Positions 1 to 64,000 of a stretch of DNA of 64,000 nt are shown in pieces. A model generated the notes under the pieces. The model did not search any database and was not told the DNA's origin. It worked only from the letters and a program-made list of their open reading frames with translations. The DNA comes from Mesaphorura yosii (lineage: Eukaryota; Arthropoda; Collembola; Poduromorpha; Tullbergiidae), in the NCBI GenBank assembly GCA_009869945.1, contig WIXG01000297.1, positions 33,430 to 97,429 on the forward strand. Direction: 5' to 3'. The position numbers were made by a program, and so were the translations under genes. Numbering within the stretch: position 1 is the first letter of the stretch; each line of letters begins with the position of its first letter.

Positions 1-1
1 G

Positions 2-1261
2 CCAAAGTTGTACGAAGTTGTGAGCCAGGGTCTGGGCAAAAGCATCATCCTCGTCCTGAACAAGATCGACTTGGCACCCGCTCCACTTGTCTTGGCCTGG
101 CGAGAACATTTCAAGAGCAAATATCCAAAACTACAAGTGATCTGTTTCACGTCATATCCTTCATACAATCTGCGGGGCAACCAGCAGACTAAAACGAAAG
201 GCAAACGAACGAAAGGGCGCATGAAAATGGCCGCTGAAGGAGCAATGAGTCTACTTCAAGTTTGCGAAGGGCTTGTCGGGACACAGCTGGACTTGTCCTC
301 TTGGAGGGAGAAGATTACCGCTGAAATGAGTGACGCCGGACAGGAAGAGGCGGACACCGACATCAAAATTGGGGCAGTTGTTGACACTCCAGTGCCTGAT
401 TCTAGCTACTACGAATTCAAAAAGTTCTCTGGAGGTATCCTGACCTTGGGATGCGTGGGCCAGCCAAACGTTGGAAAATCATCCGTCATCAATGCTCTCA
501 TGGGCAAGAAGGTAGTCAGCGTCTCCAAAACACCCGGACACACAAAACACTTCCAGACAATCTTCCTTACTCCGAATGTGAGGCTCTGCGACTGCCCCGG
601 TCTCGTGTTTCCTTCCAAAGTGCCGAAACCCCTTCAAGTCCTCTCAGGAAGCTACCCTGTTGCCCAGTTAAGAGATGCTATTTCTGTCGTGCGATATTTA
701 GGCGAGAGACTCAACCTTCCAAAGATCTTGCAACTAAATCATCCTGAAGGCGGTGGGTGGAACTCCGGGTCGTGGTCAGCGCACGACATCGCCGAGGTTT
801 GGGCAATTAAACGTGGGTTCTTCACCGCCAAAGCATCCAGACCGGACTCAAACCGTGCAGCAAACCACATCTTGAGGCTTGCGCTGGATGGACGCGTCTG
901 CTTGTGCTTGACTCCTCCCAATTACCATGCCGAGCAAGAGAAATGGAGTCGAGACCAGGCGTTGGGAGAGATTGAAGCTCTGCAAGCAAAATCAACGAGG
1001 GAAGACAAAGACAGTCGGGCGCTAGACGAAGAAGGGCAAAGTCAAGAGTCCGAGTCAGAAGAATCTTCTGTGGAAGGTGCTCCAGAGGGTCGCGAAGCGG
1101 AAGAAGAGAGCGAGAGTGAAGAAACCGAATCCGGACAGGAATTAAATAATGCGCAACACCAAAGCAAACCGACGACCAAAAGCAAAGGAAAGTCGGCGCC
1201 GCCTCCTAAAGTCAATATCAAGAACAAGTTCGCAATGCTTGAAGAAGCCGAATTGGAATAA
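2..1261 (+). CDS. GNL1: GNL1-like circularly permuted GTPase, 3' part
   Basis: C-terminal part of a guanine-nucleotide-binding-protein-like 1 GTPase (YRG/HSR1 family), truncated at its 5' end by the window edge; the reading frame is open from base 2. G motifs appear in the circularly permuted order typical of the family: G4 NKID near residue 20 comes before the P-loop GQPNVGKSS (about residues 151-159), followed by a TPGHTKH-type switch region and G3 DCPG. The C-terminus is a Ser/Glu-rich acidic tail followed by a Lys-rich segment and ends in a short conserved-looking block (KNKFAMLEEAELE). The family acts in ribosome biogenesis and nuclear/nucleolar GTP binding. A polyadenylation signal AATAAA lies at 1382-1387. 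The downstream gene is on the opposite strand, so the two converge. Identification is secure; only the N-terminal exon(s) are missing. Confidence 0.93.
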   Translation, partial: PKLYEVVSQGLGKSIILVLNKIDLAPAPLVLAWREHFKSKYPKLQVICFTSYPSYNLRGNQQTKTKGKRTKGRMKMAAEGAMSLLQVCEGLVGTQLDLSSWREKITAEMSDAGQEEADTDIKIGAVVDTPVPDSSYYEFKKFSGGILTLGCVGQPNVGKSSVINALMGKKVVSVSKTPGHTKHFQTIFLTPNVRLCDCPGLVFPSKVPKPLQVLSGSYPVAQLRDAISVVRYLGERLNLPKILQLNHPEGGGWNSGSWSAHDIAEVWAIKRGFFTAKASRPDSNRAANHILRLALDGRVCLCLTPPNYHAEQEKWSRDQALGEIEALQAKSTREDKDSRALDEEGQSQESESEESSVEGAPEGREAEEESESEETESGQELNNAQHQSKPTTKSKGKSAPPPKVNIKNKFAMLEEAELE

Positions 1262-1517
1262 TTAACATGATTAATTATATTTTGAGGTCGTACGGCTTCA
1301 TGTGAAAGTTCGCATGGGTTTTTATTTCTTTCTTTAAATGCTTGTTATAGTGCTTTTATGAAAACCAATGCCAATTTGATAAATAAATTCTTCGTGCCAA
1401 ATTCATGCCATTTTTGTTAAATTATTTTATTGTTTTATCCAGATCCCATTACCCCATCATTTTAGTAATGCTATGCCTCACAAAACGTTAAGATAAAGTG
1501 GTCGCGATTTTGCTCAC

Positions 1518-2083
1518 TCACAATAGCAAACATGGACCTGGGTAAATCAAGTCGCTGATGACTGGCACGTTGAGCACCTTGCCCAGCGTATTCCAACAAG
1601 CTATTTCGCTACAGTCCTCTACGGTGGAAACGCGCATCGACCTTCTCCCACTTCCAAATCCCTGTGATTCGCGCTGTGACTGGCCCGCCATAGTCGACTT
1701 ACCCAAGTCGAAGGGCCGTTCCCAGCCACGAAACGGCTGTCCAGCTGGGCGCAAGCTCCATCTGGGTCGGGATGGTTTCCTTTGGTTGGGTGGCATTCCA
1801 GAGTGTAAGAATCAGAAGATTGGTCTCTGTCAAAGCGGTCAATTTGTCTTGTCTCGGAGGTGGCGGTCTCAACTTGGCCACCACCGTGAACGGATTTTCC
1901 TCCGGCCCTTCCTGCTTCTCCCGCACTGAGGAAGAAGCATTCTCTTTAAGCGCGCAATTCTTCAGTAAAATGGCGTCAGATGTTAATTTATTGCCTATTA
2001 CCAAATCCGGCACCAACCAGAAGCAAGATGCAAGCTGTCATCGCTATAAACTTAAGAAATCTACTTTCGGAGGATGACGCCAT
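1518..2083 (-). pseudogene. Broken SSI-like serine protease inhibitor copy
   Basis: On the minus strand an ATG at 2083 opens a hydrophobic signal-peptide-like segment (FIAMTACILLLVGAGF) followed by a GTAATA donor. After a cctcag acceptor come fragments matching the Streptomyces subtilisin inhibitor fold: SYTLECHPTKGNHPDPDG (first cysteine block), YGGPVTARITGIW (strand after the reactive site) and DCSEIACWN (last cysteine block). These lie in different reading frames, so at least three frame breaks separate them, and the reactive-site cysteine block itself is not visible. The order, strand and exon layout (signal peptide exon, then domain) match the intact SSI-like gene 3 kb away at 4842-5324. 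I therefore call it a decayed tandem paralogue. Misassembly or sequencing error could mimic some of the breaks. Confidence 0.7.
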
Positions 2084-3107
2084 GCCTATGGCTGCTACTT
2101 TAACTGATAATCTTTGACGTCTTTACAAATTGACTCTTACGAAAGGATTGGGCAAATCGAAGCTTGGTTGCTTGAAACAATAGAAACAATACCTGACGCC
2201 TTAAAATATAATTTAAAGGCCTTATTATAATGTGAGGTACTTCTCGCCTGAAATTAAAAAAACAACCAACCAACTCTTTGGCTGACATCTTCCGAAGTGG
2301 CGTGATCATCGGTCTTTGTATCGTGGCGTGAGTCAGCTCTCCGTGCAAATCAACAGGAAGCCTTTGTCGGCTCCGCGGACGTGGAGGTTGATATTGAAGC
2401 TGGTCGAGTGCTGGTTTTCCAAGCGTCAGGGTGCCATTCACAGAAGTAGAATTGCTTTTCGATGGCCACGAGCTTACCAAAAGAAGCTGGACCCGTGCCA
2501 TATGAAAAGTCTTGCATTGACGTTGAGCGTTAATGGACAAATTCCTAGTTTTCGAGCCAACTCAAGCGCTCAAGTTGGAAAAGATTCAAGATTTCAGCAT
2601 CAATAATCAAGTTGCAAACGATGTTTCCTGGTCTGGGCCTGCCAGAACGCGACTGAAACGACTGAAATCGGTCCCAACTTTCGGCTATCGGGGACAGGAT
2701 GGTTTTATGGTGTCGAAGGTCATCATCAGAAAATTGGCGAGCTCGAACACAAACTGAAGTGCGAGGACTTGAAGAATTCCGTTTTGATGCAGGTCGTATT
2801 TTAATTTTAGGACACTTTTCAAGCCATTTCGAAGAAAATTGTAGAACATTTCCAAATAATTAGTAGAGCGGGATGGCCAAAATCACGTAAAAAAAACTTG
2901 TCAATGCATATATGGCGAGAACGCCTGATCAGTTGTCAATATAGAGCCTCATTTTTAAACTGCTGAGCAGGTGCAGACCAATGTGACGGCGATAAACTGA
3001 TTACGCAAGACCAAGTCAACATAAATTATAAATTGATCCGTTTAGTTCTGTTTCTATTTTTGTAAAATGGTCAATGTTATATTTTCATAAATCGTTTTCA
3101 GCTTAAA
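2084..3107. other. Unassigned stretch with ORF fragments
   Basis: About 1 kb between the broken SSI copy and the chemoreceptor. Several short open frames exist on both strands, for example plus-strand pieces around 2340-2490 and 2533-2757. Adjacent frames there give protein-like segments such as VEVDIEAGRVLVFQASG and FTEVELLFDGHEL, but no continuous frame, start codon or recognisable family could be established. It may be another decayed gene. Nothing else was recognised. Confidence 0.3.
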
Positions 3108-4554
3108 TTACAACCCGATGATGTTGTGGAAAAGGAAATACACAGAGTAGTAGAATAGTTTTGTCAACCACAATGTCCCAAAATACCAGCGGACTAATTT
3201 CATCGCAAATGTACATCGAGCCGCTGAATCGAGTTCGTATTGTACGTAATGTACGAAGTTCCAGTCGCGCGTGCAAAAGTTTCTTGCTTTGATTGCTATC
3301 GCTTCGCTGTTCGCAATGCCGTACCAGACAGTCCGAACTCCAAACGGCGAGGAGCTGCTTGGAGTGCGCGTACAAATTCCCAAACATGTGAAGGAGGAAA
3401 GTGGCCAACGCGCAGCTGCCACCGGAAATAAAAACGAAAACGAGGCGTTCGTAGGAAGGGCCACGGGACGCGACTGTAAAGTAGCTGCCGGTACAGGAAA
3501 ACAGAACACCGAGCAACATTCCAACGGTCAACAGGTGGGAAGCCCAGCCAACAAATGTCTCAAATCCCGCATAGAGTGCTTGATAGGCTTGGAACAGCTT
3601 GCTTGTATTCCTCAGGCTGCCCACGCTCAGCGAGCCGCTTCCTAATTTGGCGGTCAGGGCGTCGGTGGAAGACCACAGAAGCATTGCACACATCATCACA
3701 AACACACTCCAGCGCACAAATATTATTACTGTGATGTACGCAAACAGCAAATACGTGCAGACGGTTGCCGGGTACAAAAGGTATACTGGAAATGTGGCGT
3801 CGGCGTAGTAGAAAAAAACAACTGGTCGCAAAAGTTCCACTGTCAAGCGCAGGAGAATGTCCAGCCTCGTGGCGAATCCAAGCGAGAAACTCAGCGGCAA
3901 GGCGTACACAATGGACGCGTGGACAAATTTCAGAAGGCGGTGCAATTTGGCTCTGCTTCGCTTCTCGTTCGTCCATTCAACAATGCTCCAACCATCCGAG
4001 AACCATTCTAGGCCAAAAGTTGACAGTTTAACCCAATTTCTACATAATCAAATTTCCTTACCGTCTAATCGCTCAAGAAATCGCAGCAGAGAGTTGAGGA
4101 TGTAGACGGGCATCTTTGCGCACTGTCTCCAGCCCCACAGGTAATCCAAATACATTGTATAGCCATGCAGAAGGAGCCCAATCAGTGAAAGTAAGAATGT
4201 GACAGCCGGTAACTCCTGTGACGTGGTCAAATTCCAGGAAATGCAAACGACAAATGCGACCAGAAGTTGAATCACGAAGCCCAAGGCAGTATTTACACGG
4301 AAATGCCACCAGAATAAGCTGGACTCGTTCCATTTAAAAAGCCGAGCCTTGGTATTGAACTCTATTGGACACAGGCCAAGTTTTCCAGCCAGGTGAAGTG
4401 TACGTTGCAAAAGTTTTAGGATTTCGTTGTCAAGAATCATTTTGCGCGCGTACCCTTTTGTTGTGTTATCATCTGGGTGAGCCTGAGCAGACAGTGACTG
4501 AAAGCCTGACCAAGGGAAGAGTGCATACAGTCTGAACATCAGGCTGGCCGACAA
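3108..4554 (-). CDS. Gustatory-receptor-like seven-helix protein
   Basis: A multi-helix membrane protein in the style of arthropod gustatory receptors, putative ligand-gated chemosensory channels of the neuronal membrane. Exon 1 runs 4554-4062 and ends at GTAAGG; a 54-bp intron follows; exon 2 starts at 4007 and keeps frame (phase 1). Hydrophobic segments in exons 1-2 include TALGFVIQLLVAFVVCISW, VTFLLSLIGLLLHGYTMYL, ATVCTYLLFAYITVIIFV, a segment beginning HLLTVGMLLGVLFSC, and LVFVFISGGSCALATFLLH. The last part is best read in a different frame (ending TKLFYYSVYFLFHNIIGL, stop at 3108), which looks like the C-terminal helix of this family. That needs either a third short intron of about 45-52 bp around 3300-3360 with a weak donor, or a frameshift. 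Family assignment rests on topology and style, not on a decisive motif. Confidence 0.62.
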
Positions 4555-4841
4555 GAATTACAAATTGGACAAGGCAACCGAATGTCAATGAGAAAATGAA
4601 CTGAAAATATTATACTGTAAGCTTCCACTACTTTAATATCTAAAGTCCAGAAGTTCAAAGTTGACGATTTCCAATTTTCATGCGATAAACAAGTCAATTG
4701 ATTGAACTACGGATATTAATCGACTGGACATGGAATTTGCCTTTCGCCACTTGTAGTAAACATGTACGACCTTCGACTCCTCCTCGAAATTAAATATGTT
4801 CCAAACAACTGATGACTGGGTTTCTTCGGCTCCCTGGCGGT

Positions 4842-5324
4842 CTACTGCCTATTCGTCATGAAGACAGCCGCCAAAAGGTTCCAACGGCTGATTTCGCACC
4901 CGTTCGTTCTGCGGAAGACCGTATTGACCTTTGCTCCTGCCCACGTTCCAGTGACGGTGGCCGTGTTAGGTCCTCCATACTGCATGGTGCACATTTCTTG
5001 TCCCGTACTGTTGGTGAACGGCTGGACTCCAGTAGCGACCGCTGTCGTGATGGCTTGGCATGCAGCAATCGCGCTCGGATGGGTTCCAGTCGCCGGATTG
5101 CAGCCCAGCGTGTATGTCCCGTCCAGTTCGCCCGAGTGCTCAATCTTGATGTTCAAATTGTAGTCCGGGCTGGCGTTCACTGTATAAGCTTCGGGAAAAG
5201 GATCACACGCTTATTAGCCAAATTAACCAAAAACTTAATTACTCGGTCGTAAAAACTTACCTGTAATCAGCAACCACACGAAGATTTGATTGTAGGACTT
5301 CATTGCAGAGAGTTTTCCAGACAT
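4842..5324 (-). CDS. Secreted SSI-type (subtilisin inhibitor-like) serine protease inhibitor
   Basis: Two exons: 5324-5261 (signal peptide) and 5179-4842, joined by an 81-bp GT-AG intron (donor GTAAGT, acceptor atacag), total 133 residues; an in-frame ATG at 5303 would give 126. The signal peptide is MKSYNQIFVWLLITVNAS-like. The mature domain carries the hallmark blocks of the Streptomyces subtilisin inhibitor family (MEROPS I16): TYTLGCNPATGTHPSA with two cysteines, reactive-site block MCTMQYGGP, ATVTGTWAG, and NGCEISRWN with the last cysteine. By family numbering the P1 residue would be Met in C-T-M-Q, suggesting inhibition of subtilisin/chymotrypsin-like proteases. The family is known from actinobacteria, so an intron-bearing, eukaryote-style secreted copy points to horizontal acquisition and domestication. 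Likely roles are inhibition of microbial or gut proteases. A TATA-like CTATTTAAG lies about 50 bp upstream of the ATG. Confidence 0.85.
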
Positions 5325-5373
5325 GGGGCCAGAAATTCCGATTTTAAGTTAAACAGAGTTAACCTTTCCAGCG

Positions 5374-5382
5374 CTTAAATAG
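5374..5382 (-). promoter_or_regulatory. Possible TATA-like element of SSI gene
   Basis: CTATTTAAG on the minus strand about 50 bp upstream of the first ATG of the SSI-like gene. Position and composition suit a core promoter, but nothing else supports it. Confidence 0.3.
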
Positions 5383-7249
5383 CTTTCGTCCAAAAAATAC
5401 ATGAAATTATTACGCAGCGTTCAATTTAGGCACACTAACCACAATTTTCCTCAAATGAATTAAACATGAACACGAGCGCCAGAAACTACGTAAATACCTT
5501 GACTTTGTGCATTTGGCTAGAGCGCGACATAATTTAATTCATTCTGTTCCCATTATCATGCTGATTTGAGTCATCGTTGGCCATCATGAGTAAATAAGAT
5601 AAGAATAGTAACAAATTGTGCTTCTCTGTGAAGCGCAGTTCGCCGTTGGACCATGCATGTTAATACAAACTGACACATGTGCACAAGTGCAAAATCAGTT
5701 GTTAGTCAGTATTAATAGCAATTGGCTACGATTAGGAAATTCATTCCCTACATTTAATTTTTAATTATGCTCTCAACTCGCGCTGAATGAATTTTGTATC
5801 GAAAATTGAAGCAAAGCCTGAGAACGCCGTATCTGGAAAAGGTGTTCGTAAAAGGTGGCAGCGACCAGCATATTTTCAGTTTCTGTTTCAGGATCTGCGA
5901 ATCTACGCTTCTGCTTCGTAGTTCATGTTAAAGCCATAAATAAATGACGGAACATGGGCGCAAAATAGTGGTGAAATCAAATGGCGACCTTGATGTTTGA
6001 CCTCCACCTCTTTTACCAGCAATTCACAAACTCTCTCAACAAACCCTTCAATTTACGTGATTACCCGGAGTGGCAGATTTGGCAAAAATCCTACAGTAAA
6101 TGATCATTGGCTGCCTTACTACTAGCTACCCAATTCTATTTTTAAACTTTAAGCCTGCTCACTCGACTTACTTTGTCAGTTGCCAGTCCTGTACTCGCCA
6201 ATCGTTATGCCTGTCACCAGCAAAGAGGCTTGATAATTCTAATCATGGTTCAATGTTCTTGCTCAAACTATTTTTGGGTTAAGCTTGTTGTGGTATGAAT
6301 GTGTGTGTGTGTGTGCTAGGCTTAAAATTGCTGTGAAGCTATAAATAAACGTTTGGGTATAAATACAAGATAGTGCCAGAGCATGCGTTCTAGTCTCGGT
6401 CATTCTGGTTTTGGCATTCTTGCTCTAAAGTAGATTCTTATTCTTGCTCGTAAATAAAATGTGAAGATTTTAATTCTGTCTCGTCAAGCCTCAAGTTTCC
6501 CAATTCATTTCCTTGTGGTCAGTTGTCTCATTCGTCGTTGTCAATTTGTCTCAAATTGTAATTTGTGTCGTGGTCATCATTCTGTCTCAACTTCTCTCAT
6601 CAGTGGTTGCAGTTTGTCCCCGAACTCAGGGTTTCAGTCCACAAGTCATGTCTCACATTGGTCAACAATCTCATCTCATCAGTTTGGTAACTAACCGCTT
6701 AGCATTCTATCTCTGTCCTAAATTCTGTCTCAAACTTCTCTGAGTCTAATTGAGTAACGTGCTGTGAATAGAACTTGTGTAGAATCTTCTAACTTGTAGT
6801 TTAATCCGTTGTAATTCTCTTGGAATGTCCGCGGATGGACAATCCAACATTTCCCATGCACTTGGCATGGGTGGCGATCACCATTTTCTCATTTAAGGTA
6901 GTTAACTAGTCTCATGCAGGCCAATCTTTCTCATTCGTCAGGCCCCGAGAGAAGGCATGCATCCCGCGTTTTGAAAAACTTCTCACCGCTTCGAATCAGC
7001 GTCGGAGCGTAGCGACGCTAACATTCGCAGGGTTTCTTGTTTATGGCACGAGGCAGCTCGTGATTACCTTCACATAATTTTATGGGCTACTCCAACTCGT
7101 GTGAAGGGTAAACTAAGGCAAATAGGCAAATTGTAGATGAATGAATTAATGACACCTGGACACGTGTTCGTCCCAGCTTTCAAATGACGTAAATGATCGC
7201 CTTGAACAGGAGCACCACCGAGTTTAAGAACTAAATGAAGCGGTTATAT
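5383..7249. other. Intergenic, AT-rich, no gene recognised
   Basis: About 1.9 kb between the SSI gene and the V-ATPase 3' end. Open frames are short and low-complexity (Ser/Leu-rich stretches near 6460-6740 derive from repeated TCTCAT-like words). A TG microsatellite sits at about 6297-6315. A small inverted repeat CACGAG-gcag-CTCGTG occurs near 7048. No RNA gene or coding signal was found. Confidence 0.5.
6297..6315. repeat. TG dinucleotide microsatellite
   Basis: An uninterrupted run of alternating G and T of about 19 bases in intergenic DNA. Confidence 0.8.
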
Positions 7250-7254
7250 TTTAT

Positions 7255-10200
7255 TCATTCATCCAATTCATCCTCAACTGCTGCCAACATCGTCTTGAAA
7301 GAGAATGGAACAAATGGATGCCCTTGTCCTTCGTAAAACTTTGACTGGAACTCGACCCAGTGCAGACGGAGCGTGTGCAGGAACGCACTGAGTCCCTCCA
7401 TCAGACACAGGATAAAAACGGTTAAAGATGACCAGAACATGAAGATGGCGTAGAGGATAATTCCGCCCCACCAGTGGTCTTGTGCCAGGCCGATGCGGAG
7501 CAGCATCGACCAGAGCACGTCGGAGAGCTGGGCGTGGGCGAGAGACAGCGCCCAGAGACGGAGGTAGGATGCCGTATGCGAGACGGCCTCCAGAACAAAC
7601 TCTATCGTGTGGATCCCTTGGTAAATCATTGTCTCGCCAAAGTCGAACTCGCCTGCTACGCCGTGGCCGTGTGCAGCATCACTCGATCCGTGCCCATTGC
7701 CAGACTCACTGGCGCCGTGGCCGGGCTCTTTTGTCATTGGCGATGAGGGCGCCCCGTGCGACTCATCTTCGTCTTCATCGTCGCTCATCAGCATCGTCCG
7801 TATGACGTCGTCCGACCACCTCTTCTTCAACCATCTCTGCCGCAGGATGAGGGGCTTCATCAGAAGCATCCACGGGATACAAAGCAGGGCGATGACGAGG
7901 AGAAACCACTGCAGTGTCTCTTGTCCAGTATAAAAGGAGCCACTGGACTCGTTGCAACTTTTTGGGTGCGGTGGGATTCCCTTGAAGAGCAGCATGTTGA
8001 TGAATGTGATTAGGATCGACGGTGCGCAGAAAGGGCCTGAAAAAGAAATGTGATAGAATTAGTGCCATTGCCAGCCATAATTTTGGCCTTTATTTGTAGG
8101 TTCGGCTGTACCTGTCTCCTCTCCGCCATCCGCGCTGTACCACGCCCATTTGTGAAACATCAGCACAACCAAGTAAAAGAAAATCAGGCATTTGAAAAGG
8201 ATTCGAGGAACAAACTCGCAGTACATCTCCAGCGAGCGCCGATAGTTGATGTGATTCCAGAGCGAGAGGCAGATTCCAAAAATCATGTGAATCACGCCGA
8301 TGATGATGGAAATCTTCATCTTGTACGAGTTCAGAAACTGGATTTTGTTATCAGTCACCTGCCAAATTGGGTCCACTCCGACCGGATACGGCGTGCCTTT
8401 GTATCCTCTGAGAGGGTCGAGCATGAAGTCCTTTCGGGTGTCTTCGTCTTTCAAAAGACTCATGTCTTCGTAATTGTACCAGCTGGAACCAAATATGTTA
8501 ATACTTTTGCTGAATATGTCATTGTAGATGAGTCCCGTGTAAAATGAAAAGACGCCCATCAGCAAGATGATGTATCGGCCGTTAAAGAAAATGTTGAAGA
8601 CCTACAAAATGTTAAAAAATTAATACGCCCGTACGCGAAAAAAAACAAATGCAAGAATGCAAATATTCTTGTACGCACTTCTCCAAGCTTGTTGTTGGCC
8701 AGCTTCTCCTCGTTTAGCACCATCCAGCCCGCAAACAGGAAGATTATCATCGCGTGTCCAATGTCACCAAACATCACGGCGAATAAAAACGGAAATGTGA
8801 TGATTGTAAATGGTGCCGGATTAATTTCTCGATACGTGGCCATTCCGTAAGCGTCGACTAGATTTTGAAAGCCCTCCGTGAACTTGTTCAGTCGATGGTA
8901 AGTCGGTGGCTGTTCTTTCGTTCCCATTCGATGTAAAATTGGCGGGACTGAGCTTCCAGTCCGATCCTGCAAGAAAATTGAAGCGTAATTAATTTTTCAT
9001 TTTCACTGCGTGCAGTGAATTGCATATCCGCCAATTTACCGTCCCACGTCTCAGTGCCGCGTGCACAGACTCCATTTCATTTGTTGGTAGCCAGCACTCA
9101 GCAATCAAACACTTTTGTGTCACATCCAGATTGAATAAATTCAGTGTGTGATAAATCGCCTTGATCTTCCGTACTTTGATGAACCAAACACGAATCGACT
9201 TTGCGGCAGAGATCAGAACACGCTTTCGGTGATCTTTGGTCTTAGAGAGAACGACGGTTAGGTCTTCGATTCGCGTCATGACGCCAATGGACGTCTCACG
9301 TCTCTCGACGGCAGTCTCAGGGCAGGGGTAAACTGTTGCACGGAAGCCCTCGGCTATTTTCTTGACTCGTGACTTGAGTTGATCTCCTTGGAAGAAAATT
9401 ATGAACACTGTTTTGTAAACCATATCACCCTGAAACAAGAAACAAGCCATAAGTTAAGCCCGACTATTCATTCAAGATCATGGTAACAATTAAATGATGT
9501 CAGCTTACGGTTGACGGATCCTCGAGCGGAGTCTCAATTTCTGACTGACGAAGAAATACATTACCACGACATGCACGCCAGAGTAGGCGTTCAAATGCGG
9601 GCAACTTCTCACGTAAAATGACGCCAGCGATGAACCTACGGCAAAAGAAAACAGCATTTTAATACCAGTTTCATTTCCACGCCTCGGCTCGGCTTCAATT
9701 CAAGAATTAGCAACTTACCCGAGTCGTGCAGAGGGCGGTGGCTCCCGCCCTGTTGGCCTCACACTGCTGCCAGCAGACAGCCCCTCTTCACTTAGCAGCT
9801 CAGTCCGTTCATCAATGCTAATCAGCGGACCTCCTTCGTCCATCTGTGAGACCATCCATGTCAACTTCAGGGCACGCACGATCACGATTTAATTACAGGG
9901 TTCGTTTCAGACGTTGGAGGTAGCAGTAGCAGGATGGCGGTGGTTCAGGAACAGAGCAGCACGCATCACGCATGGCAATTCGACAAGTCGATACAGGCGG
10001 AGGCGTAGGCGGAAATAAAAATGAATACAACATCTACGATTAGCTGCTGCAATGCAATCAATTAGTGATTCAACAACAAGTACAGTAATTATAATACAAT
10101 TACTAAAAGCATAAAGAAAAAGCGCCAACAGAACAGATAAGAATTACCTGGCAGAATTACACGAGGGTTAATTAGCGGCACACAAGAGAAGGCTGGACAG

Positions 10201-10852
10201 TAAGACAAAGAATAATGCAGTGAAACGGAGAGATAATAGCGATAAGTAGAGAGTTTGATTGGTTAGGCAGAGCGGGTTGGTTAAGTAAGTGCAACATATA
10301 AAATTGAGGACATTTAATGGACATATTTGTTTATAACTAACCTCATCAAAGAATACTTGTGTCTTTCTCATAATGTGCTTAAGCTCGGTCAACTCCAGAA
10401 AGTTGCGCTTCAGCCCTTCAGCATTCTGGTTGACTTCCTTCAGTTCTGACTCCAATTTATCCAATGTCGCTTCCAAGTCAATCATTTCTCTCGAAGCTGG
10501 TGCATCAGGGTATTCTTTGGTGTCTAGGATTGGAATATCATCCTTCTTCATCTCCGTCTCCAGATAACGCAGCTTCCGTTCCATGTCATCGCACCGTCTG
10601 ACTTCTGTCACGAATTTCCGCTGAAATGCGTTGACGTCGGGGTTTAACTGCAAAATTAATACAAATATTAATTAATCCGATCTCGATCTACGCCAATAAT
10701 TAGTCAATTCGTGTTTGGTCACTTACATCCCGAAACTGCACCAAGCCGACTTCGCCCAGTTCGGAAACGCAATTGTAGGCGGCTTCTGGCTGGAGGAAGA
10801 GTTGACACAGGGTCATCTCCTCGGACTGAAACAGTGACGATGTTGGCTTCAT
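7255..10852 (-). CDS. Vha100: V-type H+-ATPase 116-kDa subunit a (V0 sector)
   Basis: Eight exons on the minus strand: 10852-10727, 10647-10342, 9843-9719, 9635-9509, 9429-9040, 8966-8679, 8601-8112 and 8036-7255, total 2634 nt or 877 residues, in frame throughout with GT-AG introns. The N-terminus has the family blocks [19 protein letters not shown] and [13 protein letters not shown]. The C-terminal half is hydrophobic with several membrane spans, including the motif [18 protein letters not shown] that carries the Arg essential for proton translocation through the V0 rotor. The protein couples ATP hydrolysis to proton pumping in endosomes, lysosomes and apical membranes. Stop codon TGA overlaps the polyadenylation signal AATAAA (7250-7255), giving a very short 3' UTR. 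The start at 10852 was chosen because it precedes the conserved N-terminal block directly; further 5' non-coding exons may lie in 10.9-12.6 kb. Arthropods usually have several subunit a paralogues, so the symbol is family-level. Confidence 0.96.
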
Positions 10853-13108
10853 TGTTGTGTCTTGCAATTGTTGATCACAGACTGTATCACTGGTTAATTA
10901 CTCCTGGGTAGTTGGCTAGTACTTAAACTATTCTAGCGTAGTTATCTATCGTGCTAATTAGTAATACTTGATTAGATTGTGATATGTGGATCACTTGTAA
11001 TTGCTACTTGCTATTTACTTGGTTCCCAGAATTGCATTCAGTTCAGAAAGCACTTACAGTCTACAGGTAAGTTAAGTTTGGTAAAAGTCATTGCAATCGC
11101 CAGTCACTCGTAGTCGAATGCATTCTAATCAATTAATTAATTAATCCATAATCTGCTCCGTCTGTTGGGTAGTAAAAGAGAGCAAATCACTATACTATCA
11201 CATAAATTCGTAAGTTCAGTTCAGAGGTACAAGTGTTTTAGCGTTACGTGTGTTAACATAGTGGTGCTCGAGTTTGAGTTTTCGAGCAGCTGACAGTTTT
11301 TCCACTGTCAAATCACACAATATTGCGTTGAATGTGAGTCACGATGATCTCATGCTGGTCGCTTATGTGGTGGTCGTGCTTGGTGGTTGTTGGCCTATTT
11401 TGTACCTGCATCCTCATTGCTTTTGCTGCATGGGGCTTTGCGTGGTTGTGGCGTAAACCGCACTCGCACTGAACTCGAAATACTCGAACAGCGAACAAGG
11501 AAACTTTATGTGCAAAATTTCCACTTACTACTGCTTCTCCAATTGGTTTATGGTTATGACTGTCTTTATGGATGCTGGCTGTAATTTATTAATAAGATTC
11601 CAAGTTACGTTCCGGGAATAATGCCGGACGCGGGTTGGGGCGCGTGGGACAAGGCAGAAAGTATCAGGTACAATTATTACTTCGCCCTGCCCTACTTGGT
11701 TTCGCTTAAGCTGCGTAGGGAATAATTTTGGTTACGAAAAGATTGTGCTGGAGTTTTCTGTTGTCGTCATTAATGGTCATGTGTGTGGTGAACATGACCA
11801 AATATTTGTACTTCATTACCCAGCGTTAAGCGTTATCGCTCAGGCCTTTGGTGGGTCTTATCTCGGTCGCGGTTTCTGATACGACGCATCGGTTGATGGT
11901 TATTGTGAGCTGAGAGCTAATGCGATGGTTCTGTGGTTAATGAGATCCCAGAAAGGAAAATTGTAGCTCGCACTTCGTTGCTTTGAGTAATCACGAGTCA
12001 TATGAATCGACCCGCAGTCCGCTGCTCCAGCAAATAATAAAAGTTCTGAATGAAAATGGTTGTCGAATACTGACTTGCTTGCAGACGCTGACAGAATTTA
12101 CTAATTCACGATTTGTTAAGGGTCTGGTAAATAACGGTGTTTGGTGGGGCTCATTACCAGATAACCTTAGTTACCACGCCCCATACTCGGAAAAAGTGAA
12201 CTAAAATGTCCCACGTGGAACCAGCGTCCATCCGTCCATCAATAATGATTAGATTCGCTTAGGGTTGGGTTTGTTGGGCTCCCAGATATCGGGACTAGAA
12301 TAATCTTGGCTCACTTTCCTGGAAAATTTGCACTGAGAGACTTGATAGGCGATCAAACACAAAAAATGTATGAAAATTTTTTTGAAAATCTGTAGCAATT
12401 CCCAGCCACAACGCGGAAGCAAGTTGTACCTACCTTGAAGCTGGCTACGATTGGTGGAATTGATGTACGCGTACACGTAGATTGAGTGTAGGCGATCATG
12501 CTTGCTTGTTTGCTGAAGTCTGTATCCACCGAGTCACTCGTCTACTAAGTCGTCATCGCCACCTTACTTCTGGTATTTGCCATTCATTAATAGATTGCTA
12601 ATGCAGAGCATGGTGAATACAGTTGAATGCTACGTGCGGTCACCTGTCCAAATACGTTGCGCCTATTGTTTCGTCTGCTAGTCTTCGTCTCTGGGTAAAT
12701 TAAGGGAGTGGCTAATTGAGTGAATGGAGAATGAACGAGGACTACTCAAAAATTGAAATACGAATGAGAAATCGATGAAATGATTGGAGACTGAGCAGCT
12801 TCCTGTGGCTGTTTAAACATTACGCTGAACACACTGAAACACATGAATGAATGAGACCCCTGATGAAAGAGCAACGATTCCGGGGTTTCATTCATTTGTC
12901 ATCTTAGCTTGTCTTTTACAACCGGCAATTGTCTATTTGTGGTTTGGTGCTCGCAAAATTCTGAGAAATCCAAGCACCTGTTCCAAGTCTATCAATCAAT
13001 TATTTGACACGGAGCGTCTGATGGTGGGTGTATCAAGTCGTTGTCTTACCGTAATTGCACCCCGGTCTGCAGCAGCGTATGACGCATGGCTCCCTGCCCA
13101 TTGCCCAG
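10853..13108. other. Intergenic; possible 5' region of V-ATPase a
   Basis: About 2.2 kb upstream of V-ATPase subunit a. Frames are short and not protein-like. It includes an AATT repeat near 11130-11146. It probably holds the promoter and untranslated exons of the V-ATPase gene and the upstream region of the small peptide gene at 13214, but no splice sites could be assigned with confidence. Confidence 0.4.
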
Positions 13109-13115
13109 TATAAAA
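13109..13115 (+). promoter_or_regulatory. TATA box of small secreted peptide gene
   Basis: TATAAAA about 100 bp upstream of the ATG at 13214, in the right orientation and at a plausible distance for a compact, highly expressed secreted-peptide gene. Confidence 0.6.
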
Positions 13116-13213
13116 CGACAGGAAGAGTCCACTGAATTTCCATCAGTCACCCGATTCCAGACTCTCAAGCCTCCAGCATTTCCGCCAGCCGTCTTCAACT
13201 CCCCTCTCTCGCA

Positions 13214-13417
13214 ATGGCAGCCTACAAGTCCACATTTATCATCTTCCTCGTCGTTCTGGCGCTCGTCATGTACGCAGCAGCCGAAGAATCTCAACCGGAA
13301 GCCCAGCCATCAGATAACCGTATTTTCGGATGGGCGTACAATGCCCCGAAGCCGATTCCCAACTCGGCCAACACAGTCCAACTCGTCCCGGTCGGTACTC
13401 TTCTCTTTGGGCGCTGA
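13214..13417 (+). CDS. Small secreted peptide, unknown family
   Basis: Intronless 67-residue ORF. Residues 1 to about 22 form a clear signal peptide (hydrophobic core FIIFLVVLALVMYA, likely cut after AAA). The mature part is about 44 residues, has no cysteines, starts acidic (EESQPEAQPSD) and continues with an aromatic and proline-bearing stretch, ending in LLFGR. It is framed by a TATA box at 13109-13115 and an AATAAA at 13502-13507, so it is a compact complete gene. The Gly-Arg end resembles, but does not prove, an amidation/processing site. A linear antimicrobial or signalling peptide is possible. No family is recognised. Confidence 0.65.
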   Translation: MAAYKSTFIIFLVVLALVMYAAAEESQPEAQPSDNRIFGWAYNAPKPIPNSANTVQLVPVGTLLFGR

Positions 13418-13785
13418 GCACGCCTACGCCTAAATTAAGACAGCATTTAATTGACACATGGACACTGAGTGTATGTGAGTTGTTTACTGTTATTTTTGGA
13501 TAATAAATGCGAGGATGAAGTGCAAAAAAATACGCGCAATGCGTAACGCGTATGAATATATTGTTGCCTGTCGTTTGCAGTGCAGGGCATTCACATCGCA
13601 TGTGCGAATTTAATTTTGAGAAAGTTTATCCAATGAGCCATGCGTGATTTTAAATGTGGGAACTGTTTACGTGTATTAAATTATTTAAATCCTATCCAAT
13701 TGTCACTTTCACTCTCATTCGGCGTTTCCAACTTCAACTTCGAATTACTCAATTATTTCCTATTCCACTGCCAACTCAAGTCATC

Positions 13786-14444
13786 ATGAAATTCGCGTCA
13801 GTGTCCGTGCTAATGCAGTCGCCATTTTCTACTTTACTGGCTCTTGTTGTCGTCTTCTCTTTCTCCGTTGGACCCAGCCAAGGGGTAAAGTCTAAGCGTA
13901 AACATGCTGATTGTCAAGAGCATTTGTCTAACTATTCATAAGACGGTAACATTAACAGTAACATTTGCAGGTGCCTGACTTTTCAATTCGCACTTTCCAT
14001 GGCAAGCAGTGCCTGACCGCTGTCGACGGCTCTTCTGGCTCGCGAGTCGCTATTGCAGACTGCAGCAGCAGCAGCAGCAAGTCGCGTGCCCAGACCCAGG
14101 TCCAAGCCTGGACGTATTATGGGTACAAAGAAGAGACGCCGACCTCCTCCTTTACTCAGCTGCAGCTGCAAGGCTCCACCAAATGCCTGACGATTGTCAA
14201 TGGCAGAATTATCCTTTACACATGCATGAATGGCGGGGTTCGAGGTCAAGTGTGGAACCTTCGGCGCTTTCAGCATGTGACGAGGATACTCGTCCCAGGC
14301 TACAGGAACGAGAATGGCACCGCGATTGGCTGCTTGGCAGTGCAGGCGGCGGGGTTCGAGCAAGTTTTTGGGAACGGGACTCCACTTGTCCTGGAAGAAT
14401 GCGATGAGAAGAAGAACAAAATGTTTCTGCTCAAGAGTGGTTGA
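13786..14444 (+). CDS. Secreted ricin B-type (beta-trefoil) lectin-like protein
   Basis: Two exons, 13786-13884 and 13971-14444, joined in phase 0 (donor GTAAAG, acceptor tttgcag), 190 residues. Exon 1 encodes the signal peptide (core STLLALVVVFSFSVG) and ends at SQG. The mature domain shows three diverged trefoil repeats: GKQCLTAVDG...VQAWTY, TKCLTIVNG...GQVWNL and GCLAVQAAG...KNKMFLL. They resemble the carbohydrate-binding Q-x-W repeats of R-type lectins, with cysteine pairs in each lobe. A run of Ser codons (AGC)n lies in lobe one. The likely role is binding of glycans outside the cell, either in gut/immune recognition or as a matrix component. The first ATG (13786) sits directly before the signal peptide; an in-frame ATG further upstream (13654) would give an atypical N-terminus and was not preferred. 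AATAAA lies at 14469-14474. Confidence 0.8.
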
Positions 14445-14563
14445 ATAATTGTTTATTGAATGTCATTGAATAAAATTCTTACGCCCAATTCTATGCACTG
14501 TGGGCTTAATACAATTAATTGAAGGATCCAAAGGCCTGCCTGTCAAGAGCAATAAGAAAGCAA

Positions 14564-16262
14564 TTACCACGAAGTCAATTCCATCATCGTGCCCGACTGC
14601 AGCTGCCCGTAGCCATATTCGGCATATTCCTTGTCGCAAGTCGACAGATGCTGCTGCAAATAAATGTCCAGCGCATGCATTTCATCGGCCGGAACCAAAT
14701 CCATTGCATCCAACTCGCTTTCTAGGCGCTGCGGGCTGACCGGCCCAAGTCCATCCAAATCCAGCTCCAAATCAAAGTCCAGGACGTCGAAAGAAGTGCC
14801 TGACGTTGACTCTGCTTCTGATTCTGAACTGCAACGTGATGACAGCGGCGAATCCGAAGCTGACGGAGACAAGAACTCAGCAGAGGCCGGGGAATGCCGC
14901 TGCTGTCCATCATCGTCAGCATTAAGCTGGATCCCAGCGACAATCTCGTCAGTGTCGTAGACATTGATCACATGATGCCGGCAGATTATAACAGATGGAT
15001 TCCCTGCCGTGATCTTCCCGTTAGCATCAAGCGCAGTCGATTGCGTGAAAACTTGCACAAACCCACCATGGCGGCGCAGGAAGCGGAAGTACTCGACGCT
15101 CTGGCCTTTGGAGTACACTGCAGAAGTAAAAGAACAAGGATCAAGTCAAAATCAGTATAAGAATTCTTCTCGGCAGACCCACAATGCCAAAACTTACCCG
15201 TCTTGACACTTTTTGTGACAGCCTGGGCATCCTCCGGATGAATGTAATCATAGCAAAGTCGCCCGAAGCGATCTCGAGTCGAGAAGCCAAGAAACCGGTA
15301 CAGACTGCAGAAAGACAATAGCAAAGTCAAATTTCCCGCAAGTCCATTCAAGTGGTAATCCGAATTCTCACCACTCACCTTTGCGAATCCGCCTTCACAA
15401 ACTGCATGAACGCGTCCGTCATGCAGCGCATGTCGGGCGAGACGAACGTCACGAATATTTGCTGGCTGCACCACACGAAGAACGGGAATCCATTGTCAGC
15501 TGGGTGCGGGATCGGCTGGACCATCCCAACGAAGAAATTGCCGGTGGCCGGCTCCTGGAAGAGTTTCCCGCTGACCTGGAACACTTTGTACGAGCTCGGC
15601 GCTGCTGCGACAAAGACGGAGAGCCTGAAGCGGACGAGAGCAGAGCGGACGCGGACTACACGGCTCAAACTTGACCGCTTGGCACGGAGAAGCTGCTGAA
15701 TATCGGCCTGGTCGGACGGGTGAGTCCATTCGTAAATACTCGCACCAATCATTTCTGTGCTGAGGAACCCAAGCGAGTTGAGCGTTTCGCGGGAGACGTA
15801 CACCATGTCGCCGTCTGCTGCGACGACGATCAGGAACCCGTCGCCCAGCGCATTCTCGAAACTGCCTTCGAGTCCCGGCGGAAGTCCCGGCGAATGCGAA
15901 TGTGAATTTCTAACACCGCCGACGCCTGAATTTAATCCGAGTCTTTGAAGAATGCGAGTTATTTTCATGTAGCTCACGGCCAGCCTGAGAATGGACGCTT
16001 TGTCCAGTGGGCGGCCTTTGGATCCGGAAAGCGAGGGCAGGGGCAGCGTATGCGCAAGCTGCTGCATGAGCGAAGACTCGCGCTGTCGCCGTGCCCTGCT
16101 GAAGAGTATCGTTTTGTTGTGCAGGGCAGAAGAAGCCCCCAGATCATCATCGGGTGAAGTAGCTGAACTGCAGCTACTGCTGCTTGGTGATCCAAAGTAG
16201 CTGGGCACGGAGTCGCGCTTGACCTGAAATGGGTCACAGCTGTCGTATTCTGGGTCCCACAT
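14564..16262 (-). CDS. Class I bHLH-PAS transcription factor (HIF/Sim/Trh-like)
   Basis: Three exons, 16262-15379, 15304-15198 and 15117-14564, in frame (514 residues). Order: Ser-rich N-terminus; bHLH with helix 2 RPLDKASILRLAVSYMKI, the signature of the HIF-alpha/Single-minded/Trachealess class; PAS-A (ENALGDGFLIVVAADGDMVY, then IYEWTHPSDQADI); PAS-B (MRCMTDAFMQFVKADSQ... YDYIHPEDAQAVTKSVKTG ...FLRRHGGFVQVFTQ); and a Ser/Asp/Glu-rich acidic C-terminus that looks like an activation domain. Such proteins dimerise with ARNT/Tango and bind E-box-like sites. The basic region (RARRQRESS) is divergent. I cannot see an obvious oxygen-degradation LxxLAP motif, so canonical HIF is not proved. The start at 16262 was chosen because a TATA box at 16355-16361 places transcription start just downstream of an earlier ATG at 16334. 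It converges with the lectin gene. Confidence 0.85.
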
Positions 16263-16354
16263 GGCGAGGACGGTGAGTGGAGGTTCAGAGAGGAGCGGAG
16301 CGAAATGCGGGCGCGACTGTGTTGTGTGAAACATTGACGAAGACTTGACACGGA

Positions 16355-16361
16355 TTTTATA
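16355..16361 (-). promoter_or_regulatory. TATA box of bHLH-PAS gene
   Basis: TATAAAA on the minus strand about 93 bp upstream of the chosen ATG. It decides the start codon, since initiation about 30 bp downstream would skip the ATG at 16334. Confidence 0.5.
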
Positions 16362-17071
16362 CTTGACAATGGCATTGATGAATGGCAATTGGCGAGCGTT
16401 CACGATGACAGCGGCTGATCGCTGAGTTCCTGATGCAATATGAGCTGCTTATCAGTAATACATTAATTGTAGTTATTTATTTGTAACGCGCAAGGTATCA
16501 ATAGACAACACGTACGCTCACACGCTCGAGACAATGGAGGTAGGTATGACGCTTGAGTCGCGGGTCGCAATTGAGAGTGAGATCAGCATTTTATTTCGGT
16601 ATTCTCACCTTGAACCTCAACCTTCACACAAGAGCAACAGTTGAAATTGCTAATTGCGCTTGGCGCGTCGACGTAGGCGCGTGTGTGCTGTTATCAAGCA
16701 TGTAACGTCTACGTGGTCAGAACAAAGTTGTGAAGGTTGGCTATATTATTGTCTAGCTTCTAGTTCGTCCTTAGTGCTTACTAACCCAAACAAGCTACAA
16801 CTTACAAGCTTACAACAGCACAGTTCATTGATAACGATAGCAGGGAATTTTGGAAAAGGATTGCACGGGCTAAATAAATCAATTTCAGCTTAAATCACAC
16901 ACCCAACTTGTGGCCAGGCCAGAGTGGCTGCAGCGATGACTTAAAGTAAGATTCATAAAGACGAGAAAGGTAGAAGTCGAAAGGTCTGAGTGTTTAATCA
17001 CAATTGATTTTAAAACGTGCATATTCAAAAAAAGAATGACTTCAGGCTTAAAAATGAATTGTAAAACTTGG
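16362..17071. other. Intergenic, no gene recognised
   Basis: About 0.7 kb between the divergent side of the bHLH-PAS gene and the 3' end of DOCK. No protein-like frame is visible; it presumably contains the bHLH-PAS upstream region and the DOCK 3' UTR. Confidence 0.5.
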
Positions 17072-20000
17072 TCATTGTGGCAGCTTCCTGAGAATTGGCT
17101 TCGGTGGAGGTTTCGGTGGAACAGGCCCGAATCCAGTTTCGCTCTCAACAACCTGCGATCGGAACAGAATCAATAGTGCAATTAATTTTAAGTTTAATGA
17201 ATTTCTATCTATTTCATCAAATTACTTGCTGATGCTGGTTGGGCTGGTTGTGTGACTTTGGGGGCAGCGGTGGTGGGAGCATTTCTTCCTCGGGCTCGGC
17301 CACCGGCGCCATGGCCATGGTCAGAGACGCCGAGGCGGACTCGATCGATGTGCTGGATGAGTTGGTTGTGGTCCCACTTTGAACGGACAACGACTGGGGC
17401 ATCTCCGCGACAGAAGTTGTTAGCGAGTGCGTTGAGTTCCGCTTGCCCGCACCAGCATCGTTCCCGCTGCCGGGGCCTGGGCTGTGCTGCGCCCAAGTAA
17501 AACTTCGACGGTTTTCTAGGATGCTCGCAGACTTTGCGCCCTGCAGCACGCAAGCAAATAATGCAATGAGTAATCATCATTTCACAACTACACACGAAAT
17601 CACGTTGCGTTGACTCACCTGCGATTGTTCAGTCAGCGGATGGAACGAACTAGAGTCACGACTTTTGCTCAGATCATTCGCTGATGAATCCAGAGCTGGT
17701 AATTTCGCGTATGAACCGAAGGCATTGGCATTGTTGTTGCTCGCATTCGCAATTCCACTGCCGTAAAATCCGCTTGAATTCGTACTGCTGGCACTATGCA
17801 GCATTACTTGATGATACGTGTTCTCATCCAATGAGCCTTGAGTGGACCGTCGGTGCTTTGACTTGGACGTAGACATCTTGGACGCGAATCCCGAAGAGTA
17901 CAGGCTCATCGTGGAGGACGAGAATGAACCTTTGCTTCTCAAGCCAGCGCCGTGTGGATGTCCACCGCTGCCCGCGCCGCCACCGGACGACGACACTTGG
18001 TTGCTGTAAATGTGTCCGTGGCGAGGCTGCACGAAATTCAAAGCGGCAGCGCCAGCACTGAGACTTGAGTCTTCATGGTGCCTCGACTGTGCCTTCTTCC
18101 TCCTCATGGCCCGCTCAACGTCCCTCGTCAGCGACTCGTCTTGCACGTTCTTCAAGGAGACTCCGTAGACTTTGGTCATGTGCTCCACCAAATTATTGTA
18201 GCATCCCTGCAAGTGGCGGTGGAGATCCGCCAACGACTCGGGCGCCTTCCTCTCGTGAATAAGTAGGCACTGATACACAATCGGAACTTGGTTGCAAATC
18301 AGCGTCTTGAGTCGATCCACCAAACTCGCGTCCTGCGGTTCTCGCTCCAAGTACGCAGGGCTCAAGAACGCTGACTCGTAGTTGGAAATTCCGCCCATCA
18401 CGGCAGCATCCAAAATTCCACTCAGCTTCATCGTCAAACTTCCCAAATCCTCATTTGGGCTCATCGAATGCACAAGAACCATTTCTCGAAGCTTCTCGTT
18501 GACCTCTTCCATTGTCTCAATCGCTTTCACGATTGGTTTGACTTGTTGTGAGCATTCTTTGATGATCGGGAACCAATTCATAATGCCCGGGAAAGAGTTT
18601 GAAGTCCAAAGTGTGTAGCGATCCAGCCAGAGTGAAGCGAATTCGTTCGTGGGATCCTTCGGCTCACGGTGGTAAGGTCGCGAGAAGGCGAATCTAAGAA
18701 ATCGAGACGTTTAAGAATAGGACGTTTAATCGGCAAAAGCAGGAAATTGGGACTAGAAATCCCAGGCGATTGACTCACTTGTTAACGTTGTTGGCTCGAT
18801 AATACTTTCGAATCGACTCATCCGCATATTTCATGCCACTCAGTCGATTTCCGCTTCCAAGTCCGGTGTTCATAATTGGATCGACCTTACAAATCTGCAA
18901 ATCTGTGAGGACAGACGCCAGAAGCAGAAGCAGAAAGAATTATCTCAGTAGAACTTTATTTAAAGAGCTGCATGCTCTGAATTTGTTTTCCTTACACTGC
19001 TTTTCACTGTTTCTAATCTCGTCCGATGGTCTATTCAGAGAGCGCAGCAGCTCCGCCTTTGGAAACCGCTCGAGCATCCGTGCCTCAAACTCCGAAAGCT
19101 TTTCGTACTCTTTTCCTCGATAGACGAACGCTTTGTCCTGGAGAAACGCCGGGAATTGAGTGCCGAAGAAGGCGACTCGGAAGTATTCTGGGTCGCACCG
19201 CACTCCTTTCAGGATTGAATTGTAGAACGAAGCCATGCGGTGAAGCAACGGAGTGAGGAGCGTATAGTTGTAAGTTTCTTCTGCGTACTGGCTTCGAAGC
19301 TCGTCACAAATCTCCAGTGCACACTCCCACATTTTCGCCTTGTCAAAGTAGTTGATGATTTCGTAGTACAGCGCTTCTTTCATTTCCCACTGCGACAGGC
19401 AGATTGAAAGGCCCGGTAGCGGACTGCGCAAATGCATCGGGCATTCTTCCTCGCTCCATTCGAGTTGTCTGGAGTGAAGCTTGAGTGTGAAGGCGGCTTC
19501 GGTGAAGTTGCCCGATTTCACATGCAGCTCGTGTAATTTGTACAGGTATCGAAGGTAAAGCTCTTTGCGTCCGATTTCCATGCTGAAGTCCAGCAGGTTG
19601 ACGATGCAGCTCATTGTGTTTCCAATCTCGGCTTCGAATATTACGGAACGGTATTCCAGGAGCAGGTCGATGAGGCGAGTGAGCATCTCAATCATGCCAA
19701 TGCCCAGTTGCTGAAGTCCGCTGTTGTCGTTCAGACAGCATTCGTACATCGTTTCGCGGAATACACCACCAAATGTTGAGTCCCCGAACCCGCCTTCAAT
19801 GAACTCGACGAGGCGCCTGACGAGCTCATCTTCCATCTTCAGGAGGCTTTTCCCCGAGCCACTGCCAGTCGATCCGTCACCACTGTTTCTTTCTCCGTCC
19901 GATGTACCTGAGGACGCAGGCATCGTCACAGCCACGGCTTCATCAAACTCACACCGCATCATGTCAAACAAAATGGTGACGACAGCCTTCTGAATCTCTG

Positions 20001-23000
20001 CGTCCCGAACGAAAGCCATCTGAAGCCATACTCCGACCATTTGCGGCACGAAACGAAGGCGTTTTGATTGTCCCAAACTAAACCACATTCCGTGTGTGAG
20101 TTCTGCAGCGATCCGTCGCATATCTCCGTACAAATTCAGAATGTTGATGCGCTTAACACGGCTAACGAGCTCCAAACAGAGCGAACCTTGGCTCGCGAAT
20201 GTAACGAGGCACGAGAAGAAATTGTGCCAAATACTCACGACAAATGCGTCTTCGTCGCTGTACTCCGACTTCAAGATGAAGGAGAAATGTTTCAGGACGG
20301 TGAGGACGATCGAATTCTGAAGTCGGACCATTTCCGCCCAAGTCGGTGGGAACGTGGCGCAAGTTGGCGACGTGAGTGACTTGAGTGTGACCAGAAGCTC
20401 GTTGATGAACGTGATCAGCTCCAGTTTGCCGTTCGGCTTCTGGCGAAGGTTGCCGACAAACTTCAAGTAGTGCTTCGAACTCATTTGCCGGAAGAGGCCA
20501 AGTAGGATTGCGACCATGTTCCCTGAGACAGGGTCCTTGTCTCCAATCGTCGCGATAGACTGAATCAGCGGCTGTAGCAAGAAGTGCATGATGAAAGTGA
20601 TGTTTTCCTCAATTGGGCCAATGTCGGGGCTGAAGAGAGTGTCCATCATGTCGCCCAGCAGTTCTACACATTTCATCGTCTATAGAAATGAACAGCAATA
20701 ATTAATGAACATTGATTCAAATATTAAAGATCATTTTCAATTTAGCTTACGGCTGGCGAATGTGGCGGCGTTTCAGAAATCTTAAGCGGTCGTTGAGCTT
20801 CTTCGCCAAGAGTCTGAGTAATTTTATTCTTGGATTTTATTTTGGTAGTTTCGTTCATCCGCCGTTTCATTTCCTGTGAAAAACCAGTGCAATGAAACCT
20901 CATGTCAGTTTAAACTACGACTGATTTGGCTTACGTTGTCATTTCCAGGCAAATGTTCTCTAATCGCCATTAGAATGGTCGGCTGCAGCGTCGTCCGGCA
21001 CTCCGTATTTCGAAATAGGCTCGATCTGACAATTTCGCCAATGGTCCCCAGTTTCTCATGCGCCAGTTGCTGAGGATGCACCCAACGAAGGAGATCGACA
21101 AGGCGTTCACTCAGTTTCAAAGGCGAAAGCACCGTCACGAGCGGTTCGATGATGGATGGAAGGTATCGGAGCACAGCGCCCTGGGCCGCCAAGTACTCGC
21201 GTTCGGTTCGGGCCACGAGTTGATTGATCGACCCAAACAGGCTGACGATGAGATGCTCGAATTCGTTTTCAGCCTCCACTTCGCCTTCTTGCTCGATTAC
21301 TTCAACACTGAAGAAAATGAAATTAAAATCGGTGCAATAATGAAATTAGTTTCCGTCTTACTTCATGCGTTCAAGTTGCAATCGAATCGAGAATGACCGA
21401 ATCACGAATTTGAAGAACCATTCGAAACTTTTCATAATCTTGAGCACTTTGTCAGCCACCGGCTGCTGGAAGAAGTGGTCTAGCTCCTTGATCAATTGCC
21501 TGCAAAAATCGGTAACGGCAAATTAAAATCTCGGTTTCCATCAGAATTTGTTGCTCAAACTGAAAAATGTGTACTTGTAAGCCAAAGTGGCAGTGAACCC
21601 ATCTTCAATGTAATGTGCAAGCACAGATTTGAACTTTTGGTATTTTGGATTTAAAACAACTTCGAAAATATAAATCTACAAAAAGAAACCCAAAAAAAAA
21701 TGCATACAAGTGAGACATGCAATTGGCAATTAGCAATAAAATCAAAGCAACAATCATGCATTTTAAACCAAACCACGAACAGAACGCACAGTTCTTTCAC
21801 GATTGGCTTACCAAACAGTCGAAAATTGTCCGATCGCACTTGTTCTTAATGTCAACAAAGCTTTTCAGGATGCCAGGAGTCCATTCGATGTTCAGCTCCT
21901 GTAGAATGGCTTCAACGGGCTTCACGAGCACGTAAAAGAGCGCGTCAAAGACGTCAGGCAAGAACTTGACGATTTCGGCGTCCGGCACGCAAATGACGTT
22001 GTTCATGATTCGATTCAATTCCTGGAGCATGATGGAGCCCAGATGAATGCGGCGGTCGTTCGTTTCCGCCGTGTCGCCCGACGCCGCCTGCGATTTGCTA
22101 CTCCACTGCAGCAACTCCAGCAAGTGCACATTTTGTGTGAATTTCGTCGAGCAGAGGATCGTGCGGACGGAGAAAGAATCCTTCAGTGACCAGCTGAAGA
22201 CTTGATTCTGTGACTTCAAAGCGGCAGCAGCGGAGGAGGCTGGGAGCTGAGCCGGAGCGAGCGACGGCAGCGCCAAGTACGAAACATCGTTCTCACGGTA
22301 CTGTTTTCCATCAATTTTGTACACTCGCAATTTGTGCTCACCATCCGGCATCGCAGTGCCTTTGTCAGCCCTCAGCTTCAAGTACGCCATCGCAAAAGGT
22401 TTCTCAGCCTTGTCCTTCGAGTCGCTGCTGGAGCGGTGCTTGAACGTGAATTTGAGGTGGGTGGAGGCAAACTCCTCGATCACCATCGGAAGCGAGACCT
22501 TGACCACTTCGTACCATTTCGGCTTGTCATCGTGGTAGTACACGACTGAGCTGTACGTGTCGGCTCCTGACTTGGTCCCGGAATACAGGATGCCTGGCAC
22601 AAGCCCTCCCCGCTCGTTATGGCACGACATTGTGACTTGGACGTTTTTATCACTTGTTTTGGCACCGCGACTGAATTCTCCAAAACTAAGATGTACGTAA
22701 AGCTCGTTGCGGACGTCGTTTGGAAAAATTACTTCGGGAAATCCCATTTTACGGACGATCACATCACGCATGGCCCCTGCGCCGTCGACGAGATCGCCAA
22801 ACGTGATGAGTCCATTGACGCCGACGCCTGTCCCATCCCCAGTCAGCACTTCCGCACCAGCGACAATTTCGGGTCGCACATTGAACAAAACGTTAACGAG
22901 GCAATGAAACGAGCCTTTGTCCACCGCATTCTCCTTCGCGCTACCTGCGCCCTCAATGCACTTGACCATGGCTGACTTGAGCGATTCCGATTCCCCAAAT

Positions 23001-24555
23001 CTACGCGATAAGAATAAGAAACTCCTCTCTCAAATCACTGCAAGAAGGGCAAAGTCGCATTGTGCAACTTACGGGACGAAAGGAAAGTTCGCATAGAATT
23101 CATTTCCTTCTCCCTTGCTGGTGCTCTTGAGTAATTGGGTGATGTTGCTTGCTCCAACGCCCCAAGGACGTCTGACTTGGATGCCAGACCCACGACTTGA
23201 GAAAGGCGCCGAGTGCCCGCCCGCCCCACCTGATTTTTCTTCGCGGTACTCCATTGCGCCAATGCGCACCACGTAAGCGATGAGGTACACTCGACCTCGT
23301 TGAATGTCGTGGCTGCTCAAATCCTGCAAAAATATGGTATTTACACGTTAGTGATGAACGGGGTCCTGTGACTCTGACTGAGCATGAACACAATGCAGAT
23401 TTTTTTTACCGTGAACAGAAATCGAGTTGACTTGAGCTGGGTTTGATTGTGGTTGGTGTTGGTATTCAGCTGAATCAGCCCGCATTCTGTGAACACGACG
23501 TCCTCATCCGCATCGTATAAATAAAATCGGACTAGACATTCGTCGACAACTCTTAAATAAACAATCGAGGCGCGAGGCCATTAGCTTTTAATCTGCATCG
23601 AAAGTCGAAGGAGCGAAAGGAAAGTCTATACCTCCATGTAATTCTTCCGCATACGACTGCTATACAAATCGTTGTCGATTTTCCAGGCCCGACATCAGCT
23701 TGCGCATGCTTTTTCTCCAGCCTCTCTCGAGCCTTCTGATGCTGGCGAAAAAGTTCGACGGTCGACGTCAGTTGAGGATTTAACGCATTACCGGCGTCGT
23801 CACGAACTAGCATGTCCAGCTTCAAGAGACTGAATAAAATTAGAGAGGTCTAGTTTAGTTAACGAATATTCTCAATTCTCAGACTGAAAAGCCTATCAGT
23901 TATATCTTACTTATTGCCAGAGTCGATGCACTCCGCCACCTGCTTTCTGAGCTCGCGTCGCCCTTCGACCGTCAGCTCCGGGGACGTAATACTTGATCGG
24001 TAGCTATGCAGTTGCAGAATTAATGACTTGATCGTAGTGAATGTGGACAGATCCCCATCGACAAACAGCTGTTTCGCAGCCTTGTGCCATTCCCTGAGCG
24101 TGTCTGTAATTTCTTGCACGAGCGGAGGCCGCCTTGGTATGACCAGATTGTCGTGCCCGTCACTGGAAAGTTAAATGTGAAACGTGCCAATTGAACAATC
24201 GAAAGGAAATGTTGAGTACGGCGTTTCTTACCTGATGGGCAATACGTACGCAACCTGAACTGAAACATAACTCTTTGACACAATTCCAGTCTCTTCCACC
24301 GACTCCTCATCGGTGATTTTTGTGCACAGGAACCAGTCAGCTGTTTCTCCTCGAATGTGAACCGTGTCGCCTATCCAGACGCGTAGAGAGTTCTTGGGAC
24401 CATTGTCAAAGTTCCACTTCACTGCGTAGTAGAAAAGAAATGAAGGGAATTAGTATGCGCTCATCAGCAGTGTCAGCTGGTTACCGAATGCTGAAGCTGA
24501 ACTACTTACCGACTCCGAAGCACCGAGCTTCTTCAACAGCGGTCCAAGTTGACAT
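17072..24555 (-). CDS. mbc: DOCK-A Rac guanine exchange factor (Myoblast city/DOCK1-like)
   Basis: A gene of many short exons from the ATG at 24555 to TGA at 17072. Domain order: SH3 (exon 24421-24235 region, WIGDTVHIRGETADWFLC...SKSYVSVQ); the helical N-terminal segment; DHR1/C2 lipid-binding domain in the large exon ending near 21820 (RNELYVHLSFGEF...LKFTFKHRSSSDSKDK); armadillo-like middle; DHR2 exchange domain across 20679-18996, 18902-18779 and 18693-17619 (YRGKEYEKLSEFEARMLERF, NEFASLWLDRYTL, DAAVMGGISNYESAFLSP). The C-terminal exons 17540-17226 and 17152-17072 carry proline-rich PPPLPPK and PPKPPPKP, typical Crk SH3 ligands. The family activates Rac with ELMO in cell migration, myoblast fusion and engulfment. 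AVMGG plus NYE supports DOCK1/2/5 over DOCK3/4. Several internal exon ends were checked and keep frame; not all were fixed. Confidence 0.92.
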
Positions 24556-25105
24556 GATTTCAGTCTTTCGACTTCCGGTACGTCACTGCTTCCCGAATTT
24601 CGACATACGAGGATACGACGACGGTGAAACTGAACCTTAACTATACTTAACTGGAATACTATTTGGTTTTGGCTTTGGCATGATGTAATTTCATGTGTAC
24701 TTATAAAACGACAGGGCAGGAAATGAAGAAGGAAAACAAATGAACCTAAATTAACCAAGCACTGAATGACTGGACTGGGCTGGGCTGTCTATCGGCTGTC
24801 ATTGTCGTTGTAGTTAAGATATGTGTGCATAAATATTATGACTAGCATAGTAAAACTAGCAATACATTATTAACAAATAACAAGTATGTGCTAAAGTTGA
24901 CAGCCTTTATTAACGTGCTTGCGTTGCATGCACTCATCGGATTCAAATCACATGGCTCACACCCACGCCTGCCTTTTGCTTCGTAAATTAGTTTCAGCAC
25001 TGACGAGTTAACAAAGAATCCAATTCTTTCACCATCAGGGTTTTTTATTCAGTACGCAAGTTTATTAACTTAAAATTCAGATGTATCAGTATTTTGTCCA
25101 ATAAT
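24556..25105. other. Intergenic, promoter region of DOCK
   Basis: About 0.55 kb with no convincing coding frame. It contains the DOCK upstream region and the 3' end of the small peptide gene, whose polyadenylation signal (AATAAA on the minus strand) is at 25044-25049. Confidence 0.5.
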
Positions 25106-25338
25106 TTCTGCAAGGGCAAATACAAGCAGTACAATTTATTATCAATCTTTTACATGGCACGTCGCAGTCAGTGATTTACTCAAACAAGGAACTTACACCA
25201 ATCTCGGTCGTCCTCGCTCTTCTGCACGCCGACGCCAGGCGCCCCTGCCCAGGACCCTTCAACTCCGGTGGGCAGCGCAATGCAGACAAGAATGGCAACT
25301 GCTGCCGCCAGCATCGATAAGAAACTGCCTGAATTCAT
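25106..25338 (-). CDS. Small secreted peptide with stop codon formed at a splice junction
   Basis: ATG at 25338 opens a signal peptide (core LSMLAAAVAILVCIALP, likely cut near VEG) followed by about 18 residues: SWAGAPGVGVQKSEDDRDW. Exon 1 ends at 25197 with a consensus GTAAGT donor after the first base of a codon. The matching acceptor (cttgcag) leads to an exon beginning AAATT, so splicing makes T+AA, a stop directly after DRDW. If the intron is retained the frame adds CKFLV before TGA at 25182-25180. A TATA-like CATAAAAAG lies about 105 bp upstream and AATAAA at 25044-25049, so the gene looks complete. Family and function are unknown; a secreted signalling or defence peptide is possible. 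Confidence 0.55.
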
Positions 25339-25724
25339 TCTTACTCGATGCGATGCGATGTTTCAGTTGGTTTTACTTTTAACAAACAGGATGAAACTAT
25401 GAAACAAAATGCCTTGTAGCTGAGTTCTAAGAATTATGAAGCCTTTTTATGCCCTCGGTGGGCGCACCACATTTAGAACGTGTTATCTCGATTCTTCAGC
25501 GCTGTCGTTAACCGCATCAATTGCGGAAGTCGAGCCAATCATTTTAGTTTGGTTTTTAGTGCGAGGCTTTATCGGCCTCGTTTGAGGAGGCGGCAGCTAC
25601 CGCAAGAAAGAAAATACAAATCATTTGTAAGTATACCGAACTGAAGATTTTTTTGCATTCTGATTCACAAGTGTAATTTCAAATAATATTGACAAATCCA
25701 AGCTTATTTAGCAGAATCACTGAT

Positions 25725-27513
25725 TTATGCTTGATTTCTCTGCTTGAAGAGTCTTGCGTATCTGTCCGTCAAAGGCGAGACATCCCGCAGGCATTTCCGC
25801 TCATTGAGCAGCGTGTGGGCCAGCGATCGATGCTTGCTGCCTGATTTGATGGCTGCAATCAGGAGGAGCTGGTAAAATACGTCCCGTTGAGCGTGGCTCC
25901 CGCCTATGTCGATAATGGAGTGACGAACAGGGTACAACAGCTCCACGGTCTCCGCGTACCGGCCTTCGTTGTATGCGATCATGGCTCGGAGCAGTGCGCT
26001 GGTTACATGCACCGTCTGCACATAGTTCAATTTTGACTCCGAACCCGGTTTGTTTGCTTGGCGCGTGCAATTGGTCAGCAGCGTCTGCACCGCTGCCGCC
26101 GCCGGATTCTCCTTCGTCGTCTTCGTCTTCGCATTTAAGAGCGCCATCATGAAGTGTACATCGTTAAATCCAAGTATCTGATCATGTAGATGCGGCTCGC
26201 AAATTTCGTGCACATCCGCCCATCGTCCAGACAGATTGAAATCGCCGGTGCCACTTCCGTCAAGATCCCGAGCCAACTCCAGGCGGTACAGCAACGAGGT
26301 CGCGTCAACAATGTCGAGCATTCCTCCAGACGCTTTGGCCCGTGGGATGATCTGTGAGTCGAAGACTCCGATGGCTACGTCCAACTCTCCGCGCTCGACG
26401 TGGTACAGGCCAAGATGCCAATAGTTGTGGCAGGCGAGGTAGTTGGCGGGCGTCCAGTCAGCCACGGTACCGTTCAAGTAGGAGATTCCCGCTTCAGTGC
26501 GGCCTTCCATCTCGAATACGTGGGCCAGCGAGTGAGTCGACCATGCATCACCGGGATTTAGCTCCAATCCCTCAAAGAAGTCATAAAATTAAGCCAACCG
26601 CCAACTTAAACTAGAACTGATAGGTAATTAATCTACTAATCTTACCGTCCGTGCCTCGCGCTCCGCCTTTTCGTATAAATTTGTCTCCTCCAGCCCAAAC
26701 GCAAGCATTCCATGCAAGTAGCCAGTCAGAGGAAGCTGGCTTGCTCTGGATTTCCATATTGGTAGCACCCTCGCGACAGAATCGCGAATTTGGACGGAGT
26801 CCCCCATGTAAAAGTAGAGGTCATGCACCACCTTCAGGGCGTGGACGTCGGTGGGGTGCTCCGCCAGAATCTCCTCGTACACCACAGCCGATTTATCGAG
26901 CTCACCCTTCGCGAAGAGCAGGACCGCCTGCACGTGCTTGTATTCGCGACTGTTGAGCTTCGTCTTCGGAACTGTTTCAAGAAACTCGATATCTTTTTTC
27001 AGTTCCGGATCCGTTTGGACGGAGACAGCAGTTCCGAGCAGTTTGAGGCCGGCGGATAAGACACGTGCCATTACTGAGAGAACGATAGAAATTACTTGAA
27101 TCTTCAGATCAAAGGTCGGGATCGGGGATTTTCGTTTTTTACCAAATTCTGGGTCAGAACCGAGTAATTTTTCTAGCGTTCGTTCCAGGCCGTCGAGCTG
27201 TGGATCATCGTACCACCCCACGACCTAAGAAATGCAAAGTACGCACCAGCGTGAGCACAACTTCTTAATAGCACTGATAATCTAGAGCATTGGATCCGAT
27301 CAATTTTCAAAATTACTTGAGTAATTGCCGCATCGTAGAGTTTACCGGCTTCGTTGGACGTGGTCGAGAACTCGAGGCCTTCGGATCTCCATTCCTGCAC
27401 AGCATAAAACGAACCAGCGTCAATGATGTCCAATGAAATGAAATCTTCTAATCAATTCCTTTATTCCTTCAACACAATCGAACCTGCAAATCTCTCCAGT
27501 TATGCTGCCTCAT
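25725..27513 (-). CDS. TTC38: Tetratricopeptide repeat protein 38
   Basis: Five exons, 27513-27484, 27394-27317, 27224-27143, 27073-26646 and 26570-25725, total 1464 nt (487 residues), close to the length of animal TTC38. Characteristic blocks in order: EFSTTSNEAGKLYDAAITQ, EKLLGSDPEFVMARVLSAGL, DVHALKVVHDLYFYMGD, LELNPGDAWSTHSLAHVFEM, ANYLACHNYWHLGLYHVERG and IGGSHAQRDVFYQLLLIAA. The start is a 10-residue first exon (ATG at 27513); its donor GTTCGA and the acceptor gtgcag place the intron exactly before the conserved EWRSEGLEFSTTSN block, which the longer unspliced frame would not. The family is a conserved TPR-like protein of poorly known function. Confidence 0.94.
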
Positions 27514-28123
27514 ATTAATTGTCGAATACTGGTAACCGGTACGCACCAAACCACCAATGCTAATTCAGTGCGGTTCAAGAAATACTAAATTCTGAATTCA
27601 ACCGGCCAGATGACGACGATAGAAACAGAGCGTTCAAGTGAAAGCGAAACGCGCACCTGTGCGACGTCAATTATCGATTCCTTTCTTGTAATTTATGCAG
27701 GAGCAGTCTCAGCACTCAGCTTATTAGTGAATCTCACGTACAAATGATTGTGGTTTGCCTCTGTTACCAACCTCCAACTGGATTACCTTCACCTGACGGC
27801 TGCAACTTATGTAAGAGGGCATGGAAAAAGCCAAAGGCGAGCTGCGGGTTATAGCCGTGGCCTTGCAGTTCAGCTTTGAGATTAGAGTTTATCAGCCGTC
27901 AGCCCAACCTCCAAGCTCGAAGTAAACACTTCAAACCAAATGAGCCATCATCAGAAGCTTCACCGCTCTGGCTTGGCTTGAGTGAATGCAGATACATAAA
28001 GGGGTTATTCTTATTAAGCTAAAGCTATAAAATCACCATCTTAATCAAGTGTTAAGAATCATCTAGCATGAATTAAAAACAGTCCAGTGCTTCTTTACTG
28101 CATAAATCCCGCCAATTTGGAGG
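27514..28123. other. Intergenic, no gene recognised
   Basis: About 0.6 kb between the TTC38 start and the 3' end of the lysozyme-receptor kinase. No protein-like frame is visible; it likely contains the TTC38 promoter and the kinase 3' UTR. Confidence 0.5.
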
Positions 28124-30378
28124 TTACTTATTAGGCGGCGCTTGATCGTCGTCGCCGCCCGACAGTTGCGCGACCAACATCTTGAACTGAGGGCGCTCGT
28201 ACTTGCTCCAGCTCCAGCATGCCTTCATGATTTCGTATCTGTAAAGGACAAGCGCAGAATTTAATGAGAAATTTTAACGAATTTTACGAGTTTCTGTCCC
28301 AAAGTTTGAGAAATCATGTCACCAGTAAACGAGCACGAGCTTACATGAAATCGGGCGCAATCTTCGGCTGCAGGAGTCTCAGGCCATTCTCCAGCTCCGA
28401 CACAAAATCCAGCGACCACGACCTGCCGGGGTACGGAATGTCTCCGAGGCTGAATACTTCCCAGATGGTCACTCCAAAGGCCCAGATATCAGACTCGGTC
28501 GAAAAGCTCATTTCACGGAGTGACTCGATGGCCATGTGGCGCCAAGGTAGCGGAGCCTGTTGCTTCTTGACGTAGTTGGTGTAGTCGTATAGCTGGCGTG
28601 ATAGGCCAAAGTCTGTGATTTTCGCTGTGAGGGTGGAAGTTAGGAGAACGTTGCGTGCGGCTAGGTCTCCATGAATTACTTTCTTCGACTCGAGGTACTC
28701 CATACCCACGGCAATTTGGCGACACCAATTGACCAGTTGACCCGTCGTGATCGAATCGGCGTTTTGATAGTCCCTGACCCAAAGTCAAAGCCAATCAAGT
28801 GGTAAGGCCAGGCAATTAATTTAATTAATTGATATTCTTGCTTACTGGGCAGCAGTGTTTTGGTAATCATGAGCCGGGCCCGCAGTAACACACTGCTTGC
28901 GACTCCTCAAATAATTCATGAGGTCCCCGAGCTCACAGAATTCCACGACGATCAGCAGTATGCCTGAGAGGAATGTACACTTGTATTTACGCAAATGAAA
29001 AAGCTGGCTTTGGGCACCGCACAAGAAATTATTACCGCCCAGCCTTGGCCTTACCATTGTTCAGTCCGTTCGTCACCGCCCCGATGAGTCCAACAATATT
29101 TGGACATTTCCCCAGGTAAATCATAATCTTCAGCTCACTCAGGAGTGCTTTGATGTACATTTTATCCGTGTTGGGCTTCACAGCCTTGACTGCAACTGGG
29201 GCGCCGTAGCCAGTCAACTCCGCTCTAGTCACAAAACCATACTGGCCCTCGCCGAGGATCTTCGTGTTGTCGCACTTGAGTTTACCCATTGGGATGTCGT
29301 AGTCCTTATTGTAAGGCATGTACTGAATGTTTTCATGCAGAGGAGCCTGATCGTCGTCGGTATCTCCGTTGCCAGCGCCCTTGTGCGCCTTCAGCCGGTC
29401 AGGAATCCCTTCACGAAACTCTCGGATTTCTGCCTCCGTGAGCCCGTTCAGTTTGAGCAGAATTTGCCTAAAGTAGTACGCAATCGAGGTGCCGATCGCC
29501 GCCAGAATGGCGAGTGGGAGCCCGATGGCGAGGGCGTACGACAAGGCGCTCATGCCGCCGCCTGGCTTAACGGTCAGGTGAAACGTTTGACTGCTCTGTC
29601 TGTAGAAATTGCGGGCGTTACAGATGTAAAGTCCGGCATGGTATGCCCTCACGGTTGGAAAAATAAGTCTCACTGTCGGCAGAGGCTCTTGCGTCATTGT
29701 TTGGTTGCGCAGCTCATGAAGAGCATTCCGGTCGTACTCCCACGTCAATTCCGGCGGTGGAGTTCCGTTCCCTCGACAGTAAATATACTGGTCATTTGTT
29801 CCGGCCGTGAATGTGATATTGAACGATTCCCCTCTCGCCTCCAACAGCGTGATGGTGGGCACCGTTGGCTGAGGCGTCACCGTACAATTGTCTAAGTATT
29901 TGTACTGGTCTAGGTTCTTTTCCTTGCACCCACGGACCCAGCCGTTCCAGGCCTTGAACGGGGTATCCGTGCTCTTCTTGATTTCGAGGGCACATGCCAC
30001 GTCGTCGGTGATGTCCTCGTCGAGGAAGTCGGAGCAATTATTGTTGCAGGGGGTCTTAAGGTCGCCATTTTTACTGGACATGTCATCCTCGCACCACCAA
30101 AGGTTGTTGATCTGGAACACGCCGTAGCTCCTGCTGGTTGGGTCTTCGGATGCTGTTGTCTGTAGCGAGGAGTCGATGCCCGAAAGCTCTTCTGCGGCGC
30201 AGATCCAGTCGCCGAGACGTGCCCAGTCCTCTGAGCCGAGGAGGGGTTTGAGTTTTGTGGCGAACTCACATCGCGACAGACGCTTGGCTGAAACGAAGGC
30301 AGGATCAAGGCTAAGCCGAAGGTGGGTGAAGGTGATTATGCAGAAGAATATAATCGATTGCACGCGCGTCTCTGGCAT
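28124..30378 (-). CDS. Receptor tyrosine kinase with C-type lysozyme-fold plus Ig ectodomain
   Basis: Four exons, 30378-29055, 28963-28846, 28773-28345 and 28238-28124, total 1986 nt (661 residues), all junctions in frame. Order: signal peptide (1 to about 30); C-type lysozyme/lactalbumin-like domain (about 31-165) with all eight family cysteines in register (SRCEF, WICAA, LWWCED, TPCNNNC, VACAL, VRGCK, DNCTV) and YGVFQINNLWWC; an Ig domain (YIYCRGNG ... LTWEY ... AGLYICNAR); a TM helix (ALAIGLPLAILAAIGTSIAYYF); a split tyrosine kinase domain: GEGQYG loop, VAVK lysine, SELKIM, hinge [45 protein letters not shown]. The hinge and insert style is that of PDGFR/VEGFR/Kit-type receptors. In the lysozyme fold the catalytic Glu35 position is Leu and Asp52 is Ser, so hydrolysis is unlikely; glycan binding is plausible. 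The kinase HRD motif is HGD and APE is AIE, but the catalytic Asp/Asn/DFG and Lys remain. The fusion lies within one long exon, so it is not an annotation artefact of joining neighbours. Confidence 0.93.
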
Positions 30379-30978
30379 TCTTCACCTGAGCAAGTTACCG
30401 ACTGAAATGTCCTTCAAACAAAACGAGGAGAGGCAAATCCAGAATCTAAACTAACGCACTTGTGCAGTTGCGATCTGAGCGAACGCGAATTGCAAATTGC
30501 GAAATCCATTCGAGAGGCATTCGGAAGAGGAGACCACGGGACCAGGACCAAACATGACCACAACATCCAGGAAAACAAATTCGTTGATTTTATTTCAATT
30601 TTGCATTCCTCGAAATGGATTCTAATTAAACCGTATCTTGTCTTCACAATTTCATGCAACAGAAACCAGAAGCCTAGGTCATAACTCATAAATCTTATAT
30701 ACTAATCGCATTTTAAAGGTGGCATGTGCATGATTCTTGTTGTGCCAACTGTCCTTGATCTTCGGACCAATGCACAAGGCGACAAGCGAAAACGTCTCCA
30801 AATCAAAGCAGCAACGCCACGTTCCGATTAATCAAATCATCCGGTTTCCTTTCACTGATTTCAATTTCGCTGTTCTCACATTGACAGGCATCTCTCGCTG
30901 GGTGCGCCGCGTTGGCACTTTAATGACGTTAATCTGGCGACCCCAGCAACAAACTGTAAAAATGGATCAATTGTCGGT
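30379..30978. other. Intergenic, divergent promoter region
   Basis: About 0.6 kb between the start of the lysozyme-receptor kinase (-) and the first cysteine-rich peptide (+). Short open frames on both strands show no recognisable family. Confidence 0.4.
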
Positions 30979-31374
30979 ATGGCTGAACTCAAACTGGTTT
31001 TGCTGGCTCCATTGTCTTGCATAATCACAATCTTGGTCGTACCCCGTTCTGCTGCTCCGACGGCGGAGTTCGCGGACGACTTCGATACAATGTGTCAAGT
31101 CCTGCATTGCAGTGAACGGGGTTTTTGTACCCTAGAATTGGTAGATAATTTTATGTGAAATGATTTCAGAACCCGTTATCGAACAATGGTGGTGGCGAAT
31201 TGGGACGAAACAGACGAGGCTTCTTCACCAAAGCAACTGATTGCCGAGGCCAGTGCTTGAACCTTCTGGTATCGGAACCCAAGAGGGAAAGTAATGGGCC
31301 CCACGTATTGCTACGAGGTGTGCGTGAGGAAGAATGACTGCGGTGGGCCCATGAGAGGCTCGATTTTCATTTAG
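30979..31374 (+). pseudogene. Decayed small secreted Cys-rich peptide gene (copy 1)
   Basis: ATG at 30979 opens a signal peptide (LVLLAPLSCIITILVVP) and a short segment with two cysteines (MCQVLHCSER). A tttcag acceptor near 31170 leads to a second coding segment with DCRGQC. The continuation with TYCYEVCVRKNDCGG is in another frame, so at least one frameshift separates the two CxxxC motifs. The layout (signal exon, then C-x3-C ... C-x3-C) matches the neighbouring copies at 31687, 32522 and 44455. Likely a broken paralogue; an unrecognised intron is the alternative. Confidence 0.45.
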
Positions 31375-31686
31375 CTCTCCAATCGCCATGTTTTGACAGT
31401 TACGGTACGTGTTTTTGTTCGATTCTCTTACCTTATTTGTAGGCTACCTTCTACTTTACCAGTATACTTAATTAATTTAATTTTTAGACTATAATTTCGA
31501 GTAGTTCACTGCTAAATATAATTATGAAGAATTGAAAACATGCTCCGATTGACGTTTTTTACTTCCGGCATCCAAGATTTGTCGGCTCCATCCGTTTCTT
31601 TTCAACATGGCGACCAACACCAAACTGTTAGAATTTAGCATTTGCCAAGGAGGAAGTTGGACGATCTTCTTCTAGAACTCCAGTCC

Positions 31687-32094
31687 ATGTTGTTCAAGAT
31701 GATCAAACTTCTGCTGTTGGCTTCCCTACTAACTCTCGTCTGCATGGACAGAGCCACAGGTTTTTGGCGTTGACATCGTTATTGGGCAAGTCCCATTGTC
31801 ATAGCCCAAGGCAGAATTACCACGAACAAATTCCAAGCAAGCGTAAGCAACTTAGTCATTTCTCTTAATAATAATTCATAATTCGTAATTTAGCATGACG
31901 TCGTCAGTGACCGAGTGATGAGGAGACACCTTCGTGGGGACTGCTACGGTGACTGTAAAGTGCAGAGAATGAACGGACAGGCAAGGGTGATGACGGACTG
32001 AGGCTACTGCTACAACGTCTGCATCAGGAACTGCAACAGGAGATATGGAACTCCCTGCTTCGACTACTATCGAGGTGACCGTAGCTTACTCTAG
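31687..32094 (+). pseudogene. Secreted Cys-rich peptide gene with one in-frame TGA (copy 2)
   Basis: Three exons with good GT-AG sites and matching phases: 31687-31759 (signal peptide, core LLLLASLLTLVC), 31805-31842 and 31894-32094. The final exon is 67 codons and is open except for one TGA at 31999-32001, lying between the two CxxxC motifs CYGDC and CYNVC. The part after the TGA (CIRNCNRRYG) matches the intact neighbour (CNRHCNRNYR), so the coding potential beyond the stop is real or recently was. Either a recent nonsense mutation, an assembly error or stop readthrough; I class it as a pseudogene by default. Function unknown; small disulfide-rich secreted peptide. Confidence 0.6.
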
Positions 32095-32521
32095 TTCGAA
32101 TTAAGATCCTATTGAAATCTGAATTAACGAACGTATTCAGCGATGTAACTAAATGAAGCAAGCGTGTATTTTTTCCGCCATTCGCCATGCCTTCCTGTTT
32201 TGGAGTTGAAGGTATCCTGTTTATGTTTACGAAAAAAATGATAATGAATCCTGCCTTCGGCAAACTAGACTAGACGAATGACACGTTCACTTTGGTTTTG
32301 ACTTGAAAGAGCCCGCCAATGGGCGGCTCCACCGTTCATTATTGTTTCCATCTTGCATCTTGCATTGTGTGACCTTGTAGTACTGGTAAACTTGCTTTTT
32401 GACACGAGTGAAGGACAAACAGAGCAAAAAAAATAAATTACTTGAGCTCCAACTTCTGCATGAGGCACTCTAGTCGAATTATTCGTCGAATCGGGTGATC
32501 GGGTGATCATTTTCATCAACA

Positions 32522-32908
32522 ATGAAGGCGCTTCTGTTTCTGCTGCTCGCGTCGCTTCTGGCTTGCTCCTGTACCGGCGAGGTGCAGGGTTTACAGGGTG
32601 ATAATGGCCCGATGTACAGGGACCAGTACACCGGCATAAGTCCCAACCCGTCCGGACCAGCGCCAATTTTTAAATCTCAGTTAACGCTAACTCTTGTCTG
32701 AATTGAATAATTGCAGAATCAGCTCGCACGACAGCGTGCCATACGCGACAATCTGATGGACGGCTGCTACGACGCCTGCCGGATGCGAGCCTGTCGCACG
32801 AGTTACGACCAAGATTATGAGGCGATGCGCGGTGGCTATTACTACCGACAGTGCAACAGGCACTGCAATAGAAATTACAGGAAGATCAAGCCGTTCATTA
32901 TGCACTAG
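32522..32908 (+). CDS. Small secreted Cys-rich peptide, paired CxxxC (copy 3)
   Basis: Exon 1 starts at ATG 32522 with a signal peptide (ALLFLLLASLLACSC). Exon 2 runs from 32717 (after ttgcag) to the TAG at 32908 and encodes the mature domain with CYDACRMRAC, a Tyr-rich linker and CNRHCNRNY. The spacing is C-x3-C-x4-C, about 18 residues, then C-x3-C. Exon 2 needs a phase-0 donor; GTGCAG at 32582 immediately after ...CTGE satisfies this, while the stronger-looking GTGATA at 32598 would break frame, so the exon 1 end is uncertain. Paired CxxxC motifs suggest a helical-hairpin type disulfide fold. Likely a secreted defence peptide; the family is unrecognised. Confidence 0.6.
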
Positions 32909-33464
32909 TTTCTGCTCCGCGATTGAGACCTGTATCGCTATCCTTACTGGTAGTCAGTAGTACAATGTGCAAGTAGCAGATTAACGAATTAATGTATTCT
33001 TATATCATCTATTCAAAATTAAGGGAATCATCTGCGAGTAAATTCGATTATATTTGTGAAGGAAGAAAGTGTGTGTCCGAAAGATGCGGATGTGGACAAA
33101 GGAATATCAGTCAACGAAAATGAAACTGAGAATTTCTCGGAATTCATGTTTCAATTTCAAGTTTCGATAGGCGCGGCGGTGAATGTGATAGATTTGAAGC
33201 AGGCAGATGAGCTCATTTGACTGACAGTCACTAACTTTGGACTAACAGCGCTAATTATCAATTATGTAACTGATCAAATCCAGTAATTCATCCTTTGCTG
33301 AAGACTCAGGCAGATTTAGCAACGGACAATAAGTGATCAGCGATCTGGAAGACTCATATCAGGATAAGTACGGTTATTTTAATTTATGACGATCAACTTA
33401 ACTGAACTGAGCTGCATTGATATATCTGTTGTTTCATTAATTTCAGGTATAGTATCCGTGCATA
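32909..33464. other. Upstream region of zinc-finger gene A
   Basis: About 0.55 kb without a coding frame. A ttaatttcag acceptor just before the ATG at 33465 suggests a spliced 5' untranslated leader. Confidence 0.45.
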
Positions 33465-35459
33465 ATGGCAGAACTCGAGGACGAGGATGCAGGTGCCGTG
33501 CTCATTAAGCAAGAATTGGACCCGTCTGATTACATACCAGAGTCCGGGGAAGCTGATTATGCTAAATTCCTACACGAAGACGTCGATTTCGATGAAAATA
33601 ATGTGGATCCAGACTTCCAGCCGTCTGCAAGCAGTGACGCTGGATCTGATTCGGATTTGGACGACCTAGACTACGAGGCTGCAATTTCACGAAATCTCGA
33701 TCGAAGATCATCATACAGACACAGAAGAGCAACTCAAAGAACAAGAAGAAAGCCAAAGTCAACATCTATTAGTATTAGATCGACTATTTTCAAACATGAA
33801 CCACAAGAGGAGCCATCCGACAGTTCCAGTGGAGAAATTCCTGAGCCTACAGTGACGATGACACGAATTCTGCATGACGTGCTATTGTCGTATGCTGAAG
33901 TGGAGCGATGCAGACAATGCTTTGTGGTTCTCCAATCTCTTCCTAGCGCAATCGCTTCCAGAGGCCTTGGAGCCGTGTTCTCGGAAGACGAGCTGAAAGC
34001 AATGATCAAAACTTACAGACCGGGACCACCAAGAGCAACAGGCAAACCTGGTCCGAGATTGGGGCCAAATGGACGACACAGGTACAATCCTCACACATGC
34101 ACATGTCCAAAATGTGGGAAGGTGTTCACGCGGCCCGCTGGTCTTCTTTACCACTTGAAGCACGGGCACATTGAGACTGAAGCCGATGCACAACGGGCGC
34201 TGGCAGACAAGAAGTACTCTTGCGAAGTCTGTGGTAAACTCTTCAGTACAACTTCACAACTCAAGAGCCATTCTCAAATGCATACGGGCATCGGACTGTT
34301 CCCGTGCCGGGTGTGCGGGCGCCGCTATAAAAACAGTTGCCACAGGAAGCATCACGAAGAGAAATGTTCAGCCTCAGCCAAAGAGCCGATCCCAGCCGTC
34401 CAGGTTGTGAATGAAGAAGACCCGAGCGCAGCCGCAGTCGTCGTGGTATCTGATCCCGCCGAAGACTCGTATGGTGTCGTAATTAAACGAGACAAGGTCT
34501 TTCTTCGACGTCCCGTGTCCTTGAAGAAGGCCGCGCCAAATCCTCTACTAGCCCAAATGTCGAAAGGCGCGCCCCGAAGGAAAGTCTGCCGCTACTGCCA
34601 TAAAACGTTTCCCAAATGGACACGTTGTCGTCAGCACGAATTCACGCACACCGGCATTAAACCGTACAAATGCACGTACGACGACGCCTGCGACGCAGCG
34701 TTCTACGCCCCTGTCAACCTCGCCGAACACGTTCGCGTCGTTCACACGGGAGAAAAGCCCTTCAAGTGCAAGTACGAAGGCTGCGGGGAAGAATTTGCGA
34801 GAATCCGCTCCTTCAAACTCCACATTCAGAACAAACATCTGCAGACGAGGTTCCCGTGCCCCGACTGTGACAAGGAATTCATCACGAGGAAATTTCTACA
34901 TATTCATCACACGAGGGTTCATCAACGAATCAAGCCGCATTTGTGCACCGTCTGCGGAAAAGCATTCGTCACGAACGCGAATCTCAAACTACATTTCAAA
35001 GTGCATCTCAAGCCACCTCGAGAGAGAAGTCGAAAGCAACAGCGCCCCGACGGAGTCCCGCCAAGGCCAAGGAGGAAGCCAATGCCCGGATCCGTGCTCA
35101 CGTGTCCCAATGTGGAATGCGGGAAGACGTTCTTCAATCATGGGAACATGCGTAGACATGCCAGAGCACAGCACGGGATTGATGTCGGGGCGTCCACCAG
35201 AAAAAGAAGCAGTGGGATTGGGCGAGGGAGAGGTCCACGAAGGAAGAGGAAGCAGCCTGCGGTGACGGTGACGGTGGATGAGTCACTGTTGGGTCAGTCT
35301 TCATGTTCGGCCGAGGAATCAGTGGGGCAGTGGCACCAGGGGCATCCAGGCACCGGTTTCATTTCCGGATCGTATTCAGTCGAAACTTCATTCTCCGGGC
35401 AGGGAATTAGTGACTATCGCGGGGCTTCAAGTTCCGCAGCTCATTTGAACATTCGTTGA
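33465..35459 (+). CDS. C2H2 zinc-finger protein A (nine fingers)
   Basis: Single coding exon, 664 residues. The acidic N-terminus carries VLIKQE, a consensus psi-K-x-E SUMO-acceptor site. Then an Arg-rich basic stretch and C2H2-type fingers from about residue 210: CPKCGKVFTRPAGLLYHLKHGH, CEVCGKLFSTTSQLKSH, a C2HC variant ending HHEEKC, CRYCHKTFPKWTRCRQHEF, two with extended CxxxxxC spacing, CPDCDKEF, CTVCGKAF and CPNVECGKTFFNHGNMRRH. Presumed nuclear DNA-binding transcription regulator. The gene at 36760-39024 is a tandem paralogue with the same finger order and a shared non-finger block (YGVVIKRDKVFLRRP here, YGIVIDGDKILLKRP there). Polyadenylation signal at 35517-35522. Confidence 0.9.
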   Translation: MAELEDEDAGAVLIKQELDPSDYIPESGEADYAKFLHEDVDFDENNVDPDFQPSASSDAGSDSDLDDLDYEAAISRNLDRRSSYRHRRATQRTRRKPKSTSISIRSTIFKHEPQEEPSDSSSGEIPEPTVTMTRILHDVLLSYAEVERCRQCFVVLQSLPSAIASRGLGAVFSEDELKAMIKTYRPGPPRATGKPGPRLGPNGRHRYNPHTCTCPKCGKVFTRPAGLLYHLKHGHIETEADAQRALADKKYSCEVCGKLFSTTSQLKSHSQMHTGIGLFPCRVCGRRYKNSCHRKHHEEKCSASAKEPIPAVQVVNEEDPSAAAVVVVSDPAEDSYGVVIKRDKVFLRRPVSLKKAAPNPLLAQMSKGAPRRKVCRYCHKTFPKWTRCRQHEFTHTGIKPYKCTYDDACDAAFYAPVNLAEHVRVVHTGEKPFKCKYEGCGEEFARIRSFKLHIQNKHLQTRFPCPDCDKEFITRKFLHIHHTRVHQRIKPHLCTVCGKAFVTNANLKLHFKVHLKPPRERSRKQQRPDGVPPRPRRKPMPGSVLTCPNVECGKTFFNHGNMRRHARAQHGIDVGASTRKRSSGIGRGRGPRRKRKQPAVTVTVDESLLGQSSCSAEESVGQWHQGHPGTGFISGSYSVETSFSGQGISDYRGASSSAAHLNIR

Positions 35460-35852
35460 CAGTTGACGGCGGTCTTTAGTCTTTAAGTAGATTGTACTTT
35501 TACTACTTATTTATTTAATAAATTACTCATCGAGTTATTTTGTCAATTTTCTCTTTGTATAGTTGAGCTTGCCTTGTTATTGTTGAGTGGATCGTTAAGG
35601 ATTTGCACAGGGCGGTGTCGGTTGAGTAGAAAAAACGGTCGCACGTGGAGTCTTCGACCGCTTTGACTTTCTGTTGTCCCGTGGATATGTGCCTGGCCGC
35701 GTCGGTCGTCACCGCCAAACATCACGGGGCCTTGACTTGGAGAATCGAATCAAATTGAAAGCCGAAATACACCAAGCGAGATCACTGAGGGTTTTGGACT
35801 ATGATTTGATTCGACTCGACAAACACTTTCAATTAACTCATAAACTGTCAGC

Positions 35853-36196
35853 ATAAGATCAAATTGGAAGCTGCTCCTTCTGTCTTCTCTCGTCATCGCC
35901 GTCCTGGTCCTCATTACCATTGACAACGTCGGAGGCGAACCGGCAATCAAAAGGGGCCCAGGTTCGTTCGGTCACTCTGCGTAAACACAAATTGGCGAAT
36001 TACAAAAAAAATGATGAAGCTAATTAGTATTTGGTTTCTTTATCTACAGCTGGAGATCTGCTCCACTCCCGACTGCCACGAGTGTCTGGGGACAAAGTGT
36101 TCGAAGAAATGCATACGTCCGACCTCAAACAACGATGACAAAGCTCTAGCCTGCATTCACTAGTGCGCCAAGGCCCAATGTCAGGCGAAGGGTTAA
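35853..36196 (+). pseudogene. Decayed Cys-rich peptide gene (copy 4)
   Basis: A signal-peptide-like frame (KLLLLSSLVIAVLVLITI) begins where ATG would be expected but reads ATA (35853), with a stop upstream in frame and no alternative ATG. A tctacag acceptor at 36049 precedes a second exon rich in cysteines (EICSTPDC, CSKKC, ALACIH). It has an in-frame TAG at 36161-36163 inside a CIH-stop-C motif, followed by CAKAQC and TAA. The exon phases do not agree. AATAAA follows at 36245-36250. Start loss, nonsense codon and phase mismatch together mark a pseudogene of the local peptide family. Confidence 0.5.
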
Positions 36197-36759
36197 GAAA
36201 CTTCGAAATGTCATAATTTTGTGTAAACTCATGTTATAACCTGAAATAAAATTACGAGCTCATCGACTGAACTGCCTTATTTTACCACTTGATTCATTGG
36301 TTCTGGGGCCAATTTCACAATTTCTAAGATAATACATTTTCTAGGACCTGCAACGCCACAACAATGCAATAAGAAAAATGCTGGATAGAATTGAACAAAG
36401 GATCGCCACTCGAATTGCGGCTGCTTTGAAGTTGTGCCGAATTATTTCCGAGTTTTCCTTCCTGCTTTGGTTTTTCCTGTTCTATTCTGTGATGTGGCTA
36501 TCAGCTCGACACTTCAAGGCGATCAAGGCCTCCTCCCGACCTAAAGCTGCGCCTGCACTGAACTACAAGACTGACTGTTGTGTGTTCTTCTCAGGGTAAG
36601 CTGTCATGTAGTTAATGATGTAGCAAACAGTAAATGGTGTTTGCAATTAATTACCAGATGGATTTATTTAATGTCTGCTGTTTGACTTTTCAGAACTCTA
36701 ATCCACTAACCCACCGAAGAAAATCACTGGCTGCTACCCCATTCGTCACAAAAGTCACA
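36197..36759 (+). other. 5' leader region of zinc-finger gene B
   Basis: Contains a 73-codon frame at 36378-36599 with a hydrophobic stretch (FLLWFFLFYSVMWL) that ends at a GTAAGC donor. The acceptor cttttcag before 36694 would join it to the zinc-finger exon, but the joined frame stops at once, so this is best read as a 5' untranslated exon carrying an upstream ORF. Confidence 0.4.
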
Positions 36760-39024
36760 ATGACTGATTTCAACAGCTCTGCTGAGTCTTTATTTTCATC
36801 CGAGGACACTGTCTTCATCAAACAAGAAGTTGTGCCGCCAGCCTACCTGTCGGAAGGGGACGATGAAGGAGGGCATGAATTGGGCAACTGGAACGGGAAC
36901 ATGCGAGGTCAACAAGGTAGCGATTCAGACGAGGAGGCGGAGGCGGATTCTGTAGAAGAAGGATCGACAGTATCGGATGACGACTCCAGCGACGGAGAAC
37001 CTGTTCTCGATCCACTCACACACAGACATCCACCGACAGCGAGCCAGACCCGGATGCCGGTTTCAAGGACTGCACTGCCTGCCGCGATGCGAAAAGCTCC
37101 AGGACCAACTCTGCCTGGTCGTACCGATGAACATAAAGATTTCACTAATGGCAATGAAGATCCTGATGATGATGGCAATGGCAGCTCAGACGATACAGAT
37201 GGCGAAATTAAACTACCGATGATACGCTTATGGTATCCTTCGCAAATGTCCTTTCCTGAAGTGGAGAGATCAAGGCAGATCATCGTCAAACTGCTGAGGC
37301 TGCCGCCTGAAATCCTTTCAAAAGGACCAGGAGCAAATTTCTCAAAAGAGGAGCTGGAAAAATTGAAGCTGGATTCTCGATCTAAACCGACATGGAAAGG
37401 CAGGGAAGAGTTTCAGAGACAGCAACACCGACCAGGGCCTAAGTCCAGAACGAAAAGCCCAGTTTCTCTTGTACCAAAGTCAAAGTCTTACAACTCACTG
37501 ACGTGCGAGCGTTGTGGACGAACATTCACCCGACCCAGTGGCCTGAAGTATCACATGGAGCACGTGCACATCGACAGCCCCGCCGCAGCCGCAGCAGGGC
37601 TACTGGCGCAGGCTCAAAGCAAGCACGTATGCGAAGTTTGTGGGAAGAGTTTTACGAAGCGATTGCACCTCGTGACCCATTCCCAAACCCACACTGGAGT
37701 TCCGCTCTTCTCGTGCCGAGTGACCGGATGCAATCGTACGTTTAACGGATGGACGACGAGGCGCATGCACGAACTGAAATGCGGGGCGCCGCCCGAGCCT
37801 GCCGTACAAATCGTTGACCAAGCCACAAGCATTCCTGTCCCGGTTGTCTCATTCCCAGCTGATGGCACGGGCGCGAACTACGGCATCGTAATCGATGGAG
37901 ACAAAATTCTGCTCAAGCGACCAGCGAGCCTGGCTAAGGCGAAACCAAACAGCGTGCTGCCCGCTCCAGAAGACGAGGACGTCGGTCGGAAGCAATGCCG
38001 ATACTGCAAGCACACATTTCGCACTGCTGCCGGTTGCCGTCAGCACGAATTCAGGCACGAGGGGATCAAAGTGTTCAAGTGCACGCACGAAGGATGTGCA
38101 GCGGCCTTCTCGACGCCCATCAGTCTCACCGAACACGTGCGCATGGTCCACACGGGCGAGACGCCTTACAAGTGTATGTTCGAAGGATGTGGGATGGCGT
38201 TTGGTCGAGTCCTCACTTTCAAGCATCACATCCGCTCGAAGCACCTTAATACAAAGTACCCGTGCCCCACGTGTGGAAAAGTGTTCACGATGAAGGGGAC
38301 CCTCGACCGACACGAAAAGATCCACACAGGACTCCGCCCTCATTTGTGCCAGGAGTGCGGAATGTCGTTCCGAGCCGCGTATAATCTCAAACTGCACTCC
38401 AAAGTCCATTTAAACGGGAACCCAGGGAAGCCCCCACGTCGCCCACGTGGCAGTCCTGGCAGTGGAAAGACGCCGAGAGACTGGAGTAGACGACGCCCGC
38501 CGAAGCAGAGATACGACGAGTTTGGGAATGTGATACCTAAAGAGTATCCTTACAAGTGCTCGGTGGCGGGCTGCAGCAAGGCCTTCATGCGCCCGTGGAA
38601 TCTGGAGGCGCATGCGAGGGAGAAGCATGGAGTCAGCATCACAGCCAGTGTGGGCCCGGGCCTGGACACGGACGCGGACGAACCCAGGAAGAGAAAGCAG
38701 GGTCAACCTCAGCAAGCGCAAGCAGCAACAGCTGGCAAGGCCATGGCGTCGACGTCGGCGGCTTCCTCGCCAGATTCTCAATTTTCTCAACAACACCAGC
38801 CACAGCCGCTGCTGTTACAGTCAGAGTATGGATATGGATACGGATACGACCCTCGCGCAGGGCCTTCATTCTACAGCCATGACCACAATCCGGGACCCGT
38901 GAACATGACGGTGGCGATGGCAATGCCTTGTGTGGGCCCACCCTTGAGCGGTGGGCAGCAGAGATATTGGAGTAGTGGCAGCGGCGGTGGCGGAGGCCGT
39001 GGACATGGTCATGGCCAACCATGA
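36760..39024 (+). CDS. C2H2 zinc-finger protein B (nine fingers)
   Basis: Single coding exon from ATG 36760 (the frame extends upstream but an acceptor at about 36693 separates it), 754 residues. Acidic N-terminus with VFIKQE, again a psi-K-x-E SUMO site, then nine C2H2-type fingers starting CERCGRTFTRPSGLKYHMEH and ending CSVAGCSKAFMRPWNLEAH, one of them C2HC (MHELKC). The C-terminus is Gln/Ser/Gly-rich with GYGYGY and His-Gly repeats, absent from paralogue A. Tandem duplicate of the gene at 33465-35459. Presumed transcription regulator. Confidence 0.9.
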   Translation: MTDFNSSAESLFSSEDTVFIKQEVVPPAYLSEGDDEGGHELGNWNGNMRGQQGSDSDEEAEADSVEEGSTVSDDDSSDGEPVLDPLTHRHPPTASQTRMPVSRTALPAAMRKAPGPTLPGRTDEHKDFTNGNEDPDDDGNGSSDDTDGEIKLPMIRLWYPSQMSFPEVERSRQIIVKLLRLPPEILSKGPGANFSKEELEKLKLDSRSKPTWKGREEFQRQQHRPGPKSRTKSPVSLVPKSKSYNSLTCERCGRTFTRPSGLKYHMEHVHIDSPAAAAAGLLAQAQSKHVCEVCGKSFTKRLHLVTHSQTHTGVPLFSCRVTGCNRTFNGWTTRRMHELKCGAPPEPAVQIVDQATSIPVPVVSFPADGTGANYGIVIDGDKILLKRPASLAKAKPNSVLPAPEDEDVGRKQCRYCKHTFRTAAGCRQHEFRHEGIKVFKCTHEGCAAAFSTPISLTEHVRMVHTGETPYKCMFEGCGMAFGRVLTFKHHIRSKHLNTKYPCPTCGKVFTMKGTLDRHEKIHTGLRPHLCQECGMSFRAAYNLKLHSKVHLNGNPGKPPRRPRGSPGSGKTPRDWSRRRPPKQRYDEFGNVIPKEYPYKCSVAGCSKAFMRPWNLEAHAREKHGVSITASVGPGLDTDADEPRKRKQGQPQQAQAATAGKAMASTSAASSPDSQFSQQHQPQPLLLQSEYGYGYGYDPRAGPSFYSHDHNPGPVNMTVAMAMPCVGPPLSGGQQRYWSSGSGGGGGRGHGHGQP

Positions 39025-39449
39025 ATTTAGTCGGATGGCATTGGCCTTTGGTGTGGCCATTGAACATTGAATTCGTTGACTGCTTTCCGTGAAGCTGTTT
39101 TGTTCGTGTGACTGTATGTTACTTTCGTTTGTTGTGTATTGCAATGTGAATTATGGAATTTTATTTGCTCAACGAAAGAAGAAACAAGAAATAGCATTAG
39201 ATAACAACCAATTTTATTATGCAAGTTTCGTACAGGAAATACAAATAAATACGAAAGAAATTGAAATATGGAACGATAATTTGTGTAGTAGTTAATTTGT
39301 GCGTGCTGTGGTATGAACTTTAAATAACTTCAGCTTACATTTTTGGGAAACTGCATATTCCAAACACTAAACTAACTTATGCTTACAAATCTCATAGTAC
39401 AGTCAAAGTCTTGAGAGCCGAAGTCCGCCTGCCGCCTAAGTCTTCCTGC
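39025..39449. other. 3' untranslated/intergenic region
   Basis: About 0.4 kb between the convergent zinc-finger gene B and anillin. AT-rich, no coding frame beyond short chance ORFs. Confidence 0.5.
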
Positions 39450-42400
39450 CTACTGCCATCTTCGATGTTCCTCCAGCACGGTGTTGAGGCTCTCCAGCCA
39501 TTCTCCCCGCTCCTCCTTCGAATCGCTTGCCAGCAACCATTTGACACGTGTGATACTGCCACTCAATTCAGTCGTCAGCGATGGCTTGTCAGAAGGTCGG
39601 CGATCGCGAACTGATTCCATGAGAATGCTGTTGGCGCGAGCGCAGACGGACGGTGGAGGAGGACGAACCGTCGAAGTTGTGATGGAGGTCAAGGAAATTG
39701 CCGCTGATGGAGGCTGAACGCAGGAAAAAAGATTAGAATCAAGCATGAAATATATGGCTGACTAATTTACTATTTTACTACTTTATTTTCATCCTCCGCA
39801 TCAGCCTCGTACATCCAAAACTGAATCAGACCGCCTCCAAGCACAGCCCAGCGCCTCACCCAGCATCCGAGTCCATTCACGTCCTCAAACAGCGCCAAGT
39901 AGCCTGCGTGTCTCACGCTGCACGAAGCTATTGCCTGCATCTCCGTCTCGAGGGCCAGTCCCCACCCGCTCCCGCTGTTGCTGCTCGTGGTCATCTGAAA
40001 CTGCTTCTTTCGTAGATCGCCGATAGTCAGCGTGAGCGAGCCTTGGAGGCTGAACGAAGGGCTCAGAACGGCGTGCGGGCCGGCCGGCGACTGTAGGTGC
40101 AGATGCTGATGCTGCTTCTTTGATGGTGTCAGCGTCGTGCCTTTCTTGCTGCTGCCGCTGCTCGCAATTCTGTACTTTGCATCGTGACTCAGCCATTCAC
40201 GCCCGGTTTCCATTCCGTAAAGTTCCAGGATGAGCCGGAAGTCTTTGTTCAAGCCCTGCAGTCTGAATCCTTTGAAGTCCAACACTCCGTCGCTCTCTTC
40301 TTGTTCGCGCTGCACGACTTCACTCGCCTCGACGTTCTGCGCACAGCGAGCGAGGAGAACGTGGTGGTGGACGCGCATCATTTGAGGGTTGTTCCGGCTG
40401 CTGCTGCTTGCGCCTCGAGGAGCCTGGATTCGAATTTGGCCCATTGAAACTGTTGCCGTCGAGAAGTACGCCGTACGCCCGAGCACGGCTTCAGTACGAA
40501 GATTTTGAATGTGTGTCAGCAGTGCGGAACGTCGATTGGCTAAAATGATGACGAAAAATTCATAAAAATTATACTGACCTGATAGAAATGTTCATTGTTG
40601 CAACTGCAATTAAATTAAATGAACTTACTCGCTAGCAGCAAAACTCGCTCGCACTCGACACGTTCGGTACTGTCACTGAACTCGACGCTCGTGCTGCACA
40701 AATTCAGAGCCTTGCTTGCCTGTGCGATGGACTTTGTCGTTGCCACGACCTGCATCTCAAGTTCGCGAATTTCTTCGTTGACACGCTCATTTTCATGTTC
40801 TTCATCAGACTCTTGCTCTTCTTGCAGGACGAGCTGCTTACGCGTGGTCGCCTTGGAGCTGCTGGCGGATGGTGTTTGCTGTTGCTGGCTACGGCGGTAG
40901 AAGCTCACGGTATGCATGAGTGGAGTTGTCGTGACGGGCGCTGGGGCCGGGCCGCCACGGATAATGGGCGAGGATGTGATGGTTGGATCCTGAAATGAAA
41001 TTATCACATTTTAGATTATGCAGAAGGCTTCTTTACCGATCTGAAATTTTTGCCTTTCTCATTGGCTAATTTCCTTCGACTAGATTTGACATTTCATTGG
41101 TTGCACATTTCAACTTTTTAACGAAAGAGTAAAGAAATTTTGCAAAATACGGCCAATTAAATAGATTCGCCTCTGTTTAGCCCGGAGCCCACCGCAGCCG
41201 TAGCACTTGGCTCACCTCTCCTGATTGTCCTGATTCCGATGACGACGGCTTCAGTCCATCCGCTTTTGGCCCACGTTGCTCAAACTCTTCCGCATCTATG
41301 CCACTGCTAATCACAGCGTCAATGTCTGTCTCCATGTAATTGTGCCTGTACCCAGAGCCTGAGTGGCTGGAGGCATCGTCAAAGCCACAACCACTGCCGC
41401 TCAGGTCTAGATCCTGGGTACTCCCACCAACTGCCGTGTTTGGCGTCGAGCTGGCTTGCGCGTGCAACTGAGACTTAATTACAGTAAAAGCAAGCAAATG
41501 AACGTGAGAACCTATGCTAAAAACGTTAATTAAATTAATTAAATGATGAAATTCCAAGCCTCACCTCCATGACAGTGTCCAGCGTGTAGTCTTCGCCTTC
41601 CAGAGCATCGTCCAAGGCATCCAAAGCTGAGCCAATTGCCATCGTCCCGGTACAGGTGTTGTCTCTGTCTCTGTCCTGACCCTGCATTTGAACTGGTGTC
41701 GCTGTCGCTGATTTGGCAACCTTCTCAATGACGCATCCAAGACTCTCGCCGCTGTCATCCATGTCCATCTCCTGCTCAGTGTCACATTCAATGTCCGTCA
41801 GTGATGGGTACAACTGCCCCGGCTTCGGCGGTGACGGAGTCGGGCGCAGTTTCTTCAGTCCGGAGAGGCCAGGATAATTTGTATTGTTAGGAGTGGAAGA
41901 GGATGGAGAATGTGGGCGCTTTGGAGCCGGTGTGGGCATCGGAGGAGGTGAAGGCACAACAGAAGGAATCTGGAATGCCAACACAACACGTAAACCATAA
42001 CAATCAGCATTCTGCATTATAATAGTAGCTTGGCTTGGCTTTGGTCGAATACTCACCTCCTTCGATGCGGCCGCACTCCCAAACAATTTGTTTATGGTAC
42101 GAGTCCCCTCCTGCACCAGCTCACTGCGTACAGGACTTGATGCCCTGTCCCTGTTTACTGGGCTGCTTGATCTCCCAGCATTACCCTTCTCGAAAGCCAT
42201 TTTTCTGTCTTGTACGGTACCCTTTACAATGTTCAATTGACATCGTTCGATGGGACGACCGCCCGCAGGTTCGAATAGAAGTCTGTTCTGCGAAACAAGG
42301 CCAGGGCGAATCACCGAGCAGGGGTCTGCAAAATAAAGTCATGATACAAACGATTAGAGATTTGTTTGGTCCGTGGTCTTCATGCGAGGTGATTGAATTT

Positions 42401-43371
42401 ACCTCTTCCTGTGTCTGGATTGGGTTCCAGTGCATCTTTTGACGGCGACTTCTCAGCCCGAACTTGTTTCGGAGGAGATTTGACATGGACAGGCTGAACT
42501 TGCTTTGGTGGAGATTTTGGCTGAGCGATTTGTTTTGGAGGTGAATGAGCAGCCGGCGCCGGCAGTGAAATTTGCTTTGGTGGAGATTGAGCAAACTGAA
42601 CTTGCTTCGGTGGCGACTTGGCTCTTGAAGGTGATCTTGGGCCTCCAAGCATTGGGCCAGTCTTCTCTGTAAAGATTTTAACAGGCGACTTTGGGGGCGA
42701 AACCAATGCGAGAGCTGGTGGCGGTGGAGTGGATACGGCAGGCGACCGAGGTCGCTTCTCTGCCTCTGCTACAGCAGCTACGACACGATTTCCCACAACA
42801 GGTGTCTTTGTCAAATCATCCTCCCAATTATTGATGGTGCGGGCGAGCATGGTGAGCCTTGAACTCCGTGTCGTGGTCTTGAATGATGGCTCACAATGGC
42901 CTTCGCTCTCGGACGCAGGCTCTGCTCTTGGTACTGAATGTTGTATACTGTTCTTCATGGTACCTTCGCTCTCCTCGCTTTCAGTGCTGACATCCTCATC
43001 CTTCTTAATTTGTTCTTCATGTTCCGACTCCGATTCCTTCTCCTCGTCCAAAGTTTTGTTGCTTTGCAGGTCTTTCGTGATAGGAGCTTTGTGTTCTGTG
43101 GAAGCTGCTGCTGCAGCTGCGGCGGGTGGTCTTTCTTTAAGCGGTGGTACTTGTCCATCAATAAGTTTGCTTCGGGCACGGGCGCGCTCCAGCAAGTCCT
43201 GCGATCAAAACCAGAAAAGTGATCATTTGTCATTTAGTTGGCACTCAATTCAATTAAATACAGTTAGCGTAATTTGTGATTACGGATCACGCTTACCCTT
43301 GTGTAATTCTCGATGTCGCTCGTCGAAGGAGACGAGACTCCTTGTTCTTGATCAGTTGTCGGTAAGTCCAT
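39450..43371 (-). CDS. ANLN: Anillin (scraps), cytokinetic ring scaffold
   Basis: Multi-exon gene from ATG 43371 (exon 1 43371-43297, exon 2 43198-42403) to a stop at 39450. N-terminus ENYTR-DLLERARARSKL matches the anillin N-terminal motif. A long disordered Pro/Ser region follows with at least five SPPKQ repeats near 42430-42640. Next come a middle basic/acidic region, the anillin homology domain (VSFYRRSQQQ ... FRLQGLNKDFRLILELYGME) and a C-terminal PH domain (HAGYLALFEDVNGLGCWVRRWAVL ... LLASDSKEERGEWLESLNTVLEEH). Anillin links actin, myosin, septins and RhoA at the cleavage furrow. SPPK sites are candidate CDK targets. Most junctions are GT-AG by eye; a few internal exon ends are not fixed. 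Confidence 0.9.
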
Positions 43372-44454
43372 TGTCACTTGTCTTCACGATCAATCGCCAA
43401 TCGACGGTAGATGAGAATAGATCAAGACGGCAATTTCGTCTTTCTTGAGGCAGTAAAAGTAAGAGCCAGTTAATTGCCAGTGGCTAGTCACAAGCACTAA
43501 TCAGAAGAATCAGTCCGCTGTCAATTACTTCACTAATTGCCCGAGTGCCGGAGCTCGTCAACGAATGAGAATAAAATGAGTAGAAAGTCGAGATGAAATA
43601 CGGATTACGTGAACGTGAATGACCGTTGAGTGCATTCCGTTGTTGTGATGAAAGGAGCGATCTCTTCTCCCGCTCGCTCCTGACAAAAAAGCAGTTCACA
43701 AAAGAGGTGTTACGGTTTCTTCCTCTTTCCATGCTGCAACAAGAAGCAACCAACGTGGCTGGCACAAGAACTTCATCTTCCTTGCACAAAATGCAGAAAT
43801 GAGATGCTTATGCTTGAACGAAAACAAAGGAATTGAAGTAATTTACGTTACAAATATTTCGCAAATATGAAATATGAATGCGCGACCGAGAAACACATTG
43901 CAAATCAGTGTTCGATCAAATCGACCAGACCAGATAGATGGATTTGCAAAGTACATCAAAGGAACAGGCCGGTCAGACTGAAGATCAGAGTCCAAGTCTG
44001 CCAGACAGACCAAACCACGAAACCATGAAGTGTCATTGTCATTGAACTGAGTTCATAAAATTAAAGTGCCGGTACTCCATTGGGTCATTGCATTTCATTC
44101 GCATTCATTTTTAGCAGTAGGGGGTCCCGTCGTCGGCGAGTCTTTAATCATCCGTTTCCGTCACACGACGTGGGCATGCAAAATGAAAATGCTTCAAATT
44201 GCTTATGACTACGATCTTGATACCTTGATACATGGTTGAAAACAAAATATTTTCTTGCCAGTCTCGTTCATCAGTACACTAGTGACGCAAACAGTCTAGC
44301 GGTAGAAAAGAACAGAAGAAAGCAGTAACTGACCGGCGAAGCAACGAGCAAGTGTCAAAGCACCACCGCAGACGAGCCAGACGACAGACAGGCCTTAAGT
44401 GGCACTGATAACAGCAAAGGCATTAATTAGCGAATTCCGCGATCAGAAACGGGA
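43372..44454. other. Intergenic, divergent promoter region
   Basis: About 1.1 kb between anillin (-) and the Cys-rich peptide (+). No convincing frame on either strand and no recognised repeat. Confidence 0.45.
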
Positions 44455-44860
44455 ATGCGGCTGGGGCACTCGAAGAAGGTCATCTGGATGCTGATGATCG
44501 CCTTTGGAGTGGCGGCTTCCTGCTTTATGGAGGCAGGAGCAGCACCAGCAGCAGGAAGAAGTAAATAGTAAAGTCATAATCTCAGATTCAAATTGCAATT
44601 GCCATTGTCAAATGCTTGACTGAAAAAACTTAACTGAAGGATCCTTTTTACTGCTTTTAACAGCCAAGCGCCCAGGCGGCACACGTTCCGGTTCTTCCAC
44701 TTCGACGTCCACGACTTCGACGACTCCCGGCCCGATGGCGAAGCTGAAGCTGGCCAAATGTGCTCGTGATTGTGGCCTGAACAAAGGCTGCGAGAGGGCG
44801 GAGGCAAAATTCACGGGGCAGTGCACAGTGTATTGTCATAACAAGTGCGTGAAGAAGTGA
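44455..44860 (+). CDS. Small secreted Cys-rich peptide (copy 5)
   Basis: Two exons, 44455-44560 and 44664-44860, phase 1, 100 residues. Exon 1: signal peptide (VIWMLMIAFGVAASCF) and Ala-rich propeptide-like stretch. Exon 2: a Ser/Thr-rich linker (SSTSTSTTSTT) and a compact domain with six-plus cysteines, CARDCGLNKGC and CTVYCHNKC, i.e. C-x3-C-x5-C then C-x3-C-x3-C. This is the clearest intact member of the paired-CxxxC family seen at 31-36 kb, 8-13 kb away and beyond anillin. Likely secreted disulfide-rich peptide, basic C-terminus (CVKK). Function unknown. Confidence 0.68.
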
Positions 44861-45283
44861 CACGCAAAGCATTTACTCCTGCTTTGATTTGACAAGGCTG
44901 GTCTTTGTTAATAAATAATTAATAAATAAGCGTTATCAGCGGCACGACGCTCACGCAGTGAGGTGTACGACACAAGCGAGACAAGCACGAGACAATGCTC
45001 AAAAACATTTTGTCATCGCGTCGTCTCCTTTGCATAGAGTCGGAGTTCTTTCTTTCATTCTTGCATTCTTGCGTTGAGATTTGAATGTGAGAGTTCCCGA
45101 TCAAATACGAAGAATTGTACGAAATCCAAGGAAGAAGGTTCCAGCAAATACCATTTTAACGGTCAGTATCAGTTACAACGTTTGAGCTAAGTTAAGAGAG
45201 AAAGGGACCAACCAATATCAATTCGAGAAGGCTTGAAGACTGAAGATTGAAGATTCGACACATTGATTCTAATTGGGTTCGAA
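44861..45283. other. Intergenic
   Basis: About 0.4 kb; AATAAATAATTAATAAATAAG near 44912 likely serves polyadenylation of copy 5. The last part is the upstream region of the PARP1-like short gene. Confidence 0.45.
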
Positions 45284-46034
45284 ATGGCTACTTATTACTC
45301 CTACAAAATTGACTACGCGAAAACCAGCCGTGCCTCTTGCAGGACCTGCAAGGAGACGATTGATAAGGGCGAGCTTCGCATAGCTGCTCTGGTCCAGGTA
45401 AGAATTCAACCGACCAAATCGTTCACATTATTCACAATTCTTATCAACCGAAAACTTGAATTTGTCTTCAACATATTAGTCCCAACACGATGATGGCAAA
45501 GATCTTTTGTGGTACCACATTCGCTGTTTCTCCTCTGAACGCAAGTCACCACTTGCTGTCAATGAAATCGATGGCTTTGCAGATCTTCGCTGGAACGATC
45601 AGGACACTTTGACGGAAAACTTTGGCGCTCTTACAACTGGTAAGTATCGTCTAGTGCGTTTTGATTCAATCTTATCCCTCTGTCCAAATAATTTCGCTAT
45701 TCTGACACTGAATCATTTTATTACTTATAGGAGGTGGTGATGCTACCGGCAGCAAGACTAATGGAACAGAATCCACACTGGTTGATGAACTCAGCCTTCT
45801 CTACGTTCAAAGTGGCTCATCAAAATTTCCAGTTTGCAAAGAAAAAATCTTGACAGGAGCACTGGCAGTTTCACAAGAGAATGGAAGTAAAGAAAAATTG
45901 CATCATATGCCTTGTTCCGCTTACAAGCGCGAGGATGTGGGCTTTCTTGGCACGATGGAAGGTAAAAAGCTTCCAGGATTCGACGCGCTGGAGGCTGCTG
46001 ATCAAAATGAAGTGAAGAAACGGCTGCCAGCAAC
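45284..46034 (+). repeat. Inverted duplication, arm 1 (PARP1 exons 1-3)
   Basis: Exons 1-3 of the short PARP-like gene repeat exons 1-3 of PARP1 in opposite orientation (49829-50581) with the same intron positions and phases. The end of exon 3 is nearly identical at protein level. Confidence 0.8.
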
Positions 46035-46906
46035 GTAAGTCGAGTACTCGTGTAATTCGAGTAACTTTGGAATGTAATTAATAAATTCATTAAGCGCATT
46101 ATGAAGACTTTGTGAATTAGAAAGTATCATGGCAGTCATGGGCTGATCTTCATCTTTGCTTTCAGAGAGAAAGATGAGGCAAAGAAGACCGAGTCGAAAG
46201 GAAAAGTTAATGGCAAAGACAGGACTGCTGAGAAAAGAGATGGCAGTGGTACTTCTAACGGAAGTGGTGGTGGCGAGGACGGATATAACTCTCCGGACGA
46301 CAGAACCAAAGTCGGATGCGCCGCCATTGGGGAAAAGCCACAGAACTGTGACGCGTAAGTCGCACCTTATGCTACCGCCACGCTTTGCGTTCATGTATCA
46401 AGTGCTATGAAGAATTTAGCATTGATCGAGCCTCGAATGTTTCATTTCAGTGTAAAGAACGAAAGACGCGTCAAAAGCTCTGGGTACACCCTCTGCAAAT
46501 ACGAGTGCGGAAAGATATTCAAGACGCATGAAGAAGCTGGAGTCCATGAGCAGACTGCATGCATAAAATTCCTGGAATTCCTGAATTATGACAAACATTA
46601 TTCGGCCGCAAAATGTAAGTGCGCAAGAAAACAGTCAAGATACAATTCTACATTCGCCATAATCCTTGACTTCACATTTAGCAAAATACCCTGTGGATAA
46701 ACAAGTCACCTACGAGAAAGGCGCAAGGAAATCCATTCCTCCAGTAATTGGTTTCCTGTTCACTGGGAAAAGGCGAACAGGAGCCGCTCCAATTCGGGTT
46801 ATAACCGTGAGTCTTCCATTCTGTTTTTAATCTTACCCTGCCTTGTTTGTCTTGAAAACGCCTAATTTTAATGGGCTTTTGATTGTTTTTACTACAGAAT
46901 CGTTAA
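45284..46906 (+). CDS. PARP1 N-terminal-only paralogue, no catalytic domain
   Basis: Seven exons (45284-45397, 45480-45639, 45731-46034, 46166-46354, 46451-46614, 46682-46806, 46898-46906), 1065 nt, 354 residues, frame intact. Exons 1-3 mirror the PARP1 gene at 47221-50581: zinc finger 1 is complete (CRTC ... WYHIRC), while zinc finger 2 has lost its first ligand (SSKFPVCKEKI against SSKCPVCKEKI in PARP1). The block REDVGFLGTMEGKKLPGF and the following 18 or so residues are identical in both. Downstream the sequence diverges into a Lys/Glu/Ser-rich stretch, a new CKYEC...HEQTAC putative zinc motif, and an unrelated basic tail. There is no PADR1, WGR or ADP-ribosyltransferase domain. It could bind DNA breaks without catalysis and act as a competitor or cofactor. 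Alternatively it is an aging duplicate. Confidence 0.83.
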
Positions 46907-47220
46907 ACGTTGAGAACAGAAACAAGATAACCATCAGTACTCGTGCTATTGTTTCTCGGAACAATATTTAATTTAGGTTTTTGTAAACCTTAGGCTAAGC
47001 AAATTGTTTATTAAAAACTACTCCTACCTCCAGTATTTTTGTAATTTGTATTTTATTTATCTTATTTTATTGAATACAGAACTTTAAATCCTAATTACAG
47101 TTACAACTGTAGCTCAATTGAGAAGATGGACTTAAATTATTTAATGGTTATGTTTACTTGTACTTTCACTGAAATCTGAATCCATTTGTCACCGGCTTGG
47201 CTCCTTATCCGGTGAGACAT
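46907..47220. other. Short convergent intergenic region
   Basis: About 0.3 kb, AT-rich, shared 3' space of the two PARP genes. No feature beyond probable 3' UTRs. Confidence 0.5.
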
Positions 47221-50200
47221 TTACTGCCGACGACGTTTCGACTTGAATTTGAACTCCACCTCGACGAGATAGCGAATGGTGACTTGAGCCACGTCGTAGA
47301 CAATGTACTCGTTGTACAGGAGCGAAGACTGCTTGCCCAAATACTTCTGAGGCTTCCCGTACGGCACTTCCACATTGCCCGGTAGGATGTACTTGCTTTT
47401 CGGGTTGGGTTGAGTTTGTCCCACGCCCTTGACGCTGTGCTTCTCCTTCGGTGCCTTCGTCAACGATTCCTTCGCGTTGACCAGCTCGTGTATGTCGCCC
47501 AAAGCTACTTCGCACAGGAGCAGGAGTCCAGTGTCTCCGTCCTTACTCGGGAAGCAGTAGTTTGCGGACTTGGAGACCATGTCAGCAAAGTAGATGCCCT
47601 TCCCAAACATGTAGCCAGTTGCAGGCGCTTCGGGCGGAGCAATACGAAGGCCTTGAGAGAGGATCCCAGCGAAGTTAGTGGTTCGGGACCCGTGCCAAAG
47701 CAGCTTTCTGTTGTGCAAGTCCTTGAATTTCTCGCAACGCTCAGATTCGCCCATTCGCACGACTTTGAAGACTTCTTTGATCTGCAGATCGTAGTCGTCG
47801 TGAGTTTCAGCGTGAGTGTTCTCTAAGTACGCCTTAATAACCCCGAATTCTTCCGCTTCTCTCTCCATGACTTCGATCTCGGTCTTCAGCGCCTCGTAGT
47901 GAGTGTCGATGGGCGAGCCTTCCTTCTCGGCACCTGCCTGCAGAATTTCGTATGCAAGTTCGATTTCCAAGAGACTCTCGAGCATTTCCGTTTTCTTCTT
48001 GATAAATTCGAGGTTGTCCAGAAGCGGTGGGGTCGCAGTGCCGAAGTTGTGCGGAATGTAAGTGAAGAAGCGATTTGTGACGTCGACGATTTGCTGTTTC
48101 TGCGGCGTCCCTTCGCCTTCAAGAAGCTTCTGTGCATTTCCAAGGACGGTGAAAGCCTTCTTGATTTGCTTGCCGCTGATCTTGCCCAACGGCATCTCGT
48201 CCAAGTTAATGTGGAATTGCACGAGAGCGTCTTGCATCTTCTCAACATCAAAGATCAAGCTGATCAATTCCTGGACGGGAGTCGGAAGCTTCGAGTCGAC
48301 CTGTTTAGGAGCTTTCTTCTTAATCTTCGTTTCATCCTGGTAATCAATTATCATTGGGACATAAGTGCCTGGAACTCTTTTGTACGGTTTTCCGAATTCG
48401 GTTCCACATTTTTCGGCGTAGTGCAGGCAGAATATCTCCTTTGCTTCTTCCAAATCATGGCACTCATCGATAAGTTGCCCGCCAATTGTCGTGCCGATGC
48501 GTCCCCACGAGCGGAAAACGTGATACGCCTTCTTCTTGTCTTCCTCAAGGATCTGGAGCTTGTAGTAGGAATTGTGGCCTGTCTCTACGTCGATTCGGTT
48601 CATGATGGCATTGTAGTACGTTTTGCCTTCTTTGTAGACGTGAGTGTAGTCTTCCATGCCGCTCTCAGGATCTACGATAGCGCCTCCCTTCATCTTCATT
48701 GTGACGCTTGTTTCTTTGATGCGGCACTCGGTATTTCCGCCGCGAGGGTCTGCAACAGAGCAAGAAATTAGTTATGAATTATGGGCATATCCAAAACTAA
48801 AGTTGCGTTCTAGAGTTAAATAGAATTTAGATTTGAATTTGTGTAGTTGTAAGTTCCGTATCTGTCCACAGCACGTGACTTCCGTGTCTGTGGTCATCAG
48901 AGAACTCGCATTTCTTTCGGGAAATCAAGTCGACTGGAACTCCACACATTCCTGAGTCCAGCGTATCTCATTCCCACTTGCTACAAATTACAATGCTACT
49001 ACCACGGTCACACTGAACATGTAACATTGTCGTCTTACCTTCCGTTTTTGTGTTTCTCTTTCTGGGCCCAGAAGGGCCTGCAGCAGCAACTGACGGGGAG
49101 CGTGAACTTGGCGGCTTTATGATCTGGAAGCATCTCTTCTGTGGATACAAAGAGCTGAACTTCTTTTCGCCGTTATCAGAGAAGGCGTCAAAATTTTTAG
49201 CCCAGGATGGAATCACAAATTTCTTTCGAAGTGGCTCAGTCGTAAAATCCTTGCATTTTGCAAATTCACTGAAGTACCCGTCACATAAGTATCCAATACC
49301 GCTTCTGAAAAAATACATTTAACATTTTTCAATAATATAACATAGAATCAATGAGCGAATGTGACCTTAACTAAACTTACTGGAAAGCGTACTGCCCGCC
49401 GCACTTTTTGCACCGCTCCAATGCTCCAAATGTCATAATGTCCGCAAGGCGTAAATACAGGGCTTCAAGTCCAGTCCCAGCATCTTTATCGATTACTGCA
49501 TCTTGACCGTTGTCTATCAAAAGCTTCTTTACTTCTTCTCGGGTGAGCGTATTTAGTAGATCACGATTTTCATACAACTTCTGGTGATGCCATTTGAAAA
49601 TTTCTACTTGCCGATTGTCGCCACTTCCATTAGATTTAGAAGCACCACCGTTACTGGCTTTCTCAACAGCCTTGTTCTTGCTCGTAGCCTTTCCTTTGGG
49701 CTCGACCTTCTTTGCTTTCTCTTTCTCTCTGAAAACAAAGATGAACCATTATTACTTTCTAATTCACAAAATCTATCTGGTTCAATTATTGAATGAAATT
49801 CCAAAGTTTTTGAGAGTGGTCGACTTACGTTGCTGGCAGCCGTTTCTTCACTTCATTTTGATCAGCAGCCTCCAGCGCGTCGAATCCTGGAAGCTTTTTA
49901 CCTTCCATCGTGCCAAGAAAGCCCACATCCTCACGCTTGTCAGCGAAGCAGGGCAAATGGTGCGATTTTTCCTTACTTCCGTGCTTTCGTGAAACTACCA
50001 GTGCTCCTTTTCCGATTTTCTCTTTACAAACTGGACATTTTGAAGAGCCGGCTCGAGCGTAGAGAAGACTGAACTCATCAACCGGTGCGGATTTGGCTTC
50101 ATTTGTCTTGCTGTCGATGGCATCACCAGCTCCTCCAGTTCCTGTACAATAAAATGGTTCAGTTTCAGATGAGCAAAAATATTGGAGCAGAGGGATGAGA

Positions 50201-50581
50201 TTCAATCCATAGGATTAGTATAAACATGTACCACCAAGACCATCGCACTTCTTCGTCAAAGTCTCCTGATCTTCCCAGCGGAGATCGGCGAAGCCTCCGA
50301 TTTCATTGACAGCAAGCGGCAACTTGCGTTTGGTGAAGAAGCAGCGAATGTGGTGCCACAAAGGATCTTTGCCATCATGGTGTCGAGACTAACAAATTGC
50401 ATGCAAGCAAGTTAAGTTGATAAGAAATGCAAAATAGTGTGGTCGATCGTATCGGATGAATTCTTACCTGGACCATAGCAGCTATACGAAGCTCGCCCTT
50501 ATCAATCGTCTCCTTGCAGGTCCTGCAAGAGGCACGGCTGCTTTTTGCGTAGTCAGTTTTGTAAGAATAATCAGTAGCCAT
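47221..50581 (-). CDS. PARP1: Poly(ADP-ribose) polymerase 1, lacking BRCT
   Basis: Six exons, 50581-50468, 50388-50232, 50141-49829, 49728-49381, 49304-49039 and 48749-47221, 2727 nt, 908 residues. Order: zinc fingers 1 and 2 (CRTC...HIRC; CPVC...HHLPC), PADR1/zinc finger 3 (RCKKCGG ... LCDGYFSEFAKC), a short linker, WGR domain (YYKLQILEEDKKKAYHVFRSWG), regulatory helical domain, and the ADP-ribosyltransferase domain with the H-Y-E triad (LLWHGSR, KGIYFAD, YNEYIVYD). It detects DNA breaks and builds poly(ADP-ribose) in the nucleus. No BRCT is visible between zinc finger 3 and WGR; the only intron there (49038-48750) shows none, which explains the length being about 100 residues below vertebrate PARP1. 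Neighbour: its own N-terminal duplicate in inverted orientation. Confidence 0.96.
49829..50581 (-). repeat. Inverted duplication, arm 2 (PARP1 exons 1-3)
   Basis: Partner arm of 45284-46034, in the complete PARP1 gene; same exon lengths for exon 1 (114 nt) and matching phases. Confidence 0.8.
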
Positions 50582-52052
50582 TTCGAAGTCCACTTAAAAT
50601 CAATGCGTCTTCAGTCTTCTCGAATTGATCTTGGTGCTTTTCTCTCTTATCCCAGTTAAAACGTAGTAAGCACTAATCAGTCTATTACTGAATACTAAAA
50701 TACTAAAATTGCTGTGAAATTACCGATACTGATCGTATCGTTAAAATGGGAAAATTAGCGAGAATCGATTTAGCATTTAAAGTCTCAAAATTCTCCAGCT
50801 CGAAATACAAACGAATGTACGAGATACGGTTTCTTTTGTTTGGACTCCTCTCCGGCTTTGACCTTGTGTTGCGTGTTGAGTCTCTCTCTTTTCTGCCCGC
50901 CGTTGAATATGAAGTGATTATGAAATGAAATGCGATACGAGACAGGATGAAACATGAAATCTTATACATGACGAAAACAAGAGCACCTCCACGAAGACTC
51001 TAAACTCGCAATGCCCCAACTCCCTTGCTTTGCTTTGTGCAGTAATAGTAAACACCATTTCGTGAAGAATTCCCAATTCCAAACGATTGTTTCAATGGAA
51101 GGCGGTGAGTGAGCAGTGAGAACTTCAGATGAAAATCAAGAAATTGCCACTGCAGGTTCTCCCGCATGTTTTTGTAGCAGCCATTTGAAAAATGTACCAA
51201 TCAGTGTAAAAAATTAGCATTGCTTTGAGTAGTGCCACGAAACAATTTTCTGGAAACAATTGTCTAGAAACGGCTTATTTGACTCAATTGCCCAGAAACA
51301 ATTTGCCGGAAACTTTTTTCTTGGATTTCTTAGGGTTTTCATAATGATCGGAATCCCCGCACTCAAATCTTGTTATTCAAACCCAAAATTGAGCCTAACG
51401 ACATCCGGGATAGATCTGCAACTGATAACACGTATGCTATCGCAAATATTTCCAATGACAGACGAGGCTCCGGCGATGTAAATAGAACATTGTGTAAATA
51501 TTTATCTCATCTCGATGTTTTCCTGCTAACCAAGTTAATCCCCCTCAGCAATGACTGATGACGCACCAGCATTAACGCCCGCCCGGCTCCAAATCAGCCC
51601 GAGACTTTATCTTTTTGACGTACGCAGTAGCAGTGGCGGCCAACGCCACGGCCAGAGTCGGTCCAGTGTCAACAATCTGCAGCTCTGCGATTTCGGATGT
51701 GATAATTGATAAGGTAGGCATCGCTAAATAAATGATAAACACTAATTGCATACGTCAAATCAAAGCCCACACAATGCCCAGTGCTTGTGTTTACAATCCA
51801 ATGTTTAGGTTCTCACGCAAAGGAATTTTGATACGCAGACTCAAGCAGAGGCAGATGAGAACTTCCCGTAGCGTAGTGTAGCACAAGAGCAGCGTGATTA
51901 CAGCACCTCGGATTCCAATTTCATTTCCACAGAATTCGTGTTTATGTGATAATTGATTCTTGATTGGGTCCCAACATCGTAGTTCATATTTGTAAGCAAG
52001 TTTTCTACTTCTCGGTTCCAGTTCTGAACGTCAATGAAGTGAGCCTTTCAAA
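50582..52052. other. Intergenic, no gene recognised
   Basis: About 1.5 kb between PARP1 (-) and the second receptor kinase (+), i.e. a divergent promoter region. It contains a short block of degenerate AATTG/C-CC-GAAAC words at about 51237-51320 and a 49-codon frame at 51551-51711 without recognisable features. Confidence 0.45.
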
Positions 52053-55422
<3,370 letters not shown>

Positions 55423-55669
55423 TGTAGCTTAATTTGTAGTTAAGATTTGCTATGACTAGTTAATTAATTTGGTGAGAATGAATTTATTTTTACATGCACT
55501 GCATTTGTGAATGACTAAAAGTATTCGTCAGAATGATTCATCAATCAATTCAAGTCGCATTAAAAATTAATGTTAAATCAAGAAAACGGGTAACGTTCTA
55601 AGATTTGCTGGTGAGTGCCGTTGGAAATTAGTAGAGCATGTCGGGAAGCTCGTCCAAAATATGCTTGTT

Positions 55670-56230
55670 TCAGGCCAAATCCTGATCAAATTCGTAGTCG
55701 TGAATGAAGCCACCTTTATTCTTATCCATTTCGCGGAAGAATAGACTGATTTCGTCTCGCAATTCTTCAGCAGAGCGGCGTTGACGGGCGTGAGTGTCTT
55801 GGCGCCGGTGGGCGTGCACGTACTCGGCCATTTCGTCATACCCAACAACGCCGTCTCCATTCAGGTCGATGACATTGAATGCCGCTCTGGTGTGGTCGAC
55901 TTCGAGCAATTCTGCACCCGGGGCAGGTGCTTCTCGCTCTTTCCTGTTGCCCCAAATCTTCAGAATGTGGTTTCCAAGTGAGCCGAGCGGTTTGCTCTTG
56001 CAATTGGCCTCACAAGCTGGGCAGTTACAGCAGAAGAAGTTGTATTTTCCATGCGAGCAGCACAAATCGCCCCAGAACCAAAGTTCCTTACGGTTGCAGC
56101 AACGCCCCTCGACTTGGTTGTTGACGCCAAAAAGGTTCCAGCAGCAAAGTGCCAGCAGGACCGTCGTGGCAAAGCCAAGGTGCCCAAACCCCAAGCAGAA
56201 TGCCACTTTAAACTTCCTTTGTGAAAATTT
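55670..56230 (-). CDS. Secreted Cys-rich EF-hand protein, start codon unclear
   Basis: An open frame from a ttatttcag acceptor (exon from 56230) to TGA at 55670. It has a hydrophobic signal-like segment (LGFATTVLLALCCWNLFGV), a cysteine-dense region (RCCNRKELWFWGDLCCSHG ... CCNCPACEANC), then two EF-hands: DLNGDGVVGYDE (canonical loop) and DKNKGGFIHDYE. Likely a secreted calcium-binding protein. Start problem: no ATG precedes the signal segment in this exon. The GTG at 56206 lies where one would expect ATG, and the presumed first exon (from the TATA box at 56398-56404 to a GTAAGG donor near 56296) has none on this strand. A GTG/non-AUG start, a missed upstream exon, or a start-codon mutation are all possible. 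Confidence 0.65.
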   Translation of the reverse strand, partial: KFSQRKFKVAFCLGFGHLGFATTVLLALCCWNLFGVNNQVEGRCCNRKELWFWGDLCCSHGKYNFFCCNCPACEANCKSKPLGSLGNHILKIWGNRKEREAPAPGAELLEVDHTRAAFNVIDLNGDGVVGYDEMAEYVHAHRRQDTHARQRRSAEELRDEISLFFREMDKNKGGFIHDYEFDQDLA

Positions 56231-56397
56231 CTGAAATAAAAACTGTGAAATACTGCACGAAATGAATTTATCTGATTTTCACAACCAAACCTTACAAAAA
56301 TGGAAGAAGAATAATCGATGAAGTAGAATTGAAGTTGAGTTATATTTGCCGAGTCTAAGCCTTGAATTTTGATGGCGATTTGATTCAGCTCCAACTG

Positions 56398-56404
56398 TTT
56401 TATA
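56398..56404 (-). promoter_or_regulatory. TATA box of EF-hand gene
   Basis: TATAAAA on the minus strand (in GGTATAAAACAG), about 100 bp upstream of the apparent first donor site of the EF-hand gene. Confidence 0.5.
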
Positions 56405-57014
56405 CCAAATCTTTGATTTCAACATTATGAAGTCCGCATTTCATTCCAGCGTCGTCAGTCCAAACACAGGCCGTGTTTGATTTTAAAGGGAGTCAAACCA
56501 CATTCAAAAACAAGTCCAGCAGCAGGGGGTTTCCTGTTTGCGCCAGAAATTAGTCATCTTTTGCTATTTTGCTGCAACGTTGTTGCAAATTTGGGTCACT
56601 CCAGCTCAGTTGCTCCTTTGTTTATTTATCTTCTGTTTGCTCGTTGGCTCTTCCATGACGATTTCAGTGGAAAGCCACGCTTTCATTACTCGCCAAATTC
56701 CAACCGCCCTCAGCACAGATTCCAGGCCAGCGCTTCTATATTTTGTCTGGGATCCGGACAATATATATTCCAGAAGCATGCCTCTTCTCACATCGTTAAT
56801 CCTTTGTTGTACAGACTCATCAATCGATGCCGCCGTCATCCGACTCGTATGCCGATGGAAAATCGATATTTCCGACTTTCGCACGCAACGCAAGCTGTGA
56901 AAGCCGGACTCGTTCAAAGCCATGTATTCAAAGAATTCCATGTGTCCAGTTTTCAATTTCAACCTCAGCCAACTGAGCTGATTGATCTATCGCTGACTCT
57001 GACCTGTGAAGTAA
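56405..57014. other. Divergent intergenic region
   Basis: About 0.6 kb between the EF-hand gene (-) and the four-helix membrane protein (+). Overlapping frames on both strands look like chance ORFs. Confidence 0.4.
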
Positions 57015-57643
57015 ATGGCAAGAGTAGATCGAGGCGAGACGGATTCGGATCCCGATCAGGCGGAACTCACTACGAAGTTGAAGCAGAATGGAGTGCGGGC
57101 GACACTCGAAGCGGTGGGTTCTCTACATTTAGAAATCATAGCACCCAATTCTAAGTCAAGCTAGTAAAGCACGGTTCTTAGGTTACTGGAACCATCGCCC
57201 TCGTCGCTGCCGTCGTCATCTGCTACTTTTTGGACCGAAACAACACATACGGAGTCGTCCCGGGGGCCGACTCGAAGGCCAAAGAACAAGTACAAATTAG
57301 GTTCTACGCTCTGGCACCAGTTTTGACCGGTTTCTTCGTGCTTTCCGAGGGAATTGTGATACGCTTCTCCGACAAGGAACCAATTGCATCCCATCTGCCA
57401 CAAGCCCTTCAGGTCTTTCACCTGCTGCGAGTCCTCATCGCCCTCACGATGTTCGCCGTACTAATTGGTTCCCTCCTTGAATCCAGCGGGCAGCCGCACT
57501 GCACGCTGGGGCTCGCCGTGCTCACGGCACTCTGCCTCGGTGTCTGGTTCAACAGGGTCAGGAAGGTCATTCGGTGCATCGAGCGAATTGTGGGCACGGA
57601 GCAGGATCGCGTGGCGGCGGCGGCTCTTACAGCCATAAATTAA
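57015..57643 (+). CDS. Small four-helix membrane protein, unknown
   Basis: Two exons, 57015-57113 and 57182-57643, phase 0, 186 residues. Exon 1 encodes a charged N-terminal tail (MARVDRGETDSDPDQAEL); exon 2 has four predicted membrane helices: VTGTIALVAAVVICYFL, FYALAPVLTGFFVLSEGIVI, VFHLLRVLIALTMFAVLIG and LGLAVLTALCLGVWF. There are no signal peptide and no recognised motif. The topology suggests a small tetraspan membrane protein, but the tetraspanin CCG motif is absent. Family unrecognised. Confidence 0.6.
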
Positions 57644-58346
57644 TGCTGGCTACACTCTAAACTATTTTCATAGATAATTTTCGAGTAATAGAATGTGATA
57701 GAATAATCAATAACAAATCAATAGTCTGGGTTTAATATTTTCTAGACTGTGAGTATGCAAAGTGATTGTCGAATGCGATTTAAAAAAATTTAAATGGTAG
57801 CAGCGTCAATAAATTGGAAATTGAAACGGCAAACATACAGATAAGCAGGAAAATGACTGAGAAGCGCATGTGCAATGAGAAATAATCAACACTTATTGAG
57901 TAAATGGGACCAAAAGGGTATTAAACTCTTTATTAGCGTGTAACGTGACTCATTCTGTGAAAAGAGAAATTCCAAGCTTTAGATTGTTGTCTAATAATAA
58001 AGCCAGACAGCCATGCTTGAATGCTTGAGCCTGGACACAACATGATTTGTACTCTTTCCCCTAAATACATAAACGGCGTGCGGACGAGCGAGCTTCCTTG
58101 CATCTCGCGTCTAATTCTTGCCGCATGCAATGCCGTGCCGCGCAAGTTACCGTTTGCCGGTGTTTCATTTTAATTTTTTTACGGCATTGTATTACGGATT
58201 TTAAATTAAATTTTAATAATTTAATACGGTATTTGGCGAATAATTGCGAAAAATATCAAGTGTAAGTGCTAAAACTTCAATTAATCTACTTGATTTTGGG
58301 GTTCAACCTAAAGATTTGGCTGTTTTGGGCGATTTTCAGGAAAGGT
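57644..58346. other. AT-rich flank upstream of Helitron
   Basis: About 0.7 kb without coding signals. The Helitron 5' terminus probably lies here or shortly after; no unambiguous TC...host A/T boundary could be read. Confidence 0.35.
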
Positions 58347-58739
58347 AAGCGAAACTCAAGACTTTAAGCATCTCTCTCATCAATTCCCACCACCCAATTA
58401 TAACCAAACTTGATTAGTGGTCAAATTTATACGGTAGTTAACGAACACAATTGCGACATTCTGCGATCATTCGATATATTTTCCAAGAAATCAGGAATTA
58501 AAGTTAGTATGATTTTTACATTTCGACATGACTGTGGGGGAGAACACGGTGAAATGTCTAGCATGGGGAAAATTGGTATTTTCAAGGCAGGTAATTTTGG
58601 TAATTGGCAGTCCATCTACTCTCATAAAGCCTGATTGGCACAATCGTTGGTAGTTTAATTAGTTCAACTCTCATCACACCTAATTCGCATCAGCGCATGC
58701 TTTCTGTTTACTTTTTCCCTGTACCTTTTGTTTTCAGAA

Positions 58740-61700
58740 ATGGATCCCGTTTCAAGCGAGGCACAAAGGTGTAGGGCCAATGAGTCCTCTGATAAACGCG
58801 CTCATAGATTATCGCAGAAGCGAGCTTCTGATGCACGTCATCGGGCCAATGAGTCCTCTGACGATCGTGCTAAAAGATTATCTCAAAAACGCGATGCTAA
58901 TGCACGTCGTCGGTCGAATGAGTCTGTTGGTGAGCGAGCTCACAGATTATCTCAACAGCGAGAATCTGACGCTTTTCGTCGGACCAATGAGTCCGCTGAT
59001 GACCATGCTCACAGACTATCGCAACAGCAAGAAGTTGATGCACGTCGTCGGACCAATGAGTCTGTCGATGTCCGTGCTCATCGATTATCTCAACAACGAG
59101 ACGCAGACCAAAGGAGACGTACTGTTAGACCTCGAACTCATAAAGCAGCAGTCAACGCACTCGCTCACCTAGATGAATCTAACATTAATGAACATTACAT
59201 TGGTGCAATGACATCTGAATGTGATGGTTGTGGTGCGCTGCATTTTGGAGAGAAGCCGAGATCAGGCAAGTTCAACATTTGTTGTGCGAATGGGAAGGTG
59301 GATCTACCACCTATTATTTCTCATCCGAGAATTGTGTCATTAATTAGTGACAGGCAAAATCCCGATTATGGCCATTTCAAGCAATGTATTAGGCGCTATA
59401 ACAGCGCATTGGCATGTGCATCAATGGGTGCGAAGGTAAAGCCACCACCTGGTAACGGCCCGTACTGCTTCCGTATCCAAGGACAAGTTTACCATGTGAG
59501 TGGACCACTGCACCCACACCAGGGCGATGTCCCTACGTACGGGCAGTTATACATTCTTGATCAGGACGAGGCGTCTGACATCAGAATGGCTAACAACAGC
59601 GAATTGCACCGGCAATTGACGCTGGAGTTAAGTAATCTATTGCGCCAAGTTAATCCTTCAGTTCGGGCTTACATGATGATGTATGAAGTTGAGAATGAAC
59701 AGCGACGGCTCAATGAAGCCAGCACCCCACGAGTGGTAATGACGATAGTACGAGACACAAGGGATGATCAAAGGCGTTATAATGCGCAAAAGGTCAATGA
59801 AGTAGCCATGGTCTTCGTAAGCGAAGACGGTGAATTACCTTCGACTCGGGACTTGATAGTGTACAAAAGAAGTACAAATCGAACTGAGCGAATTAGCCTG
59901 ATTCATGGCCAACTTGATGCAATGACATACCCAATTTTTTTCCCATACGGTTTCAAGGGATTCACGGATGGCCTCGGATACTGTCAACGCACAGGTAGAA
60001 GAGGTAATATGAGTATGTTGGAATTCTACAACTACTACCTTGCTATTCGGCACTCATTTAATCCGCTTCATTATGGCGGTCGTCTGTTCCAACAGTTTGT
60101 TGTTGATGCTTACTGCAAGATTGAAGGTAGCAGGCTACATTATCTACAGCTAAATCAAAAGAAATTCCGGCATGACAAGTTAGCAAACTTGAGACAAGAT
60201 TTAGCCAATGAGCAGCCTGCTAGAATATTAGGCGGAGAAGTAGTCCTCCCTTCCTCCTTCGAAGGAAGTCCAAGAAACTACAGTCAAAGATATCTTGATG
60301 CAATGGCAATTTGTAGTAGATTTGGAAATGGTCAAGCAGACCTTTTTATTACTATAACCTGCAATCCATCATGGAAAGAAATAACTGACAATTTGCTGCT
60401 AGGCCAAACAGCTGCCGACAGACCAGATTTAACTGGGAAAGTTTTTATGATGAAATTGAAGGATTTGCTCCATGACATCTTTCAAAAGCAAATACTCGGG
60501 AAGTGCATTGCTTATATTTACTCAATTGAGTTCCAAAAGCGTGGGCTACCTCATGCTCACATATTGATCATCTTGGTAAAAGAGGACAAGTTGAAGACTC
60601 CAGAACTGGTTGATCAGGTAGTCTGTGCCGAAATCCCGGATCCAGACACCCATCCTAGACTGCATAATATAATCATGAAAAATATGATTCATGGACCATG
60701 CGGAAAATCCAACCCGATAAGCATTTGTATGCAAGATGGGAAATGCAAGAAGAAATTCCCAAAGACATTCAAAGAAGCTACAAATATTGGTCAGTCTTCG
60801 TACCCAGAGTATCAAAGACGAGACAATAAAAAATCTTATAAAGTTCGTGATATTGATGTTGATAATTCCTGGGTTGTTCCGTACAACCCATACTTATCAC
60901 TTAAATACAACTGCCATTTGAATGTTGAAATTTGCGCCAGCATCAAGTCGGCCAAATATTTATTCAAATATGTTTACAAAGGCCATGACAGAGCTCATGT
61001 AGAAATTCAACAAAATGATGAGCAGAATCCACGAGATGAAATCAAGCAACACCTTGATGCACGATATGTTGGACCTGTTGAAGCATGTTGGCGACTATTT
61101 AAGTACCCAATGCATGGTCAGTCGCATTCGGTTCAGAGACTAATTATACATCTCGAAGGACAACAAACGGTCAGGTTTGAGGATGATGTTGATGAATTCG
61201 AACTCTATCACAACGCAGAAATTGCTGCGCAGAGGAGTCACGATACTAATACTACCCTAACTGCTTGGTTCAAGTTGAATCTAGAGGACCAAAGTGCAAA
61301 CCAATATCTCTACACTGAGATTCCAGAACACTATACCTTTGTCAAGCGAGAAGGATATTACTGGAAGCGACGAGTTCAAGCATGCAAAACCATTGGCAGG
61401 ATGTACAACGTAGGCCCCAATGCGGGCGAATTGTACTATCTCAGAATGCTTCTATTACATATCAATGGTGCTACCTCATTCGAATATCTTCGTACAGTCG
61501 ATAGTGAGCTTTGTGCAACCTTCAAGGAGGCATGCATTAAGCTACACTTACTTGAAGATGACACTGAATGGGACAAATGTCTGACGGAGGCTGGTGCAAT
61601 TAAAATGCCCCGTCAAATTCGTGAACTTTTTGCGCTAATATGTGCATTCAATCAACCATCCAGTCCCCTCGCATTGTGGGAAAAGCACAAAGGTGCTATG

Positions 61701-63608
61701 GTTGAAGATTATGTCCATAAGGACTTGAACTTTCCTTACGATCGTGGGTTGCACGATATTCAAGATGTTCTTATTGGACAAGGAAAAACTTTGCACGATT
61801 TCAATCTGCCCCAACCAATTGATGTTACCGCGGCAGAGAATGAAATCGATGCACAAACTAATCAACGTGAAGCCGCCAGACGGGTTGATATGTTGAACTC
61901 AAGGCAAGCCTTAGCCTATCAAAGAATCATGGACGCCGTCAGAGATGAGAATAATCCTGATAGGCTCTTCTTTGTTGACGGACCTGGAGGTTCAGGCAAG
62001 ACTTTCCTGTATGAGACACTCTTCTACGAAGTCTCAGGGCTTCAACTACATGTAGATTGCGTAGCGTCAACTGGCATCGCAGCTACATTATTACCATTTG
62101 GTAGAACCGCACATTCTGCTTTCAAAATCCCGATTCCAATTTTTGAAAAGTCTGCCTCATCCCTGCGGCCTACATCCAAAGCTGGCAAAGCGTTATGTGA
62201 CACAAAACTAATATTATGGGATGAATGCACGATGACTCAATGGAAAGCTTTGGATTTTGTCGATAAGGTATTGCGTGAGTGTAGTGGCAATGACCAACCA
62301 TTTGGTGGTAAAGTTTTACTACTTGGTGGAGATTTTCGACAATGTTTGGTTGTAGTCCCACAAGGAAACAGGGCACAAATAGTTGGTGAGAGTATTTTTC
62401 GTTCAAAACTGTGGCCGAAATTCAACTATTTGGAACTTAGAACCAACATGAGAGTCCGTAATGATGACGGAACTCATCGTGATTGGTTACTACAAATGGG
62501 TGATGGCACACTAACATGTGATGTCCAAGAGCCCGCTGACCTTATTGAGGTCCCACCGGAAATGGTTGAACAAGGTAACCTGGTGGAGTCGATTTTTGGA
62601 AAGTACATACCTGTTGCTGATGTGAAACACCTCAGTTCTAGGGCTATATTGGCACCAAAGAACGAGGATGTGTTCAAGCTGAATAAAGATGTGCTTAATC
62701 GACTGGAAGGGCCCTCTAGAACTTATGCAAGTGCTGATAGCATTTCATCTGATAACCCGGCTGAAGCACAGGAGTACCCAATTGAATACCTTCACGGGTT
62801 AACTCCAAGTGGCATGCCATTGCACAACTTAGAACTCAAAGTTGGTGCAATTGTAATGCTACTGAGAAACTTCTGCTCAACCAGAGGTTTGTGTAATGGT
62901 ACAAGATTAGCCATTGAAAAAGTGCAAAACAACTTGATTATAGCCAATGTGCTTACTGGGCGGTCAAAGGGCCAAACAGTGTTCATACCGCGGATTAACC
63001 TGGTACCCTCGGCAGGGAATTCTCCAGTCCCATTCAAGAGAAGGCAGTATCCGCTTTCCTTGGCATTTGGCATGACGATTAATAAATCGCAAGGCCAACA
63101 ATTTTCACATGTGGGGATCTTGCTGCCCTCGGAAGTTTTCTCTCATGGGCAATTATATGTTGCATTTTCCAGAGGGCAGTACAGAGAGAATATCAGAGTG
63201 CAAGTCGTTACAAATGGTACGCAGGGCAGACTCATTCAAAACTCGAACCGTGTATTTACAAGGAACATTGTATATCGCGACGTGTTTGTTGAAGCACGGC
63301 AGCGTCTTCGAGATAGAATTCCCGCGAACGAAGTGGAAATAGATCCATTTAATGAATCACTTGACTTAGGGGACATCAACATGGACGACTGGGAAACCAA
63401 AAATGATGACGACCATCCAATGGACGAAGTCATATTTGCCAATTTATTCCCAGAGTCAGTACCCGTGAACGACTCGGTAGTCATGATTGGCTACGGACCC
63501 AATGGGGTCGAGTATGAACCAGCTCCACATCATTATACTCATGGACCACAAGTGTTCGACATTCATGGCAATTTGTTGCCAGTGAATGAGAATCGCCAAC
63601 GACAATAA
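58740..63608 (+). CDS. Helitron RepHel transposase with five N-terminal STPR-like repeats
   Basis: Single open frame of 1622 residues from ATG 58740. Residues about 12-126 are five 23-residue repeats (see repeat entry). Then the Helitron-like N-terminal domain, the HUH Rep nuclease with HAH in KRGLPHAHILI, the paired tyrosines in AKYLFKYVYKG, and a Pif1-type SF1B helicase: Walker A GPGGSGKTFLYETL, Walker B LILWDECTM, GGDFRQ, and the C-terminal block GMTINKSQGQQFSHVGILLP with YVAFSRG. It nicks DNA, transfers strands by rolling-circle transposition and unwinds DNA. No stop codons or frameshifts were seen, so it is likely functional or very recently so. Codon use is more AT-rich than in the host genes nearby. 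Confidence 0.95.
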   Translation: MDPVSSEAQRCRANESSDKRAHRLSQKRASDARHRANESSDDRAKRLSQKRDANARRRSNESVGERAHRLSQQRESDAFRRTNESADDHAHRLSQQQEVDARRRTNESVDVRAHRLSQQRDADQRRRTVRPRTHKAAVNALAHLDESNINEHYIGAMTSECDGCGALHFGEKPRSGKFNICCANGKVDLPPIISHPRIVSLISDRQNPDYGHFKQCIRRYNSALACASMGAKVKPPPGNGPYCFRIQGQVYHVSGPLHPHQGDVPTYGQLYILDQDEASDIRMANNSELHRQLTLELSNLLRQVNPSVRAYMMMYEVENEQRRLNEASTPRVVMTIVRDTRDDQRRYNAQKVNEVAMVFVSEDGELPSTRDLIVYKRSTNRTERISLIHGQLDAMTYPIFFPYGFKGFTDGLGYCQRTGRRGNMSMLEFYNYYLAIRHSFNPLHYGGRLFQQFVVDAYCKIEGSRLHYLQLNQKKFRHDKLANLRQDLANEQPARILGGEVVLPSSFEGSPRNYSQRYLDAMAICSRFGNGQADLFITITCNPSWKEITDNLLLGQTAADRPDLTGKVFMMKLKDLLHDIFQKQILGKCIAYIYSIEFQKRGLPHAHILIILVKEDKLKTPELVDQVVCAEIPDPDTHPRLHNIIMKNMIHGPCGKSNPISICMQDGKCKKKFPKTFKEATNIGQSSYPEYQRRDNKKSYKVRDIDVDNSWVVPYNPYLSLKYNCHLNVEICASIKSAKYLFKYVYKGHDRAHVEIQQNDEQNPRDEIKQHLDARYVGPVEACWRLFKYPMHGQSHSVQRLIIHLEGQQTVRFEDDVDEFELYHNAEIAAQRSHDTNTTLTAWFKLNLEDQSANQYLYTEIPEHYTFVKREGYYWKRRVQACKTIGRMYNVGPNAGELYYLRMLLLHINGATSFEYLRTVDSELCATFKEACIKLHLLEDDTEWDKCLTEAGAIKMPRQIRELFALICAFNQPSSPLALWEKHKGAMVEDYVHKDLNFPYDRGLHDIQDVLIGQGKTLHDFNLPQPIDVTAAENEIDAQTNQREAARRVDMLNSRQALAYQRIMDAVRDENNPDRLFFVDGPGGSGKTFLYETLFYEVSGLQLHVDCVASTGIAATLLPFGRTAHSAFKIPIPIFEKSASSLRPTSKAGKALCDTKLILWDECTMTQWKALDFVDKVLRECSGNDQPFGGKVLLLGGDFRQCLVVVPQGNRAQIVGESIFRSKLWPKFNYLELRTNMRVRNDDGTHRDWLLQMGDGTLTCDVQEPADLIEVPPEMVEQGNLVESIFGKYIPVADVKHLSSRAILAPKNEDVFKLNKDVLNRLEGPSRTYASADSISSDNPAEAQEYPIEYLHGLTPSGMPLHNLELKVGAIVMLLRNFCSTRGLCNGTRLAIEKVQNNLIIANVLTGRSKGQTVFIPRINLVPSAGNSPVPFKRRQYPLSLAFGMTINKSQGQQFSHVGILLPSEVFSHGQLYVAFSRGQYRENIRVQVVTNGTQGRLIQNSNRVFTRNIVYRDVFVEARQRLRDRIPANEVEIDPFNESLDLGDINMDDWETKNDDDHPMDEVIFANLFPESVPVNDSVVMIGYGPNGVEYEPAPHHYTHGPQVFDIHGNLLPVNENRQRQ
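58773..59117 (+). repeat. Five 69-bp coding repeats (23-residue STPR-like)
   Basis: Five consecutive 23-residue units beginning R-[ATS]-N-E-S, with internal RLSQ[KQ]R and ending AR[RH]-type residues. The period equals that of the score-and-three peptide repeat (STPR) DNA-binding domain of silkworm FMBP-1, and the pattern (NES ... R..RLS..R ... RR) resembles it. Confidence 0.75.
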
Positions 63609-63630
63609 AAAATATTTACAAAAATACACT

Positions 63631-63870
63631 CTGAGGTGTTCTGCAATGACAGAGCGGGTGGAGGTGGGACAATTCCTAACATGGATTAAAACAGTTATAA
63701 ATACTTTTCAGTGCTCTGGAATGACAGAGCGGGTGGAGGTGGGACAAATCCTAACAAGGATAAAATAATTTAAAATGGACAAATAAATTACAAATAAGTA
63801 ATGTACAATACTCTGCGCACTATGACAGCGAGTGGATGTGGGGCACACAAAAAACTTACAAACACCACAA
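63631..63870 (+). repeat. Tandem repeats downstream of Helitron ORF
   Basis: AATGACAGAGCGGGTGGAGG begins at 63645 and again at 63720 (75-bp period) with near identity through GGGACAA and CCTAACA. A third, diverged copy (ATGACAGCGAGTGGATGTGG) starts at about 63822. They lie in the 3' subterminal part of the Helitron. Confidence 0.75.
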
Positions 63871-63890
63871 ATATAATACTAGCCTCACTA

Positions 63891-63907
63891 GCCCGGCTAC
63901 GCCGGGC
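63891..63907 (+). other. Perfect GC-rich hairpin, putative Helitron terminal structure
   Basis: GCCCGGC-TAC-GCCGGGC, a 7-bp stem with a 3-base loop in AT-rich surroundings. Such hairpins mark the termini of many Helitrons and act as rolling-circle terminators. The exact element end cannot be set from this window alone. Confidence 0.65.
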
Positions 63908-64000
63908 AGTGTGGCCGGGTGGCTCTTCGTTTCGCGATAAAATACGCGAGTCGGGTGATACTTTGGGCCACCACAGGGTACAAAGAGTGAAATCACTCGC

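Follow-up and report, generated by a model that had tools for sequence, protein, structure and literature searches.

A PVR-type receptor tyrosine kinase with a probably non-enzymatic C-type lysozyme ectodomain in the collembolan Mesaphorura yosii

Receptor tyrosine kinases (RTKs) of the PVR class have protein growth factors as ligands and bind them through Ig domains. To our knowledge, animals sense the sugars of bacterial walls through PGRPs and through Toll-type and NOD-type proteins, not through a sugar-binding RTK. The ectodomains of 20 human RTK subfamilies have been tabulated (PMC9953206), and the word lysozyme is absent from the main text of that paper as well as from those of PMC8662651, PMC10263333, and PMC11024359. 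Among the titles and abstract openings listed in our searches of openly licensed literature, no RTK with a lysozyme domain is described; unannotated orthologues may well exist in databases.

In the four decapod RTK classes covered by the excerpted text of PMC11024359, the catalytic loop varies in a single way, HGDLA in place of HRDLA, and this form belongs to the PDGF/VEGF receptors (PVRs), with one shrimp exception. In Table 1 of the same source, PVR sequences number 61 for two branchiopod species, 17 for three hexapods, and none for two tardigrades. In plants, an excerpt of PMC10573068 describes tobacco CHRK1 as a receptor kinase whose chitinase-like domain is inactive for want of a glutamate.

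The DNA analyzed here is a stretch of 64,000 nucleotides from Mesaphorura yosii (the window). It carries a gene, RTK1, whose predicted product is an RTK of a known kind, the PVR type, with a new ectodomain. Such a lysozyme-headed RTK would make direct sensing of wall sugars by an RTK testable in one protein.

Gene model and domain order of RTK1

RTK1 was predicted originally as a gene of four in-frame exons at 28124-30378, and these coordinates proved exact. The spliced translation is open through four coding exons on the minus strand and yields 661 amino acids, with no stop or frameshift across the 661 codons (Table 1). The three introns are 91, 72, and 106 bp long, and all three have GT-AG boundaries. 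The GC3 of the coding segments is 0.71, 0.61, 0.69, and 0.66, and their whole-base GC is 0.53-0.55, compared with 0.36-0.46 in the introns. Because the composition is alike over the four coding segments, there is no compositional seam at the joints between the domains.

Table 1. Positions of RTK1, its exons and protein regions, and RTK2 in the window
Feature	Position	Strand	Content or basis
RTK1 gene	28124..30378	-	Open frame after splicing of GT-AG introns; Pfam search of its translation
RTK1 exon 1, 1324 bp	29055..30378	-	Signal peptide, lysozyme, Ig, TM, juxtamembrane region, kinase start; single unbroken frame
RTK1 exon 2, 118 bp	28846..28963	-	Kinase hinge and short insert region
RTK1 exon 3, 429 bp	28345..28773	-	Kinase C-lobe: HGDLAARN catalytic loop (28650-28673), DFG, activation loop
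RTK1 exon 4, 115 bp including stop	28124..28238	-	Kinase end
RTK1 signal peptide region, residues 1-31	30286..30378	-	Kyte-Doolittle peak at residues 6-27, maximum 1.59
RTK1 lysozyme domain, residues 32-166	29881..30285	-	Pfam, best PDB matches, residue map
RTK1 calcium-binding-type loop, residues 117-126	30001..30030	-	Alignment to 1qqy
RTK1 Ig (I-set), about residues 174-271, limits by eye	29566..29859	-	Pfam 198-270; Cys201 and Cys253
RTK1 TM helix, residues 277-303	29470..29550	-	Kyte-Doolittle maximum 2.11 (window 273-308)
RTK2, 10 modelled exons, 840 aa	52053..55422	+	tblastn, gene model, Pfam, shared introns

The protein consists, in this order, of a signal peptide, a C-type lysozyme domain, one I-set Ig domain, a TM helix, and a tyrosine kinase. 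According to hydropathy and Pfam, this is the layout of an RTK: a signal peptide, an ectodomain, one TM helix, and a cytoplasmic kinase. A domain search of the 661-residue protein had been proposed with the prediction, and it recovered three domains: Lys (PF00062) at residues 32-160 (E 2.2e-22, 80 bits, cut-off 27), I-set (PF07679) at residues 198-270 (E 1.8e-7, 31.6 bits, cut-off 23.7), and PK_Tyr_Ser-Thr at residues 372-649 (E 1.3e-76). The Ig_3 and Ig_2 models fell slightly below their cut-offs. The signal peptide and the TM helix were assigned solely from Kyte-Doolittle windows above 1.4. Three more such windows, at residues 418-460 (maximum 1.61), are read as buried strands of the kinase N-lobe, within which they fall. 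Together with the alignment of all eight lysozyme cysteines described below, these results bear out the predicted domain content. Structure prediction without an alignment gave a mean pLDDT of 33.9 for the exon-1 product and 39.9 for the lysozyme part by itself and was set aside.

The original prediction had also held that the lysozyme, the Ig domain, the TM helix, and the start of the kinase lie in one unbroken exon, and this is indeed the case, as they share the single frame of the 1324-bp exon 1. The join between lysozyme and kinase is therefore independent of splice prediction. Exon 1 is open for 441 codons and, in that single frame, matches three unrelated domains significantly, which is not chance. 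RTK1 could instead be the product of misassembly, a chimera of adjacent genes, or a decaying copy, and the gene model has a weak point that would suit such an origin: past the stop codon, a variant AGTAAA occurs at 25 bases and the canonical AATAAA first appears at 659 bases. We consider this explanation very improbable, given the common frame of exon 1, the three canonical introns, the absence of any stop or frameshift, the similar GC3 in all four segments, and the presence of a second open RTK with a related kinase about 22 kb away.

The idea that the lysozyme part was borrowed from a neighboring gene was rejected, since tblastn of the whole RTK1 against the window, up to E 10, gave no second match to the lysozyme part. 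NCBIfam, a prokaryote library, found no family in exon 1. Relatives of the exon-1 protein numbered 0 in viral contigs, and 14 pattern matches, of which 0 were confirmed, came from prokaryote contigs; this absence means little.

The genes around RTK1 are animal-like and include V-ATPase subunit a, DOCK, PARP, anillin, and bHLH-PAS, as judged from a sample: besides exon 1 and the two spliced proteins, Pfam was applied to 19 out of 109 stretches in the window that reach 110 amino acids. The next gene downstream of RTK1, at 25725-27451 on the minus strand, looks like a TTC38-type tetratricopeptide protein; two of its frames had no Pfam match at E 0.001. Directly upstream of RTK1, on the opposite strand, the region 30900-33000 (+) holds short, secreted-looking, cysteine-containing frames (by eye; for example, 32507-32701 and 32711-32908) that resemble a small-peptide cluster. 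About 3 kb downstream of RTK2, an open Helitron frame of 1649 amino acids (58659-63605, plus strand) carries Helitron_like_N, a PIF1 helicase, and N-terminal STPR-type repeats and is a possible agent of gene shuffling.

Kinase class and the second receptor, RTK2

The kinase motifs of RTK1 are complete, with GEGQYG at residue 376, VAVK at 395, SELK at 414, HGDLAARN at 515, and DFG at 535. We take these to represent the Gly-rich loop, the Lys, the alpha-C Glu, HxD, the Asn, and DFG, respectively, and the predicted kinase thus has a full set of catalytic motifs. The catalytic loop reads HGD in place of HRD, the form reported for decapod PVRs. Among the best 60 of 2294 PDB rows, the top single-copy matches of the kinase were FLT3 (207 bits), CSF1R (206 bits), and KIT (205 bits), followed by VEGFR1/2 and PDGFR-alpha, which are the kinases expected next to a PVR. 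EGFR stands in the first PDB row and was rejected as the nearest kinase, because the construct in that row is a tandem one and its score adds two copies (124.2 + 9.1 bits each). Over the first 45 columns, with the PVR consensuses alone scored, RTK1 agrees with the decapod PVR1, PVR2A, and PVR2B motifs at 29/43, 24/35, and 27/37 positions, respectively. The several Ig domains of the crustacean and fly PVRs described (two to five) are not found in RTK1, which has one Ig domain and the lysozyme.

On the PDB ranking and the crustacean nomenclature of PMC11024359, we provisionally assign the predicted kinase of RTK1 to the invertebrate PDGF/VEGF-receptor type. The label is used in its arthropod sense, since the constraint-defined PVR subgroup of PMC8662651 is, in the excerpt of that source, detected only in deuterostomes.

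A tblastn search of the window with RTK1 gave a match at 53972-55213 on the plus strand (E 5e-37), which led to the gene model of RTK2, with all introns GT-AG and picked by eye. RTK2 has a signal peptide (by eye), a trypsin-like domain, an LDLa domain, a TM helix (by eye), and a kinase with HGDLAARN. In Pfam, the kinase (E 1.5e-61, 208 bits) and LDLa (E 1.5e-7, 31.9 bits) were recognized, and Trypsin was matched partially, over profile positions 59-157 of 220 (E 2.6e-8, 34.4 bits, cut-off 20.6). By eye, this match leaves out the regions of both His57 and Ser195; the splice form modelled here has no recognizable triad His, and reading through the donor at that place would give a Glu. The best PDB matches of the ectodomain were LDL-receptor proteins, with proteases at only E 0.002-0.008. 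Over the first 45 columns, scored against the PVR consensuses alone, RTK2 agrees with PVR1, PVR2A, and PVR2B at 24/43, 22/35, and 24/37 positions. In place of VAVK it seemingly has LLVL (by eye, in a poorly aligned N-lobe), and RTK2 is thus possibly without the canonical VAVK lysine.

The kinase parts of RTK1 and RTK2 have 125 of 307 aligned residues in common, with a poor alignment in the N-lobe, and they share two of three intron positions each, phase included (column 126, phase 1, and column 354, phase 2). Eleven of the 12 introns of the two genes measure 68-106 bp, and the remaining one 228 bp. By these measures RTK2 belongs to the same kinase lineage as RTK1. If so, one lineage would have acquired two heads that are unrelated to each other, each containing a domain derived from an enzyme. 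The pair points to ectodomain swapping, in which a kinase lineage of the growth-factor-receptor kind would have exchanged its sensing head for enzyme-derived domains. According to the excerpt of PMC11024359, BLAST showed the outgroup subclade of the crustacean PVR tree to consist of low-density lipoprotein receptors, and these may be relatives of RTK2.

A broader reading, which we regard as speculative and rather unlikely, is that the animal has a radiated family of PVR-derived RTKs whose heads are recruited, catalytically dead forms of secreted enzymes of immunity or digestion, the lysozyme in RTK1 and the trypsin-like domain with LDLa in RTK2. These would be direct tyrosine-kinase pattern-recognition receptors, convergent with the chitinase-like and LysM receptor kinases of plants. 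Beyond the original prediction, then, the analysis adds RTK2 and the PVR-type kinase, as well as the dead active site and the calcium loop of the lysozyme domain.

The lysozyme domain and its possible ligand

The Pfam Lys match of RTK1 is accompanied by all eight cysteines of the C-type lysozymes (residues 37, 60, 96, 111, 115, 129, 151, and 165). Among the best 60 of 458 PDB rows for exon 1, the leading matches were 2z2e (milk isozyme), 1qqy, 1el1, and 2cwi (E 6.6e-22 to 2e-21), all of which we take to be the calcium-binding dog milk lysozyme, and horse milk lysozyme (2eql) came next. The domain is identical to 1qqy at 50 of 127 aligned residues and to hen lysozyme at 43 of 128. All three loop carboxylates are kept, with Asp120, Asp125, and Asp126 in the positions of Asp85, Asp90, and Asp91 of 1qqy, where they presumably act as calcium ligands. 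A putative calcium-type loop is thus retained. The excerpt of PMC5104373 names dog and horse milk among the sources of calcium-binding lysozymes.

Both catalytic residues have been lost. Active C-type lysozymes have Glu35 and Asp52; in RTK1 the corresponding residues are Leu65 (30184-30186) and Ser84 (30127-30129). With subsite names and the roles of most cleft residues taken over by us from known lysozymes, 7 positions are kept among the 17 compared in the cleft (Gln57, Asn59, Trp62, Trp63, Ile98, Ala107, and Trp108 in hen numbering) and 10 are changed, namely both catalytic positions and 8 non-catalytic ones, including subsites A and D-F. We suggest that the lysozyme domain is probably a binding domain and not an enzyme. 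Short of an assembly error, we are highly confident that RTK1 is an RTK with a dead lysozyme.

The excerpt of PMC5104373, which gives 35 and 52 as the catalytic positions, also helps in weighing the kept tryptophans. Trp63 and Trp108 are described there as least variable in lysozyme-like proteins, whereas site 62 varies, and Trp62 is replaced in 4 of 5 buffalo sperm lysozyme-like proteins. Trp62 is therefore the most telling of the three in RTK1. The kept tryptophans are, however, no proof of sugar binding, because sites 63 and 108 are near-invariant and LYZL5, with its catalytic residues replaced, keeps Trp62 in the same source. Gly at site 37, which RTK1 also has, is listed in that excerpt among non-testicular lysozymes.

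The original prediction had proposed that RTK1 couples glycan binding directly to tyrosine kinase signaling. This proposal is plausible, and it fits because both catalytic residues are lost and 7 cleft residues, including Trp62, Trp63, and Trp108, are kept. We give about an even chance to the proposal that RTK1 derives from a PVR and that its lysozyme head, without enzymatic activity, binds a GlcNAc glycan. The head would bind in mid-cleft without cutting, and its likeliest ligand would be a GlcNAc polymer, that is, fragments of peptidoglycan or chitin. A multivalent glycan would gather at least two receptors, whose kinases would then phosphorylate one another in trans; downstream, a pathway like that of the PVRs would lead to growth, a blood-cell response, or an immune response. 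The joining of a dead lysozyme to such a kinase suggests the recruitment of an old antibacterial enzyme to serve as the sensor of a signaling receptor. The changes at 10 of the 17 positions, among them those of subsites A and D-F, could make the affinity for long glycans weak, but a dog-type lysozyme, 1qqy, itself departs from hen lysozyme at 3 of the 17 (34, 98, and 114).

The same changes in the cleft favor the closest competitor of the glycan ligand, in which the same receptor uses its lysozyme head to bind a protein, such as a secreted ligand, an inhibitor of lysozymes, or a cell-surface partner protein. Receptors of the PVR class in general have protein growth factors as ligands, and the dead C-type lysozyme SLLP1 is reported in sperm-egg binding in the excerpt of PMC5104373. 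However, Trp62, Trp63, Trp108, Asn59, and Ala107 are all kept, and a pure protein binder would have no evident need for Trp62. We regard a protein ligand as a real if tentative alternative, with a chance of roughly one third.

It is far less probable that the lysozyme is a neutral passenger and that RTK1 works through its Ig domain and TM helix with a PDGF/VEGF-like ligand. Ig domains are the ligand binders in the PVR class, and RTK1 still has one of them, but a lone membrane-proximal Ig domain is unlikely to form a full ligand site. In addition, the lysozyme fold seems to be maintained, as all 8 cysteines and all 3 calcium-loop carboxylates are kept. An active muramidase that cuts bacterial walls and reports them through the kinase would agree with the C-type profile, the eight cysteines, and a Glu64 one residue ahead of the Glu35 position, but we consider it highly improbable, as both catalytic positions are non-acidic (Leu65 and Ser84) and a shift of one residue along the helix would turn the side chain off the cleft.

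Comparison with known systems

Invertebrate PVRs, as described in the excerpt of PMC11024359, resemble RTK1 in kinase class, HGDLA loop, Ig domains outside the cell, and a single TM helix, whereas the crustacean and fly receptors have two to five Ig domains where RTK1 has one and a lysozyme. Venus kinase receptors are likewise invertebrate RTKs with an unusual ectodomain (PMC3703292, in excerpt), although theirs is a Venus flytrap domain and their kinase is close to the insulin receptors (PMC4026697, in excerpt).

The calcium-binding C-type lysozymes of dog and horse milk, as well as alpha-lactalbumin, share the eight cysteines and three loop carboxylates with RTK1. Unlike these calcium-binding lysozymes, RTK1 has lost the catalytic residues and is predicted to be tethered to the membrane and to a kinase. 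Like the head of RTK1, SLLP1/SPACA3 is a C-type lysozyme in which other residues stand at the two catalytic positions, and mouse SLLP1 has a lysozyme-like glycan-binding groove, both according to the excerpt of PMC5104373. The two differ in that site 62 is Lys in buffalo SLLP1 but Trp in RTK1, and only RTK1 is joined to a kinase.

The arrangement of a dead chitinase-like or GlcNAc-polymer-binding domain outside and a kinase inside is found in plant CHRK1 and the LysM receptor kinases (PMC10573068, in excerpt). These are plant receptor-like kinases with ectodomain folds unrelated to that of RTK1, and the likeness is one of analogy only. As such an analogy, CHRK1 appears to be the nearest published precedent, among the literature examined, for a receptor kinase whose ectodomain is a dead glycoside hydrolase.
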